From positions 1 to 64,000 of the IMG/VR virus record IMGVR_UViG_3300047554_000536: a stretch of 64,000 nucleotides of DNA; one strand, written 5' to 3'. The translations under genes and the position numbers were made by a program. The DNA is from a virus. Below are positions 1-64,000 of the stretch, piece after piece. The notes under the pieces were generated by a model. It was not told the DNA's origin. It ran no database searches and saw nothing but the letters and a program-made list of their open reading frames with translations. The stretch's first letter is position 1. Every line of letters begins with the position of its first letter.

Positions 1-2
1 CA

Positions 3-239
3 AAAGGACAGTTGGATGTATTAGAGAGCTTGATCCGTAAGGAGCTTGAAGCATACTTACGTGAGAACAAGATCAAATTCAAAAGATTGAACGAACTCGA
101 ATCGACAACCAATGCCGCTGATGATCAAAAGGTTGCAGCACTAAAACAAAAAAAAGCGGACCTAGAAAAAAAAGCTGCACAAAACGATGCTGAGATTGCA
201 AAAATCAAACAGCAGATTGACGCGATAGAGAAGAAGTAA
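3..239 (+). CDS. C-terminal part of an unknown coiled-coil protein
   Basis: The frame is open from base 3 and ends at TAA 237-239, so the start lies before the window. About 79 residues are visible. The last 40 or so are Lys/Glu/Ala/Gln-rich with heptad-like spacing, ending in IDAIEKK, which suggests a coiled coil. No catalytic motif is visible and I do not recognise the family. It sits 3 bp before the next gene, so the two are probably co-transcribed. Confidence 0.6.
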   Translation, partial: KGQLDVLESLIRKELEAYLRENKIKFKRLNELESTTNAADDQKVAALKQKKADLEKKAAQNDAEIAKIKQQIDAIEKK

Positions 240-242
240 TAA

Positions 243-623
243 ATGAGACCACAATTATTGTGCACATTCACGTACGTAGATAAGCTTACTGTTAGCATCG
301 GACAAATATACAAAGCGTATAATGCCGACGATGTTTCTAACATGAAGGTGTATTCCTATGTCCAAACACCAAACAACGTGATTTGTGTATACAATGTGTC
401 AACAAGTGAGAGAAGACTCAAAGACACAATATCGATAAACAGAAAGAAAGATACAAATACCTTTTATAGCATTAATGCACTTAACAGCTTAATTAGAGTT
501 CTAAATAACGGCGTACTAGATAAGTCGTTTGCGATCGAATGGCCAAACTACAAGGACACGCTCCTTTTAGCTGATGGTGAGTTCAACTGCAAGATGATTC
601 AAATAAAAGAGCTAGCAGTATAA
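243..623 (+). CDS. hypothetical protein, 126 aa
   Basis: ATG start 3 bp after the preceding stop. The protein has no signal peptide, membrane segment or cysteine motif. Short beta-like stretches (LLCTFTYVDKLTVSIGQIY, NVICVYNV) suggest a small mixed fold. I do not recognise it. It is the last gene before the promoter pair that precedes the SSB gene. Confidence 0.6.
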   Translation: MRPQLLCTFTYVDKLTVSIGQIYKAYNADDVSNMKVYSYVQTPNNVICVYNVSTSERRLKDTISINRKKDTNTFYSINALNSLIRVLNNGVLDKSFAIEWPNYKDTLLLADGEFNCKMIQIKELAV

Positions 624-624
624 G

Positions 625-655
625 TTGCTTAATCGAGAAAGGTTGCGTATATTAT
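625..655 (+). promoter_or_regulatory. Bacteroidota-type promoter
   Basis: TTG at 625-627, 20-nt spacer, TATATTAT at 648-655. It is the distal member of a tandem pair before the SSB gene. Confidence 0.45.
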
Positions 656-711
656 ATAACAGGTAAGGCTATAAGAGTCCAGGGAGGATTTAAAAAAGTT
701 AAGGCACGTAG

Positions 712-742
712 TTGTCAGTTTGAGAAAAGTTCCCTATATTCG
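712..742 (+). promoter_or_regulatory. Bacteroidota-type promoter for SSB/recombination operon
   Basis: TTG at 712-714, 20-nt spacer, TATATTCG at 735-742, 40 nt before the SSB start. The 159-nt gap 624-782 holds this and the promoter at 625-655 and nothing else that I can identify. Confidence 0.6.
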
Positions 743-782
743 AAGAGTCAATTAAGTTAAACAATTAAAAACAAACAATGTT

Positions 783-1562
783 ATGGCGATCAATCTAGAC
801 GCAATCAAAGCAAAGCTACAAGCTATGCAACAAGCCAGCACTGGCGGGGGTGGAAACAAAGCAAACGAGTTTCTTTGGAAACCACCAGTAGGAAAATCCC
901 AAGTACGTATCGTACCCTACGCATTCGACAAAAACAATCCTTTCATTGAAATGTACTTCCACTACGAGATTGGGAAGCGCACAATGGTATCACCGGTTTC
1001 TTATGGCCGACCTGATCCTATTGTTGAGTTTGCTGAGAAGTTGAAGAAGTCTGGAGATAAAGACGATTGGAAGTTGGGAAAAAAGATCGAACCTAAATTC
1101 CGTGTGTATGTACCAGTAATCGTACGTGGTGCAGAACATGAGGGTGTTAAGTTCTGGTCATTCGGTAAGCAAATCTACACAGAGTTGTTATCTGTAATTG
1201 CTGATCCAGACTATGGTGATATCACAGACTTAATGAATGGTCGTGACTTAACTGTAGAGCACGTTGCTGCAGAGAAAGAGGGAGCCTTCCCATCATTCAC
1301 AGTGCGTGTGAAACCAAACACAACTCCAGCAACAACTGACAAAGAAATTGCGGAGATGATTGTAAACAACCAAAAGAACATCACAGAGTTGTTTACAGAA
1401 TTGAGCTACGAAGAAATGACTGAGGCTTTGCAGAAGTGGTTAGACCCTTCAAGTGAAACAGCTACAGATGGTACTAAGCCAGCTGCTGCAATCACTGGAG
1501 CAACTACTGCTACTAAAGCAGATGACATCACTTCAGCATTTGACTCACTATTTAATACCTAA
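783..1562 (+). CDS. single-stranded DNA-binding protein, T4 gp32-like
   Basis: Resembles phage gp32-type SSBs that coat ssDNA at the replication fork and help recombinase loading. The N-terminus is basic/polar with a Gly-rich linker (residues 19-24), followed by the typical FLWKPPVGKSQVRIVPY stretch at about 30-46 and an OB-like core. The C-terminus is Ala/Thr-rich and ends in the acidic/aromatic DDITSAFDSLFNT, like the protein-interaction tail of gp32. The zinc-binding Cys/His set of T4 gp32 is absent. It is the first gene of the block SSB-recombinase-exonuclease-helicase. Start chosen at 783, not the out-of-frame ATG at 778. Confidence 0.82.
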   Translation: MAINLDAIKAKLQAMQQASTGGGGNKANEFLWKPPVGKSQVRIVPYAFDKNNPFIEMYFHYEIGKRTMVSPVSYGRPDPIVEFAEKLKKSGDKDDWKLGKKIEPKFRVYVPVIVRGAEHEGVKFWSFGKQIYTELLSVIADPDYGDITDLMNGRDLTVEHVAAEKEGAFPSFTVRVKPNTTPATTDKEIAEMIVNNQKNITELFTELSYEEMTEALQKWLDPSSETATDGTKPAAAITGATTATKADDITSAFDSLFNT

Positions 1563-1567
1563 AACTT

Positions 1568-2716
1568 ATGGCAAAGCAGACTAATAAGACACCCGATGAA
1601 ATTTCGGGAAGGGACGAACTAGCTTCCTTACTAGCGGATAGCTTAAACAAAAAGTTCAAAGACTTTAAGGCTGCGCATTTCCTAAGTGGAGAGGAAGAAA
1701 CACCAACAGATTTAACAGAATGGGTCGGTACCGGCTCATCTCTGTTAGACCTGGCAATCTCAAACAGACCAGATGGAGGTTTTCCGGTTGGTCGTATTGT
1801 AGAGCTGCAAGGGATGGAAGCTTCCGGAAAGAGTTTAATTGTAGCTCACACATTAGCTAATACGCAGAAGAAAGGTGGACTTGCAGTCTACATTGATACT
1901 GAAAATGCATTAAGCGAAGAGTTCTTACGTGCAGTAGGCGTAGATGTTTCTAACATGCTATACGTACCGCTTGAGACTATTGAAGATGCATTCGAAGCAA
2001 TCGAAAACATTATCGAAACAGTTCGTAAGAGTTCAAAAGATCGATTAGTAACGATTGCACTAGACTCAGTATCAGCTGCAACTACAAAAGTAGAGCAGGA
2101 TGCGGATTACGAAAAAGATGGATGGGCAACTACAAAAGCTATCCTGATGTCAAAAGCAATGCGTAAGATTACAAACATCATTGCAAAGCAGAGAGTGTTA
2201 CTATTATGCACATCTCAGTTGCGTGAAAAGATGGGAGTAATGTTTGGAGACAAGTACACTACATCAGGTGGTAAGGCTTTAGGTTTCCATGCAAGCTGTC
2301 GCATTCGATTGAAGGGGGTTGGTAAACTAAAGAGTGGATCTGGAAAGACTGAGCAAATCATCGGAGTACAGACAGAAGCTCAAGTTATCAAGAACCGTAT
2401 GGGTCCTCCATTCAAGAAAGCTACATTCGATATCTATTTTAATTCTGGTATCGATGACTACAACAGTTGGTTAACGTTGATGAAAGATTATGGTGCATTG
2501 AAGCAAGCGGGAGCTTACTACACACTGGTCAACGAACTAACTGGTGAAGAGATTAAATTTATGTCTAAGGATTGGAGAGGTATGCTCGAAAATGACGAAG
2601 ACTTAAAACAATATTGTTACAAAAAAATCTGCGACATCTTCGTTATGAAGTACCGTGATCAAGATCACATTAACCCAGACGAGATTTCAGTAGATGATGA
2701 AGAGCTAACCGACTAA
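1568..2716 (+). CDS. uvsX: RecA/UvsX-type recombinase
   Basis: ATP-dependent strand-exchange protein for recombination-dependent replication and repair. Walker A is GMEASGKS at residues 82-89 and a Walker B-like LVTIALDS lies near 160-167. The region YTTSGGKALGFHAS matches the DNA-binding loop L2/ATP-sensing area of RecA. At 382 aa it is the size of T4 UvsX and bacterial RecA. It follows the SSB gene by 5 bp and overlaps the next gene by 1 bp (TAATG), so they are translationally linked. Confidence 0.9.
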   Translation: MAKQTNKTPDEISGRDELASLLADSLNKKFKDFKAAHFLSGEEETPTDLTEWVGTGSSLLDLAISNRPDGGFPVGRIVELQGMEASGKSLIVAHTLANTQKKGGLAVYIDTENALSEEFLRAVGVDVSNMLYVPLETIEDAFEAIENIIETVRKSSKDRLVTIALDSVSAATTKVEQDADYEKDGWATTKAILMSKAMRKITNIIAKQRVLLLCTSQLREKMGVMFGDKYTTSGGKALGFHASCRIRLKGVGKLKSGSGKTEQIIGVQTEAQVIKNRMGPPFKKATFDIYFNSGIDDYNSWLTLMKDYGALKQAGAYYTLVNELTGEEIKFMSKDWRGMLENDEDLKQYCYKKICDIFVMKYRDQDHINPDEISVDDEELTD

Positions 2717-3759
2717 TGATAAATAAGTACCAAGCATTAATAAACGAGCTCAAGTTACGACAGAATGAAAGTGAGGCCGTTCACAAAAACTCAAGAGTGT
2801 TGATTGTTGACGGCCTCAACACTTTCATTCGAGCCTATGCCGCAAGTCCAGTCACAAACACCAATGGTGAGCATGTAGGAGGAATCTCAGGATTTCTCCT
2901 AAGTGTAGGCCACGCTATCAAAGCAATCAACCCAACCCGATTGGTCGTTGTATTTGATGGTAAAGATGGCTCTGCTCGCAGGAAGTCGTTGTATCCTGAT
3001 TACAAAGGTAATCGTAAAGTTAAGATTCGATTGAACCGATCAGAGATAGTTGACAAAGAGGATAATCAGTTGCAGCAGTTAATGCGATTGACTGAGTACT
3101 TAGATGTCATGCCAGTAAAAACAATAGTTGTAGATCGTGCAGAAGCTGATGACGTTATTGCATATCTTTCTAATGACTATCTAGCCGACAAAGATTCCCA
3201 CGTATTCATTATGTCTTCCGATAAAGACTTTATGCAGCTGGTTGATGACCGGGTACATATTTGGAGTCCGACTAAGAAGCAGATGTTTTATCATGCGGAT
3301 GTTGTTGAGCAGTTTGGAATCATTCCAGAAAACTTTGCTTTGTATAGAGCTTTGACTGGAGATAACAGTGATAACATTCCAGGAGTGAATGGTGTTGGAA
3401 CGAAGACTTTGTTGGATAAGTTTCCTAAAGTAGCCGACACACCAATGACTGTGGATGAGTTTCTAGATTACACTAGAGAGCTGCAAGCTACCAACAAAGC
3501 AAAGGTCTATGAGAAGGTATTACAATCTGAAACGGAATTGCGACTCTACTTCGAGATTGTTCAGTTAGGTGTGAGTAACATCAATACGAGTAATAAGATG
3601 AAGATCATGGATATGATGGAACAGCCGGTGGATAGATTGGCTAAGATGAAATTTCATCAGATGCTTGTACTTGATGGTATGACTAACGCAATTAAGAGTG
3701 TTGAAATGTGGCTTCGCGAAACAACTTCGAAACTTGATCAATATTGTTTGCAAGATTAG
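2716..3759 (+). CDS. 5'-3' exonuclease / flap endonuclease (FEN family)
   Basis: Probably removes RNA primers and flaps, like T4 RNase H or the polymerase I exonuclease domain. Metal-binding residues are visible: D32 in LIVDGLN, FDG at 80-82 with YPDYKGNR after it, EADD at 143-146, SSDKD at 167-171, and GDNSDNIPGVNGVGTKT at 215-231, the helix-hairpin-helix DNA-binding motif. 347 aa. It overlaps the recombinase stop by 1 bp. Confidence 0.88.
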   Translation: MINKYQALINELKLRQNESEAVHKNSRVLIVDGLNTFIRAYAASPVTNTNGEHVGGISGFLLSVGHAIKAINPTRLVVVFDGKDGSARRKSLYPDYKGNRKVKIRLNRSEIVDKEDNQLQQLMRLTEYLDVMPVKTIVVDRAEADDVIAYLSNDYLADKDSHVFIMSSDKDFMQLVDDRVHIWSPTKKQMFYHADVVEQFGIIPENFALYRALTGDNSDNIPGVNGVGTKTLLDKFPKVADTPMTVDEFLDYTRELQATNKAKVYEKVLQSETELRLYFEIVQLGVSNINTSNKMKIMDMMEQPVDRLAKMKFHQMLVLDGMTNAIKSVEMWLRETTSKLDQYCLQD

Positions 3760-3782
3760 AAAAAATTTCGTAAGGTTATAGT

Positions 3783-5150
3783 ATGCAAGTAGAAGATACA
3801 TTACAATTTTATGGATCAGCGTTTCAAAACAAAGTCCTATCCATATTAATCAAAGACAGAACTTTCTTACAGCAGGTTCATGATATTATCGATCCTCGAT
3901 TCTTTTCGTCAGAGTCTGCTCAATGGCTTGCGAAGACTACCTTAGAGTATTTCAATACATACAAGTCGCCACCTACCTTAGAGGTATTGAAGGTGGAGTT
4001 GGATAAAGTCGATGTCGACTTATTAAAGACAACTGTCGTAGAGAACATTAGAGAGGTTTTGAAATTCGCAGATGCAGAAGATAGTGATTACATTAAAGAT
4101 AAAACACTAGACTTCTGCAAGAATCAAAAACTAAAAGCAGCTATCTTGAAATCTGTCGAACTTCTCAAGTCAGGGAAGTACGATGAGATTAAGAGTGGTA
4201 TTGATGAAGCAATGAAGGCAGGTGCTGATAAGAATATCGGTCACGATTATATTGATGACATTGCTTTACGTTTTGTTGAGAATAAGAGAAACACTATCGA
4301 GACACCGTGGGATGTAATTAATGAGATTATGGATGGTGGATTGGGTACTGGTGAGATGGGAGTGTTTGTAGCTCCGGCTGGTATTGGTAAGTCGATGGCA
4401 TTAGTAAACATTGCTGCTTATGCAGCTAAGAAAGGGCTGAATGTCATTTACTATACGCTAGAGCTTTCTGAGACTTATGTAGGAGCTCGCTTTGACTCTC
4501 ACTACTCAGGTATTCCTTCTCAAGACTTGAAGTATCATCAGGAAGAGGTTATTGAAGCTATCAAAGGAGTTAAGGGTAAATTAGTTGTAAAGTATTACCC
4601 AACTAAGACTGCATCAGTTAATACAATATCAGCACATCTAGATAAGTGTATCATGCAGGGTATTAAACCAGATGTTGTTCTTGTTGACTACGCTGACTTG
4701 TTGAGAGATACTGGTGTGAAGGGGTCGGTACGAAATGACATCATGCTAGGAAACATTTATGAAGAGTTGCGTGGATTAGCTGGAACATATCAAGTACCTT
4801 TGTATACAGCATCGCAAGCAAACCGATCAGCTCTTGAAGAGGATGTTATTGAAGCAGATAAGATTGCTGAATCGTATGCTAAGGTGATGGTTGCTGACTT
4901 TGTAGTATCGCTATCTCGTAAGACGGCTGATAAGATTAGCGGTACTGGTAGATGGCACGTTATCAAGAATCGATTCGGACCAGATGGATTGACCTTCCCA
5001 AGTAAGATGAATATGGCTACAGCTAAGATTGATATCTATGCGGAAAACACAGTAATGGGTAAAGAAGCTAAGCAATTGATGCAGAACGAAGATGAGGTAG
5101 TAAGAAAAGCCTTGGCCAATAAATTTTCTGAATTAAACACGTTAATTTGA
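3783..5150 (+). CDS. dnaB: DnaB-family replicative helicase
   Basis: Hexameric 5'-3' helicase of the replisome, comparable to T4 gp41. An N-terminal helical domain (to about 150) precedes the RecA-like motor. Walker A is APAGIGKS at 197-204, Walker B DVVLVDY at 297-303, and a DnaB H3-like TASQANRSALE follows near 337. 455 aa is normal for the family. A weak promoter-like pair (TTG 3748-3750, 20 nt, TAAGGTTA 3771-3778) lies just before the start. Confidence 0.9.
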   Translation: MQVEDTLQFYGSAFQNKVLSILIKDRTFLQQVHDIIDPRFFSSESAQWLAKTTLEYFNTYKSPPTLEVLKVELDKVDVDLLKTTVVENIREVLKFADAEDSDYIKDKTLDFCKNQKLKAAILKSVELLKSGKYDEIKSGIDEAMKAGADKNIGHDYIDDIALRFVENKRNTIETPWDVINEIMDGGLGTGEMGVFVAPAGIGKSMALVNIAAYAAKKGLNVIYYTLELSETYVGARFDSHYSGIPSQDLKYHQEEVIEAIKGVKGKLVVKYYPTKTASVNTISAHLDKCIMQGIKPDVVLVDYADLLRDTGVKGSVRNDIMLGNIYEELRGLAGTYQVPLYTASQANRSALEEDVIEADKIAESYAKVMVADFVVSLSRKTADKISGTGRWHVIKNRFGPDGLTFPSKMNMATAKIDIYAENTVMGKEAKQLMQNEDEVVRKALANKFSELNTLI

Positions 5151-5182
5151 GAAAAAAACGCATTGAGACACATTTTTCGCAA

Positions 5183-5190
5183 TATTTATA
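5183..5190 (+). promoter_or_regulatory. TATTTATA motif before ribonucleotide reductase gene
   Basis: One of six intergenic copies of TATTTATA in the window. Here it is 31 nt before the start codon. The function is inferred only from recurrence. Confidence 0.35.
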
Positions 5191-5221
5191 CACATACTAA
5201 TTTATACAACATTCAAAATCT

Positions 5222-7081
5222 ATGATGACATTATCTAACGAGATCCTTAGTGAGATCACGGTTTTTATGAAATACGCCAAGTACATTCCTGAGCTACAAC
5301 GAAGAGAGACATGGGAAGAGTTGGTAACACGCAACAAGAACATGCACCTTAAAAAATATCCCAACCTAGCGGAAGAGATAGAAGAGGTTTACAAAATGGT
5401 GTATGCTAAAAAGATTTTGCCATCAATGAGGTCTATGCAGTTTGCAGGAAAGCCAATTGAGATTTCTCCTAACAGAGTTTACAATTGCGCTTACTTGCCA
5501 ATCGATGACTATCGTGCATTTGGTGAAGCAATGTTCCTATTACTTGGAGGAACAGGTGTTGGGTACTCAGTACAAAAACACCACGTAGAAGCTCTTCCAG
5601 AGATTCGCAAACCAAGTAGCAAGCGTACAAAACGATTCTTAATTGCTGACTCTATCGAAGGATGGGCAGATGCAGTTAAGGCTCTTATCAAAAGTTACTT
5701 TCACGGAACATCTCGTATGGAGTTTGACTTTTCAGACATTCGTCCAAAAGGTGCTCGTCTAGTCACATCTGGCGGTAAAGCTCCAGGTGCACAACCGCTA
5801 AAAGAGTGTCTTGTGAAGGTTCAAGGTATTTTAGATGCAAAAGAAAATGGAGACAAATTATCACCAATTGAAGTACATGACATCGTATGTCATATTGCGG
5901 ATGCAGTCCTTGCCGGAGGTATTCGTAGAGCAGCTCTTATTAGCTTGTTTAGTGCTGACGACGATGAAATGATCGCTTGCAAATCAGGTAACTGGTGGGA
6001 AACCAATCCACAACGTGGACGTGCAAACAACTCAGCTGTATTGATGAGACACAAACTTACCAAAGAGTTCTTTATGGATATCTGGAAGCGTGTTGAATTA
6101 TCAGGAGCAGGAGAGCCAGGTATCTATTTGACTAACGACAAAGACTGGGGAACTAACCCATGCTGTGAGATTGCACTACGTCCATTCCAATTCTGTAACT
6201 TGTGTGAGGTAAACGTATCGGATATTGAATCACAAGAAGACTTGAATGCTCGTGTAAAAGCAGCGTCATTTATTGGAACACTGCAAGCAGGCTACACAAA
6301 CTTCCACTACCTACGTGACGTATGGAGACGTACAACTGAGAAGGATGCATTAATCGGAGTGTCTATGACTGGTATCGGATCTGGTACAGTATTAGGATAC
6401 AACATGAAAGAAGCAGCTAAAGTTGTTAAGGAAGAAAACATTCGTGTAGCAGAGTTGATCGGTATCAACAAGTCAGCTCGTACGACAACTGTTAAACCAG
6501 CTGGTACTACATCACTAACATTAGGAACAAGCTCAGGTATTCACGCATGGCATAACGACTTCTACATCCGTCGTATTCGCGTAGGAAAGAATGAAGCAAT
6601 TTATAGCTACCTTGCAATCAATCACCCAGAGTTAGTTGAAGATGAGTACTTCCGTCCACATGACACAGCAGTAATCTCTATTCCACAAAAAGCACCAGAA
6701 GGAGCGATCCTAAGAACAGAATCACCTTTCCAATTGCTAGAGCGTATTAAGAAAGTACATTTGGAGTGGGTTAAACCAGGACATCGTTCAGGAAACAATA
6801 CACACAACGTATCTGCTACAGTATCATTAAGAGATGAGGAGTGGGATATGGCTGGTGAGTGGATGTGGGAGAACCGCGATCACTACAACGGTCTATCAGT
6901 ATTACCTTTCAATGGTGGTACATATACTCAAGCTCCTTTCGAAGATTGTACGGAGGAAGTTTACGAAGAGATGATGAAATCATTGCACAGCATTGACTTA
7001 TCCAAAGTGATTGAGTTAGATGACACAACAGACCTTAAAGGTGAGGCAGCTTGTGCAGGTGGTGCATGCGAAATCGTGTAA
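5222..7081 (+). CDS. nrdJ: adenosylcobalamin-dependent (class II) ribonucleotide reductase
   Basis: Reduces ribonucleotides to deoxyribonucleotides using coenzyme B12; the monomeric RTPR branch is suggested by the FDFSDIRPKGARLVTSGGK stretch. C89 (VYNCAYLP) and C328 (FCNLCEV) fit the active-site redox pair, C314 the thiyl radical cysteine, and C611/C616 (CAGGAC) the C-terminal shuttle. The usual NPCGE loop reads NPCCE (312-316). At 619 aa it is shorter than the roughly 740-aa Lactobacillus enzyme. A class II enzyme needs no oxygen and no second subunit. Confidence 0.9.
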   Translation: MMTLSNEILSEITVFMKYAKYIPELQRRETWEELVTRNKNMHLKKYPNLAEEIEEVYKMVYAKKILPSMRSMQFAGKPIEISPNRVYNCAYLPIDDYRAFGEAMFLLLGGTGVGYSVQKHHVEALPEIRKPSSKRTKRFLIADSIEGWADAVKALIKSYFHGTSRMEFDFSDIRPKGARLVTSGGKAPGAQPLKECLVKVQGILDAKENGDKLSPIEVHDIVCHIADAVLAGGIRRAALISLFSADDDEMIACKSGNWWETNPQRGRANNSAVLMRHKLTKEFFMDIWKRVELSGAGEPGIYLTNDKDWGTNPCCEIALRPFQFCNLCEVNVSDIESQEDLNARVKAASFIGTLQAGYTNFHYLRDVWRRTTEKDALIGVSMTGIGSGTVLGYNMKEAAKVVKEENIRVAELIGINKSARTTTVKPAGTTSLTLGTSSGIHAWHNDFYIRRIRVGKNEAIYSYLAINHPELVEDEYFRPHDTAVISIPQKAPEGAILRTESPFQLLERIKKVHLEWVKPGHRSGNNTHNVSATVSLRDEEWDMAGEWMWENRDHYNGLSVLPFNGGTYTQAPFEDCTEEVYEEMMKSLHSIDLSKVIELDDTTDLKGEAACAGGACEIV

Positions 7082-7082
7082 G

Positions 7083-7277
7083 ATGGTTTCGCCGAGTGAG
7101 GACTGGATCTTCCAGCTATATGTAGAGAAGCTTTCAAAGCCAAAACTACAACCTGACGATTTCTACTATGAAGATGGTAGAATGGTGATGACAGAAACAT
7201 ATCATAAACGTAGAGGACGGTGCTGCAACAATGGTTGCAGACACTGCCCCTACAAAGTAAATAAAACAGAACAATGA
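7083..7277 (+). CDS. small cysteine-rich protein, DUF5522-like
   Basis: 64 aa, starting 1 bp after the reductase stop. The frame stays open upstream into the reductase gene, but 7083 is the ATG that fits the junction. The C-terminus carries MTETYHKRRGRCCNNGCRHC followed by PYK, the CC-x3-C-x2-C signature of small DUF5522 proteins common in Bacteroidota. Probably metal-binding; function unknown. Overlaps the next gene by 4 bp (ATGA). Confidence 0.75.
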   Translation: MVSPSEDWIFQLYVEKLSKPKLQPDDFYYEDGRMVMTETYHKRRGRCCNNGCRHCPYKVNKTEQ

Positions 7278-7558
7278 TACTAGGAATGACAGAAGGACCA
7301 CTTGTAACCGAGTTGCAAGCCAAATTAAATGTAGAAGCCAATGGGTCGTACGATAGAGCTACACAGTTAGCTGTATTGGGTTGGCAGTTATCAATGGGAT
7401 GGCCAGCAAATGGTCTAGTAGATGAAGCGATGTGGATCGAATTATTTGGATCACTTCCTTCAACAAAAACAAAATTTAATCCTAACGCAAAGGACTCGGA
7501 TGGTGATGGTAAAGTACAAGAAGGAACACCCTTTGAAAGACCAGCAACCGAAAAATGA
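7274..7558 (+). CDS. small protein with peptidoglycan-binding-like domain and Ca-loop-like motif
   Basis: 94 aa. Residues about 5-58 resemble a PG_binding_1 domain (LQAKLNV, YDRATQLAVLGWQ, NGLVDEAMW). Residues about 70-84 read NAKDSDGDGKVQEGT, an EF-hand/dockerin-like D-x-D-x-D-G loop seen in several phage structural and lysis proteins. No signal peptide. Role unknown; it could be virion or lysis associated. ATGA overlaps at both ends link it to its neighbours. Confidence 0.65.
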   Translation: MILGMTEGPLVTELQAKLNVEANGSYDRATQLAVLGWQLSMGWPANGLVDEAMWIELFGSLPSTKTKFNPNAKDSDGDGKVQEGTPFERPATEK

Positions 7559-7746
7559 GAGACGCAGTCCCTTTAATAGGTAAGCACGTCGTAGTCGGCG
7601 AGACCTTATTTAGAATTGAGGATTTTTACTACGTGCCAGGAAACAAAGAAACCTATGTCAAGTTGTACAACGAGAAAGGTAAGTACTGGCTGAATTACGA
7701 GTTATCAAAACTTAGAGAGTTTATAGAAGATCAAATCACTTTATGA
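7555..7746 (+). CDS. hypothetical protein, 63 aa
   Basis: ATGA-coupled to the gene before and to the dUTPase gene after. Residues 5-50 could form a small beta barrel (GKHVVVGETLFRIEDFYYV). No recognised motif. The coupling to nucleotide-metabolism genes is the only hint of role. Confidence 0.65.
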   Translation: MRDAVPLIGKHVVVGETLFRIEDFYYVPGNKETYVKLYNEKGKYWLNYELSKLREFIEDQITL

Positions 7747-8168
7747 AAGTAGCAGTTAAAAAATTACACCCCAACGCAGTCATACCAACATATGCTAAAC
7801 CAGGAGACGCTGGATTAGACTTAACAGCAGTAGAGGTTATCAACGATGAGGGATTCCAAATCACATACAAAACTGGATTGGCATTTGAAATCCCATTAGG
7901 TTATGTTGGATTAATCTTTCCAAGAAGTTCAGTACGCAATCAGCAAATAATGCTATCAAATTGTGTAGGAGTTATTGACTCAGGGTACCGAGGAGAGATA
8001 GAGTTTACGTTTAATAAATTGTCTGGCATTCCATCAAGACGTTATGGCGTTGGCGATAGAGTGGGTCAGATGATCATCATGCCTTATCCAGATATTGAGT
8101 TGGTAGAGATGGATGCATTATCTGAGACTGAGCGAGGTGAAGGTGGCTTTGGATCTTCTGGAAACTAG
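7743..8168 (+). CDS. dut: dUTPase (trimeric type)
   Basis: Hydrolyses dUTP to dUMP and PPi, keeping uracil out of DNA and feeding thymidylate synthase (51.5 kb). All five motifs are visible: AGLDLTA, PRSSVRNQ, GVIDSGYRGEIE, YGVGDRVGQMII and the C-terminal P-loop-like RGEGGFGSSG. 141 aa is standard. Confidence 0.95.
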   Translation: MKVAVKKLHPNAVIPTYAKPGDAGLDLTAVEVINDEGFQITYKTGLAFEIPLGYVGLIFPRSSVRNQQIMLSNCVGVIDSGYRGEIEFTFNKLSGIPSRRYGVGDRVGQMIIMPYPDIELVEMDALSETERGEGGFGSSGN

Positions 8169-8170
8169 AC

Positions 8171-8178
8171 TATTTATA
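8171..8178 (+). promoter_or_regulatory. TATTTATA motif before ferritin-like gene
   Basis: Copy of the recurring TATTTATA(T) motif, 13 nt before the start codon. A TTG at 8149-8151 lies 19 nt upstream, so it might instead act as a normal promoter. Confidence 0.4.
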
Positions 8179-8191
8179 TTAAACATAAGAA

Positions 8192-8734
8192 ATGGAATTA
8201 CCACAATCAACAGTAGTAAAAGTGACATCCGAACAATCACAAGTTCTTTTACCAAAGACGCTTAACGAGGATGTTGTCAATGCTTTGAATAGCACATTAG
8301 GTGAGGAATATGCAGCACATTATTTTTATAGAAACGCTGCTAACTGGTGTAAAGGAGTTGCTTATCTAAAAGCAGCTGCCTTCTTTGAAGCTGAAGCTAA
8401 TGCAGAATTAGAGCACGCTGTAAAGATTCAAAACTACTTAGTAGATTGGAATGCAAATCCAGTAATACCAGCAGTCAAATTCTCAGGTAAGTTTGATGGT
8501 TTAATTGACGTTGTCAATAAAGCTTACAACATGGAGTTTGATTTAGGAGATAAGTACAATAAAATCTCCACGGCTATGTTTACAGCTCACTTACCTACGT
8601 TCGATTTCTTAACAGAGTTTAGAACTATCCAGGTTCAATCAATAGCTGAATACTCAGATTTACTAAATGCTGCACAATTAGTTGATGTATCAAATAAACT
8701 AGACTTACTACATTATGAAGAGAGATACTTCTAA
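8192..8734 (+). CDS. ferritin-like four-helix protein
   Basis: Looks like a non-haem ferritin, which oxidises and stores iron. Candidate iron ligands: E38/E39 (LGEEYAAHYFY), E66/E68/E72/E74/H75 (FFEAEANAELEHA) and a third helix with IQVQSIAEYSDLL. 180 aa fits ferritin. The N-terminal 22 residues are an extra extension. Its last 20 bp overlap the next gene. Whether it forms a 24-mer or is enzymatically active cannot be told from sequence alone. Confidence 0.7.
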   Translation: MELPQSTVVKVTSEQSQVLLPKTLNEDVVNALNSTLGEEYAAHYFYRNAANWCKGVAYLKAAAFFEAEANAELEHAVKIQNYLVDWNANPVIPAVKFSGKFDGLIDVVNKAYNMEFDLGDKYNKISTAMFTAHLPTFDFLTEFRTIQVQSIAEYSDLLNAAQLVDVSNKLDLLHYEERYF

Positions 8735-10091
8735 CCAATCTATCATAGATTTAGACTTACACCTTAGGACACGCAAACCGTCGAAGATTGAAACTAAGAT
8801 AAAAGATTTTAGTGCACCATCCATCGATTGGGATGACGTTCTATTGGAGTGGTCTTTTAGGTTACCAAAGGGTTATCCTACAATGGTGGATGGAGTATTC
8901 TCAAGCAAAAGTGAACTACAGATATTGCAGGAGGTGCTAGCAGAGAGAGGTATTACAGATGTACCTGATTTCGCTAACATGGCACCAGTAAAAGCAAAAA
9001 AAGCAGAGCCAATTCAAGAAGAGGCTGGATTTAGTAAGGATGAGTTGATTAAGATAATTAAAACAACAGACCTATCCGAAAGAGACTTGGTTCGTATAAC
9101 TCGAATCGTAGATTCACTATCATCAGAGGATGGTATCTTAGACCTTCTTGCATCGCAGAAAAACTTCGATAAGACAAGTAGTACGCAGATATTTCGTATG
9201 GCTACAGAGTCTGGTGACTACAGACAGTTGTTAGAGTTGCTAAACGATACAGCAAAGCAGGTTGATGTAGATTCATTACCACAAACTGGAAACATTATCG
9301 ATATGATTAAGGATAGTGGTGTATCACGAGAGTTTGCTAAAGAGATGTCAAACATGGTTCCATACACTTCTGTGAAGATGGGACGCTACGAGATGTTCTT
9401 GAGATTGTTTCTACGAGGTGGGCAATCGCCAACAGTAAAGGGTGACGTAGAGGTTAATGGTAAAGAGATGGAGGTTAAGTCAACTATCTCAAAAGGGTCT
9501 GGATTCCGTTTAAGAGGTAACTCCGGTTATGGTAACGGAAAGCAAGTTCAGTTGAGTTTCATGAAGCAGTTGGTTGCACTCTACGGAGTTGGTGGTCCTA
9601 ATCATGGTGGATCACAAAATATACCAAAATTTATTCTAGAAGCCTATAAACAACAGAACGGTCAAATGTGGTATGGTACTAAGGATAGTTGGGCTGTGTT
9701 AGCTAATAAGGAATTGATTGATAGTGGTCTTGCAACTAAGGAAGATCTAATCAATATGTGGGGAACAGCTTTATCCGATCTATATCCAAATACAACACCT
9801 GAATCAGTGGGTAAGTTCATTGGACCAGCCTTTGGTGATGATGGTAGTGTTGATATGAAAAGTGTAGCTTCTAGATTGGCAGCTTATGAGTTTACAATCT
9901 ATCGAATGAAAGAGGGCTTTGATTACTTTATTGCTCTCAACTACCAAGACAACTATGGATTCATTTCTCCAGAACTTACGGGAGAAGGTTTGGTAAAATT
10001 GTTTGCCAACGAGTTCAAAGTAGTGTCATTACCAAACACTAAGAACAACTCAACGCCACAAGATTCAATGTGTGCCATAGAGTTGGCATAA
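8715..10091 (+). CDS. putative PD-(D/E)XK-type nuclease-like protein
   Basis: 458 aa. The only motif I can point to is KGDVEVNGKEMEVKS, where D244, E253 and K255 match the spacing of a PD-(D/E)XK active site. The N-terminal 150 residues are charged and probably helical. The C-terminal half (VGKFIGPAFGDDGSVD, YFIALN, GFISPE) is unrecognised. Followed by a terminator, so it closes the operon that begins upstream. Nuclease role is an inference. Confidence 0.55.
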   Translation: MKRDTSNQSIIDLDLHLRTRKPSKIETKIKDFSAPSIDWDDVLLEWSFRLPKGYPTMVDGVFSSKSELQILQEVLAERGITDVPDFANMAPVKAKKAEPIQEEAGFSKDELIKIIKTTDLSERDLVRITRIVDSLSSEDGILDLLASQKNFDKTSSTQIFRMATESGDYRQLLELLNDTAKQVDVDSLPQTGNIIDMIKDSGVSREFAKEMSNMVPYTSVKMGRYEMFLRLFLRGGQSPTVKGDVEVNGKEMEVKSTISKGSGFRLRGNSGYGNGKQVQLSFMKQLVALYGVGGPNHGGSQNIPKFILEAYKQQNGQMWYGTKDSWAVLANKELIDSGLATKEDLINMWGTALSDLYPNTTPESVGKFIGPAFGDDGSVDMKSVASRLAAYEFTIYRMKEGFDYFIALNYQDNYGFISPELTGEGLVKLFANEFKVVSLPNTKNNSTPQDSMCAIELA

Positions 10092-10111
10092 TAAAAAAAA
10101 ATAAAACAGAA

Positions 10112-10137
10112 AAGGCTTGCTAACGCGAGCCTTTTTT
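10112..10137 (+). terminator. rho-independent terminator
   Basis: Stem AAGGCTTGC (10112-10120) / GCGAGCCTT (10125-10133), loop TAAC, then a run of T to 10137. The 5' arm also carries the TTG of the next promoter. Confidence 0.85.
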
Positions 10138-10147
10138 AGTATATTTG
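10117..10147 (+). promoter_or_regulatory. Bacteroidota-type promoter overlapping the terminator
   Basis: TTG 10117-10119, 20 nt, TATATTTG 10140-10147. The -33 element is inside the terminator hairpin. Confidence 0.7.
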
Positions 10148-10167
10148 TATTCACATACAACATACAC

Positions 10168-10638
10168 ATGAGTCGTTTCAATTGGTGGAGAAGGGGAAGA
10201 AAGAAGCCACTTCTCAAAAGAAAAGATGCCCTTAAAGGCAGATCGTTTTTGTTACAACAAATAGAGCATGGTGACTTTGACCATAGCGACTACCTACGTC
10301 AAGCAAAGTACGAGTTAACTTTATGTAAACAAGAGCAGAAGAAAGTGACCAGTAAATGGGTTGCTAGTGCTGAGAGTTTGCAAGAAAAGCTGATTGAAGT
10401 TGAACGCAAATATATAAAGCGTTACAACAAACTGATGGAAGACTATCACGAAGAGGAGACTAAATTATTAGCCCTTCTTGCAGAAAGATTAGCAATCGAG
10501 TTTGGTGTTGATTGTTGGGATGAAGCTTTAGCAGCTGACCCGAATCAAGACTTAATTCAACTCTATCACAATTACAAAAAAATCGCAAATAAAAAGTTAC
10601 AATATGCACAACATCAAACACAAAAATGTAGTAATTGA
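10168..10638 (+). CDS. hypothetical basic, coiled-coil protein, 156 aa
   Basis: Start set at ATG 10168, 20 nt after the promoter; the upstream open frame runs through the terminator and cannot be coding. The N-terminus is very basic (WWRRGRKKPLLKRK). Residues 45-110 are charged and helical with coiled-coil character. No known motif. Confidence 0.65.
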   Translation: MSRFNWWRRGRKKPLLKRKDALKGRSFLLQQIEHGDFDHSDYLRQAKYELTLCKQEQKKVTSKWVASAESLQEKLIEVERKYIKRYNKLMEDYHEEETKLLALLAERLAIEFGVDCWDEALAADPNQDLIQLYHNYKKIANKKLQYAQHQTQKCSN

Positions 10639-10840
10639 CCCAGAGAAGGTTATACAAGTACCACCACGTGAGGTACGAGAAGATTTCAAACACCCCGATC
10701 CAAAAAAGCATCAGTTAGTGAGTTTCGTTAAGTCGGCAATTCGTATTGTTGGATACGTCGCAATACCTTTTAATTTAGGTTTAGCTGTAGGATTGTTGGT
10801 AGTTTCAGAATTAGTTGGTATATTTGAAGAATTAGTTTAA
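10604..10840 (+). CDS. small membrane protein, 78 aa
   Basis: Overlaps the previous gene by 35 bp. The first 45 residues are polar. Residues about 46-72 (IRIVGYVAIPFNLGLAVGLL) form one hydrophobic segment. Ends VGIFEELV. Probably inserted in the inner membrane; function unknown. Confidence 0.65.
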   Translation: MHNIKHKNVVIDPEKVIQVPPREVREDFKHPDPKKHQLVSFVKSAIRIVGYVAIPFNLGLAVGLLVVSELVGIFEELV

Positions 10841-10843
10841 GAT

Positions 10844-11314
10844 ATGAGCACAGGAAAATTTCAATCAACAAAATTATTTGACGGATACTCTGCATGTTTT
10901 CGTCAGTGGAAAGCAGATGGAACACACTGCAAGTTTCTTCACGGGTATGCTGTATCATTCAGAGTGTGGTTCGAAGGAGAGTTGGATCATAGAAACTGGG
11001 TATTCGACTTTGGTGGGATGAAGCGAGCAAAGAATTTAATAGAGGGTAGATCGCCTAAGGATTACTTTACGTACCTATTAGACCACACTACGATAGTTGC
11101 TCAAGATGATCCGTATTTGGAAAACTTCAAACAAATGGATAGAGATGGAATCATTCAGTTGAGAATCTTACCAAACGTAGGATGTGAGAAGTTTGCTGAG
11201 CACTTATATGGTGTTCTCAATGACTTCCTATTTGAAGAAACTGAAGGAAGGGTTAGAGCAACTCGAGTACAAGTTTATGAACACGAAAGAAATTCAGCAT
11301 CATATGGAGAATGA
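10844..11314 (+). CDS. QueD-family protein (6-carboxytetrahydropterin synthase-like), divergent
   Basis: QueD converts dihydroneopterin triphosphate to 6-carboxytetrahydropterin. Family features: C29-x3-HG, NWVFDFGG, LLDHTTI (80-83) and a late Glu in VYEHE. However the first zinc His (AAH in QueD) reads A17-C18-F19 and the HGH pair reads H33-G34-Y35, so two of three zinc ligands appear lost. Either a diverged QueD or a paralogue with another job. A second QueD-like protein with intact H...HxH lies at 13.2 kb. Confidence 0.65.
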   Translation: MSTGKFQSTKLFDGYSACFRQWKADGTHCKFLHGYAVSFRVWFEGELDHRNWVFDFGGMKRAKNLIEGRSPKDYFTYLLDHTTIVAQDDPYLENFKQMDRDGIIQLRILPNVGCEKFAEHLYGVLNDFLFEETEGRVRATRVQVYEHERNSASYGE

Positions 11315-11567
11315 TCAAACAATGTTTGCTGACGGCTTTGATGAAGCTGTCATAGGAATCACTTACACAAACGGTACTCGTAAGGTAGTGTACGATGCGA
11401 GTAGGATGATAACAATCCTAATGCAGCGTGATGAAATGACTGAGGAGGATGCTATTGAGTATCTAGAATACAATGTCTGGAACACTTATATAGGAGAAGG
11501 AACACCAATCTATATCCACAGAGGGTCTTATACGGAAGTTTTGGAGTATATTGAAGAAAATAGTTAA
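11304..11567 (+). CDS. conserved phage protein of unknown function, 87 aa
   Basis: Start set at ATG 11304, overlapping the previous gene by 11 bp; an upstream in-frame ATG at 11277 would give a longer overlap. The pattern DGFDEAVIGI...RKVVYDASRMITILM...MTEEDAIEYLEYNV resembles a small protein seen in many phages. No known activity. Confidence 0.65.
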   Translation: MENDQTMFADGFDEAVIGITYTNGTRKVVYDASRMITILMQRDEMTEEDAIEYLEYNVWNTYIGEGTPIYIHRGSYTEVLEYIEENS

Positions 11568-11584
11568 AATAAAAAACACAGGTT

Positions 11585-11827
11585 ATGGAATTTAGATCAC
11601 TTTACGAATACCTAGGACATGCAGCAGGTTCAGACCTAGGTAAAAGAGTAGCAACAGCAGCAGTAGCTCAAGGAGTTGCTATACAAACACAAGAAATTAG
11701 TAATCCAAAATACAGCGGAACAGTGATGATGTATCCGGTAGACTTTCTGGATCAGTACTTTGGTAAAGATGCTCAACCAGAGCAACCAACAGTGCAAGAC
11801 ATTTTAGACGACGAATTACCATTTTAA
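11585..11827 (+). CDS. hypothetical 80-aa protein with SSB-like C-terminal tip
   Basis: No recognised fold. The C-terminus ends in VQDILDDELPF after a Pro/Gln-rich linker. This resembles the acidic tip (DDDIPF) by which bacterial SSBs recruit repair proteins. The N-terminal half contains LGHAAGSDLGKRVATAAVAQ. One bp separates it from queE. Confidence 0.6.
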   Translation: MEFRSLYEYLGHAAGSDLGKRVATAAVAQGVAIQTQEISNPKYSGTVMMYPVDFLDQYFGKDAQPEQPTVQDILDDELPF

Positions 11828-11828
11828 T

Positions 11829-12611
11829 ATGAAAGCAGGAAGAATTACAGATTACGATAAGAAACTGCCAATAGTAGAACTATACTATTGTGTGCAGAGC
11901 GAAGGCTCCAGAGCGGGCTTTCCAACAGTAGCAGTCAGAACAACCGGATGTACTCACAGATGTTGGTTTGGTGAAGGTGGTTGGTGCGACTCTTGGTATA
12001 CAAGTATCCATCCAGAGAAGGGTGGTTTTACTTTTAACGATATCATCAAGATGTATGACGAACGTCCAGACATTAAGGAGATGATGTTGACGGGTGGATC
12101 ACCAACAATGCACCCAGATTTAGTTAACGAATTAACCCACCTAGCAAATGAAAGAGGTATTGTTATTACGATGGAGACAGAAGGTAGTCACTTCATTGAA
12201 ACAGATTACCCAATCGGTCTCATATCTCTCAGTCCTAAGTTTAGCAATAGCGTACCTAAGTTGGGAGTACTTACACCGAAAGGTATCGCAGTTGATCAAA
12301 AGATGATCGACAAGCATAACAGCTTACGTTTGAATTACGAAGCCATGAAGCAATCAATCGCATACCATACGAACTACCATTTCAAGCCGGTATGTAATCC
12401 AGTTGAGATGCCAGAGATTTGGGAACAGATTGAAGCATTCAGAGTTGAGCTTGGTATTCCTAAGAATAAAACTTGGATCATGCCTCCAGGAGATAACCGT
12501 GAGGAATTGGTCAGAGTCTATCCAATGGTGATTGACTTCTGCACAGAGAATGGATATAATTTTACCGGTCGTGAGCACATCATTGCATTCGACACAAAAC
12601 GAGGAGTATAA
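11829..12611 (+). CDS. queE: QueE-like radical SAM 7-carboxy-7-deazaguanine synthase
   Basis: Converts 6-carboxytetrahydropterin to 7-carboxy-7-deazaguanine (CDG), with S-adenosylmethionine and a 4Fe-4S cluster. VELYYCVQSEG (16-26) matches the QueE substrate-binding start. Cluster cysteines are C41, C45 and C53, giving CX3CX7C rather than the radical-SAM CX3CX2C. LTGGSP at 87-92 fits the SAM-binding GGE-like motif. 260 aa. Confidence 0.8.
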   Translation: MKAGRITDYDKKLPIVELYYCVQSEGSRAGFPTVAVRTTGCTHRCWFGEGGWCDSWYTSIHPEKGGFTFNDIIKMYDERPDIKEMMLTGGSPTMHPDLVNELTHLANERGIVITMETEGSHFIETDYPIGLISLSPKFSNSVPKLGVLTPKGIAVDQKMIDKHNSLRLNYEAMKQSIAYHTNYHFKPVCNPVEMPEIWEQIEAFRVELGIPKNKTWIMPPGDNREELVRVYPMVIDFCTENGYNFTGREHIIAFDTKRGV

Positions 12612-12778
12612 TGCACGAAATACTACACTTTATAGGATTATGTCCAGATAGCTTTGCTCACTTCGATCTACTAGACTTGTTTGTTGCAAACTATCCAAAT
12701 TTATCCTATATTAATTTAAACACAATTAAATACTATGTTACAGAACGCATTTCAAGTAGAGGAGCTACTACAAACTAA
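12611..12778 (+). CDS. small phage protein, 55 aa
   Basis: Starts at ATG 12611 on the queE stop (TAATG) and ends at TAA 12776-12778, inside the next gene. Begins MHEILHFIGLCPDSFAHFDL, a pattern I associate with short phage proteins next to metabolic genes. The promoter for the next gene lies within it. Function unknown. Confidence 0.55.
   Translation: MHEILHFIGLCPDSFAHFDLLDLFVANYPNLSYINLNTIKYYVTERISSRGATTN
12684..12714 (+). promoter_or_regulatory. Bacteroidota-type promoter, GTTGCAAA class
   Basis: GTTGCAAA 12683-12690, 20 nt after TTG, TATATTAA 12707-12714, 20 nt before the dCTP deaminase-like start. Confidence 0.6.
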
Positions 12779-13217
12779 CGATAAAGGCTCAAGAGCTCAG
12801 GTAGGGTATGACCTTACTCTGAAAGGTGTGAAACGAATTATGGGTGGAGCTGTTATGTCAGATAAGACGGCAGTAGAAGATTACCACGAAGTAGCGCCAA
12901 TGATTAATGCAGATGGGAAGTTTATTTACAAACTTAGTGCAGGAGCTTATTCATTAACCTTTGAACAGGGTTGTAAGCTACCAAACAACATGACAGCTTT
13001 TATTCGTCATCGTTCTAGCGTACTTCGTTGCGGAGCTATCATTACCTCAGGTGTATATGATCCAGGATTTGAAGTTGATGAGATGGGTGGTGTAATGATC
13101 GTTACTGAACCTATTATCATTGAGAAGGGTGCTCGTGTAGCTCAAATCATTATGTTTGAGAACAATGAGGCAGAATTGTATAACGGCCAATGGCAAGGTA
13201 ACAAAGACTTAAAGTAA
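12735..13217 (+). CDS. dcd: dCTP deaminase / dUTPase-fold protein
   Basis: Likely deaminates dCTP to dUTP or belongs to the same beta-barrel superfamily. FIRHRSSVLRCGAIITSGVY then DPGFE matches the Dcd RSS...G...DPGF region with the catalytic Glu, and GARVAQIIMFENNEAELYNG then QWQG the C-terminal Y-x-G-x-x-Q-G motif. 160 aa, a little short for Dcd. Works with dUTPase and ThyA toward dTTP. Confidence 0.75.
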   Translation: MLQNAFQVEELLQTNDKGSRAQVGYDLTLKGVKRIMGGAVMSDKTAVEDYHEVAPMINADGKFIYKLSAGAYSLTFEQGCKLPNNMTAFIRHRSSVLRCGAIITSGVYDPGFEVDEMGGVMIVTEPIIIEKGARVAQIIMFENNEAELYNGQWQGNKDLK

Positions 13218-13558
13218 TGAGGAAGTTCGTAGAAGTTCGTTTAGATATTGAAGGTCTGCATAACTGGCCTGATTGCAATCTACCACACGTAGAGTACTTA
13301 GCACATCTACATCGTCACACATTCCAGATCCTTTGTCGAGCAGAGGTATCGCACGGAAATCGTGACATTGAGTTTATTGATCTCAAACACAAAATCAAAC
13401 AACACATTGCAAAGACTTGGTATGATCCAGCTTATGGATGTTGTAACTTTGGAGCAATGAGTTGCGAAATGATCGCAGAAGATTTATTAAACTACTTTGG
13501 TTTGTGTAGATGTTCTGTATCAGAAGATGGAGAATTCTTTGGAATTGTTGAGATTTAG
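13217..13558 (+). CDS. queD: QueD-family protein, compact
   Basis: 113 aa, TAATG-coupled to the previous gene. H15 (GLHNWPDC) and H32-R-H34 (YLAHLHRHTFQI) give the three zinc histidines of QueD/PTPS, and RDIEFIDLKHKIK fits the substrate-binding D/F-x-D-L strand. The product would be 6-carboxytetrahydropterin for QueE. Shorter than typical QueD (about 120 aa), with three extra cysteines (CCNFGAMSC). Confidence 0.68.
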   Translation: MRKFVEVRLDIEGLHNWPDCNLPHVEYLAHLHRHTFQILCRAEVSHGNRDIEFIDLKHKIKQHIAKTWYDPAYGCCNFGAMSCEMIAEDLLNYFGLCRCSVSEDGEFFGIVEI

Positions 13559-13569
13559 TCGTATATTCG
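13539..13569 (+). promoter_or_regulatory. Bacteroidota-type promoter
   Basis: TTG 13539-13541, 20 nt, TATATTCG 13562-13569, four nt before the kinase-like gene start. Confidence 0.5.
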
Positions 13570-13573
13570 TATC

Positions 13574-14041
13574 ATGTTAAAGACAAAGAGAATCGTTTTA
13601 CTATTTGGTAAAATCTGTAGTGGCAAAAGTACTTACGCAGATGCTTTATGTTATATCACAAAAGCAAAGCGAATTACTGTGTCGGACATTGTAAAAAGAG
13701 TTTCGGGTAAGAATACTCGTAGCGAATTGCAAAACACACAGAACCTTGATATGCAGATTGCTCAGGAGCTAATCGCTGAGATTGAAAAGTATGAGAGAGT
13801 TGTTGTTGATGGTATCCGTCAGGCAAGTATTGTATGGGGTCTAGTAAACGAATTTGGCTTTGACAACATTGATATGATTTGGCTAGAAGCTGCTGACGAT
13901 GTTCGTAAGTATAGATTCTACGATCGATCAATCGCAAAGGATGATTTAAGTTTTGAAGAAGCAGATGCAAGAGATGAAGAGTTAGGTCTTGGAGGTGTTG
14001 CAAAAGCGTTTGAGAATTGGTATATTAAAGTAAATAACTAA
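13574..14041 (+). CDS. P-loop nucleotide kinase-like protein
   Basis: 155 aa. The Walker A is FGKICSGKSTYAD (residues 11-23). VVVDGIRQ is a lid/LID-like region typical of deoxynucleoside monophosphate kinases and related enzymes, and YRFYDRS may supply phosphate-binding arginines. A dNMP kinase would fit the nucleotide context; an adenylate-kinase-like or chaperone-type P-loop role cannot be excluded. Confidence 0.65.
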   Translation: MLKTKRIVLLFGKICSGKSTYADALCYITKAKRITVSDIVKRVSGKNTRSELQNTQNLDMQIAQELIAEIEKYERVVVDGIRQASIVWGLVNEFGFDNIDMIWLEAADDVRKYRFYDRSIAKDDLSFEEADARDEELGLGGVAKAFENWYIKVNN

Positions 14042-14047
14042 TAAGAG

Positions 14048-14695
14048 ATGGAGTTAATTAAAAAAGCAAATGGAAACATTCCTCGTACAGAAGAGGAAAA
14101 AAAGCAGATGATTGAGAAAGCTGCTGAGTATTATGGTGGTTTCTTAACAGCTTTAGGCTTCGATTGGAAAGCGGATCCACACAGTGATCGTACACCACAT
14201 CGTGTAGCTAAAGCTTGGGTAAACGATTTGATCGCAGGATCAATCTCACCAGAACCTGAGATTACAGCATTCCCTAATGATGAGGGTTATACCGGATTGA
14301 TCTGTCAAACACGCATTCCAGTAATGAGTATGTGTGCACATCACAACCTAACATTCTCAGGAGTAGCTCACGTAGCATATATTCCAGGTAAGGAGAAAGA
14401 TGATATGGTTGTTGGATTAAGTAAGTTGAATCGTATTGTAGATTTCTACTCACGTCGTCCAAACATTCAAGAGTCTTTAACTAAGCAGATTCATGACCAC
14501 ATCGATCGTTTGTGTATTGGTAATCGTGGAGTAGCTGTAGTTATTGAATCTCAACACAATTGTGTTAAGTGTCGTGGTATCAAACATGAGTCAGTAATGA
14601 AGACATCTCAAATGTCAGGTTACTTCTGGACTAACGAGATTGGAACAAGACAAGAATTTTTTAACCTTATAGATCAAAGTCGTTATGGAGCCTAA
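14048..14695 (+). CDS. folE: GTP cyclohydrolase I
   Basis: Makes dihydroneopterin triphosphate from GTP, the first step of both folate and 7-deazaguanine synthesis. Zinc ligands C96 and H99 (MCAHH) and C172 (HNCVKCRG) are present, with DPHSDRTPHRVAKAW and GLSKLNRIVDFYSRRPNIQE typical of the family. 215 aa. Its place between QueD, QueE and the DpdA-like gene argues for base modification, not folate. Confidence 0.92.
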   Translation: MELIKKANGNIPRTEEEKKQMIEKAAEYYGGFLTALGFDWKADPHSDRTPHRVAKAWVNDLIAGSISPEPEITAFPNDEGYTGLICQTRIPVMSMCAHHNLTFSGVAHVAYIPGKEKDDMVVGLSKLNRIVDFYSRRPNIQESLTKQIHDHIDRLCIGNRGVAVVIESQHNCVKCRGIKHESVMKTSQMSGYFWTNEIGTRQEFFNLIDQSRYGA

Positions 14696-15029
14696 AATTC
14701 ACTATGGAACCACTAGTGACCTCACTAGCGGTTGCACAATCACTACCACCCCAAATTGGTACAACGGAACCACGATCATTAGTGGTGGTTCAAGTAGTTC
14801 ACTAGTCTTTAATCCAGATAACAATATGAGTAAACAACAAGTAAAAGTAGCAGTGTTCCGAGTAACACGTGATGAGTTTGGTAACATCGAATCTTCTCAA
14901 TTTTTAGAAGAGATGTGGATCGAACAAACACCAGGAAAATCTATTGACTTCGCTGTAGCAAAACAGCTTGAGGAAGATGTAGAAGCAGATGAAATCGTAA
15001 TCAAACAACTACAATCGGTTACTCTCTAA
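14685..15029 (+). CDS. hypothetical protein, 114 aa (start uncertain)
   Basis: Overlaps folE by 11 bp and the DpdA-like gene by 1 bp (TAATG). The first 45 residues are Ser/Thr/Gly-rich and low complexity. The rest (QVKVAVFRVTRDEFGNIESS, then an acidic helix) looks like a compact domain. The DNA of the first 130 bp holds inverted repeats, so the true start may be ATG 14826, giving 67 aa. Confidence 0.5.
   Translation: MEPKIHYGTTSDLTSGCTITTTPNWYNGTTIISGGSSSSLVFNPDNNMSKQQVKVAVFRVTRDEFGNIESSQFLEEMWIEQTPGKSIDFAVAKQLEEDVEADEIVIKQLQSVTL
14708..14733 (+). other. inverted repeat / RNA hairpin
   Basis: AACCACTAGTG (14708-14718) and CACTAGCGGTT (14723-14733) pair with one mismatch around a 4-nt loop. 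Further ACTAGT/ATTAGTGGTGG copies follow up to about 14810. It could be a leader structure for the short version of the next protein. Confidence 0.4.
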
Positions 15030-15823
15030 TGATGGACGTATACGTTATATCGCCCTTGAGTAATTTAGAGCCGATGAAGCTTGGCGATAGGTTGTTTGTA
15101 TTAGCTCACTTGTGGGTGCAATCACCAGAGTATAGACAGTTCATCTATGATCAGATTGATGAGGATCTTGATCGCTGGATCACACTAGACAACTCAGCAG
15201 CTGAGCGAGCCTTAGTAACTGAAGATGTGTTGATCAACGTAGTAAAAGAGTTAGCACCAAGCGAAGTAATTGCACCAGATGTGCTATTTGATAAAGACGC
15301 TACAATTGCAAATGCAATCAAGTTTCGAGATCGAATGGAAGCAGAGGGTTTACTAGATAGCACAGAAATCTTCTTCTGTCCGCAAGGTAAAACTAAAGAG
15401 GATTGGCTAGAAGCTTACAAATGGGGATTAGAGCAAGATTGGATTAGCACAATTGGTTTCTCTAAGATTGCAATTCCTCAGGCGTGGTTAGTAGACTTCA
15501 AAGATGATCAAGGTATTAAGGAAGCTCGTCATATGGCCTATGACTACTTGAAAGAGCACAACCTATTACTGAAACCGATCCACTGTTTAGGTCAAGGTGA
15601 TCCAACCGAGTTCTCTTACTACGATCATCCAGCAATGCGCAGCACAGATTCAGTATTCCCAGTACTAGCGGCTGCACATGGTCAGGACTTTAGAGTAGAT
15701 CATACTACTCGGATTCCAACTCCACACAACTTCCTAGAGACATACGACATGAGTAATGTTGATATGGAGCTAGTAAAGAAGAATGTGCAGTACTTGCGAC
15801 TAAGTTGCATGACCGGTAAATAA
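15029..15823 (+). CDS. dpdA: DpdA-like (TGT-family) DNA 7-deazaguanine transglycosylase
   Basis: DpdA proteins are tRNA-guanine transglycosylase relatives that exchange guanine in DNA for a 7-deazaguanine. Family-like features: WITLDNSAAE near 50, KIAIPQAWLVD, and KPIHCLGQGDPTEFSYYD followed by RSTDS, comparable to the TGT barrel end HLLG-x-G. 264 aa, as for the short phage DpdA forms. The neighbouring FolE, QueD and QueE genes support the call. The catalytic Asp cannot be assigned by eye. Confidence 0.62.
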   Translation: MMDVYVISPLSNLEPMKLGDRLFVLAHLWVQSPEYRQFIYDQIDEDLDRWITLDNSAAERALVTEDVLINVVKELAPSEVIAPDVLFDKDATIANAIKFRDRMEAEGLLDSTEIFFCPQGKTKEDWLEAYKWGLEQDWISTIGFSKIAIPQAWLVDFKDDQGIKEARHMAYDYLKEHNLLLKPIHCLGQGDPTEFSYYDHPAMRSTDSVFPVLAAAHGQDFRVDHTTRIPTPHNFLETYDMSNVDMELVKKNVQYLRLSCMTGK

Positions 15824-15844
15824 GCTGACCTCTACCCTGTCAAG

Positions 15845-15880
15845 AAGCCAACCATAAAAAGTTGGCTTTTTTTTATTTTT
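15845..15880 (+). terminator. rho-independent terminator
   Basis: AAGCCAAC (15845-15852) / GTTGGCTT (15861-15868), then a long T-rich tract. It closes the deazaguanine operon. Confidence 0.88.
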
Positions 15881-15894
15881 TTTTTGTCAAACTG

Positions 15895-15925
15895 TTGCAA
15901 ATACGAAATATCCGCCTGACCTTTA
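15895..15925 (+). promoter_or_regulatory. promoter, GTTGCAAA / GACCTTTA class
   Basis: GTTGCAAA 15894-15901, 20 nt after TTG, GACCTTTA 15918-15925; 19 nt before the next start. Confidence 0.7.
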
Positions 15926-15944
15926 GGTATAAAGAAAAAGAGAT

Positions 15945-16214
15945 ATGACACACAAGGAATTTAAATTAACAGTTAAGAATGAAATCCTCGAAGATGCAGG
16001 ACTTGGTAGAACAGCAGTACATTATCATCCTGGTGATGTAATGATAGTTGATGAGGAGATGTTTAATATGATCCAGTTAGGAAACACTATTGAAAGACCG
16101 ACTCGAGAAGGTTGGATTACATTTGATAAGTATAACTTTGAGAATGAGGTTGCAGTCACAGCTGTTACCGTTGATTATAGTATTCGCAAATTAGGACAAC
16201 GTAAAAATAAATAG
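15945..16214 (+). CDS. hypothetical protein, 89 aa
   Basis: Mixed beta/alpha composition, no cysteine, no membrane segment. AVHYHPGDVMIVDEEMF could be a small barrel turn. First gene after a strong promoter, so probably expressed early; function unknown. Confidence 0.65.
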   Translation: MTHKEFKLTVKNEILEDAGLGRTAVHYHPGDVMIVDEEMFNMIQLGNTIERPTREGWITFDKYNFENEVAVTAVTVDYSIRKLGQRKNK

Positions 16215-16219
16215 GAGCT

Positions 16220-16531
16220 ATGACAAAAGTATTTTATATTGACCATGTACAAAGAAATAATGGCACAACCATTTTAAAATGTTATGCAGTAAAAGCAGAA
16301 ACCTTCGAAGAGGCTGTTGCTTTGCATAATAGTGATTGGGAAAATTTGGTAGGTAGGGCAAAATTTCCACCGGAGATAGCACATATGGCAGAAAAATTTA
16401 TAGATGGCTGGAGTATTCGACGTATAGAAGAGTTAAAACCAGCTCGCACACCAGACCGAAAAGAAAATGGTATTGACGATGAGACCGAAGAGCGTTGTGA
16501 TTGTGATGCGTGTTGTTGTGATGAATTTTAA
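16220..16531 (+). CDS. hypothetical protein with Cys-rich tail, 103 aa
   Basis: AGGAG lies 4 nt before the start, a weak ribosome site. The body is helical. The last 13 residues, ERCDCDACCCDEF, hold five cysteines among acidic residues and probably bind metal. Not recognised. Confidence 0.62.
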   Translation: MTKVFYIDHVQRNNGTTILKCYAVKAETFEEAVALHNSDWENLVGRAKFPPEIAHMAEKFIDGWSIRRIEELKPARTPDRKENGIDDETEERCDCDACCCDEF

Positions 16532-16553
16532 ATAAAAAAGTTTTGCACAACTG

Positions 16554-16584
16554 TTGCAAATACGAAATTAAGTGACGACCTTTA
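16554..16584 (+). promoter_or_regulatory. promoter, GTTGCAAA / GACCTTTA class
   Basis: GTTGCAAA 16553-16560, 20 nt after TTG, GACCTTTA 16577-16584. Nearly the same sequence as the promoter at 15.9 kb. Confidence 0.7.
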
Positions 16585-16602
16585 GGTATAAGATTAAGAG
16601 AT

Positions 16603-16818
16603 ATGATAAATACATTTAAAACCCGCGAAGAGATTATCAACGCACTAGTTACCGAGTTTAATGAGAAACCAGGTAGTTTTAATAACAACGAGAAAACTAA
16701 ATCTCGAGAGAAGTTCTGGACTTACAATCGTCTGTTGAACTACTACTTCAAAAAGAAGAACGCTGCTATACCAGTGTTACGATTCGGTCGTCGGACACAT
16801 GCTACTAAATTATTCTAA
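16603..16818 (+). CDS. hypothetical protein, 71 aa
   Basis: Short, basic toward the end (KKKNAAIPVLRFGRRTHATK), with an N-terminal helix pair. Could bind nucleic acid by charge alone. Not recognised. Confidence 0.58.
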   Translation: MINTFKTREEIINALVTEFNEKPGSFNNNEKTKSREKFWTYNRLLNYYFKKKNAAIPVLRFGRRTHATKLF

Positions 16819-16832
16819 AAACAAAATAAGCT

Positions 16833-16979
16833 ATGGAAATTTTTCACTTAATTAACAACACGTACCAAGTAGTAGATTTATCAACCAACTCTGTGTTATT
16901 CCAGGGTACGCACGAAGAGTGTGTTCACTATCAGGAAGATGCTTTATATGAGATGTTTCTCAGTATGGCTGGCTTTTAA
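16833..16979 (+). CDS. small protein, 48 aa
   Basis: ATG 16833 to TAA 16977-16979, 14 nt after the previous stop. Reads MEIFHLINNTYQVVDLSTNS at the start and ends in MFLSMAGF. Fits the gap exactly between two expressed genes; codon use looks like its neighbours. Function unknown. Confidence 0.5.
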   Translation: MEIFHLINNTYQVVDLSTNSVLFQGTHEECVHYQEDALYEMFLSMAGF

Positions 16980-16980
16980 G

Positions 16981-17011
16981 TTGGTTTTTTGAAAAAAAGG
17001 TTGTATCTTTA
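16981..17011 (+). promoter_or_regulatory. Bacteroidota-type promoter for polymerase unit
   Basis: TTG 16981-16983, 20 nt, TATCTTTA 17004-17011, four nt before ATG 17016; a nearly leaderless mRNA is implied. Confidence 0.65.
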
Positions 17012-17015
17012 CTTT

Positions 17016-17282
17016 ATGATAGGAAAGAAAAGAGAGATTGATTTCTCACAACGCCCTAGCGCATTTGTACCACTCAAGGATTGGTGTACATTCTCTATGG
17101 GTAAAGAAGCCGAGCGAGGAGATTTTCTTGAAGTTACAGAGTGGTCTAACGGAGAGGGTTATGAAGTTACTATTAACTTCAATCACCGGGAGACTAAATT
17201 TGATTTAACTTACGGTCAGTTAGAAGCTTTAATCGCATGTCAAAAACAGATAGAAACACACATTAATGGAGAAAACGTATAA
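17016..17282 (+). CDS. hypothetical protein, 88 aa, upstream of DNA polymerase
   Basis: Start set at ATG 17016 because the upstream in-frame TTG lies inside the promoter. Acidic/aromatic, with a C-terminal helix (GQLEALIACQKQIETHI). Overlaps the polymerase start by 17 bp, so probably translated together with it. Confidence 0.62.
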   Translation: MIGKKREIDFSQRPSAFVPLKDWCTFSMGKEAERGDFLEVTEWSNGEGYEVTINFNHRETKFDLTYGQLEALIACQKQIETHINGENV

Positions 17283-19506
17283 AATTATCACAGACATGGC
17301 TGGTGTTGTCGAACTAGCCAATTACATTAAGAACGGAAACATTATCGCATACGATATTGAGACAACTAGTGTCAATCCTCGAACAGGAATGATCATTGGT
17401 TTCTCTGTATCTGCAAATATCGATGAGGGTTATTACTTCCCAACACGATACTGGGATACTGATAGTCAGGCATTGGTAGATTCTTACATTGATGGTAAGA
17501 GTTGTGATGAGGTCGCTAAGCAACTAATCAACTTACTTAAAGGTAAAAAGTTAGTGATGCATAACGGATCGTTCGATATTCGGTTCACGAAGAACTTCTA
17601 TGGCATTGATCTTCGTGATGATCTCTACTGCGATACGATGTTGCTGCGACATACTCTTAAAGAGGATGGTCCATTCGGTTTGAAAGATATTGCAATCGAA
17701 TTACAAGCTGAACTTGGTATTAATGCTGAGAAAGAAGCCAACGAGGAGCAGATCCTAATGAAGGAGAATATCAAAGCTAATGGTGGTAGTACTACAAAAG
17801 ACAACTATGAGATTTACAAAGCAGATATGCAGCTACTAGGAAACTATGCAGCAGCCGATACTGACTTAACTCTTCGTGTGATGACTTACTACCTACCAAT
17901 CCTAAAAGAGCAGGAGTTGTGGGACTTCTTCTTTGTTGATGAGGTGATGCCTCTATACAAGACTGTTACTATTCAGATGGAAGAGAAGGGTACTGAGCTT
18001 GATATGGAATTGATTCAAAAGACTAAGAACGATATCACCATCGAGCTTGCTAAACTTGAGCAAGAGATTATATCTGACCTGATGACTATTCCAGCTGCTA
18101 AGCAGTGGGTAATGTTCAAAGCAACAAAGTCGTTTCCACCTAAGAAGCGAGGTAACTATGCTGAACGATTGAAAAAGTATGAGAATCCAGAGAACCCGGA
18201 TGGTGTAGCTCGATTCTTATCTACTGGTGATCCAGCTGACTTAGATACTAGAGATGCTGTTAAGATTAGTTTGGATATGTGGAAAGAGAAAGAAGGAAAC
18301 TATCTCAACATTAGTAGTAAGCAGCAGTTAGCAGAGATTGTATTTAAGTATATGAAGATCAAACCTATGAGTCAGACTCGCAAAGGTACCGATCAATTCA
18401 ACGATGATATGATTGAGCATCTTAGTAAAGATCATTCATGGGCTGCAAAGTTGCGTGACTACAACAAACTGACCAAGATTAACTCAGCATACATTGATCG
18501 ATTCTTAGATGGGAACGAGAACGGTCGTTACTATTGGTACTTTAAACAGCATGGTACAACATCAGGACGATTTAGCTCTGACTGTCAACAAATGCCACGT
18601 GTATTGGAACCAGGTGAGGTGAGTGATTTAGTATTGAAGTACAATAACATTCTACGAAGCTTCTTGAAAGCAGAGGATGATCGTCGATTGATTATTTGTG
18701 ACCAATCTTCACTAGAGCCACGAGTGTTTGCATCTGTGAGTAATGACCCTAATCTAATCAATGTATTCTTAGAGAACGAGGACCTTTATAGTCGTGTTGC
18801 TATTCAAGCATTCAAACTAAAAGGAATGTCAGCTAAGAAGAGTGATCCTAACTTCGTGAAGACTTTGCGTCCTGAGTTGAGACAGAGAGCTAAAGGTATT
18901 GCACTTGCAATTCCTTATGGAGCTGGAGCTTGGCAGATTGGTCAATCTCTCAACATCAACATGAATGAAGCACAGAAGTTGATCGATGGTTATCTTGAGG
19001 GTTTTCCTGAGCTAGCTAAGTGGATGAGTGATACTCACTTGCGTGCTCAATCGTTTGGGTATATCAAGAACAAGACTGGACGTATTCGTCACTTGGATCG
19101 TGTGAAGCAGATTTATGAGAAGTTCGAGGACAACTTGATTGAACCTAGATCGTTTAAGATGATGAAGAGTATGTGTAAGACTCCTGAGCAGACTCAGAAG
19201 ATTATGCAACTACGTATGGAGTATAAGAACGGTCTTAACAACTCAAAGAACTTCCAGATTCAATCACTAGCTGCATCTATTATGAACCGATCAGCTATTG
19301 CAATCCACAAAGAGTTTAAAGAGAAGGGATTGGATGCATACATCATGTTGCAGATTCATGATGAGTTTGTTGTGAATGCTCCAGTAGAGATTGCTGAAGA
19401 GGTAGCTAAGATCGTTAAGCATCACATGGAGAACACAGTAACTATTCCAACTGGATTGATCGCTGAGCCAAACATTGCATTAAATTTTGGAGAGGGGCAC
19501 GTTTAA
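17266..19506 (+). CDS. polA: family A DNA polymerase with 3'-5' exonuclease
   Basis: Main replicative polymerase candidate. Exonuclease motifs: D30/E32 (YDIETTS), MHNGSFDIRF, YAAADTDLT. Polymerase motif A D479 (CDQSSLEPR), motif B R-x3-K543 with PYGAG after it, motif C QIHDE at 696-700. No 5' nuclease domain, which fits the separate FEN at 2.7 kb. The residue matching E. coli Phe762 is Leu547. 746 aa. The C-terminus overlaps a hairpin that includes the stop codon. Confidence 0.95.
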   Translation: MEKTYKIITDMAGVVELANYIKNGNIIAYDIETTSVNPRTGMIIGFSVSANIDEGYYFPTRYWDTDSQALVDSYIDGKSCDEVAKQLINLLKGKKLVMHNGSFDIRFTKNFYGIDLRDDLYCDTMLLRHTLKEDGPFGLKDIAIELQAELGINAEKEANEEQILMKENIKANGGSTTKDNYEIYKADMQLLGNYAAADTDLTLRVMTYYLPILKEQELWDFFFVDEVMPLYKTVTIQMEEKGTELDMELIQKTKNDITIELAKLEQEIISDLMTIPAAKQWVMFKATKSFPPKKRGNYAERLKKYENPENPDGVARFLSTGDPADLDTRDAVKISLDMWKEKEGNYLNISSKQQLAEIVFKYMKIKPMSQTRKGTDQFNDDMIEHLSKDHSWAAKLRDYNKLTKINSAYIDRFLDGNENGRYYWYFKQHGTTSGRFSSDCQQMPRVLEPGEVSDLVLKYNNILRSFLKAEDDRRLIICDQSSLEPRVFASVSNDPNLINVFLENEDLYSRVAIQAFKLKGMSAKKSDPNFVKTLRPELRQRAKGIALAIPYGAGAWQIGQSLNINMNEAQKLIDGYLEGFPELAKWMSDTHLRAQSFGYIKNKTGRIRHLDRVKQIYEKFEDNLIEPRSFKMMKSMCKTPEQTQKIMQLRMEYKNGLNNSKNFQIQSLAASIMNRSAIAIHKEFKEKGLDAYIMLQIHDEFVVNAPVEIAEEVAKIVKHHMENTVTIPTGLIAEPNIALNFGEGHV

Positions 19507-19519
19507 AACGTATCCCCTC
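19492..19519 (+). terminator. long hairpin at end of polymerase gene
   Basis: GAGGGG (19492-19497) and ACGTT pair with AACGT and CCCCTC (19514-19519) around TAA. There is no clear T tract after it, so it may be an mRNA-stabilising or processing hairpin. Confidence 0.5.
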
Positions 19520-19521
19520 CC

Positions 19522-19529
19522 TATTTATA
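19522..19529 (+). promoter_or_regulatory. TATTTATA motif before hsp20
   Basis: Directly follows the hairpin; 64 nt before the hsp20 start. Copy of the recurring motif. Confidence 0.4.
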
Positions 19530-19536
19530 TACAGAC

Positions 19537-19552
19537 CTGAGGGCAAGCTCAG
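19537..19552 (+). other. small hairpin in hsp20 leader
   Basis: CTGAG (19537-19541) / CTCAG (19548-19552), loop GGCAAG. Lies between the motif and the ribosome site, so it would be in the 5' leader. Confidence 0.35.
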
Positions 19553-19578
19553 TTACGAATTTTATTAATTAACCATCT

Positions 19579-19586
19579 AAGGAGGT
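19579..19586 (+). promoter_or_regulatory. full Shine-Dalgarno sequence of hsp20
   Basis: AAGGAGGT at 19579-19586, 7 nt before ATG 19594. No other gene here has so complete a site. Confidence 0.75.
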
Positions 19587-19593
19587 AAACATT

Positions 19594-20004
19594 ATGAACA
19601 CAGAAGTCACTTTTGACGTCCTATTCCGGGACCTATTTAACGCACATTCGCGTTTCGGATCTATTTCAGAGATCAAAATTCCACACCCAGTAGACATTTA
19701 TGAACATTCAGACGGTCTTGTATTTGAGATCGCTTGTACTGGTTTGAGTAAAGATGAAGTCGATATTGATATCGAACTTGATGTACTCAAAGTGTCCTAC
19801 AACAAACCAAAGCAGCATGACGGAGAAGAAGAAGCTCGCACATATCAGTGCAGAGGCATTGCTCGTCGATCATTTAATCTAGCTTACAAAATCTCACCAA
19901 AGTACACTCTATCAGAGAGTACAGCGGCTATGGAGAATGGTCTATTGATCATCACTATTCCATTTGCAGAAGAAGCTAAACCAAAAAAGTTACAAATTAA
20001 ATAA
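19594..20004 (+). CDS. Hsp20 small heat-shock protein
   Basis: ATP-independent holdase of the alpha-crystallin family. Residues about 25-125 form the crystallin domain: VDIYEHSDGLVFEIACTGLS, VDIDIELDVLKVSY, and the closing ENGLLIITIPF (A-x-x-x-n-G-v-L family motif). Ends KPKKLQIK, near the I-x-I anchor pattern. 136 aa. Followed by GroES and GroEL. Confidence 0.92.
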   Translation: MNTEVTFDVLFRDLFNAHSRFGSISEIKIPHPVDIYEHSDGLVFEIACTGLSKDEVDIDIELDVLKVSYNKPKQHDGEEEARTYQCRGIARRSFNLAYKISPKYTLSESTAAMENGLLIITIPFAEEAKPKKLQIK

Positions 20005-20012
20005 ACCAACGC

Positions 20013-20042
20013 TTGCTCTTGGGTCTTTTTTTCGTATATTAA
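20013..20042 (+). promoter_or_regulatory. Bacteroidota-type promoter for groES-groEL
   Basis: TTG 20013-20015, 19 nt, TATATTAA 20035-20042, 22 nt before the groES start. Confidence 0.5.
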
Positions 20043-20064
20043 TTAAAACAACAGTTATATAATT

Positions 20065-20361
20065 ATGAGTAGTGTATTCGAACCTATTAGCGATAAGCTA
20101 GTATGCAAACCTGTCGAACAGGATGAAATTAGCTCAGGTGGTATCTTATTGCCTGAAGTGGATGATCAAAAAACATTAAAAGCAGAGGTAGTGGAAGCCG
20201 GTAAAGGTTTCTGGGCAGCTCCTAGTCTGTTTGTGGAAACAACCTGCAAACCTGGAGACATTGTAATCTATCAGCGCTTCGCAGCCCAAGTAATGGAGTA
20301 TGATGGTGTAGACTATCATATCGTACAAGAGCGCGACTTACTAACAAAAATCAAAAAGTAA
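20065..20361 (+). CDS. groES: GroES co-chaperonin
   Basis: Heptameric lid for GroEL. FEPISDKLVCKPVEQDEISS matches the GroES N-terminus (rpl.DrvlV), with mobile loop about residues 20-36 (SSGGILLPEV) and PGDIVIYQRF then AAQV. 98 aa, standard length. Two bp before groEL. Confidence 0.88.
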   Translation: MSSVFEPISDKLVCKPVEQDEISSGGILLPEVDDQKTLKAEVVEAGKGFWAAPSLFVETTCKPGDIVIYQRFAAQVMEYDGVDYHIVQERDLLTKIKK

Positions 20362-20363
20362 AT

Positions 20364-21971
20364 ATGAGCAAGACAAAGGTTTTAAGTTTCAATTCAGAAG
20401 CGCGCGACAAAGTGCGTAGTGGTGTTAATCAGTTATCATCTGCAGTTCAAGCAACACTAGGGCCAAAAGGTCGTAACGTGATGATTGAGCGTGAGCATGG
20501 TGGTCCAGTTATCACAAAGGATGGTGTATCAGTAGCTAAGGAGATTTATCTAAAAGATCCAGTAGAGAATGCAGGTGCACAAGCCTTAAAAGAGGTTTCA
20601 ATGAAAGCAGCTAAGATGGCTGGTGATGGTACAACTACCGCAACCGTATTGGCAGCTTATATGTACAACGAAGGTTTGAAAGCAATCAATGCTGGTCACA
20701 ATCCTATCGAGCTTAAGCGTGGTATGGATAAGGCGTCAGCAGCAGTTATTGATAATCTTCGTGAGATGAGTCGTGACGTAGTCACAAATGAAGAAATCCA
20801 ACAAGTAGCAACAATCTCAGCAAACAACGATTCAACAATCGGAGCAATCATTGCTGAGGCTATGGAAAGTGTTGGTAAGAATGGTGTGATCCAGGTGGAC
20901 GAGTCTAAGACTTCGGAGACTACATTGGAGATTGTTGAGGGTATGCAGATTGAGCGTGGATTTGTTTCACCTTACTTTGCAACAAACAATAACACAATGA
21001 CAACTACATTGGAGAATCCGTACATCTTGATCTACGACCGTAAGATTAGCTCTGTTAAAGACATCTTACCATTGTTGGAGACTTGTAGTAAGCAAAACAA
21101 ACCACTCGTAATTATCGCTGATGATGTTGATGGTGAAGCTTTAGCTGCACTAGTACTTAACAAAGCTCGTGGTATCTTGAATGTAGTAGCAATCAAAGCT
21201 CCAGGATTTGGTGATCGTAAGATTCACAACCTAGAAGACATTGCTATCCTAACTGGTGGTACTGTTGTAGCACAGCAAAAGGCAATGAAGTTGGAGAAAC
21301 TGACAATCGAGATGTTAGGTACGTCACGTACTGTCACAGTTTCTCAAAATGAAACTATCATTGTGGATGGTGCTGGTGATTCAGAGGCTATTAAGGCTCG
21401 TATCGAAGAAATCAAAGCTCAGTATGAAAAAGCTGATAGCGATTACGAGAAACAATTCTTGAAAGAGCGTATGAGTAAATTGATTGGTGGTGTTGCAGTG
21501 TTAAACATTGGAGCAGCAACAGAGATTGAACTCAAAGAAAAGAAAGACCGCGTTGACGATGCATTGCATGCAACACGTGCAGCTGTTGAAGAAGGAATTG
21601 TTCCAGGTGGTGGTATTGCTCTATACAATGCATCACAAATTGATGTCGAGGTTGAGAACGAAGACCAAGAAGTTGGAGTTAAGATTGTTAAGAGAGCATG
21701 CTTTGCACCATTTAAAGCAATCGTAGAGAATGCAGGAAAGAGTGCTGAAGCTTTAGTAGCAAACATTGACAGCGATACTTGGGGTTATGATGCTCGTAAT
21801 GATCGCTTTGTTGATATGTTTGTAGCTGGTATTATCGATCCAACTAAAGTTACACGTACAGCAATCGAATTAGCTACATCAGCAGCTAGTACACTATTAA
21901 CAACTGAGTGTGTTATCAGTTTTGATCCTGAAGAGAAGGATGAGAAAGGGTCCGCACCAGCTTATTACTAA
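20364..21971 (+). CDS. groEL: GroEL chaperonin
   Basis: ATP-driven folding chamber. ATP-site motifs are clear: TLGPKGRNV, TKDGVSVAKEI, AGDGTTTATV, and PGGGIALY near the C-terminal half. 535 aa against about 545 usual; it ends SAPAYY and lacks the GGM-rich tail. Encoded with its own GroES, probably for folding large virion or replication proteins. Confidence 0.95.
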   Translation: MSKTKVLSFNSEARDKVRSGVNQLSSAVQATLGPKGRNVMIEREHGGPVITKDGVSVAKEIYLKDPVENAGAQALKEVSMKAAKMAGDGTTTATVLAAYMYNEGLKAINAGHNPIELKRGMDKASAAVIDNLREMSRDVVTNEEIQQVATISANNDSTIGAIIAEAMESVGKNGVIQVDESKTSETTLEIVEGMQIERGFVSPYFATNNNTMTTTLENPYILIYDRKISSVKDILPLLETCSKQNKPLVIIADDVDGEALAALVLNKARGILNVVAIKAPGFGDRKIHNLEDIAILTGGTVVAQQKAMKLEKLTIEMLGTSRTVTVSQNETIIVDGAGDSEAIKARIEEIKAQYEKADSDYEKQFLKERMSKLIGGVAVLNIGAATEIELKEKKDRVDDALHATRAAVEEGIVPGGGIALYNASQIDVEVENEDQEVGVKIVKRACFAPFKAIVENAGKSAEALVANIDSDTWGYDARNDRFVDMFVAGIIDPTKVTRTAIELATSAASTLLTTECVISFDPEEKDEKGSAPAYY

Positions 21972-21981
21972 TCCGTTAGAT

Positions 21982-22004
21982 GGGGGCTACGGCCCCCTTT
22001 TTTT
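21982..22004 (+). terminator. rho-independent terminator after groEL
   Basis: GGGGGC (21982-21987) / GCCCCC (21992-21997), loop TACG, then seven T. Confidence 0.92.
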
Positions 22005-22009
22005 GATTT

Positions 22010-22228
22010 ATGCAAAACTTACAACAACAAATAGATTTTTCTCAAGCAGATACATACACATGCGAAGAGTGTGGTAATGAGAAGTTCGTAGTGAATTACC
22101 TTATTAAGAGGTTTTCACCAATCGTATCGCCAACCGGACAGGAGATGTTAACTCCAGTACAAGCATTTGCTTGTGCTAAGTGCGGTCACATTAATAAAGA
22201 CTTCTTGCCAGAAAACGATACACTCTAG
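22010..22228 (+). CDS. small zinc-ribbon protein, 72 aa
   Basis: Two CxxC knuckles: CEEC near residue 18 and CAKC near residue 55. Typical small phage zinc ribbon; partner unknown. The start lies just after the groEL terminator, so it must have its own or read-through transcription. Confidence 0.68.
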   Translation: MQNLQQQIDFSQADTYTCEECGNEKFVVNYLIKRFSPIVSPTGQEMLTPVQAFACAKCGHINKDFLPENDTL

Positions 22229-22259
22229 TTGCTAGATTAAAATTAATTTAGTATCTTTA
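22229..22259 (+). promoter_or_regulatory. Bacteroidota-type promoter
   Basis: TTG 22229-22231, 20 nt, TATCTTTA 22252-22259, four nt before ATG 22264. Confidence 0.68.
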
Positions 22260-22263
22260 TTGT

Positions 22264-23145
22264 ATGGCAAAGAAGACAGTTTCATATTCACAATTCTCTT
22301 TATACGCGAATTGTCCTAGAAGATGGAAACTTGATTATATCGACGGTCTTAGAAAGTATGAGCAAACCATTAACACTTGTTTTGGTACTGCCTTTCACAA
22401 AACCGTCCAAGATTATTTACAAGTTTTATACTTCAAGTCAGTCAAAGAGGCTGACTCAATAGATTTAGAGGAAGCGCTTAAGCAAGCGTTATTCGAAGAG
22501 TATAAAGAGTCACTCACCAAGAATGGTGGAGTGCATTATTCAACACCGCAAGAGCTAGCTCAGTTCTATATGGAGGGTGCAGCTATTCTCAAGTATTTTC
22601 AACGACATCGTAGAGTGTACTTTAGTACTAAGAATACGGAGTTAGTTGGTATTGAGATTCCGCTAAACCAAGCCTTGATCAATAACATCGAGTTCAATGG
22701 ATTCATTGATATTGTTATTAAAGAGACTACCACAGGACGATACAAGATAATCGACTTGAAGACTAGTAATCAAGGATGGAACAAGTATCAGAAAGCTGAT
22801 CAAACAAAGACAGCTCAGCTGATCCTATATAAGGAGTTCTATGCAAAGCAGTTGGGTATTGATCCTGAGTTGATTGATGTAGAGTACCTAATTGTACGTC
22901 GAAACATCAATGAGAATAGCGACTTCCCAATGAAGCGTATTCAGACATTTGTTCCAGCTAGTGGTAAACCTACAAGAAATAAGATTGGTAAGATGTTTAT
23001 TGATTTTGTGCAGAGTGCGTTCACTGAGGATGGAACCTACAACACGGAAGGTCAGTATCCAGCAATCGCATGCTCAGCTTGTAAGTATTGTCCATATGCG
23101 AGTGAGGAGGTTTTATGTCCTAAAAAGGAGAGACTTAAATCATGA
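22264..23145 (+). CDS. Cas4/RecB-like PD-(D/E)XK nuclease with iron-sulfur cysteines
   Basis: 293 aa. N-terminal SYSQFSLYANCPRRWKLDYI and GTAFHKTVQ are typical of PDDEXK_1. GFIDIV and IIDLKTS supply the catalytic D and D-x-K. C17 (YANCPRRW) and the C-terminal CSACKYC...LCP form the four-cysteine 4Fe-4S site of Cas4/AddB-type enzymes. Probably a single-strand exonuclease in recombination or repair. No cas genes are near. Confidence 0.85.
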   Translation: MAKKTVSYSQFSLYANCPRRWKLDYIDGLRKYEQTINTCFGTAFHKTVQDYLQVLYFKSVKEADSIDLEEALKQALFEEYKESLTKNGGVHYSTPQELAQFYMEGAAILKYFQRHRRVYFSTKNTELVGIEIPLNQALINNIEFNGFIDIVIKETTTGRYKIIDLKTSNQGWNKYQKADQTKTAQLILYKEFYAKQLGIDPELIDVEYLIVRRNINENSDFPMKRIQTFVPASGKPTRNKIGKMFIDFVQSAFTEDGTYNTEGQYPAIACSACKYCPYASEEVLCPKKERLKS

Positions 23146-23615
23146 GTACGTTGCTAGATGTTTCAATGCAGCGAATCAATACATTGAATACTAAATTGAT
23201 TCCATCAGCAACGAGAGTGTTTGAGCGCTGCCATAAAGAAAAGATCCCAGTCTATGTTGTTTGGGGTAGTCGTACTGTAGAACAGCAAGATGTGTTGTTC
23301 CGGTTAGGACGAACTGCTCCGGGACCGCTTCAAACAACAAAGAGGGGTGGCTTTAGCGCTCACAATTATGGACTAGCTTTGGACTTTTGTCTACTATTCG
23401 ATGGTGCGATAATGAGTTGGGAAGATTGTTATCCAAGAGACTATTGGCGCAACAAGTGGTTAAAGGTGGTAAGGTACTTTGAGGAAGAAGGTTGGGAATC
23501 AGGATGGCGCTGGCCAAGTTTTGAGCCAGGTCACGTACAAAATTTATTAGGATATTCAGTTCTAGATTTATATGAGCAAGCTAGTAATAGGAATTACGGG
23601 AACAAAGACGTTTGA
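23142..23615 (+). CDS. M15-family peptidase, probable endolysin
   Basis: 157 aa. SAHNYGLALDF (72-82) carries zinc ligands H74 and D81, and EPGHVQN supplies the third His. The fold matches VanY/CwlK-type L-alanyl-D-glutamate or D-Ala carboxypeptidases that cut peptidoglycan peptides. No signal peptide, so release would need a holin. Overlaps its neighbours by 4 and 44 bp. Confidence 0.85.
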   Translation: MSTLLDVSMQRINTLNTKLIPSATRVFERCHKEKIPVYVVWGSRTVEQQDVLFRLGRTAPGPLQTTKRGGFSAHNYGLALDFCLLFDGAIMSWEDCYPRDYWRNKWLKVVRYFEEEGWESGWRWPSFEPGHVQNLLGYSVLDLYEQASNRNYGNKDV

Positions 23616-23991
23616 GAATAAATCAATGATCAAGACGTTTATACACAAACTGAAAGAGCACATTGCACCAGAAGATGAGCTTGTTATTGTTGGTTTGGGA
23701 GACTTGAATGGAGCAGATAAGTATGTTAAGAAGTATGCTTTGGAGTTGGGTTATACCTATCGTGAGATGAACGCACCACATACTAATAAGAATCTGTATA
23801 GTCTAATGTCAGAGGGTTATTATGCACAGCCGTATAGTCATAAGAATATGTTTTTACGTAACACTATCTTTTGTCAGTATGTGAATAAGTGTGTAGTGTT
23901 TGATGACTCAAATACCACAGATAAGAAGGTTGTTAACCTAATTAAACAGCTTACTAAGGCTAGAAAAAAGGCGATCATTCTAACTCCGTGA
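23572..23991 (+). CDS. SLOG/DUF2493-like Rossmann protein
   Basis: 139 aa. Begins LVIGITGTKTF, followed by VIVGLGDLNGADKYVKKYAL, the G-rich nucleotide-binding loop of the SLOG superfamily. NMFLRNTIFCQYVNKCVVF matches related phage proteins. May bind a nucleotide or nucleotide-derived ligand. It overlaps the endolysin gene by 44 bp. Confidence 0.65.
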   Translation: MSKLVIGITGTKTFENKSMIKTFIHKLKEHIAPEDELVIVGLGDLNGADKYVKKYALELGYTYREMNAPHTNKNLYSLMSEGYYAQPYSHKNMFLRNTIFCQYVNKCVVFDDSNTTDKKVVNLIKQLTKARKKAIILTP

Positions 23992-23999
23992 TATTTATA
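23992..23999 (+). promoter_or_regulatory. TATTTATA motif
   Basis: Copy of the recurring motif, only 4 nt before ATG 24004; as a promoter this would give a leaderless or internally started message. Confidence 0.3.
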
Positions 24000-24003
24000 T
24001 CAA

Positions 24004-24414
24004 ATGACCGATCCAGAATTAAACATATTACGCGAGTGCCTTGGTGACCTAACCATGTACATGGGAGGTAACGGTGTATCCGTTGATCCAGCGCCTAGAG
24101 TAATCTTGAACAAGCAACCACAAGACATTGAGCAACCGATGTTTAATCCTACAGCTCACTACAGTCCGGTAGATAAGTCGATCACACTATACACTCACGG
24201 AAGACACATCAAAGACATCTTACGCAGCTTTGCTCATGAGATGATCCACCACGACCAGAACATGAATGGTCTATTGAAGATGGAATTAGTGGGTGATGCT
24301 AGTGATCCTAAGTACGCTCAGAATAATGATCATCTTAGAAAGCTTGAAGAAGATGCTTACCTACGTGGTAACATGATGTTCAGGGATTGGGCTGACAATA
24401 GAAAATATAAGTAA
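24004..24414 (+). CDS. zincin-like protein with HExxH motif
   Basis: 136 aa. H78-E79-M-I-H82 is a canonical HExxH metallopeptidase site, and the later EEDAYLRGN may supply the third ligand. Resembles small zincins seen in marine phages. The substrate is unknown; it could process a virion protein. Confidence 0.65.
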   Translation: MTDPELNILRECLGDLTMYMGGNGVSVDPAPRVILNKQPQDIEQPMFNPTAHYSPVDKSITLYTHGRHIKDILRSFAHEMIHHDQNMNGLLKMELVGDASDPKYAQNNDHLRKLEEDAYLRGNMMFRDWADNRKYK

Positions 24415-24842
24415 TGAAACTTAGAAAACTACTAGAAAACATCGCAGGTTATCCTCAGCAACAACAGCATGATGACCATGAAGCGTCAATGGCGCTTACA
24501 GATTTACGATCAATTGCTCAGAGAGCTCAGGAGTTAGCTGATCATCTTGAAAAAGAGGGTGTCACACAGCTAGAAGGCTGGGTACAATCTAAGATCACTA
24601 AGTCAGCTGATTACATTAACGCTGTATACGATGAGCATATGTTTGGTGGTCAGCATCAAGGATGTGCTGATTGTGGTCACGAGAGAGAGGAAGAAGATGA
24701 TGAGGAGGATTTAGATGAATCAAAACCTAACCCAAACAGCACTTGCTGTGGTCGTTGTGGACGATTCCATGTGAAAGGAACTCCTTGCCGTAAGCCATTC
24801 CTAACTGGGGATAAGCATTGCAGCAGAAGACCAAGAAAATAG
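24414..24842 (+). CDS. hypothetical Cys-rich protein, 142 aa
   Basis: Shares one base with the previous stop. Helical middle (LEGWVQSKITKSADYINAVY) of a kind often seen in phage structural or scaffold-like proteins. Later CADC, then an acidic stretch, then CCGRCGRFHVKGTPC, a probable zinc site. Function unknown. Confidence 0.6.
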   Translation: MKLRKLLENIAGYPQQQQHDDHEASMALTDLRSIAQRAQELADHLEKEGVTQLEGWVQSKITKSADYINAVYDEHMFGGQHQGCADCGHEREEEDDEEDLDESKPNPNSTCCGRCGRFHVKGTPCRKPFLTGDKHCSRRPRK

Positions 24843-24904
24843 TTACAATAAATGTGGGATAGCTCCCAAAAAAGTTTTATATTAAAGTTATATCTAAAAA
24901 CAAC

Positions 24905-26395
24905 ATGAGAGAAGGTTACATTCCAAAAGCGGATCGCAAAACGATTCTATTTCTTGCCGATGATATGCGTTTGCCTAGCGGTATCGGTACAATGACACGA
25001 GAATTAATTTTAGGCAATGCACATCGCTATAACTTCGTCCACATTGGTGGAGCAGTTCAACATCCAGAAGCTGGCCAGATCATGGACCTCAGTGAGGAGA
25101 TTAGCAAAAACTTTGATATTGAAGATCCGAGTGTATTAATCTATCCAACAAACGGGTATGGTGATCCAGACCTAGTACGATTGATTATTGAGCGTCATAG
25201 TGTAGATGCTATTGTGCATTTCACAGACCCACGCTATTGGATTTGGTTGTATCGTATGTCAGCAGAATTGAGACAGCGAGTTCCAATCTTCTATTATCAT
25301 ATCTGGGATGATCTTCCAGCTCCACACTACAACCGTCCTTATTATGAGTCTTGCGACTTGTTGATGGGGATCAGTAAGCAGTCCGATAATATCGCTAAGT
25401 TGGTATTGGGTGAGGGTAATTATATTGACTTAGATGCTAATCCGGCTAATGAGTTGATTGCTAAGGCACTACCAAAAACTTCATATGTTCCTCACGGAAT
25501 TAATCACGAAGTGTTCTTTCCAATTGATAGAGAGGATGAGCGTGTAGTGGAGATGCGTAAAAAGATGTTCGGTGAGGATAATCCTGACTATGTGGTATTC
25601 TACAACAACCGAAACATCCGTCGTAAGATGACATCAGATGCTATTTTAGCTTTCAAGATGTTCTACGATAAAATAACTGAGTCAGGCTATAGAGATGATG
25701 TACGTTTTGTACTACACACCCAACCTATTGACGAAAATGGTACAGACTTACCTGCAGTAATTGATGCTATCTGTCCAGAGTTGGTTGATAAGATTTTAAT
25801 TACAGATGCACGACTATCACCAGAAGACATGAATGTATTGTATAATTGCTGTGATACAGTAATCAACATTGCATCTAATGAAGGATGGGGATTAAGTAGT
25901 ACTGAGGCATTGATGACAGGTCGTACATTAATCAACAACGTGACCGGTGGTCTGCAGGATCAGTGTCGCTTTGAGGATCAAGATGGTAACTGGATTAAGT
26001 TTGATGAGAACTTTGCTAGTAATCATGGAGGTAAATATACTAAGTGTGGTATTTGGGTGAAACCAGTATTCCCAGCAGCAATCAACTTGCAAGGATCGAT
26101 TCCTACTCCATATATCTTTGACGATAGGTGTGATATTCGAGATGTAGCAGAAGCCATGATGTATTGGTTCTCAATGTCTCCAGCTGATCGTAAGAAGTGT
26201 GGTGACGCCGGTCGTGAATGGGCTACTAATCCTGAATCAGGTTTTACAGCTGAAAGGATGTCTAATAAGTTTGCTGAGTGTGTTAACACCGTACTAGAAA
26301 ACTGGACACCACCAAAGCGCTTTACTATATACAACGTAAAGAATCAAGTCAATAAACACAACAATAAGAAATCAGGAATCAGCATTAAGCTATAA
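24905..26395 (+). CDS. glycosyltransferase, GT4-like
   Basis: 496 aa. GT-B fold: N-terminal KTILFLADDMRLPSGIGTM and C-terminal ASNEGWGLSSTEALMTGRT, the E-x7-E-type donor site of GT4. YVPHGINHEVFFP is the usual linker. First gene of the 15-kb glycan cassette. Donor and acceptor are unknown. Confidence 0.85.
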   Translation: MREGYIPKADRKTILFLADDMRLPSGIGTMTRELILGNAHRYNFVHIGGAVQHPEAGQIMDLSEEISKNFDIEDPSVLIYPTNGYGDPDLVRLIIERHSVDAIVHFTDPRYWIWLYRMSAELRQRVPIFYYHIWDDLPAPHYNRPYYESCDLLMGISKQSDNIAKLVLGEGNYIDLDANPANELIAKALPKTSYVPHGINHEVFFPIDREDERVVEMRKKMFGEDNPDYVVFYNNRNIRRKMTSDAILAFKMFYDKITESGYRDDVRFVLHTQPIDENGTDLPAVIDAICPELVDKILITDARLSPEDMNVLYNCCDTVINIASNEGWGLSSTEALMTGRTLINNVTGGLQDQCRFEDQDGNWIKFDENFASNHGGKYTKCGIWVKPVFPAAINLQGSIPTPYIFDDRCDIRDVAEAMMYWFSMSPADRKKCGDAGREWATNPESGFTAERMSNKFAECVNTVLENWTPPKRFTIYNVKNQVNKHNNKKSGISIKL

Positions 26396-26398
26396 GTT

Positions 26399-27703
26399 AT
26401 GAATAAGCCAGTTTTACTATTAATGGCACCAGTTGCCACACTATCAGGTTACGGAGCACGATCACGAGACATTGCATACTCAATCATTAAGTCAGATAAG
26501 TATGATGTTAAGATTTGGAATACCCGTTGGGGAGGAACTCCTATGAATGCTCTAGATCCGAATAACGAAAAACATCAAGCAATCCTAAGCTGTCTTTTAA
26601 CAGAGCCACAGCTAGCAAATCAACCTGATGTATTTATTCAAATCACAGTACCAAATGAGTTTCAGCGTTTAGGTAAGTATAATATCGGTATCACAGCTGG
26701 TATTGAAACAACTATTGCAGCAGCTCCTTGGATTGAGGGTTGTAATAGAATGGATTTAGTACTTACGTCATCTGAGCACTCTAAGAAGGTACTAGAAGAG
26801 TCTGTATGGATGCGTCACAATCAACAAACAAAACAACCAGAGGGTGAGTTAAAACTAACAACACCAATTGAAGTGTTGATTGAAGGTGTTGATTTAGACA
26901 TCTACAACAGCACCAATAAAATCAACAAGACTGTAGATGATCAGTTGAAAGAGGTAAAGGAAGATTCTGCATTTTTGTTTGTAGGACACTGGTTGCAGGG
27001 AGATTTTGGTGAAGATCGTAAAAACGTATCAGGCTTAATCAGAGTTTTCTTGGAAGCATTTAAAAATAAGATGCCAAAAAACCAACCAGCACTAATCTTG
27101 AAGACATCGTCTGCCGACTTTAGTCCACTTGATCGTGATGAGATTTGTAACAAGATCAATCAAATCATCAAATCGGTTAAGTCTAGTAACGTACCTAACG
27201 TGTATTTGATACATGGTGATTTGACTGATGAGGAGATGAACTCCCTATACAACCACCCTAAGGTAAAGGCACACATTACGTTTACTAAGGGTGAAGGTTT
27301 TGGTAGACCATTAGCTGAAGCTAGTTTATCACTAAAACCAGTCATTGCACCTAACTGGTCTGGTCATATTGACTTCTTGAAAGAAGCGGTATTACTTCCT
27401 GGTCAGCTAACAAATGTACATCCATCGGCTGCTTGGCAAGACGTAATCTTACAAGAGTCTCAATGGTTTACTGTGGATTATGGTTATGCCGTGAATGTTA
27501 TGCGTGATGTATTTGAAAACCCTAAAAACTATAAAGACGGGTCCAAGAAGCAAGCATACTTTACAAAAACCAACTTTAGCTTAGCCAATATGGATAAGCA
27601 ACTTAGCGATCTTATGGAGAAGTACGTTAAGTTTACACCTAGCAATACACCAATTCTAAAAAAGATTGAATTACCAAAACTTAAAAAAGTAGAAAATGAA
27701 TAA
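26399..27703 (+). CDS. glycosyltransferase, GT4-like
   Basis: 434 aa, 3 bp after the previous gene. SGYGARSRDIA at the N-terminus and ITFTKGEGFGRPLAEASLSL then KPVIAPNWSG at the C-terminus give the GT-B acceptor and donor sites. IEGVDLDIYN is the linker. Different from its neighbour, so probably a second linkage. Confidence 0.83.
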   Translation: MNKPVLLLMAPVATLSGYGARSRDIAYSIIKSDKYDVKIWNTRWGGTPMNALDPNNEKHQAILSCLLTEPQLANQPDVFIQITVPNEFQRLGKYNIGITAGIETTIAAAPWIEGCNRMDLVLTSSEHSKKVLEESVWMRHNQQTKQPEGELKLTTPIEVLIEGVDLDIYNSTNKINKTVDDQLKEVKEDSAFLFVGHWLQGDFGEDRKNVSGLIRVFLEAFKNKMPKNQPALILKTSSADFSPLDRDEICNKINQIIKSVKSSNVPNVYLIHGDLTDEEMNSLYNHPKVKAHITFTKGEGFGRPLAEASLSLKPVIAPNWSGHIDFLKEAVLLPGQLTNVHPSAAWQDVILQESQWFTVDYGYAVNVMRDVFENPKNYKDGSKKQAYFTKTNFSLANMDKQLSDLMEKYVKFTPSNTPILKKIELPKLKKVENE

Positions 27704-27929
27704 TCAACACATCAGGTACAACCTAATTACGCACTCAGCGTATTCGCACACCTTCCTTATCCAGGAACTCACATCACGTAACATAGAGTTTCGTTTTGAA
27801 AAGCTTGAAAATGAAGAATCTTATAGCCGCTTTGAGGTTTATAGTGACTCAGAAGCTTACAAATTGTTGAGAGAGATTGTAGAACTTAATAACGGAACAT
27901 CAATAACTTTGCAATATGGAGCCTATTAA
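27696..27929 (+). CDS. hypothetical protein, 77 aa
   Basis: Overlaps both neighbours (8 and 14 bp). Looks like a small alpha/beta fold (RYNLITHSAYSHTFLIQEL, then FEVYSDSEAYKLLREIVEL). No motif. Confidence 0.6.
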   Translation: MNNQHIRYNLITHSAYSHTFLIQELTSRNIEFRFEKLENEESYSRFEVYSDSEAYKLLREIVELNNGTSITLQYGAY

Positions 27930-28386
27930 AGTGGAATGCCCACACTGTGGGTCGCATGAATGTTTTACGGAGGTAGAGCAACTATCTGATGGAACAGTGG
28001 TTGACAGCTCTATGTGTTTAGAGTGTGGTTATACCACAACTACCTTGAATGTTGAAGGATCTGCAGTTGTTCAGCAAATCGAAGAGAGTACTGCTGAATT
28101 AATCAAAGACTTGCGTTGGGTAGATACAAAAACTAATTTGGTGTGGTATCCAATTGTACTCAACTTTCCATCATTCGGTATCATCTTTCCTGATGGGACT
28201 AGTAAAGATAGTTGGGGTTGGAGAGCAGCACCTGCTGTAGAGATTTCGGCTGAGGATCGAGAGAAGTACCCAATCCCAGGTCAACCAGGAGAGTTTTATA
28301 CTAAGAGAGTTGATATGGGTCAGGGGCAGTTATTTGCATCCGAAGACTTTTACACAGCTTGTAAATTTTTAGGATTTATACAATAA
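27916..28386 (+). CDS. zinc-ribbon protein, 156 aa
   Basis: C-P-H-C near residue 9 and C-L-E-C near 35 form an N-terminal zinc ribbon. The rest (WGWRAAPAVEIS, FGIIFPDG) is a conserved-looking domain also seen in other phages. The N-terminus resembles that of the protein at 44.9 kb. Role unknown; its placement inside the glycan cassette may be incidental. Confidence 0.65.
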   Translation: MEPIKVECPHCGSHECFTEVEQLSDGTVVDSSMCLECGYTTTTLNVEGSAVVQQIEESTAELIKDLRWVDTKTNLVWYPIVLNFPSFGIIFPDGTSKDSWGWRAAPAVEISAEDREKYPIPGQPGEFYTKRVDMGQGQLFASEDFYTACKFLGFIQ

Positions 28387-28387
28387 T

Positions 28388-29020
28388 ATGAAGATAAGTT
28401 ACGCTATTACGGTTTGCAATGAGTTCGTTGAAATTCAACGACTCATTACATTCTTATTAAAAAATAAAAGACCACAAGATGAGATAGTAGTATTGGTCGA
28501 TATGACTAAGAACGAACCAACATCGGAGTTGCTAGGTTACTTACATAGACTGAGTAGCAGTAACTATATCACTCTTTCGGAGCATAATTTCAATAACCAC
28601 TTTGCTGATTGGAAGAACTTGCTTACAAAATCGTGCAAGGGAGATTACATCTTTCAAATTGATGCAGATGAAATACCTAATGAGTTGTTGATTAGTCATC
28701 TTCCTGATGTATTAGAGCTTAATCCAGATAATGAAGTGTATTTAGTGCCTCGTGCCAATACTGTAGAAGGGTTAACTCAAGAGCACATCAATAAGTGGGG
28801 TTGGCATGTAATGGCTAATGGACATATAAACTGGCCAGACTATCAATGGAGGATTTGGAAAAACAAACCTGAGATCAAATGGGTCAATAAAGTCCATGAA
28901 AAGCTTGAAGGATTTAAGACATACGCAATGCTCCCAGCCGATACACAAGCTTTCTGCTTATATCACCCAAAGACAATCGAGAAACAAGAGAAGCAAAACG
29001 CCTACTACGATACACTATGA
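28388..29020 (+). CDS. glycosyltransferase family 2
   Basis: 210 aa GT-A enzyme. ISYAITVCNEFVEIQRLI is the GT2 start and IFQIDADEIP (about 95-104) is the D-x-D metal site. Short for GT2, with no membrane segment. 4-bp overlap with gmd. Confidence 0.85.
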   Translation: MKISYAITVCNEFVEIQRLITFLLKNKRPQDEIVVLVDMTKNEPTSELLGYLHRLSSSNYITLSEHNFNNHFADWKNLLTKSCKGDYIFQIDADEIPNELLISHLPDVLELNPDNEVYLVPRANTVEGLTQEHINKWGWHVMANGHINWPDYQWRIWKNKPEIKWVNKVHEKLEGFKTYAMLPADTQAFCLYHPKTIEKQEKQNAYYDTL

Positions 29021-29985
29021 AGAAAGCTCTTATCACAGGAATAAATGGACAGGATGGTTCTTACCTATCTGAATTTTTATTGGGTAAGGGTTATGAGGTG
29101 TGGGGAACATTAAAACGAAATTCGGTAGCTGAGAACCAAACGTCAAGATTAGGGGAGTCCTATAATAACGTAAAACTAGTGTATGCTGATTTAACAGATT
29201 TAGCATCACTGATAAAGGTACTATCGACTGTCCAGCCTGACGAGGTATACAACCTTGCAGCACAATCGCATGTTAGAATTAGCTTCGATCAACCTTTGTA
29301 CACAGCAAACGCTACTGGCATTGGTGCTCTTAATGTACTAGAGGCTGTTAGATTAGTATCACCACACTCTAAGGTATATCAAGCGAGTAGTTCGGAAATG
29401 TTTGGTAATACAATAGATGCTGATGGGTATCAAAGAGAGACTACTCCTATGAACCCAGTATCACCTTATGGATGCGCAAAAGTGTTTGCCTATAACATAA
29501 GCCGAAACTACAGACACTCCTACAATATGTTTGTCTCCAATGGCATATTGTTTAATCATGAATCACCAAGAAGAGGAACAAACTTCGTAACCAATAAAGT
29601 GGTTAAAGAAGCTGTTAAGATTAAGCTAGGTTTATCTAGTGAGTTACGATTGGGTAATCTTAGTGCAACTCGAGATTGGGGACATGCAGAGGATTATGTC
29701 AAAGCAATGTGGATGATTCTGCAGATAGAACAGCCAGATGATTTTGTGTGTTCGACCGGAGTATCTCATTCAGTTCAAGATTTGTGTGAGTATGTGTTTG
29801 ATTATCTCGATCTCAATTGGAGGGAGTATGTGAAAGCTGATGCTAAATTCTTTAGACCTGAGGAGTTGCATAATCTCAAAGGAGATTCTACCAAACTGCG
29901 TAACGCAACTGGTTGGGTTCCTGAGCATACCTTCGAAACAATGTTAGATGAAATGATTCAATATTGGTTAAACTATTACAAATAA
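29017..29985 (+). CDS. gmd: GDP-mannose 4,6-dehydratase
   Basis: Makes GDP-4-keto-6-deoxymannose. GINGQDGSYL is the Rossmann G-x-x-G-x-x-G, QASSSEMFG the catalytic Ser/Glu, PVSPYGCAKVFAYN the Y-x3-K, and LGNLSATRDWGHAEDYV the Gmd signature. 322 aa, slightly short. Feeds the next gene. Confidence 0.92.
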   Translation: MKKALITGINGQDGSYLSEFLLGKGYEVWGTLKRNSVAENQTSRLGESYNNVKLVYADLTDLASLIKVLSTVQPDEVYNLAAQSHVRISFDQPLYTANATGIGALNVLEAVRLVSPHSKVYQASSSEMFGNTIDADGYQRETTPMNPVSPYGCAKVFAYNISRNYRHSYNMFVSNGILFNHESPRRGTNFVTNKVVKEAVKIKLGLSSELRLGNLSATRDWGHAEDYVKAMWMILQIEQPDDFVCSTGVSHSVQDLCEYVFDYLDLNWREYVKADAKFFRPEELHNLKGDSTKLRNATGWVPEHTFETMLDEMIQYWLNYYK

Positions 29986-30885
29986 ATGAATATATTGGTT
30001 ACGGGAGGTTCAAGTACAGTAGGAAAGCATCTCAAACAAATACTACCACAAGCCACTTTTTTAAGTAGCGCTGATTGTGATTTGACCGATTACAATCAAA
30101 CTCGAGACTATTTTCAGAGCAGCAAACCTGATGTAGTGATACATCTTGCAGCTTTGGTGGGTGGAATTGTTGACAACATACAACGTCCAGTGGACTATCT
30201 ACAGCAAAACCTGCTTATCAATACAAACACAATAAGGGCTAGCTATGAGTGTGGTACTAGAAAGCTAATCGCTCTATCTAGCACCTGCACATACCCAGAT
30301 CAAGTAAACTCCTACCCAATGAAGGAGGAAGATATGTTTGCTGGTCCACCTACACCAACAAACTTTGAGTATGCATATGCAAAGAGGTGTATGGTTGCGT
30401 TGATTGAAGCGTACAATAAACAATATGGAATGCAATATTGTTACATCACACCATCCAATTTATACAGTGAGTTAGATACACATAAAGGTGGAAGAGCTCA
30501 CTACGTAGCTTCTCTTTTAGATAAGATTATTGAGCAGGATAGCTTAGGTGGTAACAGCATTAAGCTACTCGGCACAGGAAGTCCGTTAAGACAATTTACT
30601 CATGCTGGTGATATTGCTCTAGTGATTAAGACAATGATTGACAATAATGTATGGGTATCTTTTAATGTATCTAATCCAGAAAACTACAGCATTCATGAAC
30701 TAGCACGAATAACTTTAGACGTAAATGGTAAGTCCGATTGGACGATAGATTACTCACAACCTCACATGAATGGTCAAGCTAGAAAGGACGTCAGCATTGA
30801 TAAGTTTTTACAATACTTTCCAGAATTTGTGTTTACAAAATTTGCTGATGGGATAAAAAAAGTGTATATTGATAAAACAAAATAA
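29986..30885 (+). CDS. fcl: GDP-L-fucose synthase-like epimerase/reductase
   Basis: Follows gmd with no gap. ILVTGGSSTVGKHL gives the NADPH site, SSTCTYPDQ and YAYAKR the catalytic Ser/Tyr/Lys, and TPSNLYSELD fits the family P-s-N-l-Y-G-x-x-D. Product would be GDP-fucose, the donor for the GT11 protein at 32.2 kb. 299 aa. Confidence 0.85.
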   Translation: MNILVTGGSSTVGKHLKQILPQATFLSSADCDLTDYNQTRDYFQSSKPDVVIHLAALVGGIVDNIQRPVDYLQQNLLINTNTIRASYECGTRKLIALSSTCTYPDQVNSYPMKEEDMFAGPPTPTNFEYAYAKRCMVALIEAYNKQYGMQYCYITPSNLYSELDTHKGGRAHYVASLLDKIIEQDSLGGNSIKLLGTGSPLRQFTHAGDIALVIKTMIDNNVWVSFNVSNPENYSIHELARITLDVNGKSDWTIDYSQPHMNGQARKDVSIDKFLQYFPEFVFTKFADGIKKVYIDKTK

Positions 30886-30889
30886 AGTT

Positions 30890-32236
30890 ATGAACGACAA
30901 AAAACAAGAGATTTTAAAGGCTGTGCAAGATTATATTGCACAGAAGGATGCGTCCAAAACATGGAAACCTGGAGAAGACTGGATTCAATACTCAGGTCCC
31001 TTTTTCAACAGCAACGAGTATGTTGCAGCTGTAGATACGCTACTTAACGGGTGGTTTATCTTAGGAGAAAAGGGTCGTGAGTTCGAACGTAAGTTTGCTC
31101 CTTACTTAGGTAAAAGTGATGGTGTGATTGTGAACTCAGGTAGTTCAGCAAACCTGATTATGATATCTATGTTGAAGTCTAAACGAGGAGGCGCACTTCC
31201 AGTTGGCAGTAAGTTCATTACACCAGTAGTATGTTTCCCAACAACAATTAACCCATTGATTCAAAACGGTTTTGAGCCAGTGTTCGTTGATGTTGAGTTA
31301 CCAAACCTCAATCTTAACTTGGATCAAGTTGAGAAGCTTTTGGAAGAAGATACCAACAAAGAGATTAAAGGTATCATTTTCGCACACGTATTGGGTAATC
31401 CTCCAAACATGGATCGTCTTATGGCTATTGTAGAGAAGTATAACTTGATCTTCTTAGAGGATTGTTGTGATGCTTTAGGCTCTACATGGGATGGAAAACC
31501 ATTAGGATCATTTGGTCAGATTTCAACATGCTCATTCTTCCCAGCACACCACATGACGACTGGAGAAGGTGGTTTTGTGGCAGTAGGTAAGGGTATGCAT
31601 AGATTGTTAGCTGCATCACTTCGTGACTGGGGTCGTGCATGTTATTGCAACACTGCAAAACCTGGAAACGTAACTTGTGGTACGGCATGTGGTATGCGTA
31701 TGAATAATTGGTTTAAAGCCTATCCTGAATTAACTTATGATCACCGTTATGTGTTCGAAGAGATTGGATACAACCTCAAACCTACCGAAATGCAAGCTGC
31801 AATTGGTTTATCTCAAATCGAGAAGTTGGATGAGATGCATGGACGACGTAAGGAAAACTTTAAGCGATTGTACAGCATCTTTAAGAAGTATGAGCATTGG
31901 TTCCACTTACCACAATCGTTAGATAAAGCTGATACTAGTTGGTTTGGATTCCTATTAACTCTGAGAGATGGTGCACCATTCGAAAAGAATGATCTAGTAG
32001 ATACTCTTGAAGCAGCTAAGATTCAGACACGATCATACTTCACCGGTAACGCTTTATTTCATCCAGCATATTGCGATCTACCAATGTTTGCTCACTATAC
32101 AGATCCAAAAGGAATGTTCCCAGTGGCTACTAAAACTACAAAAGATACATTCTTCTTAGGGGTTTATCCTGGAATCACTGACGAACAATTAGATTACATT
32201 GAACAAATTGTTGACAGATTCTTTGAAAACCTATAA
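30890..32236 (+). CDS. rfbH: E1/RfbH-type nucleotide-4-keto-6-deoxyhexose 3-dehydrase
   Basis: DegT-fold enzyme that removes the 3-hydroxyl of a 4-keto-6-deoxy sugar, using PMP and a 2Fe-2S cluster. The PLP lysine is replaced by H220 (FFPAHHMTTGEGGF), as in E1. C193, C251, C253 and C263 give C-x57-C-x-C-x9-C, near the C-x57-C-x-C-x7-C described for E1. Start moved to ATG 30890 to fit spacing. 448 aa. The electron-donating reductase (E3 type) was not seen. Confidence 0.88.
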   Translation: MNDKKQEILKAVQDYIAQKDASKTWKPGEDWIQYSGPFFNSNEYVAAVDTLLNGWFILGEKGREFERKFAPYLGKSDGVIVNSGSSANLIMISMLKSKRGGALPVGSKFITPVVCFPTTINPLIQNGFEPVFVDVELPNLNLNLDQVEKLLEEDTNKEIKGIIFAHVLGNPPNMDRLMAIVEKYNLIFLEDCCDALGSTWDGKPLGSFGQISTCSFFPAHHMTTGEGGFVAVGKGMHRLLAASLRDWGRACYCNTAKPGNVTCGTACGMRMNNWFKAYPELTYDHRYVFEEIGYNLKPTEMQAAIGLSQIEKLDEMHGRRKENFKRLYSIFKKYEHWFHLPQSLDKADTSWFGFLLTLRDGAPFEKNDLVDTLEAAKIQTRSYFTGNALFHPAYCDLPMFAHYTDPKGMFPVATKTTKDTFFLGVYPGITDEQLDYIEQIVDRFFENL

Positions 32237-33075
32237 TGAGTTATATCACATTTAAGACGATTGGTGGTGCTGGTGATTTAGGATCACAAATACAGCAATA
32301 TGCGTCACTCTATGCTGTGGCAAAGGCTTCTGGGAAGACAATAGTTTTCCCAGAGTCTTCTTTAAAGTTAGACTATGGTTTCAAGTTTGCAAACCTACTC
32401 GATATACCTATTGAGACTAAACCCGATGACTTCTTCAAGGATTTCATCGATATTAGACCGGATGATCAGCAGATAGTAGACTCTAGTGTGTTTCAACTAC
32501 AACCAAACAAAAACTACAACATAGTTAACAGATTCGATCTATACAAATACTGGCACCCAACCTATGCAGAGGATGTTTTGCAGTGGTCTTGGAATAAAGA
32601 TCATGAACAAGCAGCTAAGCGTATGATGGAATCAATTGCACAGCCAGGAAAAGAGTTAGTAGCTATTCATGTTCGTAGAGGTGATTATTTACTACCACAG
32701 CATGACCATTTTTGTAAATTGAATACAGACTACTATGGTGAGGCTATTAAACCATACATCGATGAGTTAGAGAAGTACCATTTCGTAATCTTCTCAAATG
32801 ACATTGAATGGTGTAAGGAGAGTTTGATTGAGGGTGATATGGTTACCTTTGTTGAACCTGGTTTGGATTATGTTGACATGATTGCTATGAGTATGTGTAA
32901 TCACTTTATCGTAGCAAATAGTTCGTACAGCTGGTGGGCAGCTTTTAGAAGTAAAAACCCAAACAAAAAGGTGACGTGTCCTATAAACTATCTAAAGAGT
33001 TATAGTCCATGGTCACACATTAATGGAAATTATTATCCATCCGAATGGAATGGAATACACAACAATTCAATATGA
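32236..33075 (+). CDS. GT11-like fucosyltransferase
   Basis: 279 aa. VAIHVRRGDYL is the H-x-R-R-x-D-Y motif of alpha-1,2-fucosyltransferases, and ANSSYSWWAAF the family S-x-F/W-W-A motif. GGAGDLGSQIQQYA is the usual GGLGNQ-like start, altered here. Expected donor GDP-fucose. Shares one base with the RfbH stop. Confidence 0.83.
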   Translation: MSYITFKTIGGAGDLGSQIQQYASLYAVAKASGKTIVFPESSLKLDYGFKFANLLDIPIETKPDDFFKDFIDIRPDDQQIVDSSVFQLQPNKNYNIVNRFDLYKYWHPTYAEDVLQWSWNKDHEQAAKRMMESIAQPGKELVAIHVRRGDYLLPQHDHFCKLNTDYYGEAIKPYIDELEKYHFVIFSNDIEWCKESLIEGDMVTFVEPGLDYVDMIAMSMCNHFIVANSSYSWWAAFRSKNPNKKVTCPINYLKSYSPWSHINGNYYPSEWNGIHNNSI

Positions 33076-34040
33076 AGAGAGTAGTTTACGTAACGGGTTG
33101 TCTAGGGTTTATTGGATCCTACATAACGATGAAGTGTTTAGATCGAGGATGGTATGTTAAGGGTGTTGATAAGATTACATACGCATCTAATAAAAAAATG
33201 CTAAAGGTTTTTGAATCACATCCAAATTTCTCATTTGTTCATTGTGATATAAATGACTTGAAGTTTTTGTACGATTGTGACTTTGTAATCAACACAGCAG
33301 CAGAGACTCACGTAGGGAATAGTATTGCTAGCAGTCAGGAGTTTGTGAAGTCTAACGTAGATGGGGTACACAACCTACTAGAGTTGATTAGGAATCATAG
33401 AGGGGAGAATGCGCAAAAGCCTACACTCATTCATTTCAGTACTGATGAGGTATATGGTGATATCGAGGACGGTGCTCATACAGAGGAGCATCTACTGAAG
33501 CCAAGTAATCCATACTCAGCTACAAAAGCTGCAGCTGATATGTTAATCATGGCTTGGGGTAGAACTCACAAAGTACCTTATATGATTGTTAGACCAACTA
33601 ACAACTACGGTATTGGTCAGTATGTTGAAAAGTTAATCCCAAAAGCGGTTAAGCTATTGAGTTTAGGACGTAAGATTCCACTACACAATAACGGAACACC
33701 ATATCGAAATTGGCTACATGCTAACGATACGGCAGAAGCTATTATCACGTTGATGGAAAAGGGACAAAGTGGTGAGATATACAATATTGCAGGTGGCTTT
33801 GAGCAATCAAACATCGACACAATCAAACAAGTTATTACAGAGTTTGTAGAGATTGTGAATTGGGAAGACTTTCACGGAATCGACCAGTATGTAGATTTCA
33901 CGTACAGTAGACCTGGCCAAGATGTCCGCTATGCATTAGATGATTCTAAACTACGTCAATTAGGTTGGGAGCCTAAGAAGTTGTTTTCTGAAGAAATTAG
34001 TGGTATAGTAAAGTATTACAAGGAAGGTTATATATGGTAA
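33072..34040 (+). CDS. rmlB: RmlB-like nucleotide-glucose 4,6-dehydratase
   Basis: 322 aa from ATG 33072, which overlaps the previous stop (ATGA); the upstream frame inside the GT11 gene is unlikely. VYVTGCLGFIGSYI, INTAAETHVGNSI, FSTDEVYGD, NPYSATKAAADML and RPTNNYGIGQY are RmlB signatures. It would give a dTDP- or CDP-4-keto-6-deoxyglucose; which nucleotide is used is not clear. Confidence 0.83.
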   Translation: MKRVVYVTGCLGFIGSYITMKCLDRGWYVKGVDKITYASNKKMLKVFESHPNFSFVHCDINDLKFLYDCDFVINTAAETHVGNSIASSQEFVKSNVDGVHNLLELIRNHRGENAQKPTLIHFSTDEVYGDIEDGAHTEEHLLKPSNPYSATKAAADMLIMAWGRTHKVPYMIVRPTNNYGIGQYVEKLIPKAVKLLSLGRKIPLHNNGTPYRNWLHANDTAEAIITLMEKGQSGEIYNIAGGFEQSNIDTIKQVITEFVEIVNWEDFHGIDQYVDFTYSRPGQDVRYALDDSKLRQLGWEPKKLFSEEISGIVKYYKEGYIW

Positions 34041-35785
34041 AAATCAGTGAAGCAATTAAGAACTATCTAGTTGCTAATAAGGTAGAAGTTGTATTCGGTA
34101 TAATTGGATCTGCAAACTCACACATATACGATTCCTTAATCGATTGTGAGAGTATAAAGGTCGTTCCAACTCATCATGAGCAAGCTGCTGTAATGGCAAT
34201 GGGTGCTTATTATAGAGCTACCGGAAAGCTATCAGCTGCGTTAGTTACAGCTGGAGGAGGATCTTCTAATGCATTCACTGGAATACTATCCAATTGGGCT
34301 GACTCAATTCCAGGTATTATCATATCAGGACAGGAGCAATCCTACTACATTGATGAGTATTCTGATATGCGTATGTATGGTATTCAGGGATACGATTCTG
34401 TAAAAACCTATGCAGGGCATGTAAAGATGTCTGTGAGGTTAACAAAGGATAATGTCCATGACATCTTACCAAAAGCTTTTGCGGAGACTAAGCAGGGAAG
34501 ACCTGGACCAGTATACATCGAAGTTCCGTTCGATACACAGAGCCAATTGGTTGAAGATGTGGTAGTAGATACACCATCACAAGACTATGCTAATGTACGC
34601 TCAGAAGCGGAGTATATAGTGGAAAGGCTTAATCAAGCAAAACGTCCTTTGGTGTTAGGTGGACATGGTGTTAAGCTATCGGAAGCAGAGGATTTATTTA
34701 GATCCTTTGTGAGAACTCACAGCCTACCTACAGTGTTAAGCTGGTCAGCGGTAGACCTATTACCGACAAACGATCCACAGAACTTTGGTCGTCCAGGAGT
34801 ACAAGGTCAGAGAGCTGCTAATTTTATTGTACAAAATAGTGATTTGATTATAGTATTAGGAAGTCGATTATCTTTGTTGCAGACTGGCTACTCTAGGAAG
34901 GACTTTGCACCTGGTGCAGAGATCATTCATGTGGATATTGATCCAAAAGAGACTAGAAAGTTTAATGGAGCTAACTTCAACATCGATGTTTACAACTTAC
35001 TGTATCAACTAAGAAAGATGCAGTTGAACATTAGTGTCAATGTTCCTGAGTGGGTATCCTATTGCAACACTATTAGGAATCGATATCCATTAGTGATGCC
35101 AGAGCATCTAGCAGACCCTACAAACTCATACACATTTATTGATCACCTATCCAATCAGTTACCAGATAACTACACAATCGTAACCGATATGGGAACAGCT
35201 TTACTGAGTGGCTTTTATGGTTTTAATATCAAAGAGAATCAAAAGATGTTCACCTCATTAGGTTTAGGTGAGATGGGGTACGGTCTTGCAGCAGCAGTTG
35301 GTGCTGGTTTTGGAGATAAGCCAGTTCTATGTTTGAATTGTGATGGTGGTATGATGATGAACCTACAAGAGCTTCAGACAATCAAAACACACAACCTTCC
35401 AGTTAAGATTGTCATCTTTAACAATGATGGTTATTTGATGATCAAGCATACACAAAAGATGTTATTCAAAGGTCGTAAGACTTGTGTAGATTCTAACACA
35501 GGAGTAACTCTTCCAGATTACGAAAAAGTTGCAAAAGCGTTTGATTTTCCGTATTATACAGAAGAGCAGATGGATAGTTTCCTAAGTGATCCAGGATGCG
35601 GTATTATGGAGGTGTTTATGCATCCAGAGCAAGAGTTTATTCCAAAGGTCAAAGGAATGGTACAACCGGATGGTTCTATTAAAGCAGGATTACTAGAGGA
35701 GATGTCACCATTACTACCATTGGAAAGTGTTGAGCAAGCCATGATTGTAGGAATTAACGAACGAAGTAAACAAGCAGTAAGATGA
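34034..35785 (+). CDS. acetolactate-synthase-like ThDP enzyme
   Basis: 583 aa. E near residue 49 (THHEQAAVMAMGAYY) is the proton-relay Glu, and NCDGGMMMN plus EL after it is the GDG-x-N diphosphate/Mg motif. These enzymes decarboxylate a 2-oxo acid and add the acyl anion to a carbonyl. In this sugar cluster the family member YerE, which adds an acetyl branch to a 4-keto sugar, is a closer model than acetolactate synthesis. No regulatory subunit gene is present. Confidence 0.83.
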   Translation: MVKISEAIKNYLVANKVEVVFGIIGSANSHIYDSLIDCESIKVVPTHHEQAAVMAMGAYYRATGKLSAALVTAGGGSSNAFTGILSNWADSIPGIIISGQEQSYYIDEYSDMRMYGIQGYDSVKTYAGHVKMSVRLTKDNVHDILPKAFAETKQGRPGPVYIEVPFDTQSQLVEDVVVDTPSQDYANVRSEAEYIVERLNQAKRPLVLGGHGVKLSEAEDLFRSFVRTHSLPTVLSWSAVDLLPTNDPQNFGRPGVQGQRAANFIVQNSDLIIVLGSRLSLLQTGYSRKDFAPGAEIIHVDIDPKETRKFNGANFNIDVYNLLYQLRKMQLNISVNVPEWVSYCNTIRNRYPLVMPEHLADPTNSYTFIDHLSNQLPDNYTIVTDMGTALLSGFYGFNIKENQKMFTSLGLGEMGYGLAAAVGAGFGDKPVLCLNCDGGMMMNLQELQTIKTHNLPVKIVIFNNDGYLMIKHTQKMLFKGRKTCVDSNTGVTLPDYEKVAKAFDFPYYTEEQMDSFLSDPGCGIMEVFMHPEQEFIPKVKGMVQPDGSIKAGLLEEMSPLLPLESVEQAMIVGINERSKQAVR

Positions 35786-36642
35786 AAATAAAAGTAGCCA
35801 TTCTAGGTACCGGAAACATTGGTACCGACTTATTACTAAAAGCCTTGCGATCAGACTTTATCGACGTGGTTGCGTTTGTAGGTCGTAGGTTGGATTCTGA
35901 TGGTATGGGTATAGCTAAATCAAAGGGTGTATTCATATCGGATCAGGGTATAGAGTATTTCAAAAGCAATCCTAACTGCTGTGATGTGGTTTACGATTGT
36001 ACTAGTGCAGCAGATGCTAGAGAGCATGCAAAGGTATTCAAAGAGCAGGGTATCAAAGTAGTTGATTTGACCCCAGCTAAGGTAGGTGATATGTGTGTAC
36101 CGGATGTGAATGCATCAATGATACTCACTGACGATAATGTGAATATGATTACTTGTGGTGGTCAGGCTTCAATGCCAATGCTACATCTAATAGCTAAGCG
36201 TTGTACTGGATTGGAGTATGTAGAGATTGTATCACAGATCGCATCAAAGAGTGCTGGAATGGCTACGAGAATTAATGTAGACAACTACATTAAGACTACA
36301 CGTAAAGCAATTACAAAATTCACAGGGTGTAAGAATACAAAAGTGATTCTCAATCTTAATCCAGCCGAGCCTTGTGTAGATATGCAAACCACCATATTCA
36401 TCAAGACTAAGGACCTCAACTCCACTGGATTGGTAGAAGAGATTGCTGAGAAGATCGAAGAATTAAAGACCTATATACCACACTACGAATTAGTACTTCC
36501 ACCTACCAAAAATGAGAGCGGAGTAATAGTACTCAGTATCAAGGTTAAGGGAGCAGGCGACTATCTCCCAGAGTATGCAGGAAATTTAGATATCATTAAC
36601 TGTGCTGCCATCAAGGTTACACAAAAACTAGCAGAAGCATGA
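35782..36642 (+). CDS. mhpF: acylating acetaldehyde dehydrogenase (MhpF/DmpF type)
   Basis: Interconverts acetaldehyde and acetyl-CoA. ILGTGNIGTDLL is the NAD site, C125 in NMITCGGQASMP the catalytic cysteine, and SKSAGMATRINVDNYIKTT the family signature. 286 aa, near the usual 300-310. 4-bp overlaps tie it to the ThDP enzyme and the aldolase. Confidence 0.92.
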   Translation: MKIKVAILGTGNIGTDLLLKALRSDFIDVVAFVGRRLDSDGMGIAKSKGVFISDQGIEYFKSNPNCCDVVYDCTSAADAREHAKVFKEQGIKVVDLTPAKVGDMCVPDVNASMILTDDNVNMITCGGQASMPMLHLIAKRCTGLEYVEIVSQIASKSAGMATRINVDNYIKTTRKAITKFTGCKNTKVILNLNPAEPCVDMQTTIFIKTKDLNSTGLVEEIAEKIEELKTYIPHYELVLPPTKNESGVIVLSIKVKGAGDYLPEYAGNLDIINCAAIKVTQKLAEA

Positions 36643-37637
36643 AAAACATTATCATAACTGATTCAAGTCTACGCGATGGGAATCACAGCGTAAAACATAC
36701 AATAAGTCTGGATAGTATTGAGAGGTACTGTCAATTTGCAGATCAGGCAGGAATACCAATTGTAGAGGTAGGACATGGTAATGGATTAGCAGCTTCCTCC
36801 TTATTGATTGGAAAGTCTCCAAGCACAGATAAGGAGATGCTTACTACGGCTAGGAAGTATCTGAAGAATTCTAAACTAGGTATCCATACTATTCCAGGAC
36901 TATCGACAATTGATGATGCTATGGCTGCTGCAGATTATGGTGTGGATGTGTTCCGCGTAGCCACTCACTGTACTGAAGCAACTCTTTCTAAATCTCACAT
37001 CGAGTATCTAGCAAAAGCAGGTAAAGAGGTTTATGGAGTATTAATGATGAGTGCACTGATCTCTGAAGGAGAGCTTGTAGAGCAAGCTAAGATCATGGAG
37101 GATTATGGTGCACAAGCGATTATCATTATGGATTCAACCGGTACATATCTTCCTAGTGACGTACAACGTAGAGTAGCGTTTCTTAAAGCCTTTACCAACG
37201 TTAAAATTGGATTCCATGCTCACAACAACTTAGGATGTGCAGTAGCTAATTCGTTAGCTGCAGTTGAGGAGGGTGCAGATATGATTGATGCATGTATAAG
37301 AGGTTTTGGAGCAGGAGCAGGCAACGCACCACTAGAATTAATACTACCAGTATTTGAAAAGAGTGGTTATGCAACTGGTATTAGTTTTGAAGAAGTGATT
37401 AAGGAAGCTGATCGAGTAATGGATTACCTAGTACCTGAGGCACCAATCACAACACCAATCAATGTATTAACTGGTTTAACCAAGCTGTTCTCAGGATTCG
37501 AGAAGCCAATCATTAAAGCTTCGAAGCTATATGGTGTAGAATACTCTTCTCTTATCTTTGAATTAGGTAACAGAAAGTTAGTTGCTGGTCAGGAAGATTT
37601 GATTCTAGAAGTTGCACAAAAGCTAAAGAATAAATGA
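36639..37637 (+). CDS. mhpE: 4-hydroxy-2-oxovalerate aldolase (MhpE/DmpG type)
   Basis: TIM-barrel class II aldolase joining or splitting pyruvate and acetaldehyde. ITDSSLRDGNH gives the R-D-G and metal Asp, VEVGHGNGLAASS the substrate loop (GHGDGL in most), and GFHAHNNLGCAVANS the metal histidines. 332 aa. In catabolic systems it forms a channelling complex with the dehydrogenase encoded just before it. Confidence 0.92.
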   Translation: MKNIIITDSSLRDGNHSVKHTISLDSIERYCQFADQAGIPIVEVGHGNGLAASSLLIGKSPSTDKEMLTTARKYLKNSKLGIHTIPGLSTIDDAMAAADYGVDVFRVATHCTEATLSKSHIEYLAKAGKEVYGVLMMSALISEGELVEQAKIMEDYGAQAIIIMDSTGTYLPSDVQRRVAFLKAFTNVKIGFHAHNNLGCAVANSLAAVEEGADMIDACIRGFGAGAGNAPLELILPVFEKSGYATGISFEEVIKEADRVMDYLVPEAPITTPINVLTGLTKLFSGFEKPIIKASKLYGVEYSSLIFELGNRKLVAGQEDLILEVAQKLKNK

Positions 37638-38401
37638 AAATCCTAATCACTGGAGGTAATGGGTATATCGGAAAAAGCATATATTCCGCTTTATATGGTA
37701 AATATGATATAACAGTGGTCACTAAGCAAGATTTCGATCTTGCAGACTACGTAGCCACTTCTGAGTTCTTTAAAGGAAAGTACTTTGATGTAGTAATTCA
37801 TACAGCTGTATCAGGAGGGCATAGGTTGTTAGTCGATAGTGGTGGAACAATCCGCAACAACATTAATATGTTTTGGAATCTTGTCGACAATCAAGAACAC
37901 TTTGGTAGATTCATTACATTTGGATCAGGAGCTGAGATATACGATTCAAGACAGCCATATGGTTTGAGTAAAAGAGTTATAGCAGATGCGATGGAGGGAA
38001 GAGATGAGTACTACAATCTAAGAATCTATGCAGTGTTTGATGAAAACGAATTGGATACAAGGTTCATTAAGAGTAACATTGTTAGGTACATCGATGGTGA
38101 GGATATGGTGATACACCAGGATAAGTACATGGACTTCTTTTATATGGAGGATCTAGTGTCGCTAGTGGATTACTACATCACCGCAAAAGATCCAGTTCAG
38201 ACTGTGGATTGTTGCTACCTACAGAAGTATAAGCTAAGCGATATAGCTAGAATGATCAACGGATTGAACAAGTATAGGATTGGAGTCATGGTAGATGAGG
38301 AAGGATTGGGACCAGATTATACCGGCAACTATGTTGGTCTGCCAATTAAACTGATAGGATTAGAGCAAGGAATTAGAAACACGTATAGCAAATTAAAATG
38401 A
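37634..38401 (+). CDS. SDR-family nucleotide-sugar reductase/epimerase
   Basis: 255 aa. ILITGGNGYIGKSIY is the NAD(P) site and QPYGLSKRVI supplies Y-x3-K. Size and position suggest a reductase acting on the product of the ThDP enzyme, by analogy with YerF after YerE; that is inference. 4-bp overlap on each side. Confidence 0.72.
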   Translation: MKILITGGNGYIGKSIYSALYGKYDITVVTKQDFDLADYVATSEFFKGKYFDVVIHTAVSGGHRLLVDSGGTIRNNINMFWNLVDNQEHFGRFITFGSGAEIYDSRQPYGLSKRVIADAMEGRDEYYNLRIYAVFDENELDTRFIKSNIVRYIDGEDMVIHQDKYMDFFYMEDLVSLVDYYITAKDPVQTVDCCYLQKYKLSDIARMINGLNKYRIGVMVDEEGLGPDYTGNYVGLPIKLIGLEQGIRNTYSKLK

Positions 38402-39702
38402 TAAGACCAATTACATTCTGTATTAATACAGCTAACAATGAGAGAGACTATGTCCTATTACTACTCAAGTCTCTGAAGGATCACACCCAAATAGATATGC
38501 ATGAGGTATTGGTGTTTGTCGATACAGATAACCAAAACACATACGAGGCACTACTTGATATGAAGAAGGAGATTGCAAACCTTCGCGTATGCAAAAACCC
38601 AAATCCACATCCAGTATGGTGTCAACGCAACATCTCAATCTTATTCGATCAAGCAAAGAATGACTTGATTTGTTACTTACAATCTGACATGGTTGTTGGT
38701 TTAGAGTTTGATAAGCACATCTGCGAAAACATGCAATCTGAGAATACTGTATTATGTTGTGCTAGAATAGAACCACCACTACATCCTGAGTCTCCGGAGA
38801 AGATTACTAAGAGCTTTGGATCATCTCCAGAAGATTTCTTATATGAGGAGTTTAATACCTTCGTAGCTGACTTACAGAAAGAGAATAGACCTAATATGTG
38901 GGGACACTTTGCTCCGTTTGTTGTTTACAAGTCAACTTGGATCAATAAGCTTGGTGGGTTTGATACTCAGTTTAGATCCTCACGCGAAGACTCTGATTTG
39001 ATTATTCGAATGGGATTGTGTGGGTTAGATTTAGTGCAGTCATGGAACGCTTGCGTATATCACTTCACTTGCGTATCAAGTCGTGGTAAGGATTGGTTCA
39101 CTGATCAGAAAGCAGCACAGATCAAGAACGAGTTGCAGAGTCAAGCGGATATCCAAGAGCTAAAGAGGTTTATTCGAAAGTGGGGCTTCTTTGGACATCA
39201 TGGTAAGCCAATCTACGATGTGACCTTTGAGATTGAATTAGATCGCTATGCAGATATAGGTTTACTGAAATTCTTAGAACCTTACTGCCAGCATCTAGTG
39301 CTATCTGACAAAGCTGTAGTTGATAGATTAGTATCGGATATTTCGTTCGAAGCTAGCTACTACAACAACTTACGATGGGGGTACACATACGACTACTGGC
39401 TAAAGAATGAGCATCTATTCAATCCAACAGACTTCTCCAAAAGAATAATTCACAGTACTGATAAGTTACCTGGTGATGTAATTGTTAGAATGAAGTACTC
39501 TGATTTAGTTGATCAGTGGAGCGATGATGTACGTCGTGTTATTGAAAGTATTAATGAGGTAGTTGATGCTAACGATTTAGGTGACTTTGAGTTTGGTCCA
39601 TTCAAGATTAGTATCATACGAAAGAACAATCTTATGCACAGCTACGAGCGAATCAACAACCTAGACCTAATAGTAAACGAGCAAGAATTTAACTTTATCT
39701 AA
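38398..39702 (+). CDS. glycosyltransferase family 2-like
   Basis: 434 aa. ITFCINTANNERDYVLLLLK start, LICYLQSDMVVG (the D-x-D region reads SDM) and SSREDSDLIIRMG match GT2. The C-terminal 180 residues are an extra, unrecognised domain. Last gene of the glycan cassette. Confidence 0.75.
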   Translation: MIRPITFCINTANNERDYVLLLLKSLKDHTQIDMHEVLVFVDTDNQNTYEALLDMKKEIANLRVCKNPNPHPVWCQRNISILFDQAKNDLICYLQSDMVVGLEFDKHICENMQSENTVLCCARIEPPLHPESPEKITKSFGSSPEDFLYEEFNTFVADLQKENRPNMWGHFAPFVVYKSTWINKLGGFDTQFRSSREDSDLIIRMGLCGLDLVQSWNACVYHFTCVSSRGKDWFTDQKAAQIKNELQSQADIQELKRFIRKWGFFGHHGKPIYDVTFEIELDRYADIGLLKFLEPYCQHLVLSDKAVVDRLVSDISFEASYYNNLRWGYTYDYWLKNEHLFNPTDFSKRIIHSTDKLPGDVIVRMKYSDLVDQWSDDVRRVIESINEVVDANDLGDFEFGPFKISIIRKNNLMHSYERINNLDLIVNEQEFNFI

Positions 39703-39947
39703 TGCAGTACTTCTTATTAATGCCAGGTGATACAGAGCAAGATGCTCTTAATGAAGCAAACCTACTAGGAGAGTCCTCGTTTGGAGTTTTCTGGGGAGGT
39801 CAAGCATTGAAGACCTTAATGTCAATCATCGATAGCAACCCAGAGCTCTTAGTTATTGCTAAGGTGAAGACTGATACAAACAAGTCTCTAACCTTAGAAC
39901 AATTCTTAACAGATATACAAAAATTACAAGTAAGATATTCAAGATGA
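39702..39947 (+). CDS. small phage protein, 81 aa
   Basis: Shares one base with the glycosyltransferase stop and overlaps the next gene by 4 bp. MQYFLLMPGDTEQDALNEAN and FGVFWGGQALKTL are recognisable as a short conserved phage protein; no function is known to me. Confidence 0.6.
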   Translation: MQYFLLMPGDTEQDALNEANLLGESSFGVFWGGQALKTLMSIIDSNPELLVIAKVKTDTNKSLTLEQFLTDIQKLQVRYSR

Positions 39948-40099
39948 AATACTACCACTATTACTCAAGAACCGATAGAGACAAGGAGCCAATTTTCAAA
40001 GTATTTGCTCTATCACGATACAAAGCAGCAACACACTTTGCTCAGGTCAAGCGTCTCAGTCTAAAACAATTTCTAGAACTCTATGTTGTCAGCAGGTAA
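39944..40099 (+). CDS. small phage protein, 51 aa
   Basis: ATG 39944 to TAA 40097-40099, ATGA-coupled to the gene before. Basic and Tyr-rich (KYYHYYSRTDRDKEP), ending KQFLELYVVSR. Probably paired in function with its partner. Confidence 0.6.
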   Translation: MKYYHYYSRTDRDKEPIFKVFALSRYKAATHFAQVKRLSLKQFLELYVVSR

Positions 40100-40100
40100 C

Positions 40101-40108
40101 TATTTATA
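40101..40108 (+). promoter_or_regulatory. TATTTATA motif
   Basis: Copy of the recurring motif, 14 nt before ATG 40123. Confidence 0.4.
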
Positions 40109-40122
40109 TAAAAGAAAGCGTT

Positions 40123-40605
40123 ATGAAGATAATAGTGCTGTCTGCAGGCAAGAAGAAGAAGACCTATGTGGTAGAGGTTCTCGATGGTACAAACACTATT
40201 CATAGTGAGACTGTCAAGAGTGTTCACGATCGAGATGAGTTAGTGTGGAAACTAGCTGACCTATACAACGTAGATGATATTGAGATAAAAGATATACAGC
40301 AGGAGATAGACACATTCAAGTACTCAGAGATTCCATCTATCCCGGTATTGGAGGAAGATGAAGCCGACGAGTTTTTTGAAAGCAATAGTGAGTATGTGTA
40401 CGATCGTATATTACAAGCAGTAGCTGAGGGAGTTGTGCAGAATACCGATTCTATTAGACTATTTGAACTCAATGGTACTGGTGTATATATAACGTCGAAG
40501 AGAGCTGATTGGAGGAATGGTGTACAGCAAGCTCAAGACTACTTTGTTACAGTAGAGCAATATGACAAATGTATTATAGCTAGGCAGTTACTGCTGAAAC
40601 TATAA
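40123..40605 (+). CDS. hypothetical protein, 160 aa
   Basis: Acidic middle (VLEEDEADEFFESNSEY), N-terminal beta strands. No motif recognised. Confidence 0.6.
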   Translation: MKIIVLSAGKKKKTYVVEVLDGTNTIHSETVKSVHDRDELVWKLADLYNVDDIEIKDIQQEIDTFKYSEIPSIPVLEEDEADEFFESNSEYVYDRILQAVAEGVVQNTDSIRLFELNGTGVYITSKRADWRNGVQQAQDYFVTVEQYDKCIIARQLLLKL

Positions 40606-40618
40606 AGCGAATAAGGTT

Positions 40619-41251
40619 ATGAGAAAAGCAAGAACAACAATCCTATTACAATCGCAGATTGAACAAGCGATGAAGGTAACTCGCAGCAACAAGTCAGCTG
40701 CAGAGTATCTTCGAGTAAGCTATGGACTATACAAGCGATTCGCAAAGCTATATAAGAATGCGGATGGCGTTAGCTTATTTGACGCTCACCTAAACCAATC
40801 GGGATTAGGTATATCAAAGACACACGTATCCAAAAAGAGATTCCAGCTAGATGATATTCTATTAGGAAAGTATCCGCAATATCCTAAGGATAAGTTGCTA
40901 CGTAGAATGATTATTAGTGGATACATTGAAGAGAAGTGTAATCACTGTGGGTACTGTACAAAGAGACCAACCGATCTCAAAACACCACTCATACTAAACC
41001 ACCTTAATGGCAATACAACAGACCACAATAGAGAGAACCTAGAGGTGCTGTGTTACAATTGCTACTTTGTGTTGGTTGGTGATATTAGTAGAAAGGACTT
41101 CAAGACAACATCTTATGATCGTCCAGAAGACTATCGTAACACATTAGATGAAATGATGACAAGTGAGGAGCATGCACAAGCTCTCAGCTCATTAGATTTA
41201 TTAACCGAGGAAGAGAAACAACAACTATTAAAAGGATTACACGACATATGA
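40619..41251 (+). CDS. HNH endonuclease-like protein with HTH
   Basis: 210 aa. Residues about 15-50 look like a helix-turn-helix (RSNKSAAEYLRVSYGLYKRF). CNHCGYC, then LILNHLNGNTTDHNRENL and LCYNCY give a zinc-stapled HNH core with H-x-N. The usual final His after NC (NCH) reads NCY. It may be a homing-type nuclease or a host-targeted enzyme. Confidence 0.72.
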   Translation: MRKARTTILLQSQIEQAMKVTRSNKSAAEYLRVSYGLYKRFAKLYKNADGVSLFDAHLNQSGLGISKTHVSKKRFQLDDILLGKYPQYPKDKLLRRMIISGYIEEKCNHCGYCTKRPTDLKTPLILNHLNGNTTDHNRENLEVLCYNCYFVLVGDISRKDFKTTSYDRPEDYRNTLDEMMTSEEHAQALSSLDLLTEEEKQQLLKGLHDI

Positions 41252-41679
41252 AAATAGGACAATGGATTGCAAAGCAAGAGCGTAAGTACTTGCCAAGCTT
41301 GAGGAGAAACAAACGATATAAATTTGCAAAGGCAGTTATACTAGCACCTTTATTAGTGCCACTGTATTACTTGCAAGTGGGTATAGTGAAGTTGAAATCT
41401 AAACGTATATCACAGTCAGCAATCTTTACAAAGATGCAACACATTGTGGATGGGTGGACAAACCTAATCATTGAGGATCCAGTAGCTGAAGAGATAGCAT
41501 TGAGTCGAGCTTCGATTTGTGCTGGATGTCCTTTTGCTGAGATGTCTACTGGATTGCATACAGTGGTGGTTGATAACAAGACAAAACAGATTCGAGGTAT
41601 GAAGTGTGGTAAATGTGGATGTCCACTTAGCGCAAAGGTGAGAAGTCTAAACGATCACTGCCCGGAAGGAAAATGGTAA
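41248..41679 (+). CDS. zinc-binding protein, 143 aa
   Basis: N-terminal amphipathic or membrane-skimming segment (FAKAVILAPLLVPLYYLQVG), then CAGCPFAEM, CGKCGCPL and CPEGKW, a split zinc ribbon seen in many phages. Function unknown. Confidence 0.65.
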   Translation: MKIGQWIAKQERKYLPSLRRNKRYKFAKAVILAPLLVPLYYLQVGIVKLKSKRISQSAIFTKMQHIVDGWTNLIIEDPVAEEIALSRASICAGCPFAEMSTGLHTVVVDNKTKQIRGMKCGKCGCPLSAKVRSLNDHCPEGKW

Positions 41680-41927
41680 GAAAGAAGTCTACTCAAGTGG
41701 CCTTAGTGGTTTATCACCATGAACTCAATCAACTAGAGCTTGTAGCAGAGGTGATTAAGTATTGTCTAGGTTATGAGGATACACAAGCATTCAACTGTGC
41801 TCACATGGTAGTTAATCGTGGTGAGTATGTGGTTAAGACTTTTAAAGTATCTGAGATTGAGAAGGCTAGAATGATAGTACAACTATTTATAGATCAGGAG
41901 GTTCCTGCTAAACTATTACCAATATGA
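41673..41927 (+). CDS. hypothetical protein, 84 aa
   Basis: Overlaps neighbours by 7 and 4 bp. Looks like a ferredoxin-like alpha/beta fold (TQVALVVYHHELNQLELVAEV). No motif. Confidence 0.6.
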   Translation: MVRKKSTQVALVVYHHELNQLELVAEVIKYCLGYEDTQAFNCAHMVVNRGEYVVKTFKVSEIEKARMIVQLFIDQEVPAKLLPI

Positions 41928-42514
41928 AAAAACTACTATTACTACTACTATTAATTCCAACACTGGTCTTTGGACAAAAACCTTTAAGAGACTCAGTCAA
42001 AGTCAAAACATCTATCTATGAGGTTATGTACAGCGAAAAGCTAGAAAGCCCATTGTGGGTTAAGTACACTGTACAATGCCCAACTGGTACCGCATCACGA
42101 TCTGGAATGGATTTCTATGTGTGTGACTCTATCAAGACATCTGACAATGCTGACTACGCTAACAATGTATACGATAAAGGTCACATGGCTCCGGCTGCTG
42201 ACTTCAATTGTACTACACCAATGCTACGTCAAACCTTTAGCTATCTAAACTGCGCACTGCAAGATCAATATTTAAACAGAGGTGTGTGGCGTATGCTGGA
42301 GATACAAGAGCGTGAGTGGGCAAAGGTAGAACCAGTATCGGTTAAGATTGTAGTTGTATTCGATAAGACATCAAAGAAGCTACCTACTGGAGCTACAATA
42401 CCAGCTGGATTCTATAAAATAATCACTTTGGAGAAGTCTAAGAAGACTTACAAGTACTACTTTCCAAATGTGAAACCAACCAAAGCAAAATTTTCTGACT
42501 ACCTTGTTGCATAA
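41924..42514 (+). CDS. secreted DNA/RNA non-specific endonuclease (NUC family)
   Basis: 196 aa with a signal peptide, MKKLLLLLLLIPTLVFGQ. D84-K-G-H87 in DKGHMAPAAD is the D-R-G-H-type beta-beta-alpha-metal active site; NCALQDQYLNRGVW supplies the metal Asn. Expected in the periplasm or outside, where it could degrade incoming or released DNA. Confidence 0.85.
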   Translation: MKKLLLLLLLIPTLVFGQKPLRDSVKVKTSIYEVMYSEKLESPLWVKYTVQCPTGTASRSGMDFYVCDSIKTSDNADYANNVYDKGHMAPAADFNCTTPMLRQTFSYLNCALQDQYLNRGVWRMLEIQEREWAKVEPVSVKIVVVFDKTSKKLPTGATIPAGFYKIITLEKSKKTYKYYFPNVKPTKAKFSDYLVA

Positions 42515-42537
42515 TCGAAGATAAGACCGTATCTTTA
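42507..42537 (+). promoter_or_regulatory. Bacteroidota-type promoter for uvsE
   Basis: TTG 42507-42509, 20 nt, TATCTTTA 42530-42537, four nt before the start. Confidence 0.65.
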
Positions 42538-42541
42538 CGGT

Positions 42542-43459
42542 ATGAATCTAGGTTATGCATGTATCAATACGGAGCTACGCAAGCAGAATATCTTTGCTGG
42601 GCGTACCTGCCGTAAGTCTAAGTTCGACGAGAAGGGCTTAGAATATGTAGGTGAGTTAGGGTTACAGAACCTACGAGACTTACTACAAATTGTTCAATGG
42701 AATGAGCGTAATGGTATTAAATTCTACCGTATCGGCTCTGACATATTCCCTTGGAGTAGCGAATATGAGTATGAGGACTTACCTCAGTACGATAAGATCA
42801 AACTATACTGCAAGGTCATAGGTGATTATGTTACTAAGGTTGGTCAACGACTAACATTCCATCCAGGTCCATTCAACATTCTAGGATCTTCTAATCCCGA
42901 TGTCATTAGACGTACTATGATCGATCTACGACATCATTCAGAGTTATTTGACTTGATGGGATTTGAACCTAGCGTATACAACAAGATTAATATTCACGTT
43001 GGTGCAGCATACAATGACAAGAACGCTGTACTAGATAAATGGTGCGAAAGCTATGAGAAACTTGATCCGAACACTAAGAAAAGACTTACAATCGAAAATG
43101 ACGATAAGCAAAGCCTTTACACTACTTACGATTTGTATCATGGCATACATAGGATGGTTGGTGTTCCTATTGTTTTCGATTATCACCACCATAGTTGCCA
43201 TCCTGGTGATTTATCCCATGCTGAAGCTTTGGAGCTTGCTATCTCCACGTGGCCGGAAGGCATTAAGCCGGTGGTCCATTATTCGTCTGCGAGACAAATA
43301 GAAGACGCAACAGCTAAGATCCAAGCACATGCTGACTACATCTATGAGAGCATTGACACATACGGACATGATGTCGATGTGATGTTAGAATGTAAAGCAA
43401 AAGAAGCAGCTCTGTTGCAATATCGCAAAAAACAGAGTATATTAATAGAAACAATTTAA
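42542..43459 (+). CDS. uvsE: UV damage endonuclease UvsE/UVDE
   Basis: TIM-barrel enzyme nicking 5' of UV photoproducts. Starts NLGYACINTELR, with FYRIGSDIFPW, FHPGPFNILGSS, INIHVGAAYNDK, LTIENDDK and FDYHHHSCH, which hold the metal-binding His, Glu and Asp residues. 305 aa. A photoproduct-repair gene suits a free phage exposed to light. Confidence 0.9.
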   Translation: MNLGYACINTELRKQNIFAGRTCRKSKFDEKGLEYVGELGLQNLRDLLQIVQWNERNGIKFYRIGSDIFPWSSEYEYEDLPQYDKIKLYCKVIGDYVTKVGQRLTFHPGPFNILGSSNPDVIRRTMIDLRHHSELFDLMGFEPSVYNKINIHVGAAYNDKNAVLDKWCESYEKLDPNTKKRLTIENDDKQSLYTTYDLYHGIHRMVGVPIVFDYHHHSCHPGDLSHAEALELAISTWPEGIKPVVHYSSARQIEDATAKIQAHADYIYESIDTYGHDVDVMLECKAKEAALLQYRKKQSILIETI

Positions 43460-43469
43460 TCAATATAAT

Positions 43470-43697
43470 ATGAACTACACAGTAGCAGTCAAAGTAAAAT
43501 TTGAAGACGACAAAGGAAAAGTGAAAACTAAAACAGAGCGTTACTTAGTTGATGCAATGTCAGTAACGGAAGCAGAAACCCGTGTTGTAAAATTCATGGA
43601 AGGCACAATGGCAGATTTCGAAATCAGCTCAGCAAGCCAATCTCGCATCGTAGAGGTTATTCACCCAGCAACTACTCCTGACGTTTATGGCAAGTAA
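43470..43697 (+). CDS. DUF4494-like small protein
   Basis: 75 aa. The pattern ERYLVDAMSVTEAETRVVKF then FEISSAS...IVEVI matches the short DUF4494 proteins of Bacteroidota. Function unknown. Overlaps the next gene by 11 bp. Confidence 0.6.
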   Translation: MNYTVAVKVKFEDDKGKVKTKTERYLVDAMSVTEAETRVVKFMEGTMADFEISSASQSRIVEVIHPATTPDVYGK

Positions 43698-44028
43698 GAA
43701 TGTCACTGAACTAAAAGAGAAGTACCCTGAAATCGCTCAAGAGTTTGAGCGTATCGTTGCCGAGCAGTATGATCTGTTTGCAGGCAAGATGATTGACTAT
43801 GGGAAAGGAAACATTAGTGTTGGCACTAATCTAGAAACTCCCGAGGAAGTTAAGTTATCACTTACGGGGTTATGGTTCCGAATGAATGATAAGATGAATC
43901 GTTTGAAGAATCTTGTATTACTGAACCAAAACCCTAAAGTGACTACTGAGTCTACTCAGGACACTTTCCAGGACCTATCAATCTATGGTATCATTGCACA
44001 GATTGTGCAGAACGGTAAATGGAAGTAA
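43687..44028 (+). CDS. DUF1599/Nmad1-like protein
   Basis: 113 aa. IDYGKGNISVGTN, FRMNDKMNRLKNLVL and ESTQDTFQDLSIYGIIAQI match DUF1599, also called nucleotide-modification-associated domain 1. Members often occur with DNA-base modification genes, so a link with the 7-deazaguanine cassette is possible. Confidence 0.7.
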   Translation: MASKNVTELKEKYPEIAQEFERIVAEQYDLFAGKMIDYGKGNISVGTNLETPEEVKLSLTGLWFRMNDKMNRLKNLVLLNQNPKVTTESTQDTFQDLSIYGIIAQIVQNGKWK

Positions 44029-44041
44029 TTTTTTATAGCTG

Positions 44042-44072
44042 TTGTCTATTTAAGATTATGGTCGTATCTTTG
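44042..44072 (+). promoter_or_regulatory. Bacteroidota-type promoter
   Basis: TTG 44042-44044, 20 nt, TATCTTTG 44065-44072, 27 nt before ATG 44100. Confidence 0.7.
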
Positions 44073-44099
44073 GCCTAACATTTAAAAAACACATAGCAT

Positions 44100-44327
44100 A
44101 TGAAGAATTGTAAAGTTTGCGGAATTGAAATTCCAGCTGGAAGATTGAAAGCATTACCAACAGCAACTACTTGCGTGGAGCATTCAACCACATCAAGGTT
44201 TGGTCATAACATAGTACAAGTTGGTAATCTAGAAGATGACGGATATCAAGAAGTTGAAGTAATCCGTGATCCGAAAGCTTTGGAGACACTTAATCAGTAT
44301 AAACAACAACAAGGCAATTACAAGTAA
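44100..44327 (+). CDS. DksA/TraR-type zinc-finger protein
   Basis: 75 aa. CKVCGIEIPAGRLKALPTAT then CVEH matches the C4-like finger of TraR/DksA (C-x2-C-x17-C-x2-H here). The long DksA coiled coil is absent. Could act on RNA polymerase; not shown by sequence. Confidence 0.68.
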   Translation: MKNCKVCGIEIPAGRLKALPTATTCVEHSTTSRFGHNIVQVGNLEDDGYQEVEVIRDPKALETLNQYKQQQGNYK

Positions 44328-44548
44328 TGGCTGACGATAGACACGAAGCGTACCGAATGCTGTTTGGAACAACTGAACTCAGTAGATTGTTTAGTAAGTA
44401 TGGTGAGTCTTATCCAACCGGATACATAGCGTATCGGTTACTAGAGATAAAGCATGAACACCCAGACAGCTCAGTAGCTCATATCATTCAGTTAGCTATC
44501 AAATTTTTTGAAGATGAGCGAACTGCAAGAAAGGATAACCAGAATTGA
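44327..44548 (+). CDS. hypothetical protein, 73 aa
   Basis: TAATG-coupled to the gene before. Helical; no recognised motif. Confidence 0.6.
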   Translation: MADDRHEAYRMLFGTTELSRLFSKYGESYPTGYIAYRLLEIKHEHPDSSVAHIIQLAIKFFEDERTARKDNQN

Positions 44549-44879
44549 ACCAGTCTACGACTTTGATAAAGTTGCTGGAGGCTATTTCAAAATCTATTAC
44601 GGAGTGGAGACAGATGCTACAATCAAACTCAGCTTCGTACCTTTCCTAGATAATCGCATTCGTCAAAGTGATGAGTTGTTTAAGTATCTGAAGAAGACTT
44701 CAAAGGACAAAACCGTATCGCATGCAATATACGATTTGTATGACATAGGTTTTCCGGTCGATGAGTGGGTTGAAGAGTATATAGAAACTGCAAAGAATAG
44801 TGCAAATGCTGAACTCTTCAACGCACTCATTCACTTCTACAATCACATCAAAAATTTTAACACAGGAAGTATAGAATAA
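44514..44879 (+). CDS. hypothetical protein, 121 aa
   Basis: Start set at ATG 44514 (an in-frame TTG lies at 44508). Overlaps the previous gene by 35 bp. Alpha/beta protein with a helical C-terminus (ELFNALIHFYNHIKNF). Not recognised. Confidence 0.58.
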   Translation: MSELQERITRIEPVYDFDKVAGGYFKIYYGVETDATIKLSFVPFLDNRIRQSDELFKYLKKTSKDKTVSHAIYDLYDIGFPVDEWVEEYIETAKNSANAELFNALIHFYNHIKNFNTGSIE

Positions 44880-45286
44880 TGGGATCAATATCAGATTACA
44901 TCGATTGTCCAAAGTGCGGTAACGAAGCACATCAGGAGTTTCAGTATAAGACTGGAGAAGAACATATCTTATGTTTGCATTGTGGTTACAGCCGCAAGTT
45001 CTACATATCGAATTGGGATGCGAAAGAGAGTGAGGGTGATGACTGGACTCCTAAGTATGAGCTAGAAGAGCTTGTTGGTCATGGAGCTTACAGAATCCGT
45101 GCAAAGGGTTTCAATGCATATGAGGTTGGTAGCTTTGCTAGTGAGGAAGAGATTGAGAGCTACAAGCAGATGGTTGAAGCTCGCAAGGAAGAGATTGCTC
45201 ACGCAGAGTATACTACAGTAGGTGAAGACGGCACATCATACGTAACAATCTTAATCCAAGGTGATATAGAAAGTTTTGAAGAATAG
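44879..45286 (+). CDS. zinc-ribbon protein, 135 aa
   Basis: CPKCG near residue 10 and CLHCG near 33. The later part is acidic. Resembles the N-terminus of the 27.9-kb protein. TAATG-coupled to the gene before. Function unknown. Confidence 0.65.
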   Translation: MGSISDYIDCPKCGNEAHQEFQYKTGEEHILCLHCGYSRKFYISNWDAKESEGDDWTPKYELEELVGHGAYRIRAKGFNAYEVGSFASEEEIESYKQMVEARKEEIAHAEYTTVGEDGTSYVTILIQGDIESFEE

Positions 45287-45289
45287 CTG

Positions 45290-45320
45290 TTGCCTAAACG
45301 AAAATAAGGTAGTATATTTA
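45290..45320 (+). promoter_or_regulatory. Bacteroidota-type promoter
   Basis: TTG 45290-45292, 20 nt, TATATTTA 45313-45320, 17 nt before ATG 45338. Confidence 0.68.
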
Positions 45321-45337
45321 AAGAAATAAACAAACAT

Positions 45338-45490
45338 ATGGCAGGTAACTGGAAATTAAAAATTGAATGTCTTGATCAGTGGATGAAGGCAACAACTGGA
45401 AAAGGGTTGTTTCGTGAGAAGTCGGAAAAACCGAAGACTGAAGTGAAATTTGGTAAACCAAATAGAACGAAATTCAACAAACAACGTTAA
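45338..45490 (+). CDS. small basic protein, 50 aa
   Basis: Starts 17 nt after a promoter and shares one base with the next start (TAATG). Lys/Arg-rich toward the end (FGKPNRTKFNKQR). No motif. Confidence 0.6.
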   Translation: MAGNWKLKIECLDQWMKATTGKGLFREKSEKPKTEVKFGKPNRTKFNKQR

Positions 45491-45690
45491 TGGCTAAAAA
45501 AAGGGAAGAACCGGTCTTTGAGAAGTTTACAAGGATTTATGAGGATGAGGATACTAAGACAGTTTGGACATATGATTACTCAGTCACAAAGACCGGTCCC
45601 GTTAGTGTAGAGATCACTTACAAAAATCTCCCAAAGGTAGAAAGAAAAAAGAAAAAAACAAAAATAACTAGAAAAACTGTTGCAAAATAG
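45490..45690 (+). CDS. hypothetical protein, 66 aa
   Basis: TAATG-coupled to the gene before. A beta-rich N-terminal part and a strongly basic tail (RKKKKTKITRKTVAK) that could contact nucleic acid. No family recognised. Confidence 0.6.
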   Translation: MAKKREEPVFEKFTRIYEDEDTKTVWTYDYSVTKTGPVSVEITYKNLPKVERKKKKTKITRKTVAK

Positions 45691-45710
45691 GATTTTCTAG
45701 AGTATATTTA
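45680..45710 (+). promoter_or_regulatory. Bacteroidota-type promoter, GTTGCAAA class
   Basis: GTTGCAAA 45679-45686, 20 nt after TTG, TATATTTA 45703-45710. Confidence 0.65.
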
Positions 45711-45731
45711 AAGAAAGAAAGAAAACGAGTA

Positions 45732-45739
45732 TATTTATA
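45732..45739 (+). promoter_or_regulatory. TATTTATA motif
   Basis: Copy of the recurring motif, 5 nt before ATG 45745, 21 nt after another promoter. Confidence 0.35.
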
Positions 45740-45744
45740 TAAGC

Positions 45745-45867
45745 ATGAAAGCAAACCTTAGACATATAGCATCTTGTAATTATCGCCTAGAGCAATCGAT
45801 TCCGGCAGGAATGGGCTTTACGTGGGTGGATAGCAAATGCAAGTCCGAGGTTCACAAACTCATGTAA
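45745..45867 (+). CDS. possible 40-aa peptide before tRNA array
   Basis: ATG 45745 to TAA 45865-45867, follows two promoter-like elements and precedes a terminator. Begins MKANLRHIASCNYRL, with two Cys. Could be a real small protein or a short regulatory RNA. Confidence 0.35.
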   Translation: MKANLRHIASCNYRLEQSIPAGMGFTWVDSKCKSEVHKLM

Positions 45868-45901
45868 GGTAATGTAAAACAAACAAACCTAAATATAGAT
45901 G

Positions 45902-45936
45902 AACCTCGGATCCAAAAGATACCGAGGTTTTTTTTT
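45902..45936 (+). terminator. rho-independent terminator
   Basis: AACCTCGG (45902-45909) / CCGAGGTT (45922-45929) followed by T to 45936. Separates the small gene from the tRNA array. A TCCGAGGTTCAC segment at 45844-45855 could compete for the 5' arm. Confidence 0.88.
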
Positions 45937-45971
45937 GGGTTAATGTTCTTTGAAATGTTGGATACAAAAAC

Positions 45972-46043
45972 GTATTAGTAGCTCAGTGGTAGAGCAGGCG
46001 GCTGTTAACCGTCAGGTCGTAGGTTCGAATCCTTCCTAGTACG
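45972..46043 (+). tRNA. tRNA-Asn(GTT)
   Basis: Acceptor GTATTAG/CTAGTAC, loop CTGTTAA, T loop TTCGAAT. CCA is not encoded, as in nearly all tRNAs here. Confidence 0.92.
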
Positions 46044-46049
46044 CAATAT

Positions 46050-46124
46050 TGCGGGATGCGTAGAAGTTGGTTATCTCGTCAGTCTCATAAGCTGAAGTCC
46101 CCGGTTCGAGTCCGGGTCCCGCAA
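46050..46124 (+). tRNA. tRNA-Met(CAT), first copy
   Basis: Acceptor TGCGGGA/TCCCGCA, loop CTCATAA. The initiator GGG/CCC anticodon stem is absent. Elongator Met, or Ile2 if lysidine-modified. Confidence 0.88.
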
Positions 46125-46130
46125 CATAAT

Positions 46131-46204
46131 GATCTCGTAGCTCAGTTGGATAGAGCACCTCACTTTTAATGAGGGAGTCGATGGTTCGAGCCCATCCGGG
46201 ATCA
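46131..46204 (+). tRNA. tRNA-Lys(TTT)
   Basis: Acceptor GATCTCG/CGGGATC, loop CTTTTAA, stem CCTCA/TGAGG. Confidence 0.93.
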
Positions 46205-46210
46205 CTTAAT

Positions 46211-46281
46211 ACGTCTGTGGTGAAATGGTATCATGCCGGTCTCCAAAACCGTTGTTGAGGGTTCGAATCCTTCCAGTCGTG
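46211..46281 (+). tRNA. tRNA-Trp(CCA)
   Basis: Loop CTCCAAA. Acceptor ACGTCTG/CAGTCGT has one T-T mismatch. Confidence 0.85.
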
Positions 46282-46286
46282 CAATT

Positions 46287-46359
46287 GCCTTCGTAGCTCA
46301 ATTGGCAGAGCACCGCACTTGTAATGCGGGGGTTGTAGGTTCGACTCCTATCGAAGGCT
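46287..46359 (+). tRNA. tRNA-Thr(TGT)
   Basis: Acceptor GCCTTCG/CGAAGGC, loop CTTGTAA. Confidence 0.94.
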
Positions 46360-46366
46360 CAAAAAT

Positions 46367-46440
46367 ATTGGTATAGCTCAATTGGTCAGAGCATTCGCCT
46401 GATACGCGAAAGGTTTCAAGTTCGAGTCTTGATATCAATA
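46367..46440 (+). tRNA. tRNA-Ile(GAT)
   Basis: Acceptor ATTGGTA/TATCAAT, loop CTGATAC, stem TTCGC/GCGAA. Confidence 0.9.
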
Positions 46441-46446
46441 CTACAA

Positions 46447-46519
46447 CTAGGTGTGGGAAAGTTGGTAATCCGCGGCATTTGGGATGCTGAGATCGCAGGT
46501 TCGAGTCCTGCCACTTAGA
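46447..46519 (+). tRNA. tRNA-Pro(TGG)
   Basis: Acceptor CTAGGTG/CACTTAG, loop TTTGGGA with G37 as expected for Pro. Confidence 0.88.
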
Positions 46520-46524
46520 CAAAC

Positions 46525-46598
46525 GGTCCTTTAGCTCAGTTGGTTAGAGCAGCTCGCTCATAACGAGAAGGTCTCAGGTTCGAGCCCTGAATGGACCA
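46525..46598 (+). tRNA. tRNA-Met(CAT), second copy
   Basis: Acceptor GGTCCTT/ATGGACC (one mismatch), loop CTCATAA. Could be the AUA-reading Ile2 form. Confidence 0.88.
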
Positions 46599-46602
46599 CA
46601 AA

Positions 46603-46728
46603 GGAAGTGCAAGAGAGTCCTTAATGCGCAAAGAAGATCCTTGCTGTACAGTGTGGAAAGACATACAAAATAGTTTTAACGGGGGCTCCGGTTCTATTCA
46701 AAAACGCGATTAGCCTTCACCACTTTCC
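46603..46728 (+). ncRNA. structured spacer, possible stable RNA
   Basis: GGAAGTG (46603-46609) can pair with CACTTTCC (46721-46728) with one bulge. Inside are further short stems. The 3' arm overlaps the tRNA-Val acceptor. No tRNA fold found. Confidence 0.35.
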
Positions 46729-46795
46729 TTAGCTCAGTTGGTAGAGCGTTGCCCTTACATGGCAAAAGTCGTTGGTTCGAGTCCAGCAGGGAAGA
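46723..46795 (+). tRNA. tRNA-Val(TAC)
   Basis: Acceptor CTTTCCT/AGGGAAG, loop CTTACAT, stem TTGCC/GGCAA. Confidence 0.93.
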
Positions 46796-46865
46796 CAAGG
46801 AGTTCTCGATCTCAAGTGCTGGTTAGTGAAACATCTAATCGATGAGCCCATCAAAATCAGAATAG

Positions 46866-46947
46866 GCCTGTATCGCATAGCGGCAATTGCAGCTGACTGT
46901 AAATCAGCTCCCTAACGGGTTCGGAGGTTCGAGTCCTTCTGCAGGCA
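46866..46947 (+). tRNA. tRNA-Tyr(GTA)
   Basis: Acceptor GCCTGTA/TGCAGGC, loop CTGTAAA, long variable arm as in bacterial tRNA-Tyr. The 70-nt spacer before it shows no clear structure. Confidence 0.93.
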
Positions 46948-46955
46948 CAAAAAAT

Positions 46956-47028
46956 GGACCGGTAGCTCAGTTGGTAGAGCGTTGGCCTGAAGAGCCAAGC
47001 GTCGGGGGTTCGAATCCCTCCCGGTCCA
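46956..47028 (+). tRNA. tRNA-Phe(GAA)
   Basis: Acceptor GGACCGG/CCGGTCC, loop CTGAAGA (G37 unusual for Phe). Confidence 0.92.
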
Positions 47029-47037
47029 CAATAATAA

Positions 47038-47110
47038 GCAGGTGTCGTATAATGGCTTATTACTCCAGTCTTCCAAACTGGAGATGAGAGTTCGATTCTC
47101 TCCACCTGCT
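47038..47110 (+). tRNA. tRNA-Gly(TCC)
   Basis: Acceptor GCAGGTG/CACCTGC, loop CTTCCAA. Confidence 0.93.
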
Positions 47111-47113
47111 CAA

Positions 47114-47194
47114 AAGACAGATACCCGACGGGGAACGTAGAAGCGCCGGAATGAATTAGCACTGTAGGTCCGGGACGTGTGCAAAGTCTGTCTT
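47114..47194 (+). ncRNA. structured non-tRNA segment in tRNA array
   Basis: AAGACAGA (47114-47121) pairs fully with TCTGTCTT (47187-47194). Inside: hairpin CCC-GACG-GGG near 47124-47133, and CCGGA (47146-47150)/TCCGG (47169-47173) next to ACGT/ACGT. 81 nt, tRNA-sized, but no anticodon arm or T arm. Confidence 0.5.
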
Positions 47195-47199
47195 ATCTT

Positions 47200-47272
47200 G
47201 GGGTTGTAGCTCAACTGGCTGAGCGTTACATTTGCAATGTAAAGGATGAGGGTTCGAATCCCTTCAGCTCCA
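47200..47272 (+). tRNA. tRNA-Ala(TGC)
   Basis: Acceptor GGGGTTG/CAGCTCC with wobble pairs, loop TTTGCAA. Confidence 0.93.
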
Positions 47273-47276
47273 CAAT

Positions 47277-47350
47277 CGGTCCATTGGTGTAATGGTTAAC
47301 ATGCGGCACTGTCTATGCTGCGCTACGAGTTCGATTCTCGTATGGACCGC
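47277..47350 (+). tRNA. tRNA-Asp(GTC)
   Basis: Acceptor CGGTCCA/TGGACCG, loop CTGTCTA. Confidence 0.92.
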
Positions 47351-47355
47351 TATCT

Positions 47356-47426
47356 TGTCCTGTAGTGAAATGGCATCACACGGCGTTTTGGCCGCTGGGT
47401 TAGAGGTTCGAATCCTCTCGGGACAA
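47356..47426 (+). tRNA. tRNA-Gln(TTG)
   Basis: Acceptor TGTCCTG/CGGGACA, loop TTTTGGC. Confidence 0.9.
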
Positions 47427-47431
47427 CAATT

Positions 47432-47517
47432 GGAAGAGTAACTGCAGCGGCCTGCAGCACTGTCTTGAAAACAGCTGGTACCTTGACCGGTATGGGGATC
47501 GACACCTCACTCTTCCG
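47432..47517 (+). tRNA. tRNA-Ser(TGA)
   Basis: Acceptor GGAAGAG/CTCTTCC, loop CTTGAAA, long variable arm. Confidence 0.92.
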
Positions 47518-47524
47518 CTTATAT

Positions 47525-47598
47525 GGTGTCTATAGCTCAGTAGGTAGAGCAAAGGGTTGTGGTCCCTTGTGCCGTGAGTTCGATTCTCACTAGTCACC
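47525..47598 (+). tRNA. tRNA-His(GTG)
   Basis: Loop TTGTGGT; extra 5' G at 47525 facing C73 at 47598, the His identity pair. Confidence 0.93.
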
Positions 47599-47603
47599 CA
47601 ATT

Positions 47604-47687
47604 GGAGAGTAAAGCAGTCAGGGCACTGTCACCGCCTGCTAAGCGAGTGGTACTTTCGAGTATGAATTTCGATTATTCTGCTCTCCG
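47604..47687 (+). tRNA. tRNA-Ser(GCT)
   Basis: Acceptor GGAGAGT/GCTCTCC, loop CTGCTAA, long variable arm. Confidence 0.9.
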
Positions 47688-47692
47688 CAAAT

Positions 47693-47764
47693 GCCTCTAT
47701 CGTTCAATGGATAGGACACGGCCCTTCTAAGGCTGTTATTGGGGTTCGAGTCCCTATAGAGGTA
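47693..47764 (+). tRNA. tRNA-Arg(TCT)
   Basis: Acceptor GCCTCTA/TAGAGGT, loop CTTCTAA. Confidence 0.92.
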
Positions 47765-47766
47765 CT

Positions 47767-47897
47767 AGGTGATAAAAAAGCGTAGGTTGGTAGACGTGGA
47801 GAGACGTGTCGCAAGGGTACACACTTAGCAGCTCTATTATGGTGTGTGAAGCACTGCTCAGCAGATCCCAGATTCCTGATAAAGCCAACCATCACCT
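47767..47897 (+). ncRNA. structured 131-nt non-tRNA segment
   Basis: AGGTGAT (47767-47773) and GGTTGG (47785-47790) pair with CCAACC (47885-47890) and ATCACCT (47891-47897): 13 pairs with an 11-nt bulge. Further stems (GTGT/ACAC, CACAC/GTGTG) lie inside. No tRNA core; no coding frame of interest. Confidence 0.5.
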
Positions 47898-47901
47898 TTC
47901 A

Positions 47902-47975
47902 TGCTCTGTTAGTTCAACGGATAGAACACTTGACTACGGATCAAGAGATAGGAGTTCGAATCTCTTACGGAGTAC
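47902..47975 (+). tRNA. tRNA-Arg(ACG)
   Basis: Loop CTACGGA, stem CTTGA/TCAAG. A34 needs conversion to inosine by a host TadA-type enzyme. Confidence 0.9.
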
Positions 47976-47980
47976 TAATA

Positions 47981-48052
47981 AGGTCAGTTTAGTCGTGGAG
48001 GCTGGTAGGTCTGCAAAACCTATGGAGTTGGTTCGATTCCAACATTGACCTC
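47981..48052 (+). tRNA. tRNA-Cys(GCA)
   Basis: Acceptor AGGTCAG/TTGACCT, loop CTGCAAA. Confidence 0.92.
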
Positions 48053-48067
48053 AAAAAAACAAAAGCT

Positions 48068-48523
48068 ATGAAGACGTTTAGAAGTTTAACAAACAGAAAG
48101 GAAGTAGATTTAATTCCTTACGTATCCAACTTTATCAAAGAAAATGATGACACAGTATTGTATGTTGGTTGTGACTCTCAGAACGTCCGCGACAATACAA
48201 ACTACGCTGTCGTGATCGTTTTGTATAATCCTGGAAAGGGTGGGCACGTATTGTATTCAAGAACCACAATGCCAAAGATTGAAGACCGTTACACTAAGTT
48301 GTGGAATGAGGTTGAGTATTCAATCGAGGTAGCAGAGTACTTAACTAACAATGGTATCCAACGTCCAAGCTATATTGACTTAGACTTGAATCCAGATCCA
48401 AAATACAAAAGCAATCAAATTTTGAGAGCTGCGCTTGGATATGTGGAGAGTATGGGGTATATTGCTAGATGTAAACCTAATGCAATGGTAGCATCTCACG
48501 TAGCAGATGCCTTATGTAAATAA
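48068..48523 (+). CDS. YkuK/DUF458-like RNase H-fold protein
   Basis: 151 aa, the only clear protein gene inside the tRNA region. VLYVGCDSQN gives the first Asp of an RNase H-like fold; YAVVIVLYNPGKGGHVLY and LWNEVEYSIEVAEYL (Glu) follow, and DLDLNP may give a third acidic residue. Matches the YkuK family. Could be an RNase or a diverged nuclease; a role in RNA processing near tRNAs is attractive but unproven. Confidence 0.72.
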   Translation: MKTFRSLTNRKEVDLIPYVSNFIKENDDTVLYVGCDSQNVRDNTNYAVVIVLYNPGKGGHVLYSRTTMPKIEDRYTKLWNEVEYSIEVAEYLTNNGIQRPSYIDLDLNPDPKYKSNQILRAALGYVESMGYIARCKPNAMVASHVADALCK

Positions 48524-48537
48524 GTTATCAACAGCTG

Positions 48538-48568
48538 TTGTCTAGGTGAACAAAAGTTCCTATCTTTA
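48538..48568 (+). promoter_or_regulatory. Bacteroidota-type promoter for tRNA-Leu genes
   Basis: TTG 48538-48540, 20 nt, TATCTTTA 48561-48568, 12 nt before tRNA-Leu(TAG). Confidence 0.72.
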
Positions 48569-48580
48569 CTGTATAGAAAT

Positions 48581-48658
48581 GCCCCTTTGGCGGAATTGGT
48601 AGACGCGCTAGACTTAGGATCTAGTCTTCGGGTGAGAGTTCGAGTCTCTCAGGGGGTA
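48581..48658 (+). tRNA. tRNA-Leu(TAG)
   Basis: Loop CTTAGGA, stem CTAGA/TCTAG, T loop TTCGAGT. Confidence 0.92.
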
Positions 48659-48663
48659 CAAAT

Positions 48664-48749
48664 GCTACTGTGGTGAAATAGGTAGACACGAGGGACTTAA
48701 AATCCCTTGGCCAGTGATGGTCGTGCCGGTTCGATTCCGGCCAGTAGTA
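48664..48749 (+). tRNA. tRNA-Leu(TAA)
   Basis: Acceptor GCTACTG/CAGTAGT, loop CTTAAAA, long variable arm. Confidence 0.92.
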
Positions 48750-48764
48750 CTAAATTAATTACAT

Positions 48765-48983
48765 ATGTGGAGTAAAGTGTTAAAGTTTGCAACCAATTTT
48801 TTATATTGGTTTTTAGGTTTCTCAATGATGGCATTGGGTGCAGAGCTTTTATTGATATGGCTCAAAGAAGATGGTTTTAGTATTACTGGTTTTATTCTAG
48901 GATTCATGGGTTACCTAATCCTACGACCAGCAGCTGAGTACTGGAAAGATCAACTCCTTAGTGTTTGGAAATCTAAAGAATAA
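48765..48983 (+). CDS. small membrane protein, 72 aa
   Basis: Two hydrophobic stretches, about 12-32 (FLYWFLGFSMMALGAELLLI) and 38-54 (FSITGFILGFMGYLI). Lies between tRNA genes. Probably inner membrane. Unknown role. Confidence 0.62.
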   Translation: MWSKVLKFATNFLYWFLGFSMMALGAELLLIWLKEDGFSITGFILGFMGYLILRPAAEYWKDQLLSVWKSKE

Positions 48984-48995
48984 GTTGTATATTCA
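48965..48995 (+). promoter_or_regulatory. Bacteroidota-type promoter for tRNA-Glu
   Basis: TTG 48965-48967, 20 nt, TATATTCA 48988-48995, 6 nt before the tRNA. Confidence 0.55.
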
Positions 48996-49001
48996 AACAA
49001 T

Positions 49002-49073
49002 GGCCCGTTAGTCTATCGGTTAGGACGCATCCCTTTCACGGATGAGAGACGAGTTCGATTCTCGTACGGGCTA
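49002..49073 (+). tRNA. tRNA-Glu(TTC)
   Basis: Acceptor GGCCCGT/ACGGGCT, loop CTTTCAC, stem CATCC/GGATG. Confidence 0.93.
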
Positions 49074-49088
49074 CTAAAATTAAAACAA

Positions 49089-49343
49089 ATGAAAAGGTTA
49101 CAAATCATCACATTGGCACTTTTAACAGCAGCTGCAACAATCACCTCTTGTACAGACAATCAACGTGCAAAGAATTGGGGTGGAACCGAAACAATCACAC
49201 TAAAACCAAACGAGCGAGTGCTTAACGTCACTTGGAAAGAGACTGAGATGTGGATTTGCACTCAGGATACTACTACCGGAGTTGTGTACTTCCGCGAGAA
49301 GTCTAACTGGGGTATGATGGAAGGTACGGTTATTTTGAAGTAA
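49089..49343 (+). CDS. small lipoprotein, 84 aa
   Basis: Signal peptide with lipobox: LALLTAAATITSC, Cys at residue 21. The mature part (WGGTETITLKPNERVLNVTW, then FREKSNWGMMEGTVIL) resembles a short phage lipoprotein family. Lies between tRNA-Glu and tRNA-Leu. May sit in the cell envelope and affect superinfection; unproven. Confidence 0.72.
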   Translation: MKRLQIITLALLTAAATITSCTDNQRAKNWGGTETITLKPNERVLNVTWKETEMWICTQDTTTGVVYFREKSNWGMMEGTVILK

Positions 49344-49351
49344 CCGACCAT

Positions 49352-49459
49352 AGTCAGGTGGCGGAATTGGTAGACGCTGCGCTTTATATCAGGTGTATAA
49401 AGGTGAATCTTGGTCGAAAGATTGCAACAAGAATACAGGTTCAAATCCTGTCCTGACTA
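49352..49459 (+). tRNA. tRNA-Leu(CAG), atypical
   Basis: Acceptor AGTCAGG/CCTGACT, typical Leu D arm (TGGCGGAATTGGTAGACGC), T loop TTCAAAT. The anticodon arm is odd: CTTTATA/TATAAAG enclose TCAGGTG, so U33-CAG-G37 is off-register. The variable region is about 32 nt and the total 108 nt, both too long. Confidence 0.68.
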
Positions 49460-49464
49460 CAAAT

Positions 49465-49477
49465 AATGCAGGTTCTT
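49465..49477 (+). repeat. 13-bp inverted repeat, left copy
   Basis: AATGCAGGTTCTT, exact reverse complement of 49850-49862. The two flank the next gene. Confidence 0.7.
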
Positions 49478-49503
49478 TGACATATTCAAAAAAAGGAAAC
49501 GAT

Positions 49504-49836
49504 ATGGAAACACTATCATTTGCTTTTGGAGTGTTAACAATGGTGGGAGTGGCATTTGCTGCTCTTATTATTGTGAGCATTGTAAAGGCGTACAAGCAAC
49601 AAACACGTATTCAACAACTAGAGGAATGGCTCTTGAATGTTGATAGAGATTATCACTACCAAGATAACGAAGTCTATAAAGCTATTGACGATCGAATCAG
49701 GGGTGTGAATGATCAAATCACTGATTCAGTTACTCAATGTAACTCCTATACAGATAAACGAATCGACAAGCTGATCGATACCTACTTTATGGTAAAAGAA
49801 GCTGAAAAACAAACCAAGAAACAGTTAAACGGATAA
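49504..49836 (+). CDS. membrane-anchored coiled-coil protein, 110 aa
   Basis: ATG 49504 chosen; the longer frame upstream runs through the tRNA. One N-terminal transmembrane helix (FGVLTMVGVAFAALIIVSIV), then a long charged helix with coiled-coil features. Flanked by a 13-bp inverted repeat. Confidence 0.65.
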   Translation: METLSFAFGVLTMVGVAFAALIIVSIVKAYKQQTRIQQLEEWLLNVDRDYHYQDNEVYKAIDDRIRGVNDQITDSVTQCNSYTDKRIDKLIDTYFMVKEAEKQTKKQLNG

Positions 49837-49849
49837 ACTAACCCGTCAT

Positions 49850-49862
49850 AAGAACCTGCATT
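49850..49862 (-). repeat. 13-bp inverted repeat, right copy
   Basis: AAGAACCTGCATT, reverse complement of the left copy, 13 nt after the coiled-coil gene. Confidence 0.7.
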
Positions 49863-49877
49863 TAATTTTTGAAGACT

Positions 49878-50321
49878 ATGGAAAAATATTACATTTATTT
49901 AGATGACCTACGCACACCACGCCAAGAGGAGTTGGTAGATAGGCCACAATGGACAGTCGTAAGAAACTACGATGAGTTTGTAAACAAGATCACTGAGGTT
50001 GGTTTGGAGAATGTTGAACTCATCTCACTAGATCACGACTTAGGTGAGTCTGCGATGCAAGAGTGGCACACTAACGTATACCACAACTACACCTTAGATT
50101 ACAACAACATTACTGAGAAGACTGGAATGGATTGTACTAAGTGGTTGGTAGAGCAATGGTTGAATGGTGCACCAGTATGTCGTGTTATGGTTCATTCAGC
50201 AAATGCTGTTGGAAGTGCGAACATGATGGGGTATATTAACAACTACAAGCACATCCACCGCTTACCACAAGACTGCGCTAGATGGGTAGTGCCTCATGAT
50301 ATTGAAACAATTATAGGATAA
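49878..50321 (+). CDS. cyclic-phosphate-processing receiver-like (cREC) protein
   Basis: 147 aa from ATG 49878. YYIYLDDLRTP and LISLDHDLGES resemble receiver-fold domains predicted to act on cyclic phosphates in RNA repair. Phage context with RNA ligase and PNK-like kinase fits. Confidence 0.66.
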   Translation: MEKYYIYLDDLRTPRQEELVDRPQWTVVRNYDEFVNKITEVGLENVELISLDHDLGESAMQEWHTNVYHNYTLDYNNITEKTGMDCTKWLVEQWLNGAPVCRVMVHSANAVGSANMMGYINNYKHIHRLPQDCARWVVPHDIETIIG

Positions 50322-50587
50322 TGGAAGCAATCGTAGTAGCATTAATGGCACTTGTGTTCTTGTTAGGTCTAGGCTTGACCTCAGCAATAATTCACATACG
50401 AGCTATACAAAAGGAGTTAGAAGCTCTTAGTGAAGTTGATGAGGAGCAAGATGAGATGATCACTAAAGTACTCGAATACAATAGGGATTTAGCTTTAGCT
50501 ATTAGAGAACTTCAGAATCACGTAATACAACAACAATCACAATCATTTCCGACATACCCGTATGGAGGACCAATAGGAGAAGCATAA
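50321..50587 (+). CDS. small membrane protein with helix, 88 aa
   Basis: Transmembrane segment about 2-24 (VVALMALVFLLGLGLTSAII), then an acidic coiled coil and a Gln/Pro/Gly tail. TAATG-coupled to the gene before. Confidence 0.6.
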   Translation: MEAIVVALMALVFLLGLGLTSAIIHIRAIQKELEALSEVDEEQDEMITKVLEYNRDLALAIRELQNHVIQQQSQSFPTYPYGGPIGEA

Positions 50588-50590
50588 GTT

Positions 50591-51214
50591 ATGAAGGTAA
50601 AAGCAGCAGATACATTCTTCGATAGTGTTGAACGAATGATCAATAGACAAAGATGGTACTGGAAGTCTTGGGACTTCTTGAGATATGATATGCCTAGATT
50701 TTTTAAGAATCTCTGGTTGTTCAGAAAAGACCTATACAAGTATCGCTGGTATAGTGGTGATGATGCAGTACTTCCTTTCATGAGGACAGCTTTGATGGAT
50801 ATGGCTAAAAACATTGATGAGCGTGGCTTAGAAGTGGATGTGACTAGAAAGAAGAAAGTCGCTAAGATGTATCGTGCTGTATTCTTGATGGAACGATTCC
50901 TTGAAGATGACTTTGTTGAGATGGCTGAAAAAGAATTAGGAGAGCTTCAGAATACAAAAGTCGAATTTGAACCAGCGGATGAAGAAGGTTACTGGAGACT
51001 AAAGGATTCAGATACTCCAGAGCAGCAAGCTCACAATCGTAAAGTGTTTGCTCGAGCTCGTGAGATTGAAAGCCAAATGTGGACTGAGCTGTGGACTATT
51101 CTAGAAGGTCAGAAGGCATCACACTTTGATGTGTTTCTAGATAAAGCTGAGGATAAGAATGGTGCGTGGAACAATTGGTTCGATGGTTCAGGATTAAGAG
51201 GTTGGTGGGATTAA
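50591..51214 (+). CDS. conserved phage protein, 207 aa, Trp-rich
   Basis: KAADTFFDSVERMINRQR at the N-terminus and WNNWFDGSGLRGWWD at the end look like a conserved phage family. Helical, soluble. No catalytic motif. Confidence 0.6.
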   Translation: MKVKAADTFFDSVERMINRQRWYWKSWDFLRYDMPRFFKNLWLFRKDLYKYRWYSGDDAVLPFMRTALMDMAKNIDERGLEVDVTRKKKVAKMYRAVFLMERFLEDDFVEMAEKELGELQNTKVEFEPADEEGYWRLKDSDTPEQQAHNRKVFARAREIESQMWTELWTILEGQKASHFDVFLDKAEDKNGAWNNWFDGSGLRGWWD

Positions 51215-51217
51215 GCT

Positions 51218-51382
51218 ATGACGACGGAGGAGATATACCAAAGAGTCTGTGAGATATCAGAACTACTGTCATCTCGAGGTCTTACCGATTGGGAGCAAGA
51301 TGAGCTTTGTGAAGAACTTGATCAGATGATTGCAATACTGGAAACACAAATTCATAAAAACATACAAGATGAACAAAGTTAA
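51218..51382 (+). CDS. small acidic protein, 54 aa
   Basis: ATG 51218, 3 nt after the previous stop, to TAA 51380-51382. Helical and acidic (LTDWEQDELCEELDQMIAIL). Overlaps the next small gene by 14 bp. Confidence 0.55.
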   Translation: MTTEEIYQRVCEISELLSSRGLTDWEQDELCEELDQMIAILETQIHKNIQDEQS

Positions 51383-51482
51383 CAAATTTATCGATTTGAT
51401 TCGATACCGACTATTTGAAGTCCAATTATACTTGGAGCTATCCTATGACAAACTAAAAGGTTTCTTTAAACGCAAGAGTTAA
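51369..51482 (+). CDS. small basic protein, 37 aa
   Basis: ATG 51369 to TAA 51480-51482, one nt before thyA. Amphipathic (IDLIRYRLFEVQLYLEL) with a basic end. Uncertain but fits the overlap pattern. Confidence 0.45.
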   Translation: MNKVNKFIDLIRYRLFEVQLYLELSYDKLKGFFKRKS

Positions 51483-51483
51483 T

Positions 51484-52830
51484 ATGAATAGACTTGATAA
51501 ACAATATCAATCATTACTAAAAGACATTCTGGATAACGGAACACATAAAATGGATCGTACTGGTACTGGTACGATTTCCGTTTTTGGTAGGCAGATTCGT
51601 CACAAGATGAGTACTGGGTTTCCATTGCTGACTACAAAGAAGATGCCGTTCAAGACTATCGCTACAGAGCTTATCTGGTTCTTGCGTGGTGATACTAATA
51701 TCAAGTACCTTGTTGATAACAACTGTCATATTTGGGATGGAGATGCCTACAAGAATTATGAGAAGTGGTACGAGAATATGGCAAAGACTACGCCATTCAC
51801 TGTTCCTAGAAAGTTTACACAAGAAGAACTAATCCAAGCTATAAAGCTAGACGATAAACATGCTGAACTGTTTGGCGAGTTAGGACCAATTTATGGTGCA
51901 CAGTGGAGAGAGTGGGTAACACAAACTGCAATACCTACAACATTAAGAGTTGATGATGGTGATGATACTGAACCTTTATTTGTTAGAGGTACGAGGTACA
52001 TTGATCAAATCGAAAACCTAATCCGTGATCTTAAAACAAATCCAGACTCAAGACGATTAATGGTTAGTGCTTGGAATGTAAGTGAATTAGACCAAATGGT
52101 ACTTCCACCTTGTCATTATGGATTTCAAGTTTATACAAGAGAGTTGAGTTTAAATGAAAGAGGTGAAGTTTTCAAAAAAACATATCCTGATAAATCTGTA
52201 TCTGATTTTGCACCAGGTGGAATGGAAGTCCAATCTCTTAGTCACCAACTAACTGCGAGATATAATAACGCTAAAATCCCAACACGAGCAATCTCTTTAA
52301 TGTGGAATCAACGTTCAGTAGATACATTTTTAGGTTTACCATTTAACATTGCGTCTTATGGATTGTTATTAGAAATCATTGCTAAAGCAGTGAATATGGT
52401 TCCAGATGAATTGATTGGTAACTTGGGAGACGTTCATCTATACTCTAACCATATTGAACAAGCTAAGGAGCAGATCGGAAGAAGATTTACTCCGGAGGAG
52501 CGTCAAGAGAAGCTAATGGCAGCTATGGGTATTGATGCATATAAGCATGCTCTATCTGAGTTGATGCCATTTGGTGGTGGAATGTCTCACCATTACGATT
52601 GGCATGAAATACCATACTACACTAGAGAACCATACGCACTACCAAGACTAAACATCAATACAGAGTTTTGGCCAACTGAGAGTGGTGAGTGTGGAGTAGG
52701 TCCAATTGATGCTGTAGCCTTCTTTAATGGATTTACAAACGACAACTTCTGCAAGTGCTTGCTGGAGGATGATTTGCAACTGAGTGGTTACAAGTCACAC
52801 CCTACCATCAAAGCACCGCTATCAAACTAA
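51484..52830 (+). CDS. thyA: thymidylate synthase ThyA with large insertions
   Basis: Makes dTMP from dUMP with methylene-tetrahydrofolate. Catalytic C210 lies in LPPCHYGFQVY; MDRTGTGTISVFGRQIRH, GPIYGAQWREW, DSRRLMVSAWN and MWNQRSVDTFLGLPFNIASY are standard. 448 aa versus about 264 in E. coli: inserted stretches near 90-130, 155-170, 220-245 and in the last third. The frame is continuous, so no intron. Confidence 0.93.
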   Translation: MNRLDKQYQSLLKDILDNGTHKMDRTGTGTISVFGRQIRHKMSTGFPLLTTKKMPFKTIATELIWFLRGDTNIKYLVDNNCHIWDGDAYKNYEKWYENMAKTTPFTVPRKFTQEELIQAIKLDDKHAELFGELGPIYGAQWREWVTQTAIPTTLRVDDGDDTEPLFVRGTRYIDQIENLIRDLKTNPDSRRLMVSAWNVSELDQMVLPPCHYGFQVYTRELSLNERGEVFKKTYPDKSVSDFAPGGMEVQSLSHQLTARYNNAKIPTRAISLMWNQRSVDTFLGLPFNIASYGLLLEIIAKAVNMVPDELIGNLGDVHLYSNHIEQAKEQIGRRFTPEERQEKLMAAMGIDAYKHALSELMPFGGGMSHHYDWHEIPYYTREPYALPRLNINTEFWPTESGECGVGPIDAVAFFNGFTNDNFCKCLLEDDLQLSGYKSHPTIKAPLSN

Positions 52831-52835
52831 CAACT

Positions 52836-52937
52836 ATGAGATTACTAAACGGAATGGCAGCCTTTATTGTTGGATCACTCAACCTCATACTAACCGCTTT
52901 TGTGGGTTTGTATGAAGTGTTGTTTAATCGAAAATAA
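52836..52937 (+). CDS. 33-aa membrane miniprotein
   Basis: ATG 52836 to TAA 52935-52937. Almost all hydrophobic (MAAFIVGSLNLILTAFVGLY) with a basic end. The next promoter begins inside it. Confidence 0.5.
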   Translation: MRLLNGMAAFIVGSLNLILTAFVGLYEVLFNRK

Positions 52938-52950
52938 GGTATTATATTTA
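52920..52950 (+). promoter_or_regulatory. Bacteroidota-type promoter
   Basis: TTG 52920-52922, 20 nt, TATATTTA 52943-52950, four nt before ATG 52955. Confidence 0.68.
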
Positions 52951-52954
52951 ACAC

Positions 52955-53707
52955 ATGAAAATTACATTAATATCAGATACACATACGAGACATCGTCATT
53001 GTGAGCAAGACTTACCAGGTGGTGACTTGCTGATCCACGCAGGAGACTTTATGAACTCTGGATATAGTCCATACGAGGCAGAAGAATTCTTCAAGTGGTT
53101 TGATGCAATTGAGCATTATGATACAAAAGTATTCATTGCAGGTAATCATGATCGTATAATGGAGAATGATCCTGAATGGGCTAGAGGTGTATTGACTGGG
53201 TATAAGACTATTGAGTATCTACAAGATGAGAGTCTAACGCTATACTACGATGGTCCTAATGGCGATCATCCAGAAGACAACGTTCGTATTTGGGGTGCAC
53301 CTTGGCAACCTGAGTTTTACAATTGGGCTTTCAATCTTCCTCGCAATGGTGAAGAGTTACGGGAGAAGTGGTCTTTGATTCCATCAAATACAGATATCCT
53401 CATTACACACGGTCCTGCTCAGACGTATCTAGATACATCAGGTGCTCCATACAACACACCGCTACTTGGGTGTGAGTTATTGAAAGAGCGTATTGAATCA
53501 ATTAGACCTAAGATCCATGTGTGTGGCCATATTCACGGTGGTCATGGTTACTACTTTAATGGGCACACTCACTTTTTCAATGCATCGATACTGGATGAGA
53601 GGTACAATTACGCCAATCTTCCATTCATGTTTACCTGGGATCAAGTAACAAATCAAATTATTTGGGATGAACCTGTTGCAAAAACGAAAAAGAGGTTGTA
53701 TATTTAG
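52955..53707 (+). CDS. calcineurin-like metallophosphoesterase
   Basis: 250 aa. ISDTHTR (D-x-H), HAGDFMN (G-D), AGNHDR (G-N-H-D), THGPAQ and GHIHGGHG give the full two-metal site. Substrate unknown; could act on nucleotides, RNA ends or phosphoproteins. A second member begins at 63.5 kb. Confidence 0.85.
   Translation: MKITLISDTHTRHRHCEQDLPGGDLLIHAGDFMNSGYSPYEAEEFFKWFDAIEHYDTKVFIAGNHDRIMENDPEWARGVLTGYKTIEYLQDESLTLYYDGPNGDHPEDNVRIWGAPWQPEFYNWAFNLPRNGEELREKWSLIPSNTDILITHGPAQTYLDTSGAPYNTPLLGCELLKERIESIRPKIHVCGHIHGGHGYYFNGHTHFFNASILDERYNYANLPFMFTWDQVTNQIIWDEPVAKTKKRLYI
53676..53706 (+). promoter_or_regulatory. Bacteroidota-type promoter, GTTGCAAA class
   Basis: GTTGCAAA 53675-53682, 20 nt after TTG, TATATTTA 53699-53706, 27 nt before ATG 53734. 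Confidence 0.68.
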
Positions 53708-53733
53708 GATAAATTAATAAACACACAAAGGTT

Positions 53734-54087
53734 ATGACAAATTATCCACAAGCAATCGAGGAGAAGCTCGATTTTATTGTCGAGGCAGTCTTAGAGACCA
53801 TCGACGATCAGTATCCAATCAGAGAAGAGTTTGTAAGAGAAGTCTTCGGAGAGGTATTATTTCAGCACTGGCTCACAGGTAGTGATGAACCACCGGTGGA
53901 TGAGGAAGGCTTTGAAAGACTCATGAAGATAGCTGTAGCTAAGAGTATTTTCCAAGAGCTCCAGGATCGAGGTTTTATTGATAGCATCGAGGGTGACGAC
54001 GATATTGAGTATGTCTTCGTTACGGCTAAAGGTAAAGAGAAGATCAAAGATCGTACAGATGAGTTATTTAACATTAATCTAAACTAA
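53734..54087 (+). CDS. hypothetical protein, 117 aa
   Basis: Acidic, helical, with a possible winged-helix end (FQELQDRGFIDSIEG, YVFVTAKGKEKI). Not recognised. Confidence 0.6.
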   Translation: MTNYPQAIEEKLDFIVEAVLETIDDQYPIREEFVREVFGEVLFQHWLTGSDEPPVDEEGFERLMKIAVAKSIFQELQDRGFIDSIEGDDDIEYVFVTAKGKEKIKDRTDELFNINLN

Positions 54088-54088
54088 G

Positions 54089-54481
54089 ATGAGAGTGGAA
54101 GAAAAGTTTTCTAAGTATTTCAGAGATAGTATCTCAGTAGGTGATGATTTGTGGTTAGTGTTTGAGCGTGATCAGTATCATAAAGGTACTAAGTCAGATG
54201 CAGTAGAAGTTAGGTTGCATGATAATCACACTCACTCAACTACAAGACTAGCTACATTCCATAACGGACGATGGACATCTCCCAACTCTCGCAATGCTGA
54301 ATTGTATTGGTCGTATGTTAAAGCTTACCAGTATCAGAGTACAGTACGTCGAATATTAGAACGACTAACTTGTTCCGTAAGAGACCTTGCTCCAGTTGCA
54401 ATCGAATGGAATTGTCTCACTCGCAGATTCAAATTACAATCAATCAAAGTATCACGTAAAATCAAAAAAGCAATAAATTAA
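54089..54481 (+). CDS. hypothetical protein, 130 aa
   Basis: One bp after the previous stop. Beta-rich start (DDLWLVFERDQYHKG), basic C-terminus. No motif. Confidence 0.58.
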   Translation: MRVEEKFSKYFRDSISVGDDLWLVFERDQYHKGTKSDAVEVRLHDNHTHSTTRLATFHNGRWTSPNSRNAELYWSYVKAYQYQSTVRRILERLTCSVRDLAPVAIEWNCLTRRFKLQSIKVSRKIKKAIN

Positions 54482-54492
54482 AAACCAAAGTT

Positions 54493-54825
54493 ATGAAAAA
54501 CACAATTAACTCAGAAAAAGTAAAGAACTTCTTTAGTAAATTCCTTAACAACTTACTCATTGTTGTTGCTCTAGGACTCGGTTTCACGATTGGCTACTAT
54601 ACTTATATGTTCAAAAGCAAAGAGCATGTGAGTAAGGATACCAATCCCTATCACAACGTCAAGTACCCACAAACAATCTCTGTAGCTGTCAATGACGCTA
54701 ACGAGATGTTGATCATCGATCGAAGTACTGGCAGTTATCAAGTTTACTCAGATTCGGTTGGTATGATGATCTTCAAGCTCTATGCAGGAAAGATTTATCA
54801 GAATGTTAACGAATCCGGGAAGTAA
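54493..54825 (+). CDS. single-pass membrane protein, 110 aa
   Basis: Transmembrane helix about 18-38 (NNLLIVVALGLGFTIGYYTY), then a soluble domain that would lie outside the cytoplasm. TAATG-coupled to the transglycosylase gene, so perhaps a partner in lysis. Confidence 0.6.
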   Translation: MKNTINSEKVKNFFSKFLNNLLIVVALGLGFTIGYYTYMFKSKEHVSKDTNPYHNVKYPQTISVAVNDANEMLIIDRSTGSYQVYSDSVGMMIFKLYAGKIYQNVNESGK

Positions 54826-55346
54826 TGAATAAAGTAAAACTATTGGGATTGCTAGCCGCAGCTTTATGCGCGCTAGCTTTCTCCCAGACCATCAACGAAA
54901 GCGCTACTACTGAGATATCCCAATTGGATAATCATAGAAGCGTACAGCCAAATGATCCGCCTTGTTTGCAGATGTACCATCACATAGAGCAGTATGCTGA
55001 TAGTTTCAACATACCAAAAAAATATGCTTATGGTATCGCTTATGCTGAAACGAGATACAGAGGTCCATTCCATTGGAAGTATAATCACAAACAGACCTCG
55101 AGTGCTGGTGCAGTAGGACCAATGCAGATCATGCCATCTACAGCAGACTACATTAATAAGGAACACATATCTACAAATGAGCTGCGTAGCGATATAGAAT
55201 ATAATGTTAGAACTAGTATGAAGTTACTGCGCAACCTATATGACAAGTACGGTGATTGGAAGACTGTGTTTGGTTGTTACAATACTGGACGTCCTTGCGT
55301 CAATGGTTATGCTGTAGCAGTATACAATTTTGAACCAACCTGGTAA
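54825..55346 (+). CDS. SLT-type lytic transglycosylase
   Basis: 173 aa. Hydrophobic signal (LLGLLAAALCALAFSQ) then the SLT core: catalytic E75 in AYAETRYRG, AGAVGPMQIMPSTADY, and FGCYNTGRP near the end. Cuts peptidoglycan glycan strands from the periplasmic side. Confidence 0.82.
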   Translation: MNKVKLLGLLAAALCALAFSQTINESATTEISQLDNHRSVQPNDPPCLQMYHHIEQYADSFNIPKKYAYGIAYAETRYRGPFHWKYNHKQTSSAGAVGPMQIMPSTADYINKEHISTNELRSDIEYNVRTSMKLLRNLYDKYGDWKTVFGCYNTGRPCVNGYAVAVYNFEPTW

Positions 55347-55347
55347 T

Positions 55348-55650
55348 ATGTCAGCAGATTATGATCAATTAATGAGATCCATCGAGTATGGTAAATCTCT
55401 CAGTCCAGTCATCTACGGAGAAGATGCTGCGATATTAAAAGAACGAATGCAGGGTTATCCTGACCACTCAGATAACTCAGTACTACAATGGGTATTCGAT
55501 ACACTCGATCCCATTACACTAGATAATGAGTGGGCATACAATGATGTGCAAGCCATCTTAGATAGTTGGTTGTTAGAAGAGCTAACTCCTGCTCAAGCTC
55601 GTCAGAAGCTAAAGGAGGTTTGGGAAGAATATTTTGATTTTGGATGCTAA
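55348..55650 (+). CDS. hypothetical protein, 100 aa
   Basis: Start at ATG 55348; an in-frame TTG upstream lies inside the transglycosylase gene. Helical and acidic. No motif. Confidence 0.58.
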   Translation: MSADYDQLMRSIEYGKSLSPVIYGEDAAILKERMQGYPDHSDNSVLQWVFDTLDPITLDNEWAYNDVQAILDSWLLEELTPAQARQKLKEVWEEYFDFGC

Positions 55651-56129
55651 TGGATACAGAGAAGTTGTTAGAAGGTTTAGAGTTGATAAAGCAATTCTGT
55701 GATGAGAATGGAATAGGTGATGTGTTGTATAATCAGAAGTACTTAGAACTACTAGCAGCTGAGAAACATGGTGTATCCTATAATCCAGAACCACAAGGTC
55801 CAGATGCCTACAATCCAATCACAAAAGGTCACATTGAGATCAAATGTTGTAGAGAGGGTGGTAGTTGGCAGTTTCATTGGCTATCAAATAACAAGATGCA
55901 GAAACTTAGAGATACTGAGCAGATGATTCTAGCTATACATGATGGTTATCGTATTGTCAGAAGTTATCAGCTAATGCCATCTGAGTGTAGTAAGTTGAAA
56001 AGCCTGATTGAATCAAAAGCGACTGGTACAACGAGTATCAGTGGTCATAAGAGTTTTTCGGAGAAACAGCTCAAGAAAATAGGTCTAATAAGCGATTCGC
56101 TCATTATTAGTGGAACTCTAACTAACTGA
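55650..56129 (+). CDS. putative restriction-endonuclease-like PD-(D/E)XK protein
   Basis: 159 aa, TAATG start (another ATG is 6 nt earlier). QGPDAYNPITKGHIEIKCC has P-D, E-x-K spacing of a type II-like nuclease core; an upstream Glu (KYLELLAAEKHG) could complete it. The late part (SISGHKSFSEKQLKKIG) may be DNA-binding. Activity is inference. Confidence 0.58.
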   Translation: MDTEKLLEGLELIKQFCDENGIGDVLYNQKYLELLAAEKHGVSYNPEPQGPDAYNPITKGHIEIKCCREGGSWQFHWLSNNKMQKLRDTEQMILAIHDGYRIVRSYQLMPSECSKLKSLIESKATGTTSISGHKSFSEKQLKKIGLISDSLIISGTLTN

Positions 56130-56137
56130 TAATCAGT
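56125..56137 (+). terminator. possible weak terminator
   Basis: ACTGA (56125-56129) / TCAGT (56133-56137) and a T run 56145-56152. Short stem. Confidence 0.35.
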
Positions 56138-56173
56138 CAGTTACATTTTTTTAAAAAATATTTGCCTAAACTG

Positions 56174-56204
56174 TTGCAAAAACGGTTTTGTGGTTGTATC
56201 TTTA
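56174..56204 (+). promoter_or_regulatory. Bacteroidota-type promoter, GTTGCAAA class
   Basis: GTTGCAAA 56173-56180, 20 nt after TTG, TATCTTTA 56197-56204. Confidence 0.72.
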
Positions 56205-56234
56205 CACTGTTAAAGAAACACAATCACACACACT

Positions 56235-57203
56235 ATGGCATATCAAATGGCCGGTTCAGCTTACCGCACAAAAAGCTACAATAGACAACAAGTTCAGAAA
56301 CCAAGAGTACCTGTACAGATTCAGGTCCCAGCTCACATGAACGAGGCTCATGCCTGGTTGATGAAGTATAATGGGATGTTTGACCTATTACTTGACCTAC
56401 GTAATAAGTTGTTGAAGTATGGTCAGCTGTCAGACAAGCAGTGGGGTGCAATCGATAGATGTAAGAGACGTGAGGAGCTTACTAAGAAGGCTGCAGATCC
56501 AACTACAGTGTTAGTTAACTCATGTCATGTTCCTATTGTAGTTAGTCCTACCTCAGCTCGTTACATTGCTAAGGTGCATAAGTGGCCAATGAACCCATGT
56601 ACATTAACTGTTACTCAGATCAAGTCTGTTGATCATCGTGGAATGACTCTACGAGTGAAGCCTGACTGGGATAGTAACGTATCGGTATGCCGTTGTTGTG
56701 CAAAGTCATTAACTGACTGGAGGTCTCAAGCTACTGGTGTAGGTCCAATCTGTGTGAAAGGTACTGGTATTAGTTATGTACGTAACCAAGCCGATGTAGC
56801 TCGCTTCCAGCAGGAGATTAAACAGCTTGCTGCTAATATGGGTGAGGTTGAAGTTTATATCAAGAAGTGGCACTTGAAGGAGGGTATGAATGGTCTTAAC
56901 CACCTCGTTCAGAATGCTACACCTTCTAAGATAGAGCTTCCAACTATATCGGAAGATCATATCATTCCTTTCCAGCATTTCGATTGGAATCCAACTCTCA
57001 GAGTACTTAGCATTCCATCGTTTAAGGTTCCATTCTTTACACCAATCATGAACGAGATGCCACTTGTTATAGGAGTGCGCAGTTTACGTACTGGAACCGT
57101 AGCCAACTTCTTCTTACATACTGCGGTTAGAACTGATGGCATTATGCTCTACACCTCTACTAATCTAGAGGATCCAATCAAAGTCGAAATTCAGGTAAAA
57201 TAA
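56235..57203 (+). CDS. hypothetical protein with DUF6011-like zinc motif, 322 aa
   Basis: Middle part CRCCAKSLTDWRSQATGVGP then IC matches a short zinc motif seen in DUF6011 proteins. The flanking regions (VPAHMNEAHAWLMKYNGMF; the C-terminal beta-rich half) are unrecognised. Strong promoter upstream suggests early expression. Confidence 0.62.
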   Translation: MAYQMAGSAYRTKSYNRQQVQKPRVPVQIQVPAHMNEAHAWLMKYNGMFDLLLDLRNKLLKYGQLSDKQWGAIDRCKRREELTKKAADPTTVLVNSCHVPIVVSPTSARYIAKVHKWPMNPCTLTVTQIKSVDHRGMTLRVKPDWDSNVSVCRCCAKSLTDWRSQATGVGPICVKGTGISYVRNQADVARFQQEIKQLAANMGEVEVYIKKWHLKEGMNGLNHLVQNATPSKIELPTISEDHIIPFQHFDWNPTLRVLSIPSFKVPFFTPIMNEMPLVIGVRSLRTGTVANFFLHTAVRTDGIMLYTSTNLEDPIKVEIQVK

Positions 57204-57226
57204 TTTAAAAAAGTTTGCCTAACTGT

Positions 57227-57256
57227 TGCAAACACGGAAATAAGGTATGACCTTTA
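57227..57256 (+). promoter_or_regulatory. promoter, GTTGCAAA / GACCTTTA class
   Basis: GTTGCAAA 57226-57233, 19 nt after TTG, GACCTTTA 57249-57256. Confidence 0.66.
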
Positions 57257-57289
57257 CAGAGTAAAAGAGAAACAATTAACACACACAAT

Positions 57290-57445
57290 ATGAAAAACGA
57301 AGTTTTAGAAATGTTCAGAGTTCTTAACGAGGCTCGCAAAGAAGATCCGAAAGAGTTTTATAGCAGCATTGCTTTCATGGTATTATTGTTCGGTGGCTTT
57401 TATGCTGCAGTTTGGATTGATGCCATCATCAACGGTCGAGTTTAA
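57290..57445 (+). CDS. small membrane protein, 51 aa
   Basis: ATG 57290 to TAA 57443-57445, 33 nt after a promoter. Polar N-half, then one membrane helix (IAFMVLLFGGFYAAVWIDAI). Confidence 0.58.
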   Translation: MKNEVLEMFRVLNEARKEDPKEFYSSIAFMVLLFGGFYAAVWIDAIINGRV

Positions 57446-57472
57446 TTTTTGTAATCAATAAATAATAGATAT

Positions 57473-57850
57473 ATGTCACACACATTAGAATCAAATTCAG
57501 TATCAGAATTGAAGAGTTTAGTTTGGAAACTCAAACGCGAAAACATGAGACAGTACATTCACAACTTATTGTTGCGTTTCATGAAAGAAAAGTCTAACAA
57601 CAAAGTTAAGCTCCATGAGTTTAAGAAGTGGCTTAATGAGGAGCGTAAGTCTGGAAATCCTCGAGTGTTGGAAGCACAAAGTTACTACGTGGATTCGGGG
57701 TTCACTGGTAGTGGTTGGAACTCAGGTCCTTGGTGCAATGCTCCTTACTTCTTTTGGGAGTTTGATCGTCTCAATCGTTGGTTGGCTAATGTGCCTACTC
57801 TAACAATGAGCAAAGAAAATAATCGTATCATGTTAACTCAAGCTATATAA
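57473..57850 (+). CDS. hypothetical protein, 125 aa
   Basis: Basic helical N-half, then SGFTGSGWNSGPWCNAPYFF, a Gly/Trp-rich turn region. Not recognised. Confidence 0.58.
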   Translation: MSHTLESNSVSELKSLVWKLKRENMRQYIHNLLLRFMKEKSNNKVKLHEFKKWLNEERKSGNPRVLEAQSYYVDSGFTGSGWNSGPWCNAPYFFWEFDRLNRWLANVPTLTMSKENNRIMLTQAI

Positions 57851-57851
57851 T

Positions 57852-58040
57852 ATGTCAGAAAATAAATCATCAAGTAACGGAATAGGTCTAGGGACTGTAT
57901 TATTTTTAATCTTCTTAACCTTAAAGCTGGCTGAGGTTGGTCCAGTGCAATATTGGTCATGGTGGTGGGTGTTTGCTCCACTTTGGATTCCATTGGTCAT
58001 GGTATTAATCATAGTTGGTATTATTGCAATCCTGAAGTAA
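57852..58040 (+). CDS. small membrane protein, Fragile-X-F-like
   Basis: 62 aa, two helices around YWSWWWVFAPLWIPL, a motif I associate with phage proteins named transmembrane Fragile-X-F. Probably inner membrane. TAATG-coupled to the next gene. Confidence 0.65.
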   Translation: MSENKSSSNGIGLGTVLFLIFLTLKLAEVGPVQYWSWWWVFAPLWIPLVMVLIIVGIIAILK

Positions 58041-58276
58041 TGAGTGATATCGTTTTAGACATAAAGAACAAGATGTTGGAGTGTGGCTACGAAGAGAGCC
58101 AACTCCAATTCTGGATGAAGGGTGACATACTCTACATGAGAATAGGTTTCTGGAATGAGATTGATCCTGATGCACATTTCAAACTAGCTAATGCTGGTAT
58201 TGTGTTCTACGAAGATCGTTACGAAGACGACGACTGCAAGCCACGATACTCATACGAGTTGAACATCGGTTCATAA
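58040..58276 (+). CDS. hypothetical protein, 78 aa
   Basis: TAATG start. Acidic alpha/beta protein (CGYEESQLQFWMKGDILYMR). No motif. Confidence 0.58.
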   Translation: MSDIVLDIKNKMLECGYEESQLQFWMKGDILYMRIGFWNEIDPDAHFKLANAGIVFYEDRYEDDDCKPRYSYELNIGS

Positions 58277-58312
58277 CTTGTTCATAACTTTGAAAAAAAA
58301 TCAAAGGAATAG

Positions 58313-58343
58313 TTGCAAACTCGAGAAATTGGTAGGACCTTTA
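58313..58343 (+). promoter_or_regulatory. promoter, GTTGCAAA / GACCTTTA class
   Basis: GTTGCAAA 58312-58319, 20 nt after TTG, GACCTTTA 58336-58343, 35 nt before ATG 58379. Confidence 0.7.
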
Positions 58344-58378
58344 CAAAGTAAAAGGGAAACAATTAAAACACACACAAT

Positions 58379-59191
58379 ATGAAAACTATGGAATTAACAA
58401 ACGCAGAATTAGAGATGATCGCTAAACAACGTCAGGCAGAAGCTGAACTCGAAGCTAAGAAACAAGAAGCTGTTGAGACTATGTTCAGTAAAGAAAAGCT
58501 TGCTGCTGATAGTCGTGTTGCTAAGATTGTCGGTCAAGGTAACGCTCAGGTAGAAGCTGCTAAAGAATTTGCTGCTGCACTAGGTTCTGGTTACACTCTT
58601 AAAACTGAGATGAGAACTGCTAGTGAAAAAGCTTACAAACGTGACTACAACTCACGTGAGATTTTGGAGGAATATGAAGCTACTTGTGAGTATCCTTTCG
58701 CTGAGATTGTTCGTGCAGGTTATACCATCAGAGTTCAAGAACACGTATCTTATGCTGGCTGGTCACGTCATGGTAAGAGCCATGGATACAAGATGTATGT
58801 GAGTGGTGCTGGTATTGACTACAAGACTTCGAATCGTGGTTACAAGAACACCAAGAAGGTTGATGAGTTAATTACTGAAACTATCGAAGCTATCGAAGCT
58901 AAGAAAGCTCACGAGAATAAACAAAAGAGTGCTGTGGAGCAGGTTGTTGCTGAGTTGTCTGCACAATTCCCAACAGCTGAAGTTACTTCAGGTAGAAACT
59001 ATCGCTACAATCAATATGCTAGTCGCAACCGTCAGTATACTGAGTATGATGCGGTTGTTGTTAAGTTGGAGAATGGTATCAGTATGGAGTACCGAGTGTA
59101 TGCTGATAAGAGTCTGGAGCGAATGAAGATTGAGTATCCTAAAACAAGCGCTGTCGAGTTAATAAACCAGTTAAACACTTTAAAATTTTAA
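58379..59191 (+). CDS. hypothetical protein, 270 aa
   Basis: Charged N-terminal helix (to about 55), a central Tyr/Gly-rich domain (SYAGWSRHGKSHGYKMYV) and a C-terminal alpha/beta part (YDAVVVKLENGISMEYRVY). Own promoter. Not recognised. Confidence 0.6.
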   Translation: MKTMELTNAELEMIAKQRQAEAELEAKKQEAVETMFSKEKLAADSRVAKIVGQGNAQVEAAKEFAAALGSGYTLKTEMRTASEKAYKRDYNSREILEEYEATCEYPFAEIVRAGYTIRVQEHVSYAGWSRHGKSHGYKMYVSGAGIDYKTSNRGYKNTKKVDELITETIEAIEAKKAHENKQKSAVEQVVAELSAQFPTAEVTSGRNYRYNQYASRNRQYTEYDAVVVKLENGISMEYRVYADKSLERMKIEYPKTSAVELINQLNTLKF

Positions 59192-59192
59192 T

Positions 59193-59276
59193 ATGAAAAA
59201 AGACGATTTAAAAATAGCTTTGCTAGTCATTGGTTGGTTCATTGTCATTGGAATCATTGCCTCATTATTTGCTTAA
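59193..59276 (+). CDS. 27-aa membrane peptide
   Basis: ATG 59193 to TAA 59274-59276, just after the previous stop. Charged start, then one hydrophobic helix (ALLVIGWFIVIGIIASLF). Fits the gap before the next gene. Confidence 0.48.
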   Translation: MKKDDLKIALLVIGWFIVIGIIASLFA

Positions 59277-59290
59277 TAAATTAATACAAT

Positions 59291-59548
59291 ATGCCATACT
59301 TTAACACAGAAATAGATATCGATGTTGATGAGTTCCTAGATGAGTGTACTCCAGGTGACATCCATGATGTAATTCAATACCTTCGTGAGGAGGGTCACCT
59401 TAGCAGTGAGAACTCAATTCCAACTCAAGAGATGAATGTCTTGGATCTTGAATGGGCTGAGGTAATCAATAAGTTGAGTGGTAATGCTCGCTTGTCGCTG
59501 ACTACTGAGGAAGAGGATTTAATCAGAAAAATTGCAAATAGGTTATGA
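59291..59548 (+). CDS. hypothetical acidic protein, 85 aa
   Basis: Very acidic (EIDIDVDEFLDECTPGDIHD). ATGA-coupled to the next gene. Not recognised. Confidence 0.58.
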   Translation: MPYFNTEIDIDVDEFLDECTPGDIHDVIQYLREEGHLSSENSIPTQEMNVLDLEWAEVINKLSGNARLSLTTEEEDLIRKIANRL

Positions 59549-60153
59549 TAGATAACACTGAACAAATAAGATCGCTGCTGAACTTTGAAGAGGATTACTT
59601 CTACTTCATTCAGATCATTCAGCGTAAGAAAGAGGTTCCGGATCTAGGATCCAACAATAGAATCATACGTTCGTATAACATTAGCAGCCTTGAGAAGTTC
59701 GATAAGAATATCGAAGAGATTAAGTTGCTGTGTAAGACTTTCAACGCACGAGCATACATCCATTTGAATAGACGTAAGTGGAGTAGAATCGCTCTAGAGT
59801 GTTTGAGACACAATGCAGAGCTTATTGCCTCAGGACAGCATGATGGAATTAAGTCCAGCTTCGAGACTGTCGTTGGTCGTAACAATTGTGAACCGACTGA
59901 GAGTAAGACTTGGATTGTCGATATCGATACTAAGGATGAGTTAGTCATTCATAGAATTGCTCATATCATTGATTCAGTTATGAAACCAGATGGACCGAAG
60001 ATCCTCTATTGTATACCAACTAAGAATGGCTACCACTTGATCACTAAGAAGTTTGATGTTATGTCGTTCAACAAGTACTTGTCATTACAAGGAGATGTTC
60101 CAGAAATTCACAAAGACAATCCAACAATTTTATTTGTCCCAGATGTTGTCTAA
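59545..60153 (+). CDS. hypothetical protein, possibly AEP-primase-like
   Basis: 202 aa. WIVDIDTKDE followed after about 40 residues by IPTKNGYHLITKKF recalls the D-x-D and the (S/T)-x-x-G-x-H metal/nucleotide sites of archaeo-eukaryotic primases. RAYIHLNRRKWSRIALECLR precedes. No primase has been identified elsewhere in the window. Speculative. Confidence 0.5.
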   Translation: MIDNTEQIRSLLNFEEDYFYFIQIIQRKKEVPDLGSNNRIIRSYNISSLEKFDKNIEEIKLLCKTFNARAYIHLNRRKWSRIALECLRHNAELIASGQHDGIKSSFETVVGRNNCEPTESKTWIVDIDTKDELVIHRIAHIIDSVMKPDGPKILYCIPTKNGYHLITKKFDVMSFNKYLSLQGDVPEIHKDNPTILFVPDVV

Positions 60154-60176
60154 TCAAAACAAATGTAGTATCTTTA
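60146..60176 (+). promoter_or_regulatory. Bacteroidota-type promoter
   Basis: TTG 60146-60148, 20 nt, TATCTTTA 60169-60176, four nt before ATG 60181. Confidence 0.7.
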
Positions 60177-60180
60177 CAAT

Positions 60181-60579
60181 ATGAAAGCTTTATATCTAGT
60201 CAGAGGAGTGCCTGGAGCAGGCAAGTCAACATTCGCTAAGTCATTAGGTGGTACACACTTTGAGACTGACGAGTTCTTTATGGACAAAGGTGAGTATAAG
60301 TTTGATCCAACCAAGATCAAAGAAGCACACCAGTCGTGTCAGAATTGGGTCAACACAGCTATGATTGTTAATCATACAACTGGAATGCATGAGACTATTG
60401 TAGTGTCTAACACATTCACTCAGGAGTGGGAGATGCAGCCTTACTATGATATGGCAAAGGCTTGGGGTTATAGAGTGTACTCTGTGATTGTTGAGAATCG
60501 TCATGAGGGTGTTAATCAGCATGGTGTTCCAGAAGAGAAGCTACAACAAATGAAAGATCGTTTTGAAGTAAAACTATAA
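60181..60579 (+). CDS. PNK-like P-loop kinase
   Basis: 132 aa. GVPGAGKST at 9-17 is the Walker A; THFETDEFF gives the D of the kinase; later KIKEAHQSC and ETIVVSNT match the polynucleotide-kinase/N4BP2-like kinase group. Probably phosphorylates 5'-OH ends. Four kb from the RNA ligase start of the same set is less than 1.1 kb downstream. Confidence 0.72.
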   Translation: MKALYLVRGVPGAGKSTFAKSLGGTHFETDEFFMDKGEYKFDPTKIKEAHQSCQNWVNTAMIVNHTTGMHETIVVSNTFTQEWEMQPYYDMAKAWGYRVYSVIVENRHEGVNQHGVPEEKLQQMKDRFEVKL

Positions 60580-60582
60580 GAT

Positions 60583-60951
60583 ATGAACGGACCTAGAGAT
60601 AATATAAACAATATCAACTTTGGAAAGTATACAAACATTCCCGTTAAGGTTGAAAAAATTGAAGACACTAAATTCGATAACAATCATCCAAATGGATATA
60701 ATCCAGGATTTGTAATCGAGGCATGCATGGTCAGCTTACTGACTAGCAACCAGTATTGCTCTTTGTTTGTGACTTATGGAGACCGTTGGTTTGCTACTTC
60801 ACAAGTACAAAAGCAGGAAGAGTTTGAAGGTTATGATTTGCTACACACACTAAACTCAGTGTACAAAGTAACACCAATCTTCACAGCAATTCCAGGAGTG
60901 CAGGAGAAGTATTCATTAACACTAGAAACCGATGGCGAAGAGATTGACTAG
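60583..60951 (+). CDS. hypothetical protein, 122 aa
   Basis: Three nt after the kinase. Beta-rich (VIEACMVSLLTSNQYCSLFV). No motif recognised. Confidence 0.58.
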   Translation: MNGPRDNINNINFGKYTNIPVKVEKIEDTKFDNNHPNGYNPGFVIEACMVSLLTSNQYCSLFVTYGDRWFATSQVQKQEEFEGYDLLHTLNSVYKVTPIFTAIPGVQEKYSLTLETDGEEID

Positions 60952-61216
60952 AGAGCAAAAGCAAGAGCAAGCGGTTGTTGATCTTATCAACAAGATGTTT
61001 GAGATTGCTGGACATGAGGTTACTTACAATGACATCTTAGGGGTGGACAACTGGTTCCAACAGTACACAATGACTATGAAGCAGTCAGAGGAGTTTAGAG
61101 ATTGGGGTAAGAAGTATCTTGTTAAGACATTTCGAATGTCAGCCAAGAGAGCAGAGAACGAAATGATGTGGTTTAATTTACAATGGGGTTTAAAATATTC
61201 AGACTATGGAAAATAA
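60932..61216 (+). CDS. hypothetical helical protein, 94 aa
   Basis: Overlaps neighbours by 20 and 11 bp. Basic and helical; FQQYTMTMKQSEEFRDWG pattern resembles short phage proteins. No known function. Confidence 0.6.
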   Translation: MAKRLTREQKQEQAVVDLINKMFEIAGHEVTYNDILGVDNWFQQYTMTMKQSEEFRDWGKKYLVKTFRMSAKRAENEMMWFNLQWGLKYSDYGK

Positions 61217-62330
61217 TAATAGCGTATGTTACATTGGTACAATCGGAGAGATTCTACCAATAAGTGGAGCAGATAATATCGAGCTAGCGTTGGTCGGTGG
61301 CTGGCAAGCTATCATCAAGAAGGATGCATATGAGGTGAATGATTTAGTTATGATAGCTACTACAGATGCTATTATTCCACAAGCGCTTTCAGATGATATG
61401 AATGTCACTAGCTACCTACGCAAAGGTGGACGTGTGCGCACTGTTAAGTTGAGAGGTGTGTACTCAGAGTGCTTGATTATTCCAGTACAATACATTCCAT
61501 TCATGGATAACTACTACGATGGTAAGGACATGATGGACGTGATGGGTATCTACAAATACGAACCACCAGTACGTCAGGTACAATTATCATCAGGTCGTAA
61601 GATCCGATACCAAGATAATCCTAACTTCCATATCTACTACAAGTTTCCTAACCTAAAGAATGTAGCTGGAATGTTTACTGAGGGTGATTTAGTTGAGATT
61701 ACTAGAAAGATTCATGGTACAAATGCTCGCTATGGTATTGTGAAGAAGGCGAAGCTATCTTTGTGGGATAAGGTTAGAAAGTTCTTTACAAACAATCCAT
61801 GGATCGAGTATGAGTATGTGTACGGATCACATAACGTGGAGAAAGGTTCTGACTCTCAAGGATTCTACGATACTGATGTGTGGGCAACAATTGCAGAAAA
61901 GCATGATATTAAGAATGCATTGTGGGATTACGCTAAGACTCAAGGTCACAAAGCAATTGGTGAAGGTATTGTATTGTATGGAGAAATCTACGGAGCCGGT
62001 ATTCAAAAGAATTACGACTACGGACTGAGCCATACTGACTTCATGGGCTTTGATGTTAAGGTTAATGGTGAGTACGTCTCTACTTACAGAGCTTGGAAAA
62101 TTATTGAGCATCAGTTAAATTTGGAATATGTACCAATCTTACACTACGGTGAATGGTCTCAGGAGATCCAAGACAAGTACACATTCAACAACTATGTTGG
62201 AGATTCAAAGGTACCACACGAAGGTATTGTTATCAAATACTTCGACGGTTCACGTAACAAAGTAGCTAAGGTGATCAATCCAGATTACTTGATCTATGGA
62301 GAGAAGCATGACGTAGGAGATTCACACTAA
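61206..62330 (+). CDS. RNA ligase, DRB0094/Rnl5-like
   Basis: Seals RNA ends by an adenylated-enzyme route. Nucleophile K168 in RKIHGTNARYG (motif I), LYGEIYG (IIIa-like), HEGIVIKYF (motif IV) and KVINPDYL (motif V). The first 115 residues resemble an OB-fold domain placed N-terminally, as in the DRB0094 group. 374 aa. Confidence 0.83.
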   Translation: MENNNSVCYIGTIGEILPISGADNIELALVGGWQAIIKKDAYEVNDLVMIATTDAIIPQALSDDMNVTSYLRKGGRVRTVKLRGVYSECLIIPVQYIPFMDNYYDGKDMMDVMGIYKYEPPVRQVQLSSGRKIRYQDNPNFHIYYKFPNLKNVAGMFTEGDLVEITRKIHGTNARYGIVKKAKLSLWDKVRKFFTNNPWIEYEYVYGSHNVEKGSDSQGFYDTDVWATIAEKHDIKNALWDYAKTQGHKAIGEGIVLYGEIYGAGIQKNYDYGLSHTDFMGFDVKVNGEYVSTYRAWKIIEHQLNLEYVPILHYGEWSQEIQDKYTFNNYVGDSKVPHEGIVIKYFDGSRNKVAKVINPDYLIYGEKHDVGDSH

Positions 62331-62356
62331 TAAGTTAAATAAGTAAATAAGTTACA

Positions 62357-63487
62357 ATGAGTATAATTCAATCAGGGCATCGCTTAACATTCACGGATGT
62401 AGATGCAACGTATGACCAGTTGCCAGCAGGTAACTACATGCTAAAGAGAGACCCACGCAGTGGAGAGTTCTATCTAGTACAGAAGGAAGACTTCGTAATG
62501 CCTAAGAAGGTGTATGGAGACCATTCGATTGTAGATCGATGGTTGGAGTCTTGGAAGCACAACAGCAACAAGAACCTAGGTATCTTACTAACGGGACTGA
62601 AAGGTACCGGTAAGACAATCACAGCACAGAAGTTCTGTATGGACTCTCAGCTGCCAGTGATCATTGTTGGTGAGCCTTATGAAGGTTCTGAGTTTGTGGA
62701 CTTCCTTACGAATCCTAAGTTGGGACAGTGCATCATCTTTATCGATGAGTTCGAGAAGGTGTACAATAGAGATAACCAATACGATATGTTATCGTTAATG
62801 GATGGTAACTATAGCACTCGATTGATCTTCTTACTGACGGTGAACGAGGAGCGTATCAACGAGTACTTGATCAACCGACTTAATCGAATCAAGTACCGCA
62901 AAGCGTATGGTGACTTAGAGTTCGAACTAGTCGATGAGGTGATTGACGATATGTTGATCAACAAAGACCACCGAGAGTCTATTCATCAATTCTTTGAGAA
63001 AGTGAACATGCGTACATTCGACTTGTTGACAAACCTCATCAAGGAGATGAATTTGTTCAATGAGGATGCGATTGCATGTGGACGACACCTGAATCTTAAA
63101 GCGGAGTCTAAGTACTACAATGTAGTCGAAGTCTTTGACGGGCATGAGTTTGAATGCTACCCAACAAGCTGGGTGCCTGGGAATGATATAGAGATTTCTC
63201 GTAAGGCTGTGGATCACGTTGAGGCGACTAGACCAGAGAAGAAGTCTAAGAAACTTAACGAAAAGCAGTCGGTGGTAGAGAGGCTATTGAGCGAGAGCGC
63301 AGAGCAGCCTATGCCACAAGAGAATCCAGAATTAGTTTTACCAGGTTATTGGGAGTTCTCGCTTGACCCACACGAGTACGATATCGTGGATCGCAAAGGC
63401 AAAACCATCGTGATTCAGCCTATTGGGTTTCCTAGAGTTCAGTATCGCTTGAAGGAGCAAGGCACAAGAGCTTCGTTAGTTTTTTAA
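62357..63487 (+). CDS. AAA+ ATPase
   Basis: 376 aa. Walker A GLKGTGKT at 80-87, Walker B CIIFIDEFEK near 126-135, sensor-1-like FLLTVNE and an arginine-rich LINRLNRIKYR. C-terminal 120 residues are unrecognised. Could move nucleic acid or remodel proteins. Confidence 0.78.
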   Translation: MSIIQSGHRLTFTDVDATYDQLPAGNYMLKRDPRSGEFYLVQKEDFVMPKKVYGDHSIVDRWLESWKHNSNKNLGILLTGLKGTGKTITAQKFCMDSQLPVIIVGEPYEGSEFVDFLTNPKLGQCIIFIDEFEKVYNRDNQYDMLSLMDGNYSTRLIFLLTVNEERINEYLINRLNRIKYRKAYGDLEFELVDEVIDDMLINKDHRESIHQFFEKVNMRTFDLLTNLIKEMNLFNEDAIACGRHLNLKAESKYYNVVEVFDGHEFECYPTSWVPGNDIEISRKAVDHVEATRPEKKSKKLNEKQSVVERLLSESAEQPMPQENPELVLPGYWEFSLDPHEYDIVDRKGKTIVIQPIGFPRVQYRLKEQGTRASLVF

Positions 63488-63495
63488 CGAAGCTG

Positions 63496-63526
63496 TTGCA
63501 AAATCGAAATAAAGTTATTATCTTTA
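63496..63526 (+). promoter_or_regulatory. Bacteroidota-type promoter, GTTGCAAA class
   Basis: GTTGCAAA 63495-63502, 20 nt after TTG, TATCTTTA 63519-63526, four nt before ATG 63531. Confidence 0.7.
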
Positions 63527-63530
63527 GGTT

Positions 63531-64000
63531 ATGAAATTAGTATTAGAAAAAGGACAAAGGTTATGGTTTACGAGTGATACTCACTACAACCACACAAACA
63601 TCTGCTCAGCCACTACTAAGTGGACTAATGCTCAACGATTGACCAGAGAGTTCAAATCCCTTAGTCATATGAACGATGCATTGGTGAATAACATCAATGC
63701 ATTGGTTGGGGAGAACGATATTTTGATTCACTTAGGTGATTGGTCGTTTGGTGGATTTGAGAGTATTGCTGAGTTTCGTAACAGATTGGTGTGTAAGAAT
63801 ATTCACTTGGTACTAGGAAACCACGATCATCACATTCAACGAAACAAAGAGGGTATACAAAGCTTATTCAGTTCAGTACACGAGTACTTGTATTTGAATG
63901 TTGTACGTCCTGGTGTCACTACAAAGTCTGCTATGGAGCGATATGATTTTGTTTGTATGCACTACCCGATTGCTAGTTGGAATAACATGAACAACGGAGT
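63531..64000 (+). CDS. metallophosphoesterase, 3' end outside window
   Basis: Open to the window edge (about 156 residues). SDTHYNH, HLGDWSFGG and LGNHDHH give the D-x-H, G-D and G-N-H-D motifs of calcineurin-like phosphoesterases; MHYPI is the next conserved His. Starts four nt after a promoter. Confidence 0.82.
   Translation, partial: MKLVLEKGQRLWFTSDTHYNHTNICSATTKWTNAQRLTREFKSLSHMNDALVNNINALVGENDILIHLGDWSFGGFESIAEFRNRLVCKNIHLVLGNHDHHIQRNKEGIQSLFSSVHEYLYLNVVRPGVTTKSAMERYDFVCMHYPIASWNNMNNG

Follow-up and report, generated by a model that had tools for sequence, protein, structure and literature searches.

The reason why phages carry tRNA genes has been debated for decades. One proposal is that these tRNAs act as a counter to anticodon nucleases (PMC10264068). 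We analyzed a stretch of viral DNA (hereafter, the window), bases 1-64000 of the 72,496-base IMG/VR virus record IMGVR_UViG_3300047554_000536, in which tRNA genes are densely packed and interspersed with other elements. What would a phage gain from such an array, and what are the elements that accompany the tRNAs? In this study, we find that these genes form a cluster of phage RNA genes, made up of a tRNA set, at least one further structured RNA (designated e4), and a tRNA-capped RNA that lacks a canonical anticodon arm.

The window has a GC content of 40%, and its + strand holds almost all genes. The DNA polymerase shares 47% identity with the homolog in Flavobacterium phage immuto (Immutovirus), which suggests a kinship with that genus, as judged on the polymerase rather than genome-wide. 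Replication genes of immuto occur in an order similar to that in the window, and gene order is partly common to the two phages. Compared with the 24 tRNAs of the window, four are annotated in the first 50 kb of immuto, and the whole immuto record, unlike the window, has no match to e4, to the cREC protein or to the RNA ligase discussed below. Going by this kinship, the host lineage is likely Bacteroidota.

tRNA Array

The array, located entirely on the + strand, begins with eight tRNAs (45972-46599): Asn-GTT, an initiator-like Met-CAT, Lys-TTT, Trp-CCA, Thr-TGT, Ile-GAT, Pro-TGG and a second CAT tRNA. These are followed by Val-TAC (46723-46796); Tyr-GTA, Phe-GAA and Gly-TCC (46866-47111); Ala-TGC, Asp-GTC and Gln-TTG (47200-47427); His-GTG (47526-47599); Arg-TCT (47693-47765); Arg-ACG and Cys-GCA (47903-48052); Leu-TAG and Leu-TAA (48581-48750); and Glu-TTC (49002-49074). 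All were identified both by ARAGORN, which reported 22 tRNAs at 45972-49074, and by the Rfam model RF00005, which gave 23 matches of 36-72.6 bits (cut-off, 29 bits), including one at 49352-49459. The two CAT tRNAs were typed by similarity to relatives, the first as initiator-like and the second as Met or Ile2. CCA is absent from the coding sequence of all 22 genes that ARAGORN reported.

When the hand-read tRNAs of the original prediction were checked by covariance-model scoring, two divergent Ser genes alone failed, Ser-TGA (47433-47518, + strand) and Ser-GCT (47604-47688, + strand), which were missed by ARAGORN and RF00005 alike. Both were then supported by a model (R2) for which 22 Ser tRNAs from related arrays served as input: Ser-GCT scored 41.8 bits (E 4.5e-12) and Ser-TGA 28.9 bits (E 3e-8, with a fold z of -2.4), R2 being mainly a sequence model whose structure is the T stem only, and not a full fold test. 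In total, the array holds 24 tRNAs with 23 anticodons on one strand (45972-49074). The original count was 25; the dense array and its coordinates stood, and the count fell by one with the third Leu, which is not a normal tRNA. Coverage of all 20 amino acids was borne out by ARAGORN and RF00005, with the Ser part of the full isotype set depending on R2. At 24 tRNAs in 3.1 kb, this is a phage tRNA gene cluster as defined in PMC6409571 (at least 15 tRNAs and at least 2 per kb). The scores and the occurrence of similarly ordered arrays in independent contigs exclude a chance origin.

Such full sets had been called rare. They are unusual, yet already documented: in a 2019 survey, eight of the tRNA clusters of viruses comprised all 20 isotypes (PMC6409571), and Xanthomonas phage XacN1 has 56 tRNAs that cover 20 amino acids (PMC5852040). 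The tRNA set itself is a further example of these known phage arrays. Like XacN1 and the surveyed clusters, the latter also dense, it provides phage tRNA genes for 20 amino acids, but the set is smaller, with approximately one tRNA per codon box, has e4 and a capped RNA interspersed, and belongs to an Immutovirus-related lineage. The suggestion that it affords a near-independent translation supply fits if U34 is read four ways, as only ATA and CGG (1.3% of phage codons) are then unread; strict wobble leaves 17.5% of phage codons unread.

Loci found via the RNase H-like gene of the array (see below) contain either arrays of 21-27 tRNAs, similarly ordered, or reduced arrays. In the nearest record (G001; 127 kb), whose DNA polymerase is 100% identical, only four tRNAs were recognized by model. 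Most of the array is missing there, and e4 and the Leu-Leu-Glu part remain; the 127-kb record may be incomplete, but the array site is covered on both sides. Since G001 retains both cREC and the RNA ligase in spite of lacking most of the array, the array is not always needed.

A Structured RNA among the tRNAs

The gap between Arg-TCT and Arg-ACG is occupied by e4 (47766-47902, + strand), which comparative evidence identifies as a structured RNA with a kissing pseudoknot. Identity across this gap is 90% in G001, where the neighboring Arg tRNAs are lost, and 72% in a second relative (L032). A core pattern matched 55 stretches of viral contigs, and a five-sequence covariance model (R1) recognized 56 e4 loci (E 7e-19 or better); the window copy, itself one of the five seeds, scored 151.5 bits. 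A second pattern, in which helix P3 and the pseudoknot were left free, matched 102 stretches, and the 55 further loci fetched through it were all confirmed by R1 (E 1.3e-9 or better), for a total of 111 viral-contig loci.

In an alignment of 36 copies, pairing was observed in 93.7% of cells. The covariation score was 0.388, compared with 0.167 for shuffled (0/500) and at most 0.123 for slid versions, and 19 pairs had changes on both sides, as is the case for structured RNAs, in a test that is tilted in favor of the structure by its having been drawn with these sequences known. Among 78 distinct copies, helix P3 occurs as ACGT/ACGT, ACAC/GTGT, TATG/CATA, GCCG/CGGC and GCTG/CAGC. In the loop-loop pairing GAGAG/CTCTC, both sides vary together, with GAAAG/CTTTC, GAGAA/TTCTC and AAGAG/CTCTT each seen in a single copy.

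The neighborhood of e4 is dominated by tRNA genes. A tRNA is present in 106 of the 108 parsed loci, always on the same strand, and in 100 of these 106 it lies within 100 nt of e4; no tRNA was found in the other two. Arg-ACG is located upstream in 39 loci and Arg-TCT downstream in 48, and a position between these two tRNAs is frequent. tRNA arrays that lack e4 also occur.

No match to e4 was detected among the 4227 Rfam families, whether in the window (E up to 10) or in eight homologous loci (E up to 1), and on this basis we rejected tRNA, RNase P, tmRNA and other known RNAs. Likewise, blastn gave no match among 50,697 records of named phages, R1 found no copy in seven stretches taken from named records, with immuto and T4 among them, and none of three pattern matches in bacterial genomes was supported by R1. 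T4 stable RNAs C and D (rnaC and rnaD) resemble e4 in that they are non-tRNA species of ~120-140 nt located in a phage tRNA cluster beside tRNA-Arg. However, R1 matches neither, and we rejected this identity: with filters off, the best score on the T4 stretch was 9.3 bits (E 1.2), outside both genes. GOLLD and ROOL are also structured phage RNAs that often occur near tRNA islands (PMC12286853), but GOLLD members exceed 800 nt and are far larger than e4, which Rfam does not contain. As far as our search of libraries and open papers extended, which left aside the motif lists of surveys such as PMC8040213, e4 and the capped elements are undescribed.

tRNA-Capped Elements

The hand-read third Leu (49351-49459, + strand) exceeds the RF00005 cut-off (39.7 bits), but we rejected it as a functional tRNA-Leu. 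An acceptor, the start of a D-arm and a T arm surround a non-canonical middle with no canonical anticodon arm, and, in the family alignment, relatives share the ends alone: AGTCAGGTGGCGGAA...ACAGGTTC(A/G)AATCCTGTCCTGACTAC, with middles that do not align. A search with the 3' end returned at least 120 stretches, and the family now includes at least 155 distinct viral elements of 71-190 nt, with ends fixed by search and a pairing script and the middle left free; the longest may in some cases be two neighboring elements run together. A canonical anticodon arm, defined by a 5-bp stem, a 7-nt loop and U33, is present in 2 of 155 capped elements, as against 2.15 in shuffles and 495 of 588 ordinary array tRNAs. 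The middles form 119 clusters among 143, and for 67 of the at least 155 elements the fetched locus contains no ordinary tRNA. Analysis of gene neighborhoods for a protein partner revealed no neighbor gene common to most loci, and among named phages a 30-base query gave only T-arm matches, in Enterococcus phages.

An analogy is provided by engineered tRNA-scaffold RNAs, in which an insert stands in place of the tRNA anticodon arm. In contrast to these constructs (PMC3753655), the capped elements are natural and hypervariable. They illustrate that a separate RNA class can hide behind annotation made by RNA models or by eye. The counts of both families come from search patterns that can be rerun, as can the covariance model that was additionally used for e4.

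RNA-Repair Genes

The last tRNA-like gene is followed, at a distance of approximately 420 bases, by a gene for a cREC protein (49878-50321; PF20274, E 1.3e-22), a predicted cyclic-phosphate-processing receiver domain. Also on the + strand are genes for a calcineurin-like phosphoesterase (52955-53707; PF00149, E 4e-14), a P-loop kinase that is possibly a polynucleotide kinase (60181-60579; PF13671, with a match to the phrog_2071 ATPase and a weaker one to phrog_505 polynucleotide kinase), an RNA ligase with an OB-fold domain (61206-62330; PF09414 and PF21189; phrog_968, E 3.9e-59), and a probable metallophosphoesterase that runs beyond the window end (63531-64000), recognized by motifs and by homologs in e4 loci. 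Of a T4-type repair pair, the RNA ligase is clear; the kinase domain was recognized only as AAA_33, with a weak polynucleotide kinase match.

Like T4, with Pnkp and Rnl1, and jumbo phages with cREC-linked repair (PMC7824862), this phage combines RNA ligase, P-loop kinase and cREC in one genome. It differs from them in that the kinase is a short stand-alone domain, no 3' phosphatase was identified, and the genes are spread over ~12 kb. In jumbo phages, cREC and ATP-grasp RNA ligases are predicted to undo host tRNA cleavage, and the processing of cyclic phosphates by cREC is itself a prediction (PMC7824862).

cREC was found in 16 of 20 e4 records versus none of five e4-less relatives, and the RNA ligase in 16 of 20 (15 above the curated cut-off) versus one of five, the five having been picked by hand and not at random. 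Only 5 of the 20 e4 records have the DNA polymerase of the window in common, and the helicase ranges from 100% down to 25% identity or was not found. The link between e4 and repair genes therefore spans diverged phages and more than one close lineage, as judged against a small e4-less set.

Possible Roles of the Array

The genes of the locus, the fold of e4, and its ties to tRNA genes and repair genes are direct observations. The explanation that we consider best, with a probability of roughly 0.55, is that the tRNA set and RNA repair together serve as translation insurance against the cleavage, depletion or decay of host tRNAs. With its minimal and almost complete set, the phage could go on translating after host tRNA loss; cREC would open cyclic phosphates, and the kinase and RNA ligase, which look able to do so, would then reseal the cut RNA. 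The tRNAs and e4 would be co-transcribed and processed at the flanking tRNAs. A role of the array against cleavage, and a part of e4 in it, are what we infer from this arrangement. Defense against host tRNA cleavage had been suggested at the outset, and it gains support from the RNA ligase, kinase and cREC in the window and from the co-occurrence of repair genes with e4, which fit the idea and stop short of proof. Against cleavage we counted the anticodon loops of the array, which look ordinary by eye in an inspection of the phage genes themselves. Also counted against the insurance explanation were G001, with cREC, ligase and e4 but four tRNAs, the arrays without e4, and the e4 loci without a tRNA.

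Supply of replacement tRNAs would be demanded even without any host defense if the phage itself shuts off or degrades host RNA. Coverage of every amino acid fits such a general loss better than a targeted one, but the RNA-repair genes point to cleavage, and we regard this option as rather unlikely. The standard hypothesis for phage tRNAs, that they fit the tRNA pool to a phage codon usage differing from that of the host (discussed in PMC10264068), is less probable still, as the set is full, provides about one tRNA for each codon box without a bias toward rare codons, and includes Trp and an initiator-like Met. Finally, the array could be a hotspot of recombination or homing, its RNAs, e4 and capped elements among them, being partly selfish passengers. 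Its order and content vary among relatives, G001 has lost most of it, and capped elements are often solitary and mostly unrelated in their middles; on the other hand, order is partly kept, several arrays hold nearly all amino acids, and pairing in e4 is under strong selection, which makes this the least probable alternative.

Within the insurance explanation, one guess, weakly held, is that e4 binds a protein acting on tRNA; it might inhibit a tRNase or serve as its decoy, or it might be tied to tRNA maturation as a factor. Equally tentative is the proposal that e4 represents a phage noncoding RNA class that is new and acts in tRNA defense or maturation, for example against host tRNA nucleases, and the capped elements a second, hypervariable class whose tRNA ends might release and protect small effector RNAs. 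Being conserved, hardly ever found away from phage tRNA genes, and accompanied by RNA-repair genes, e4 offers a concrete handle on the question of phage tRNAs, one that is amenable to expression, pull-down and deletion.

Additional Elements within the Array

Further non-tRNA elements are present on the + strand. Directly 5' of tRNA-Val is e1 (46600-46722), which is kept in three related arrays (L021, L023 and L026; 90-92% identity), also upstream of tRNA-Val. The gap designated e2 (46797-46865) had no homolog found. On the 3' side of tRNA-Gly is e3 (47112-47199; 82-84% identity in the same three arrays), and a reading of the alignment reveals paired changes between relatives in its stem. Single-sequence folding was significant for none of e1, e3 and e4, with e1 no better than shuffles. 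Two small ORFs on the + strand have no Pfam match, one between tRNAs (48765-48983) and the other at 49089-49343. The array also encloses the gene for an RNase H-like protein (48068-48523, + strand; PF04308, E 8e-27), which adjoins tRNA arrays in relatives as well.

Additional features of the window and of related viral loci

Two non-tRNA elements lie between tRNAs of the window, e1 at 46600-46722 and e3 at 47112-47199, and each is conserved only in L021, L023 and L026 among the viral loci compared. Immediately past the tRNA array, an inverted repeat found by eye, GCAGGTTCTT/AAGAACCTGC (49470-49481 and 49848-49859), brackets one small ORF. Elsewhere in the window, putative genes for GroES/GroEL and queuosine-pathway enzymes (20065-21971 and 11829-14695) are suggested by a gene order common with Flavobacterium phage immuto.

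The structured RNA e4 was present in two loci, L264 and L298, in which no tRNA was found within the fetched 9.7-12.6 kb, and the largest contig seen to carry it was viral and 508 kb in length (the L287 record). Near e4 in L113, a group I intron-like match (1017-1158, minus strand) scored 34.2 bits, below the cut-off. With regard to the tRNA-capped elements, which have tRNA-like ends around a variable middle, five capped 3' ends were located within a single 5 kb locus (L135). Finally, predicted tmRNA genes were observed near tRNAs in phage loci L041, L040, L042, L249 and L290, the last two of which are the two loci that also contain e4.
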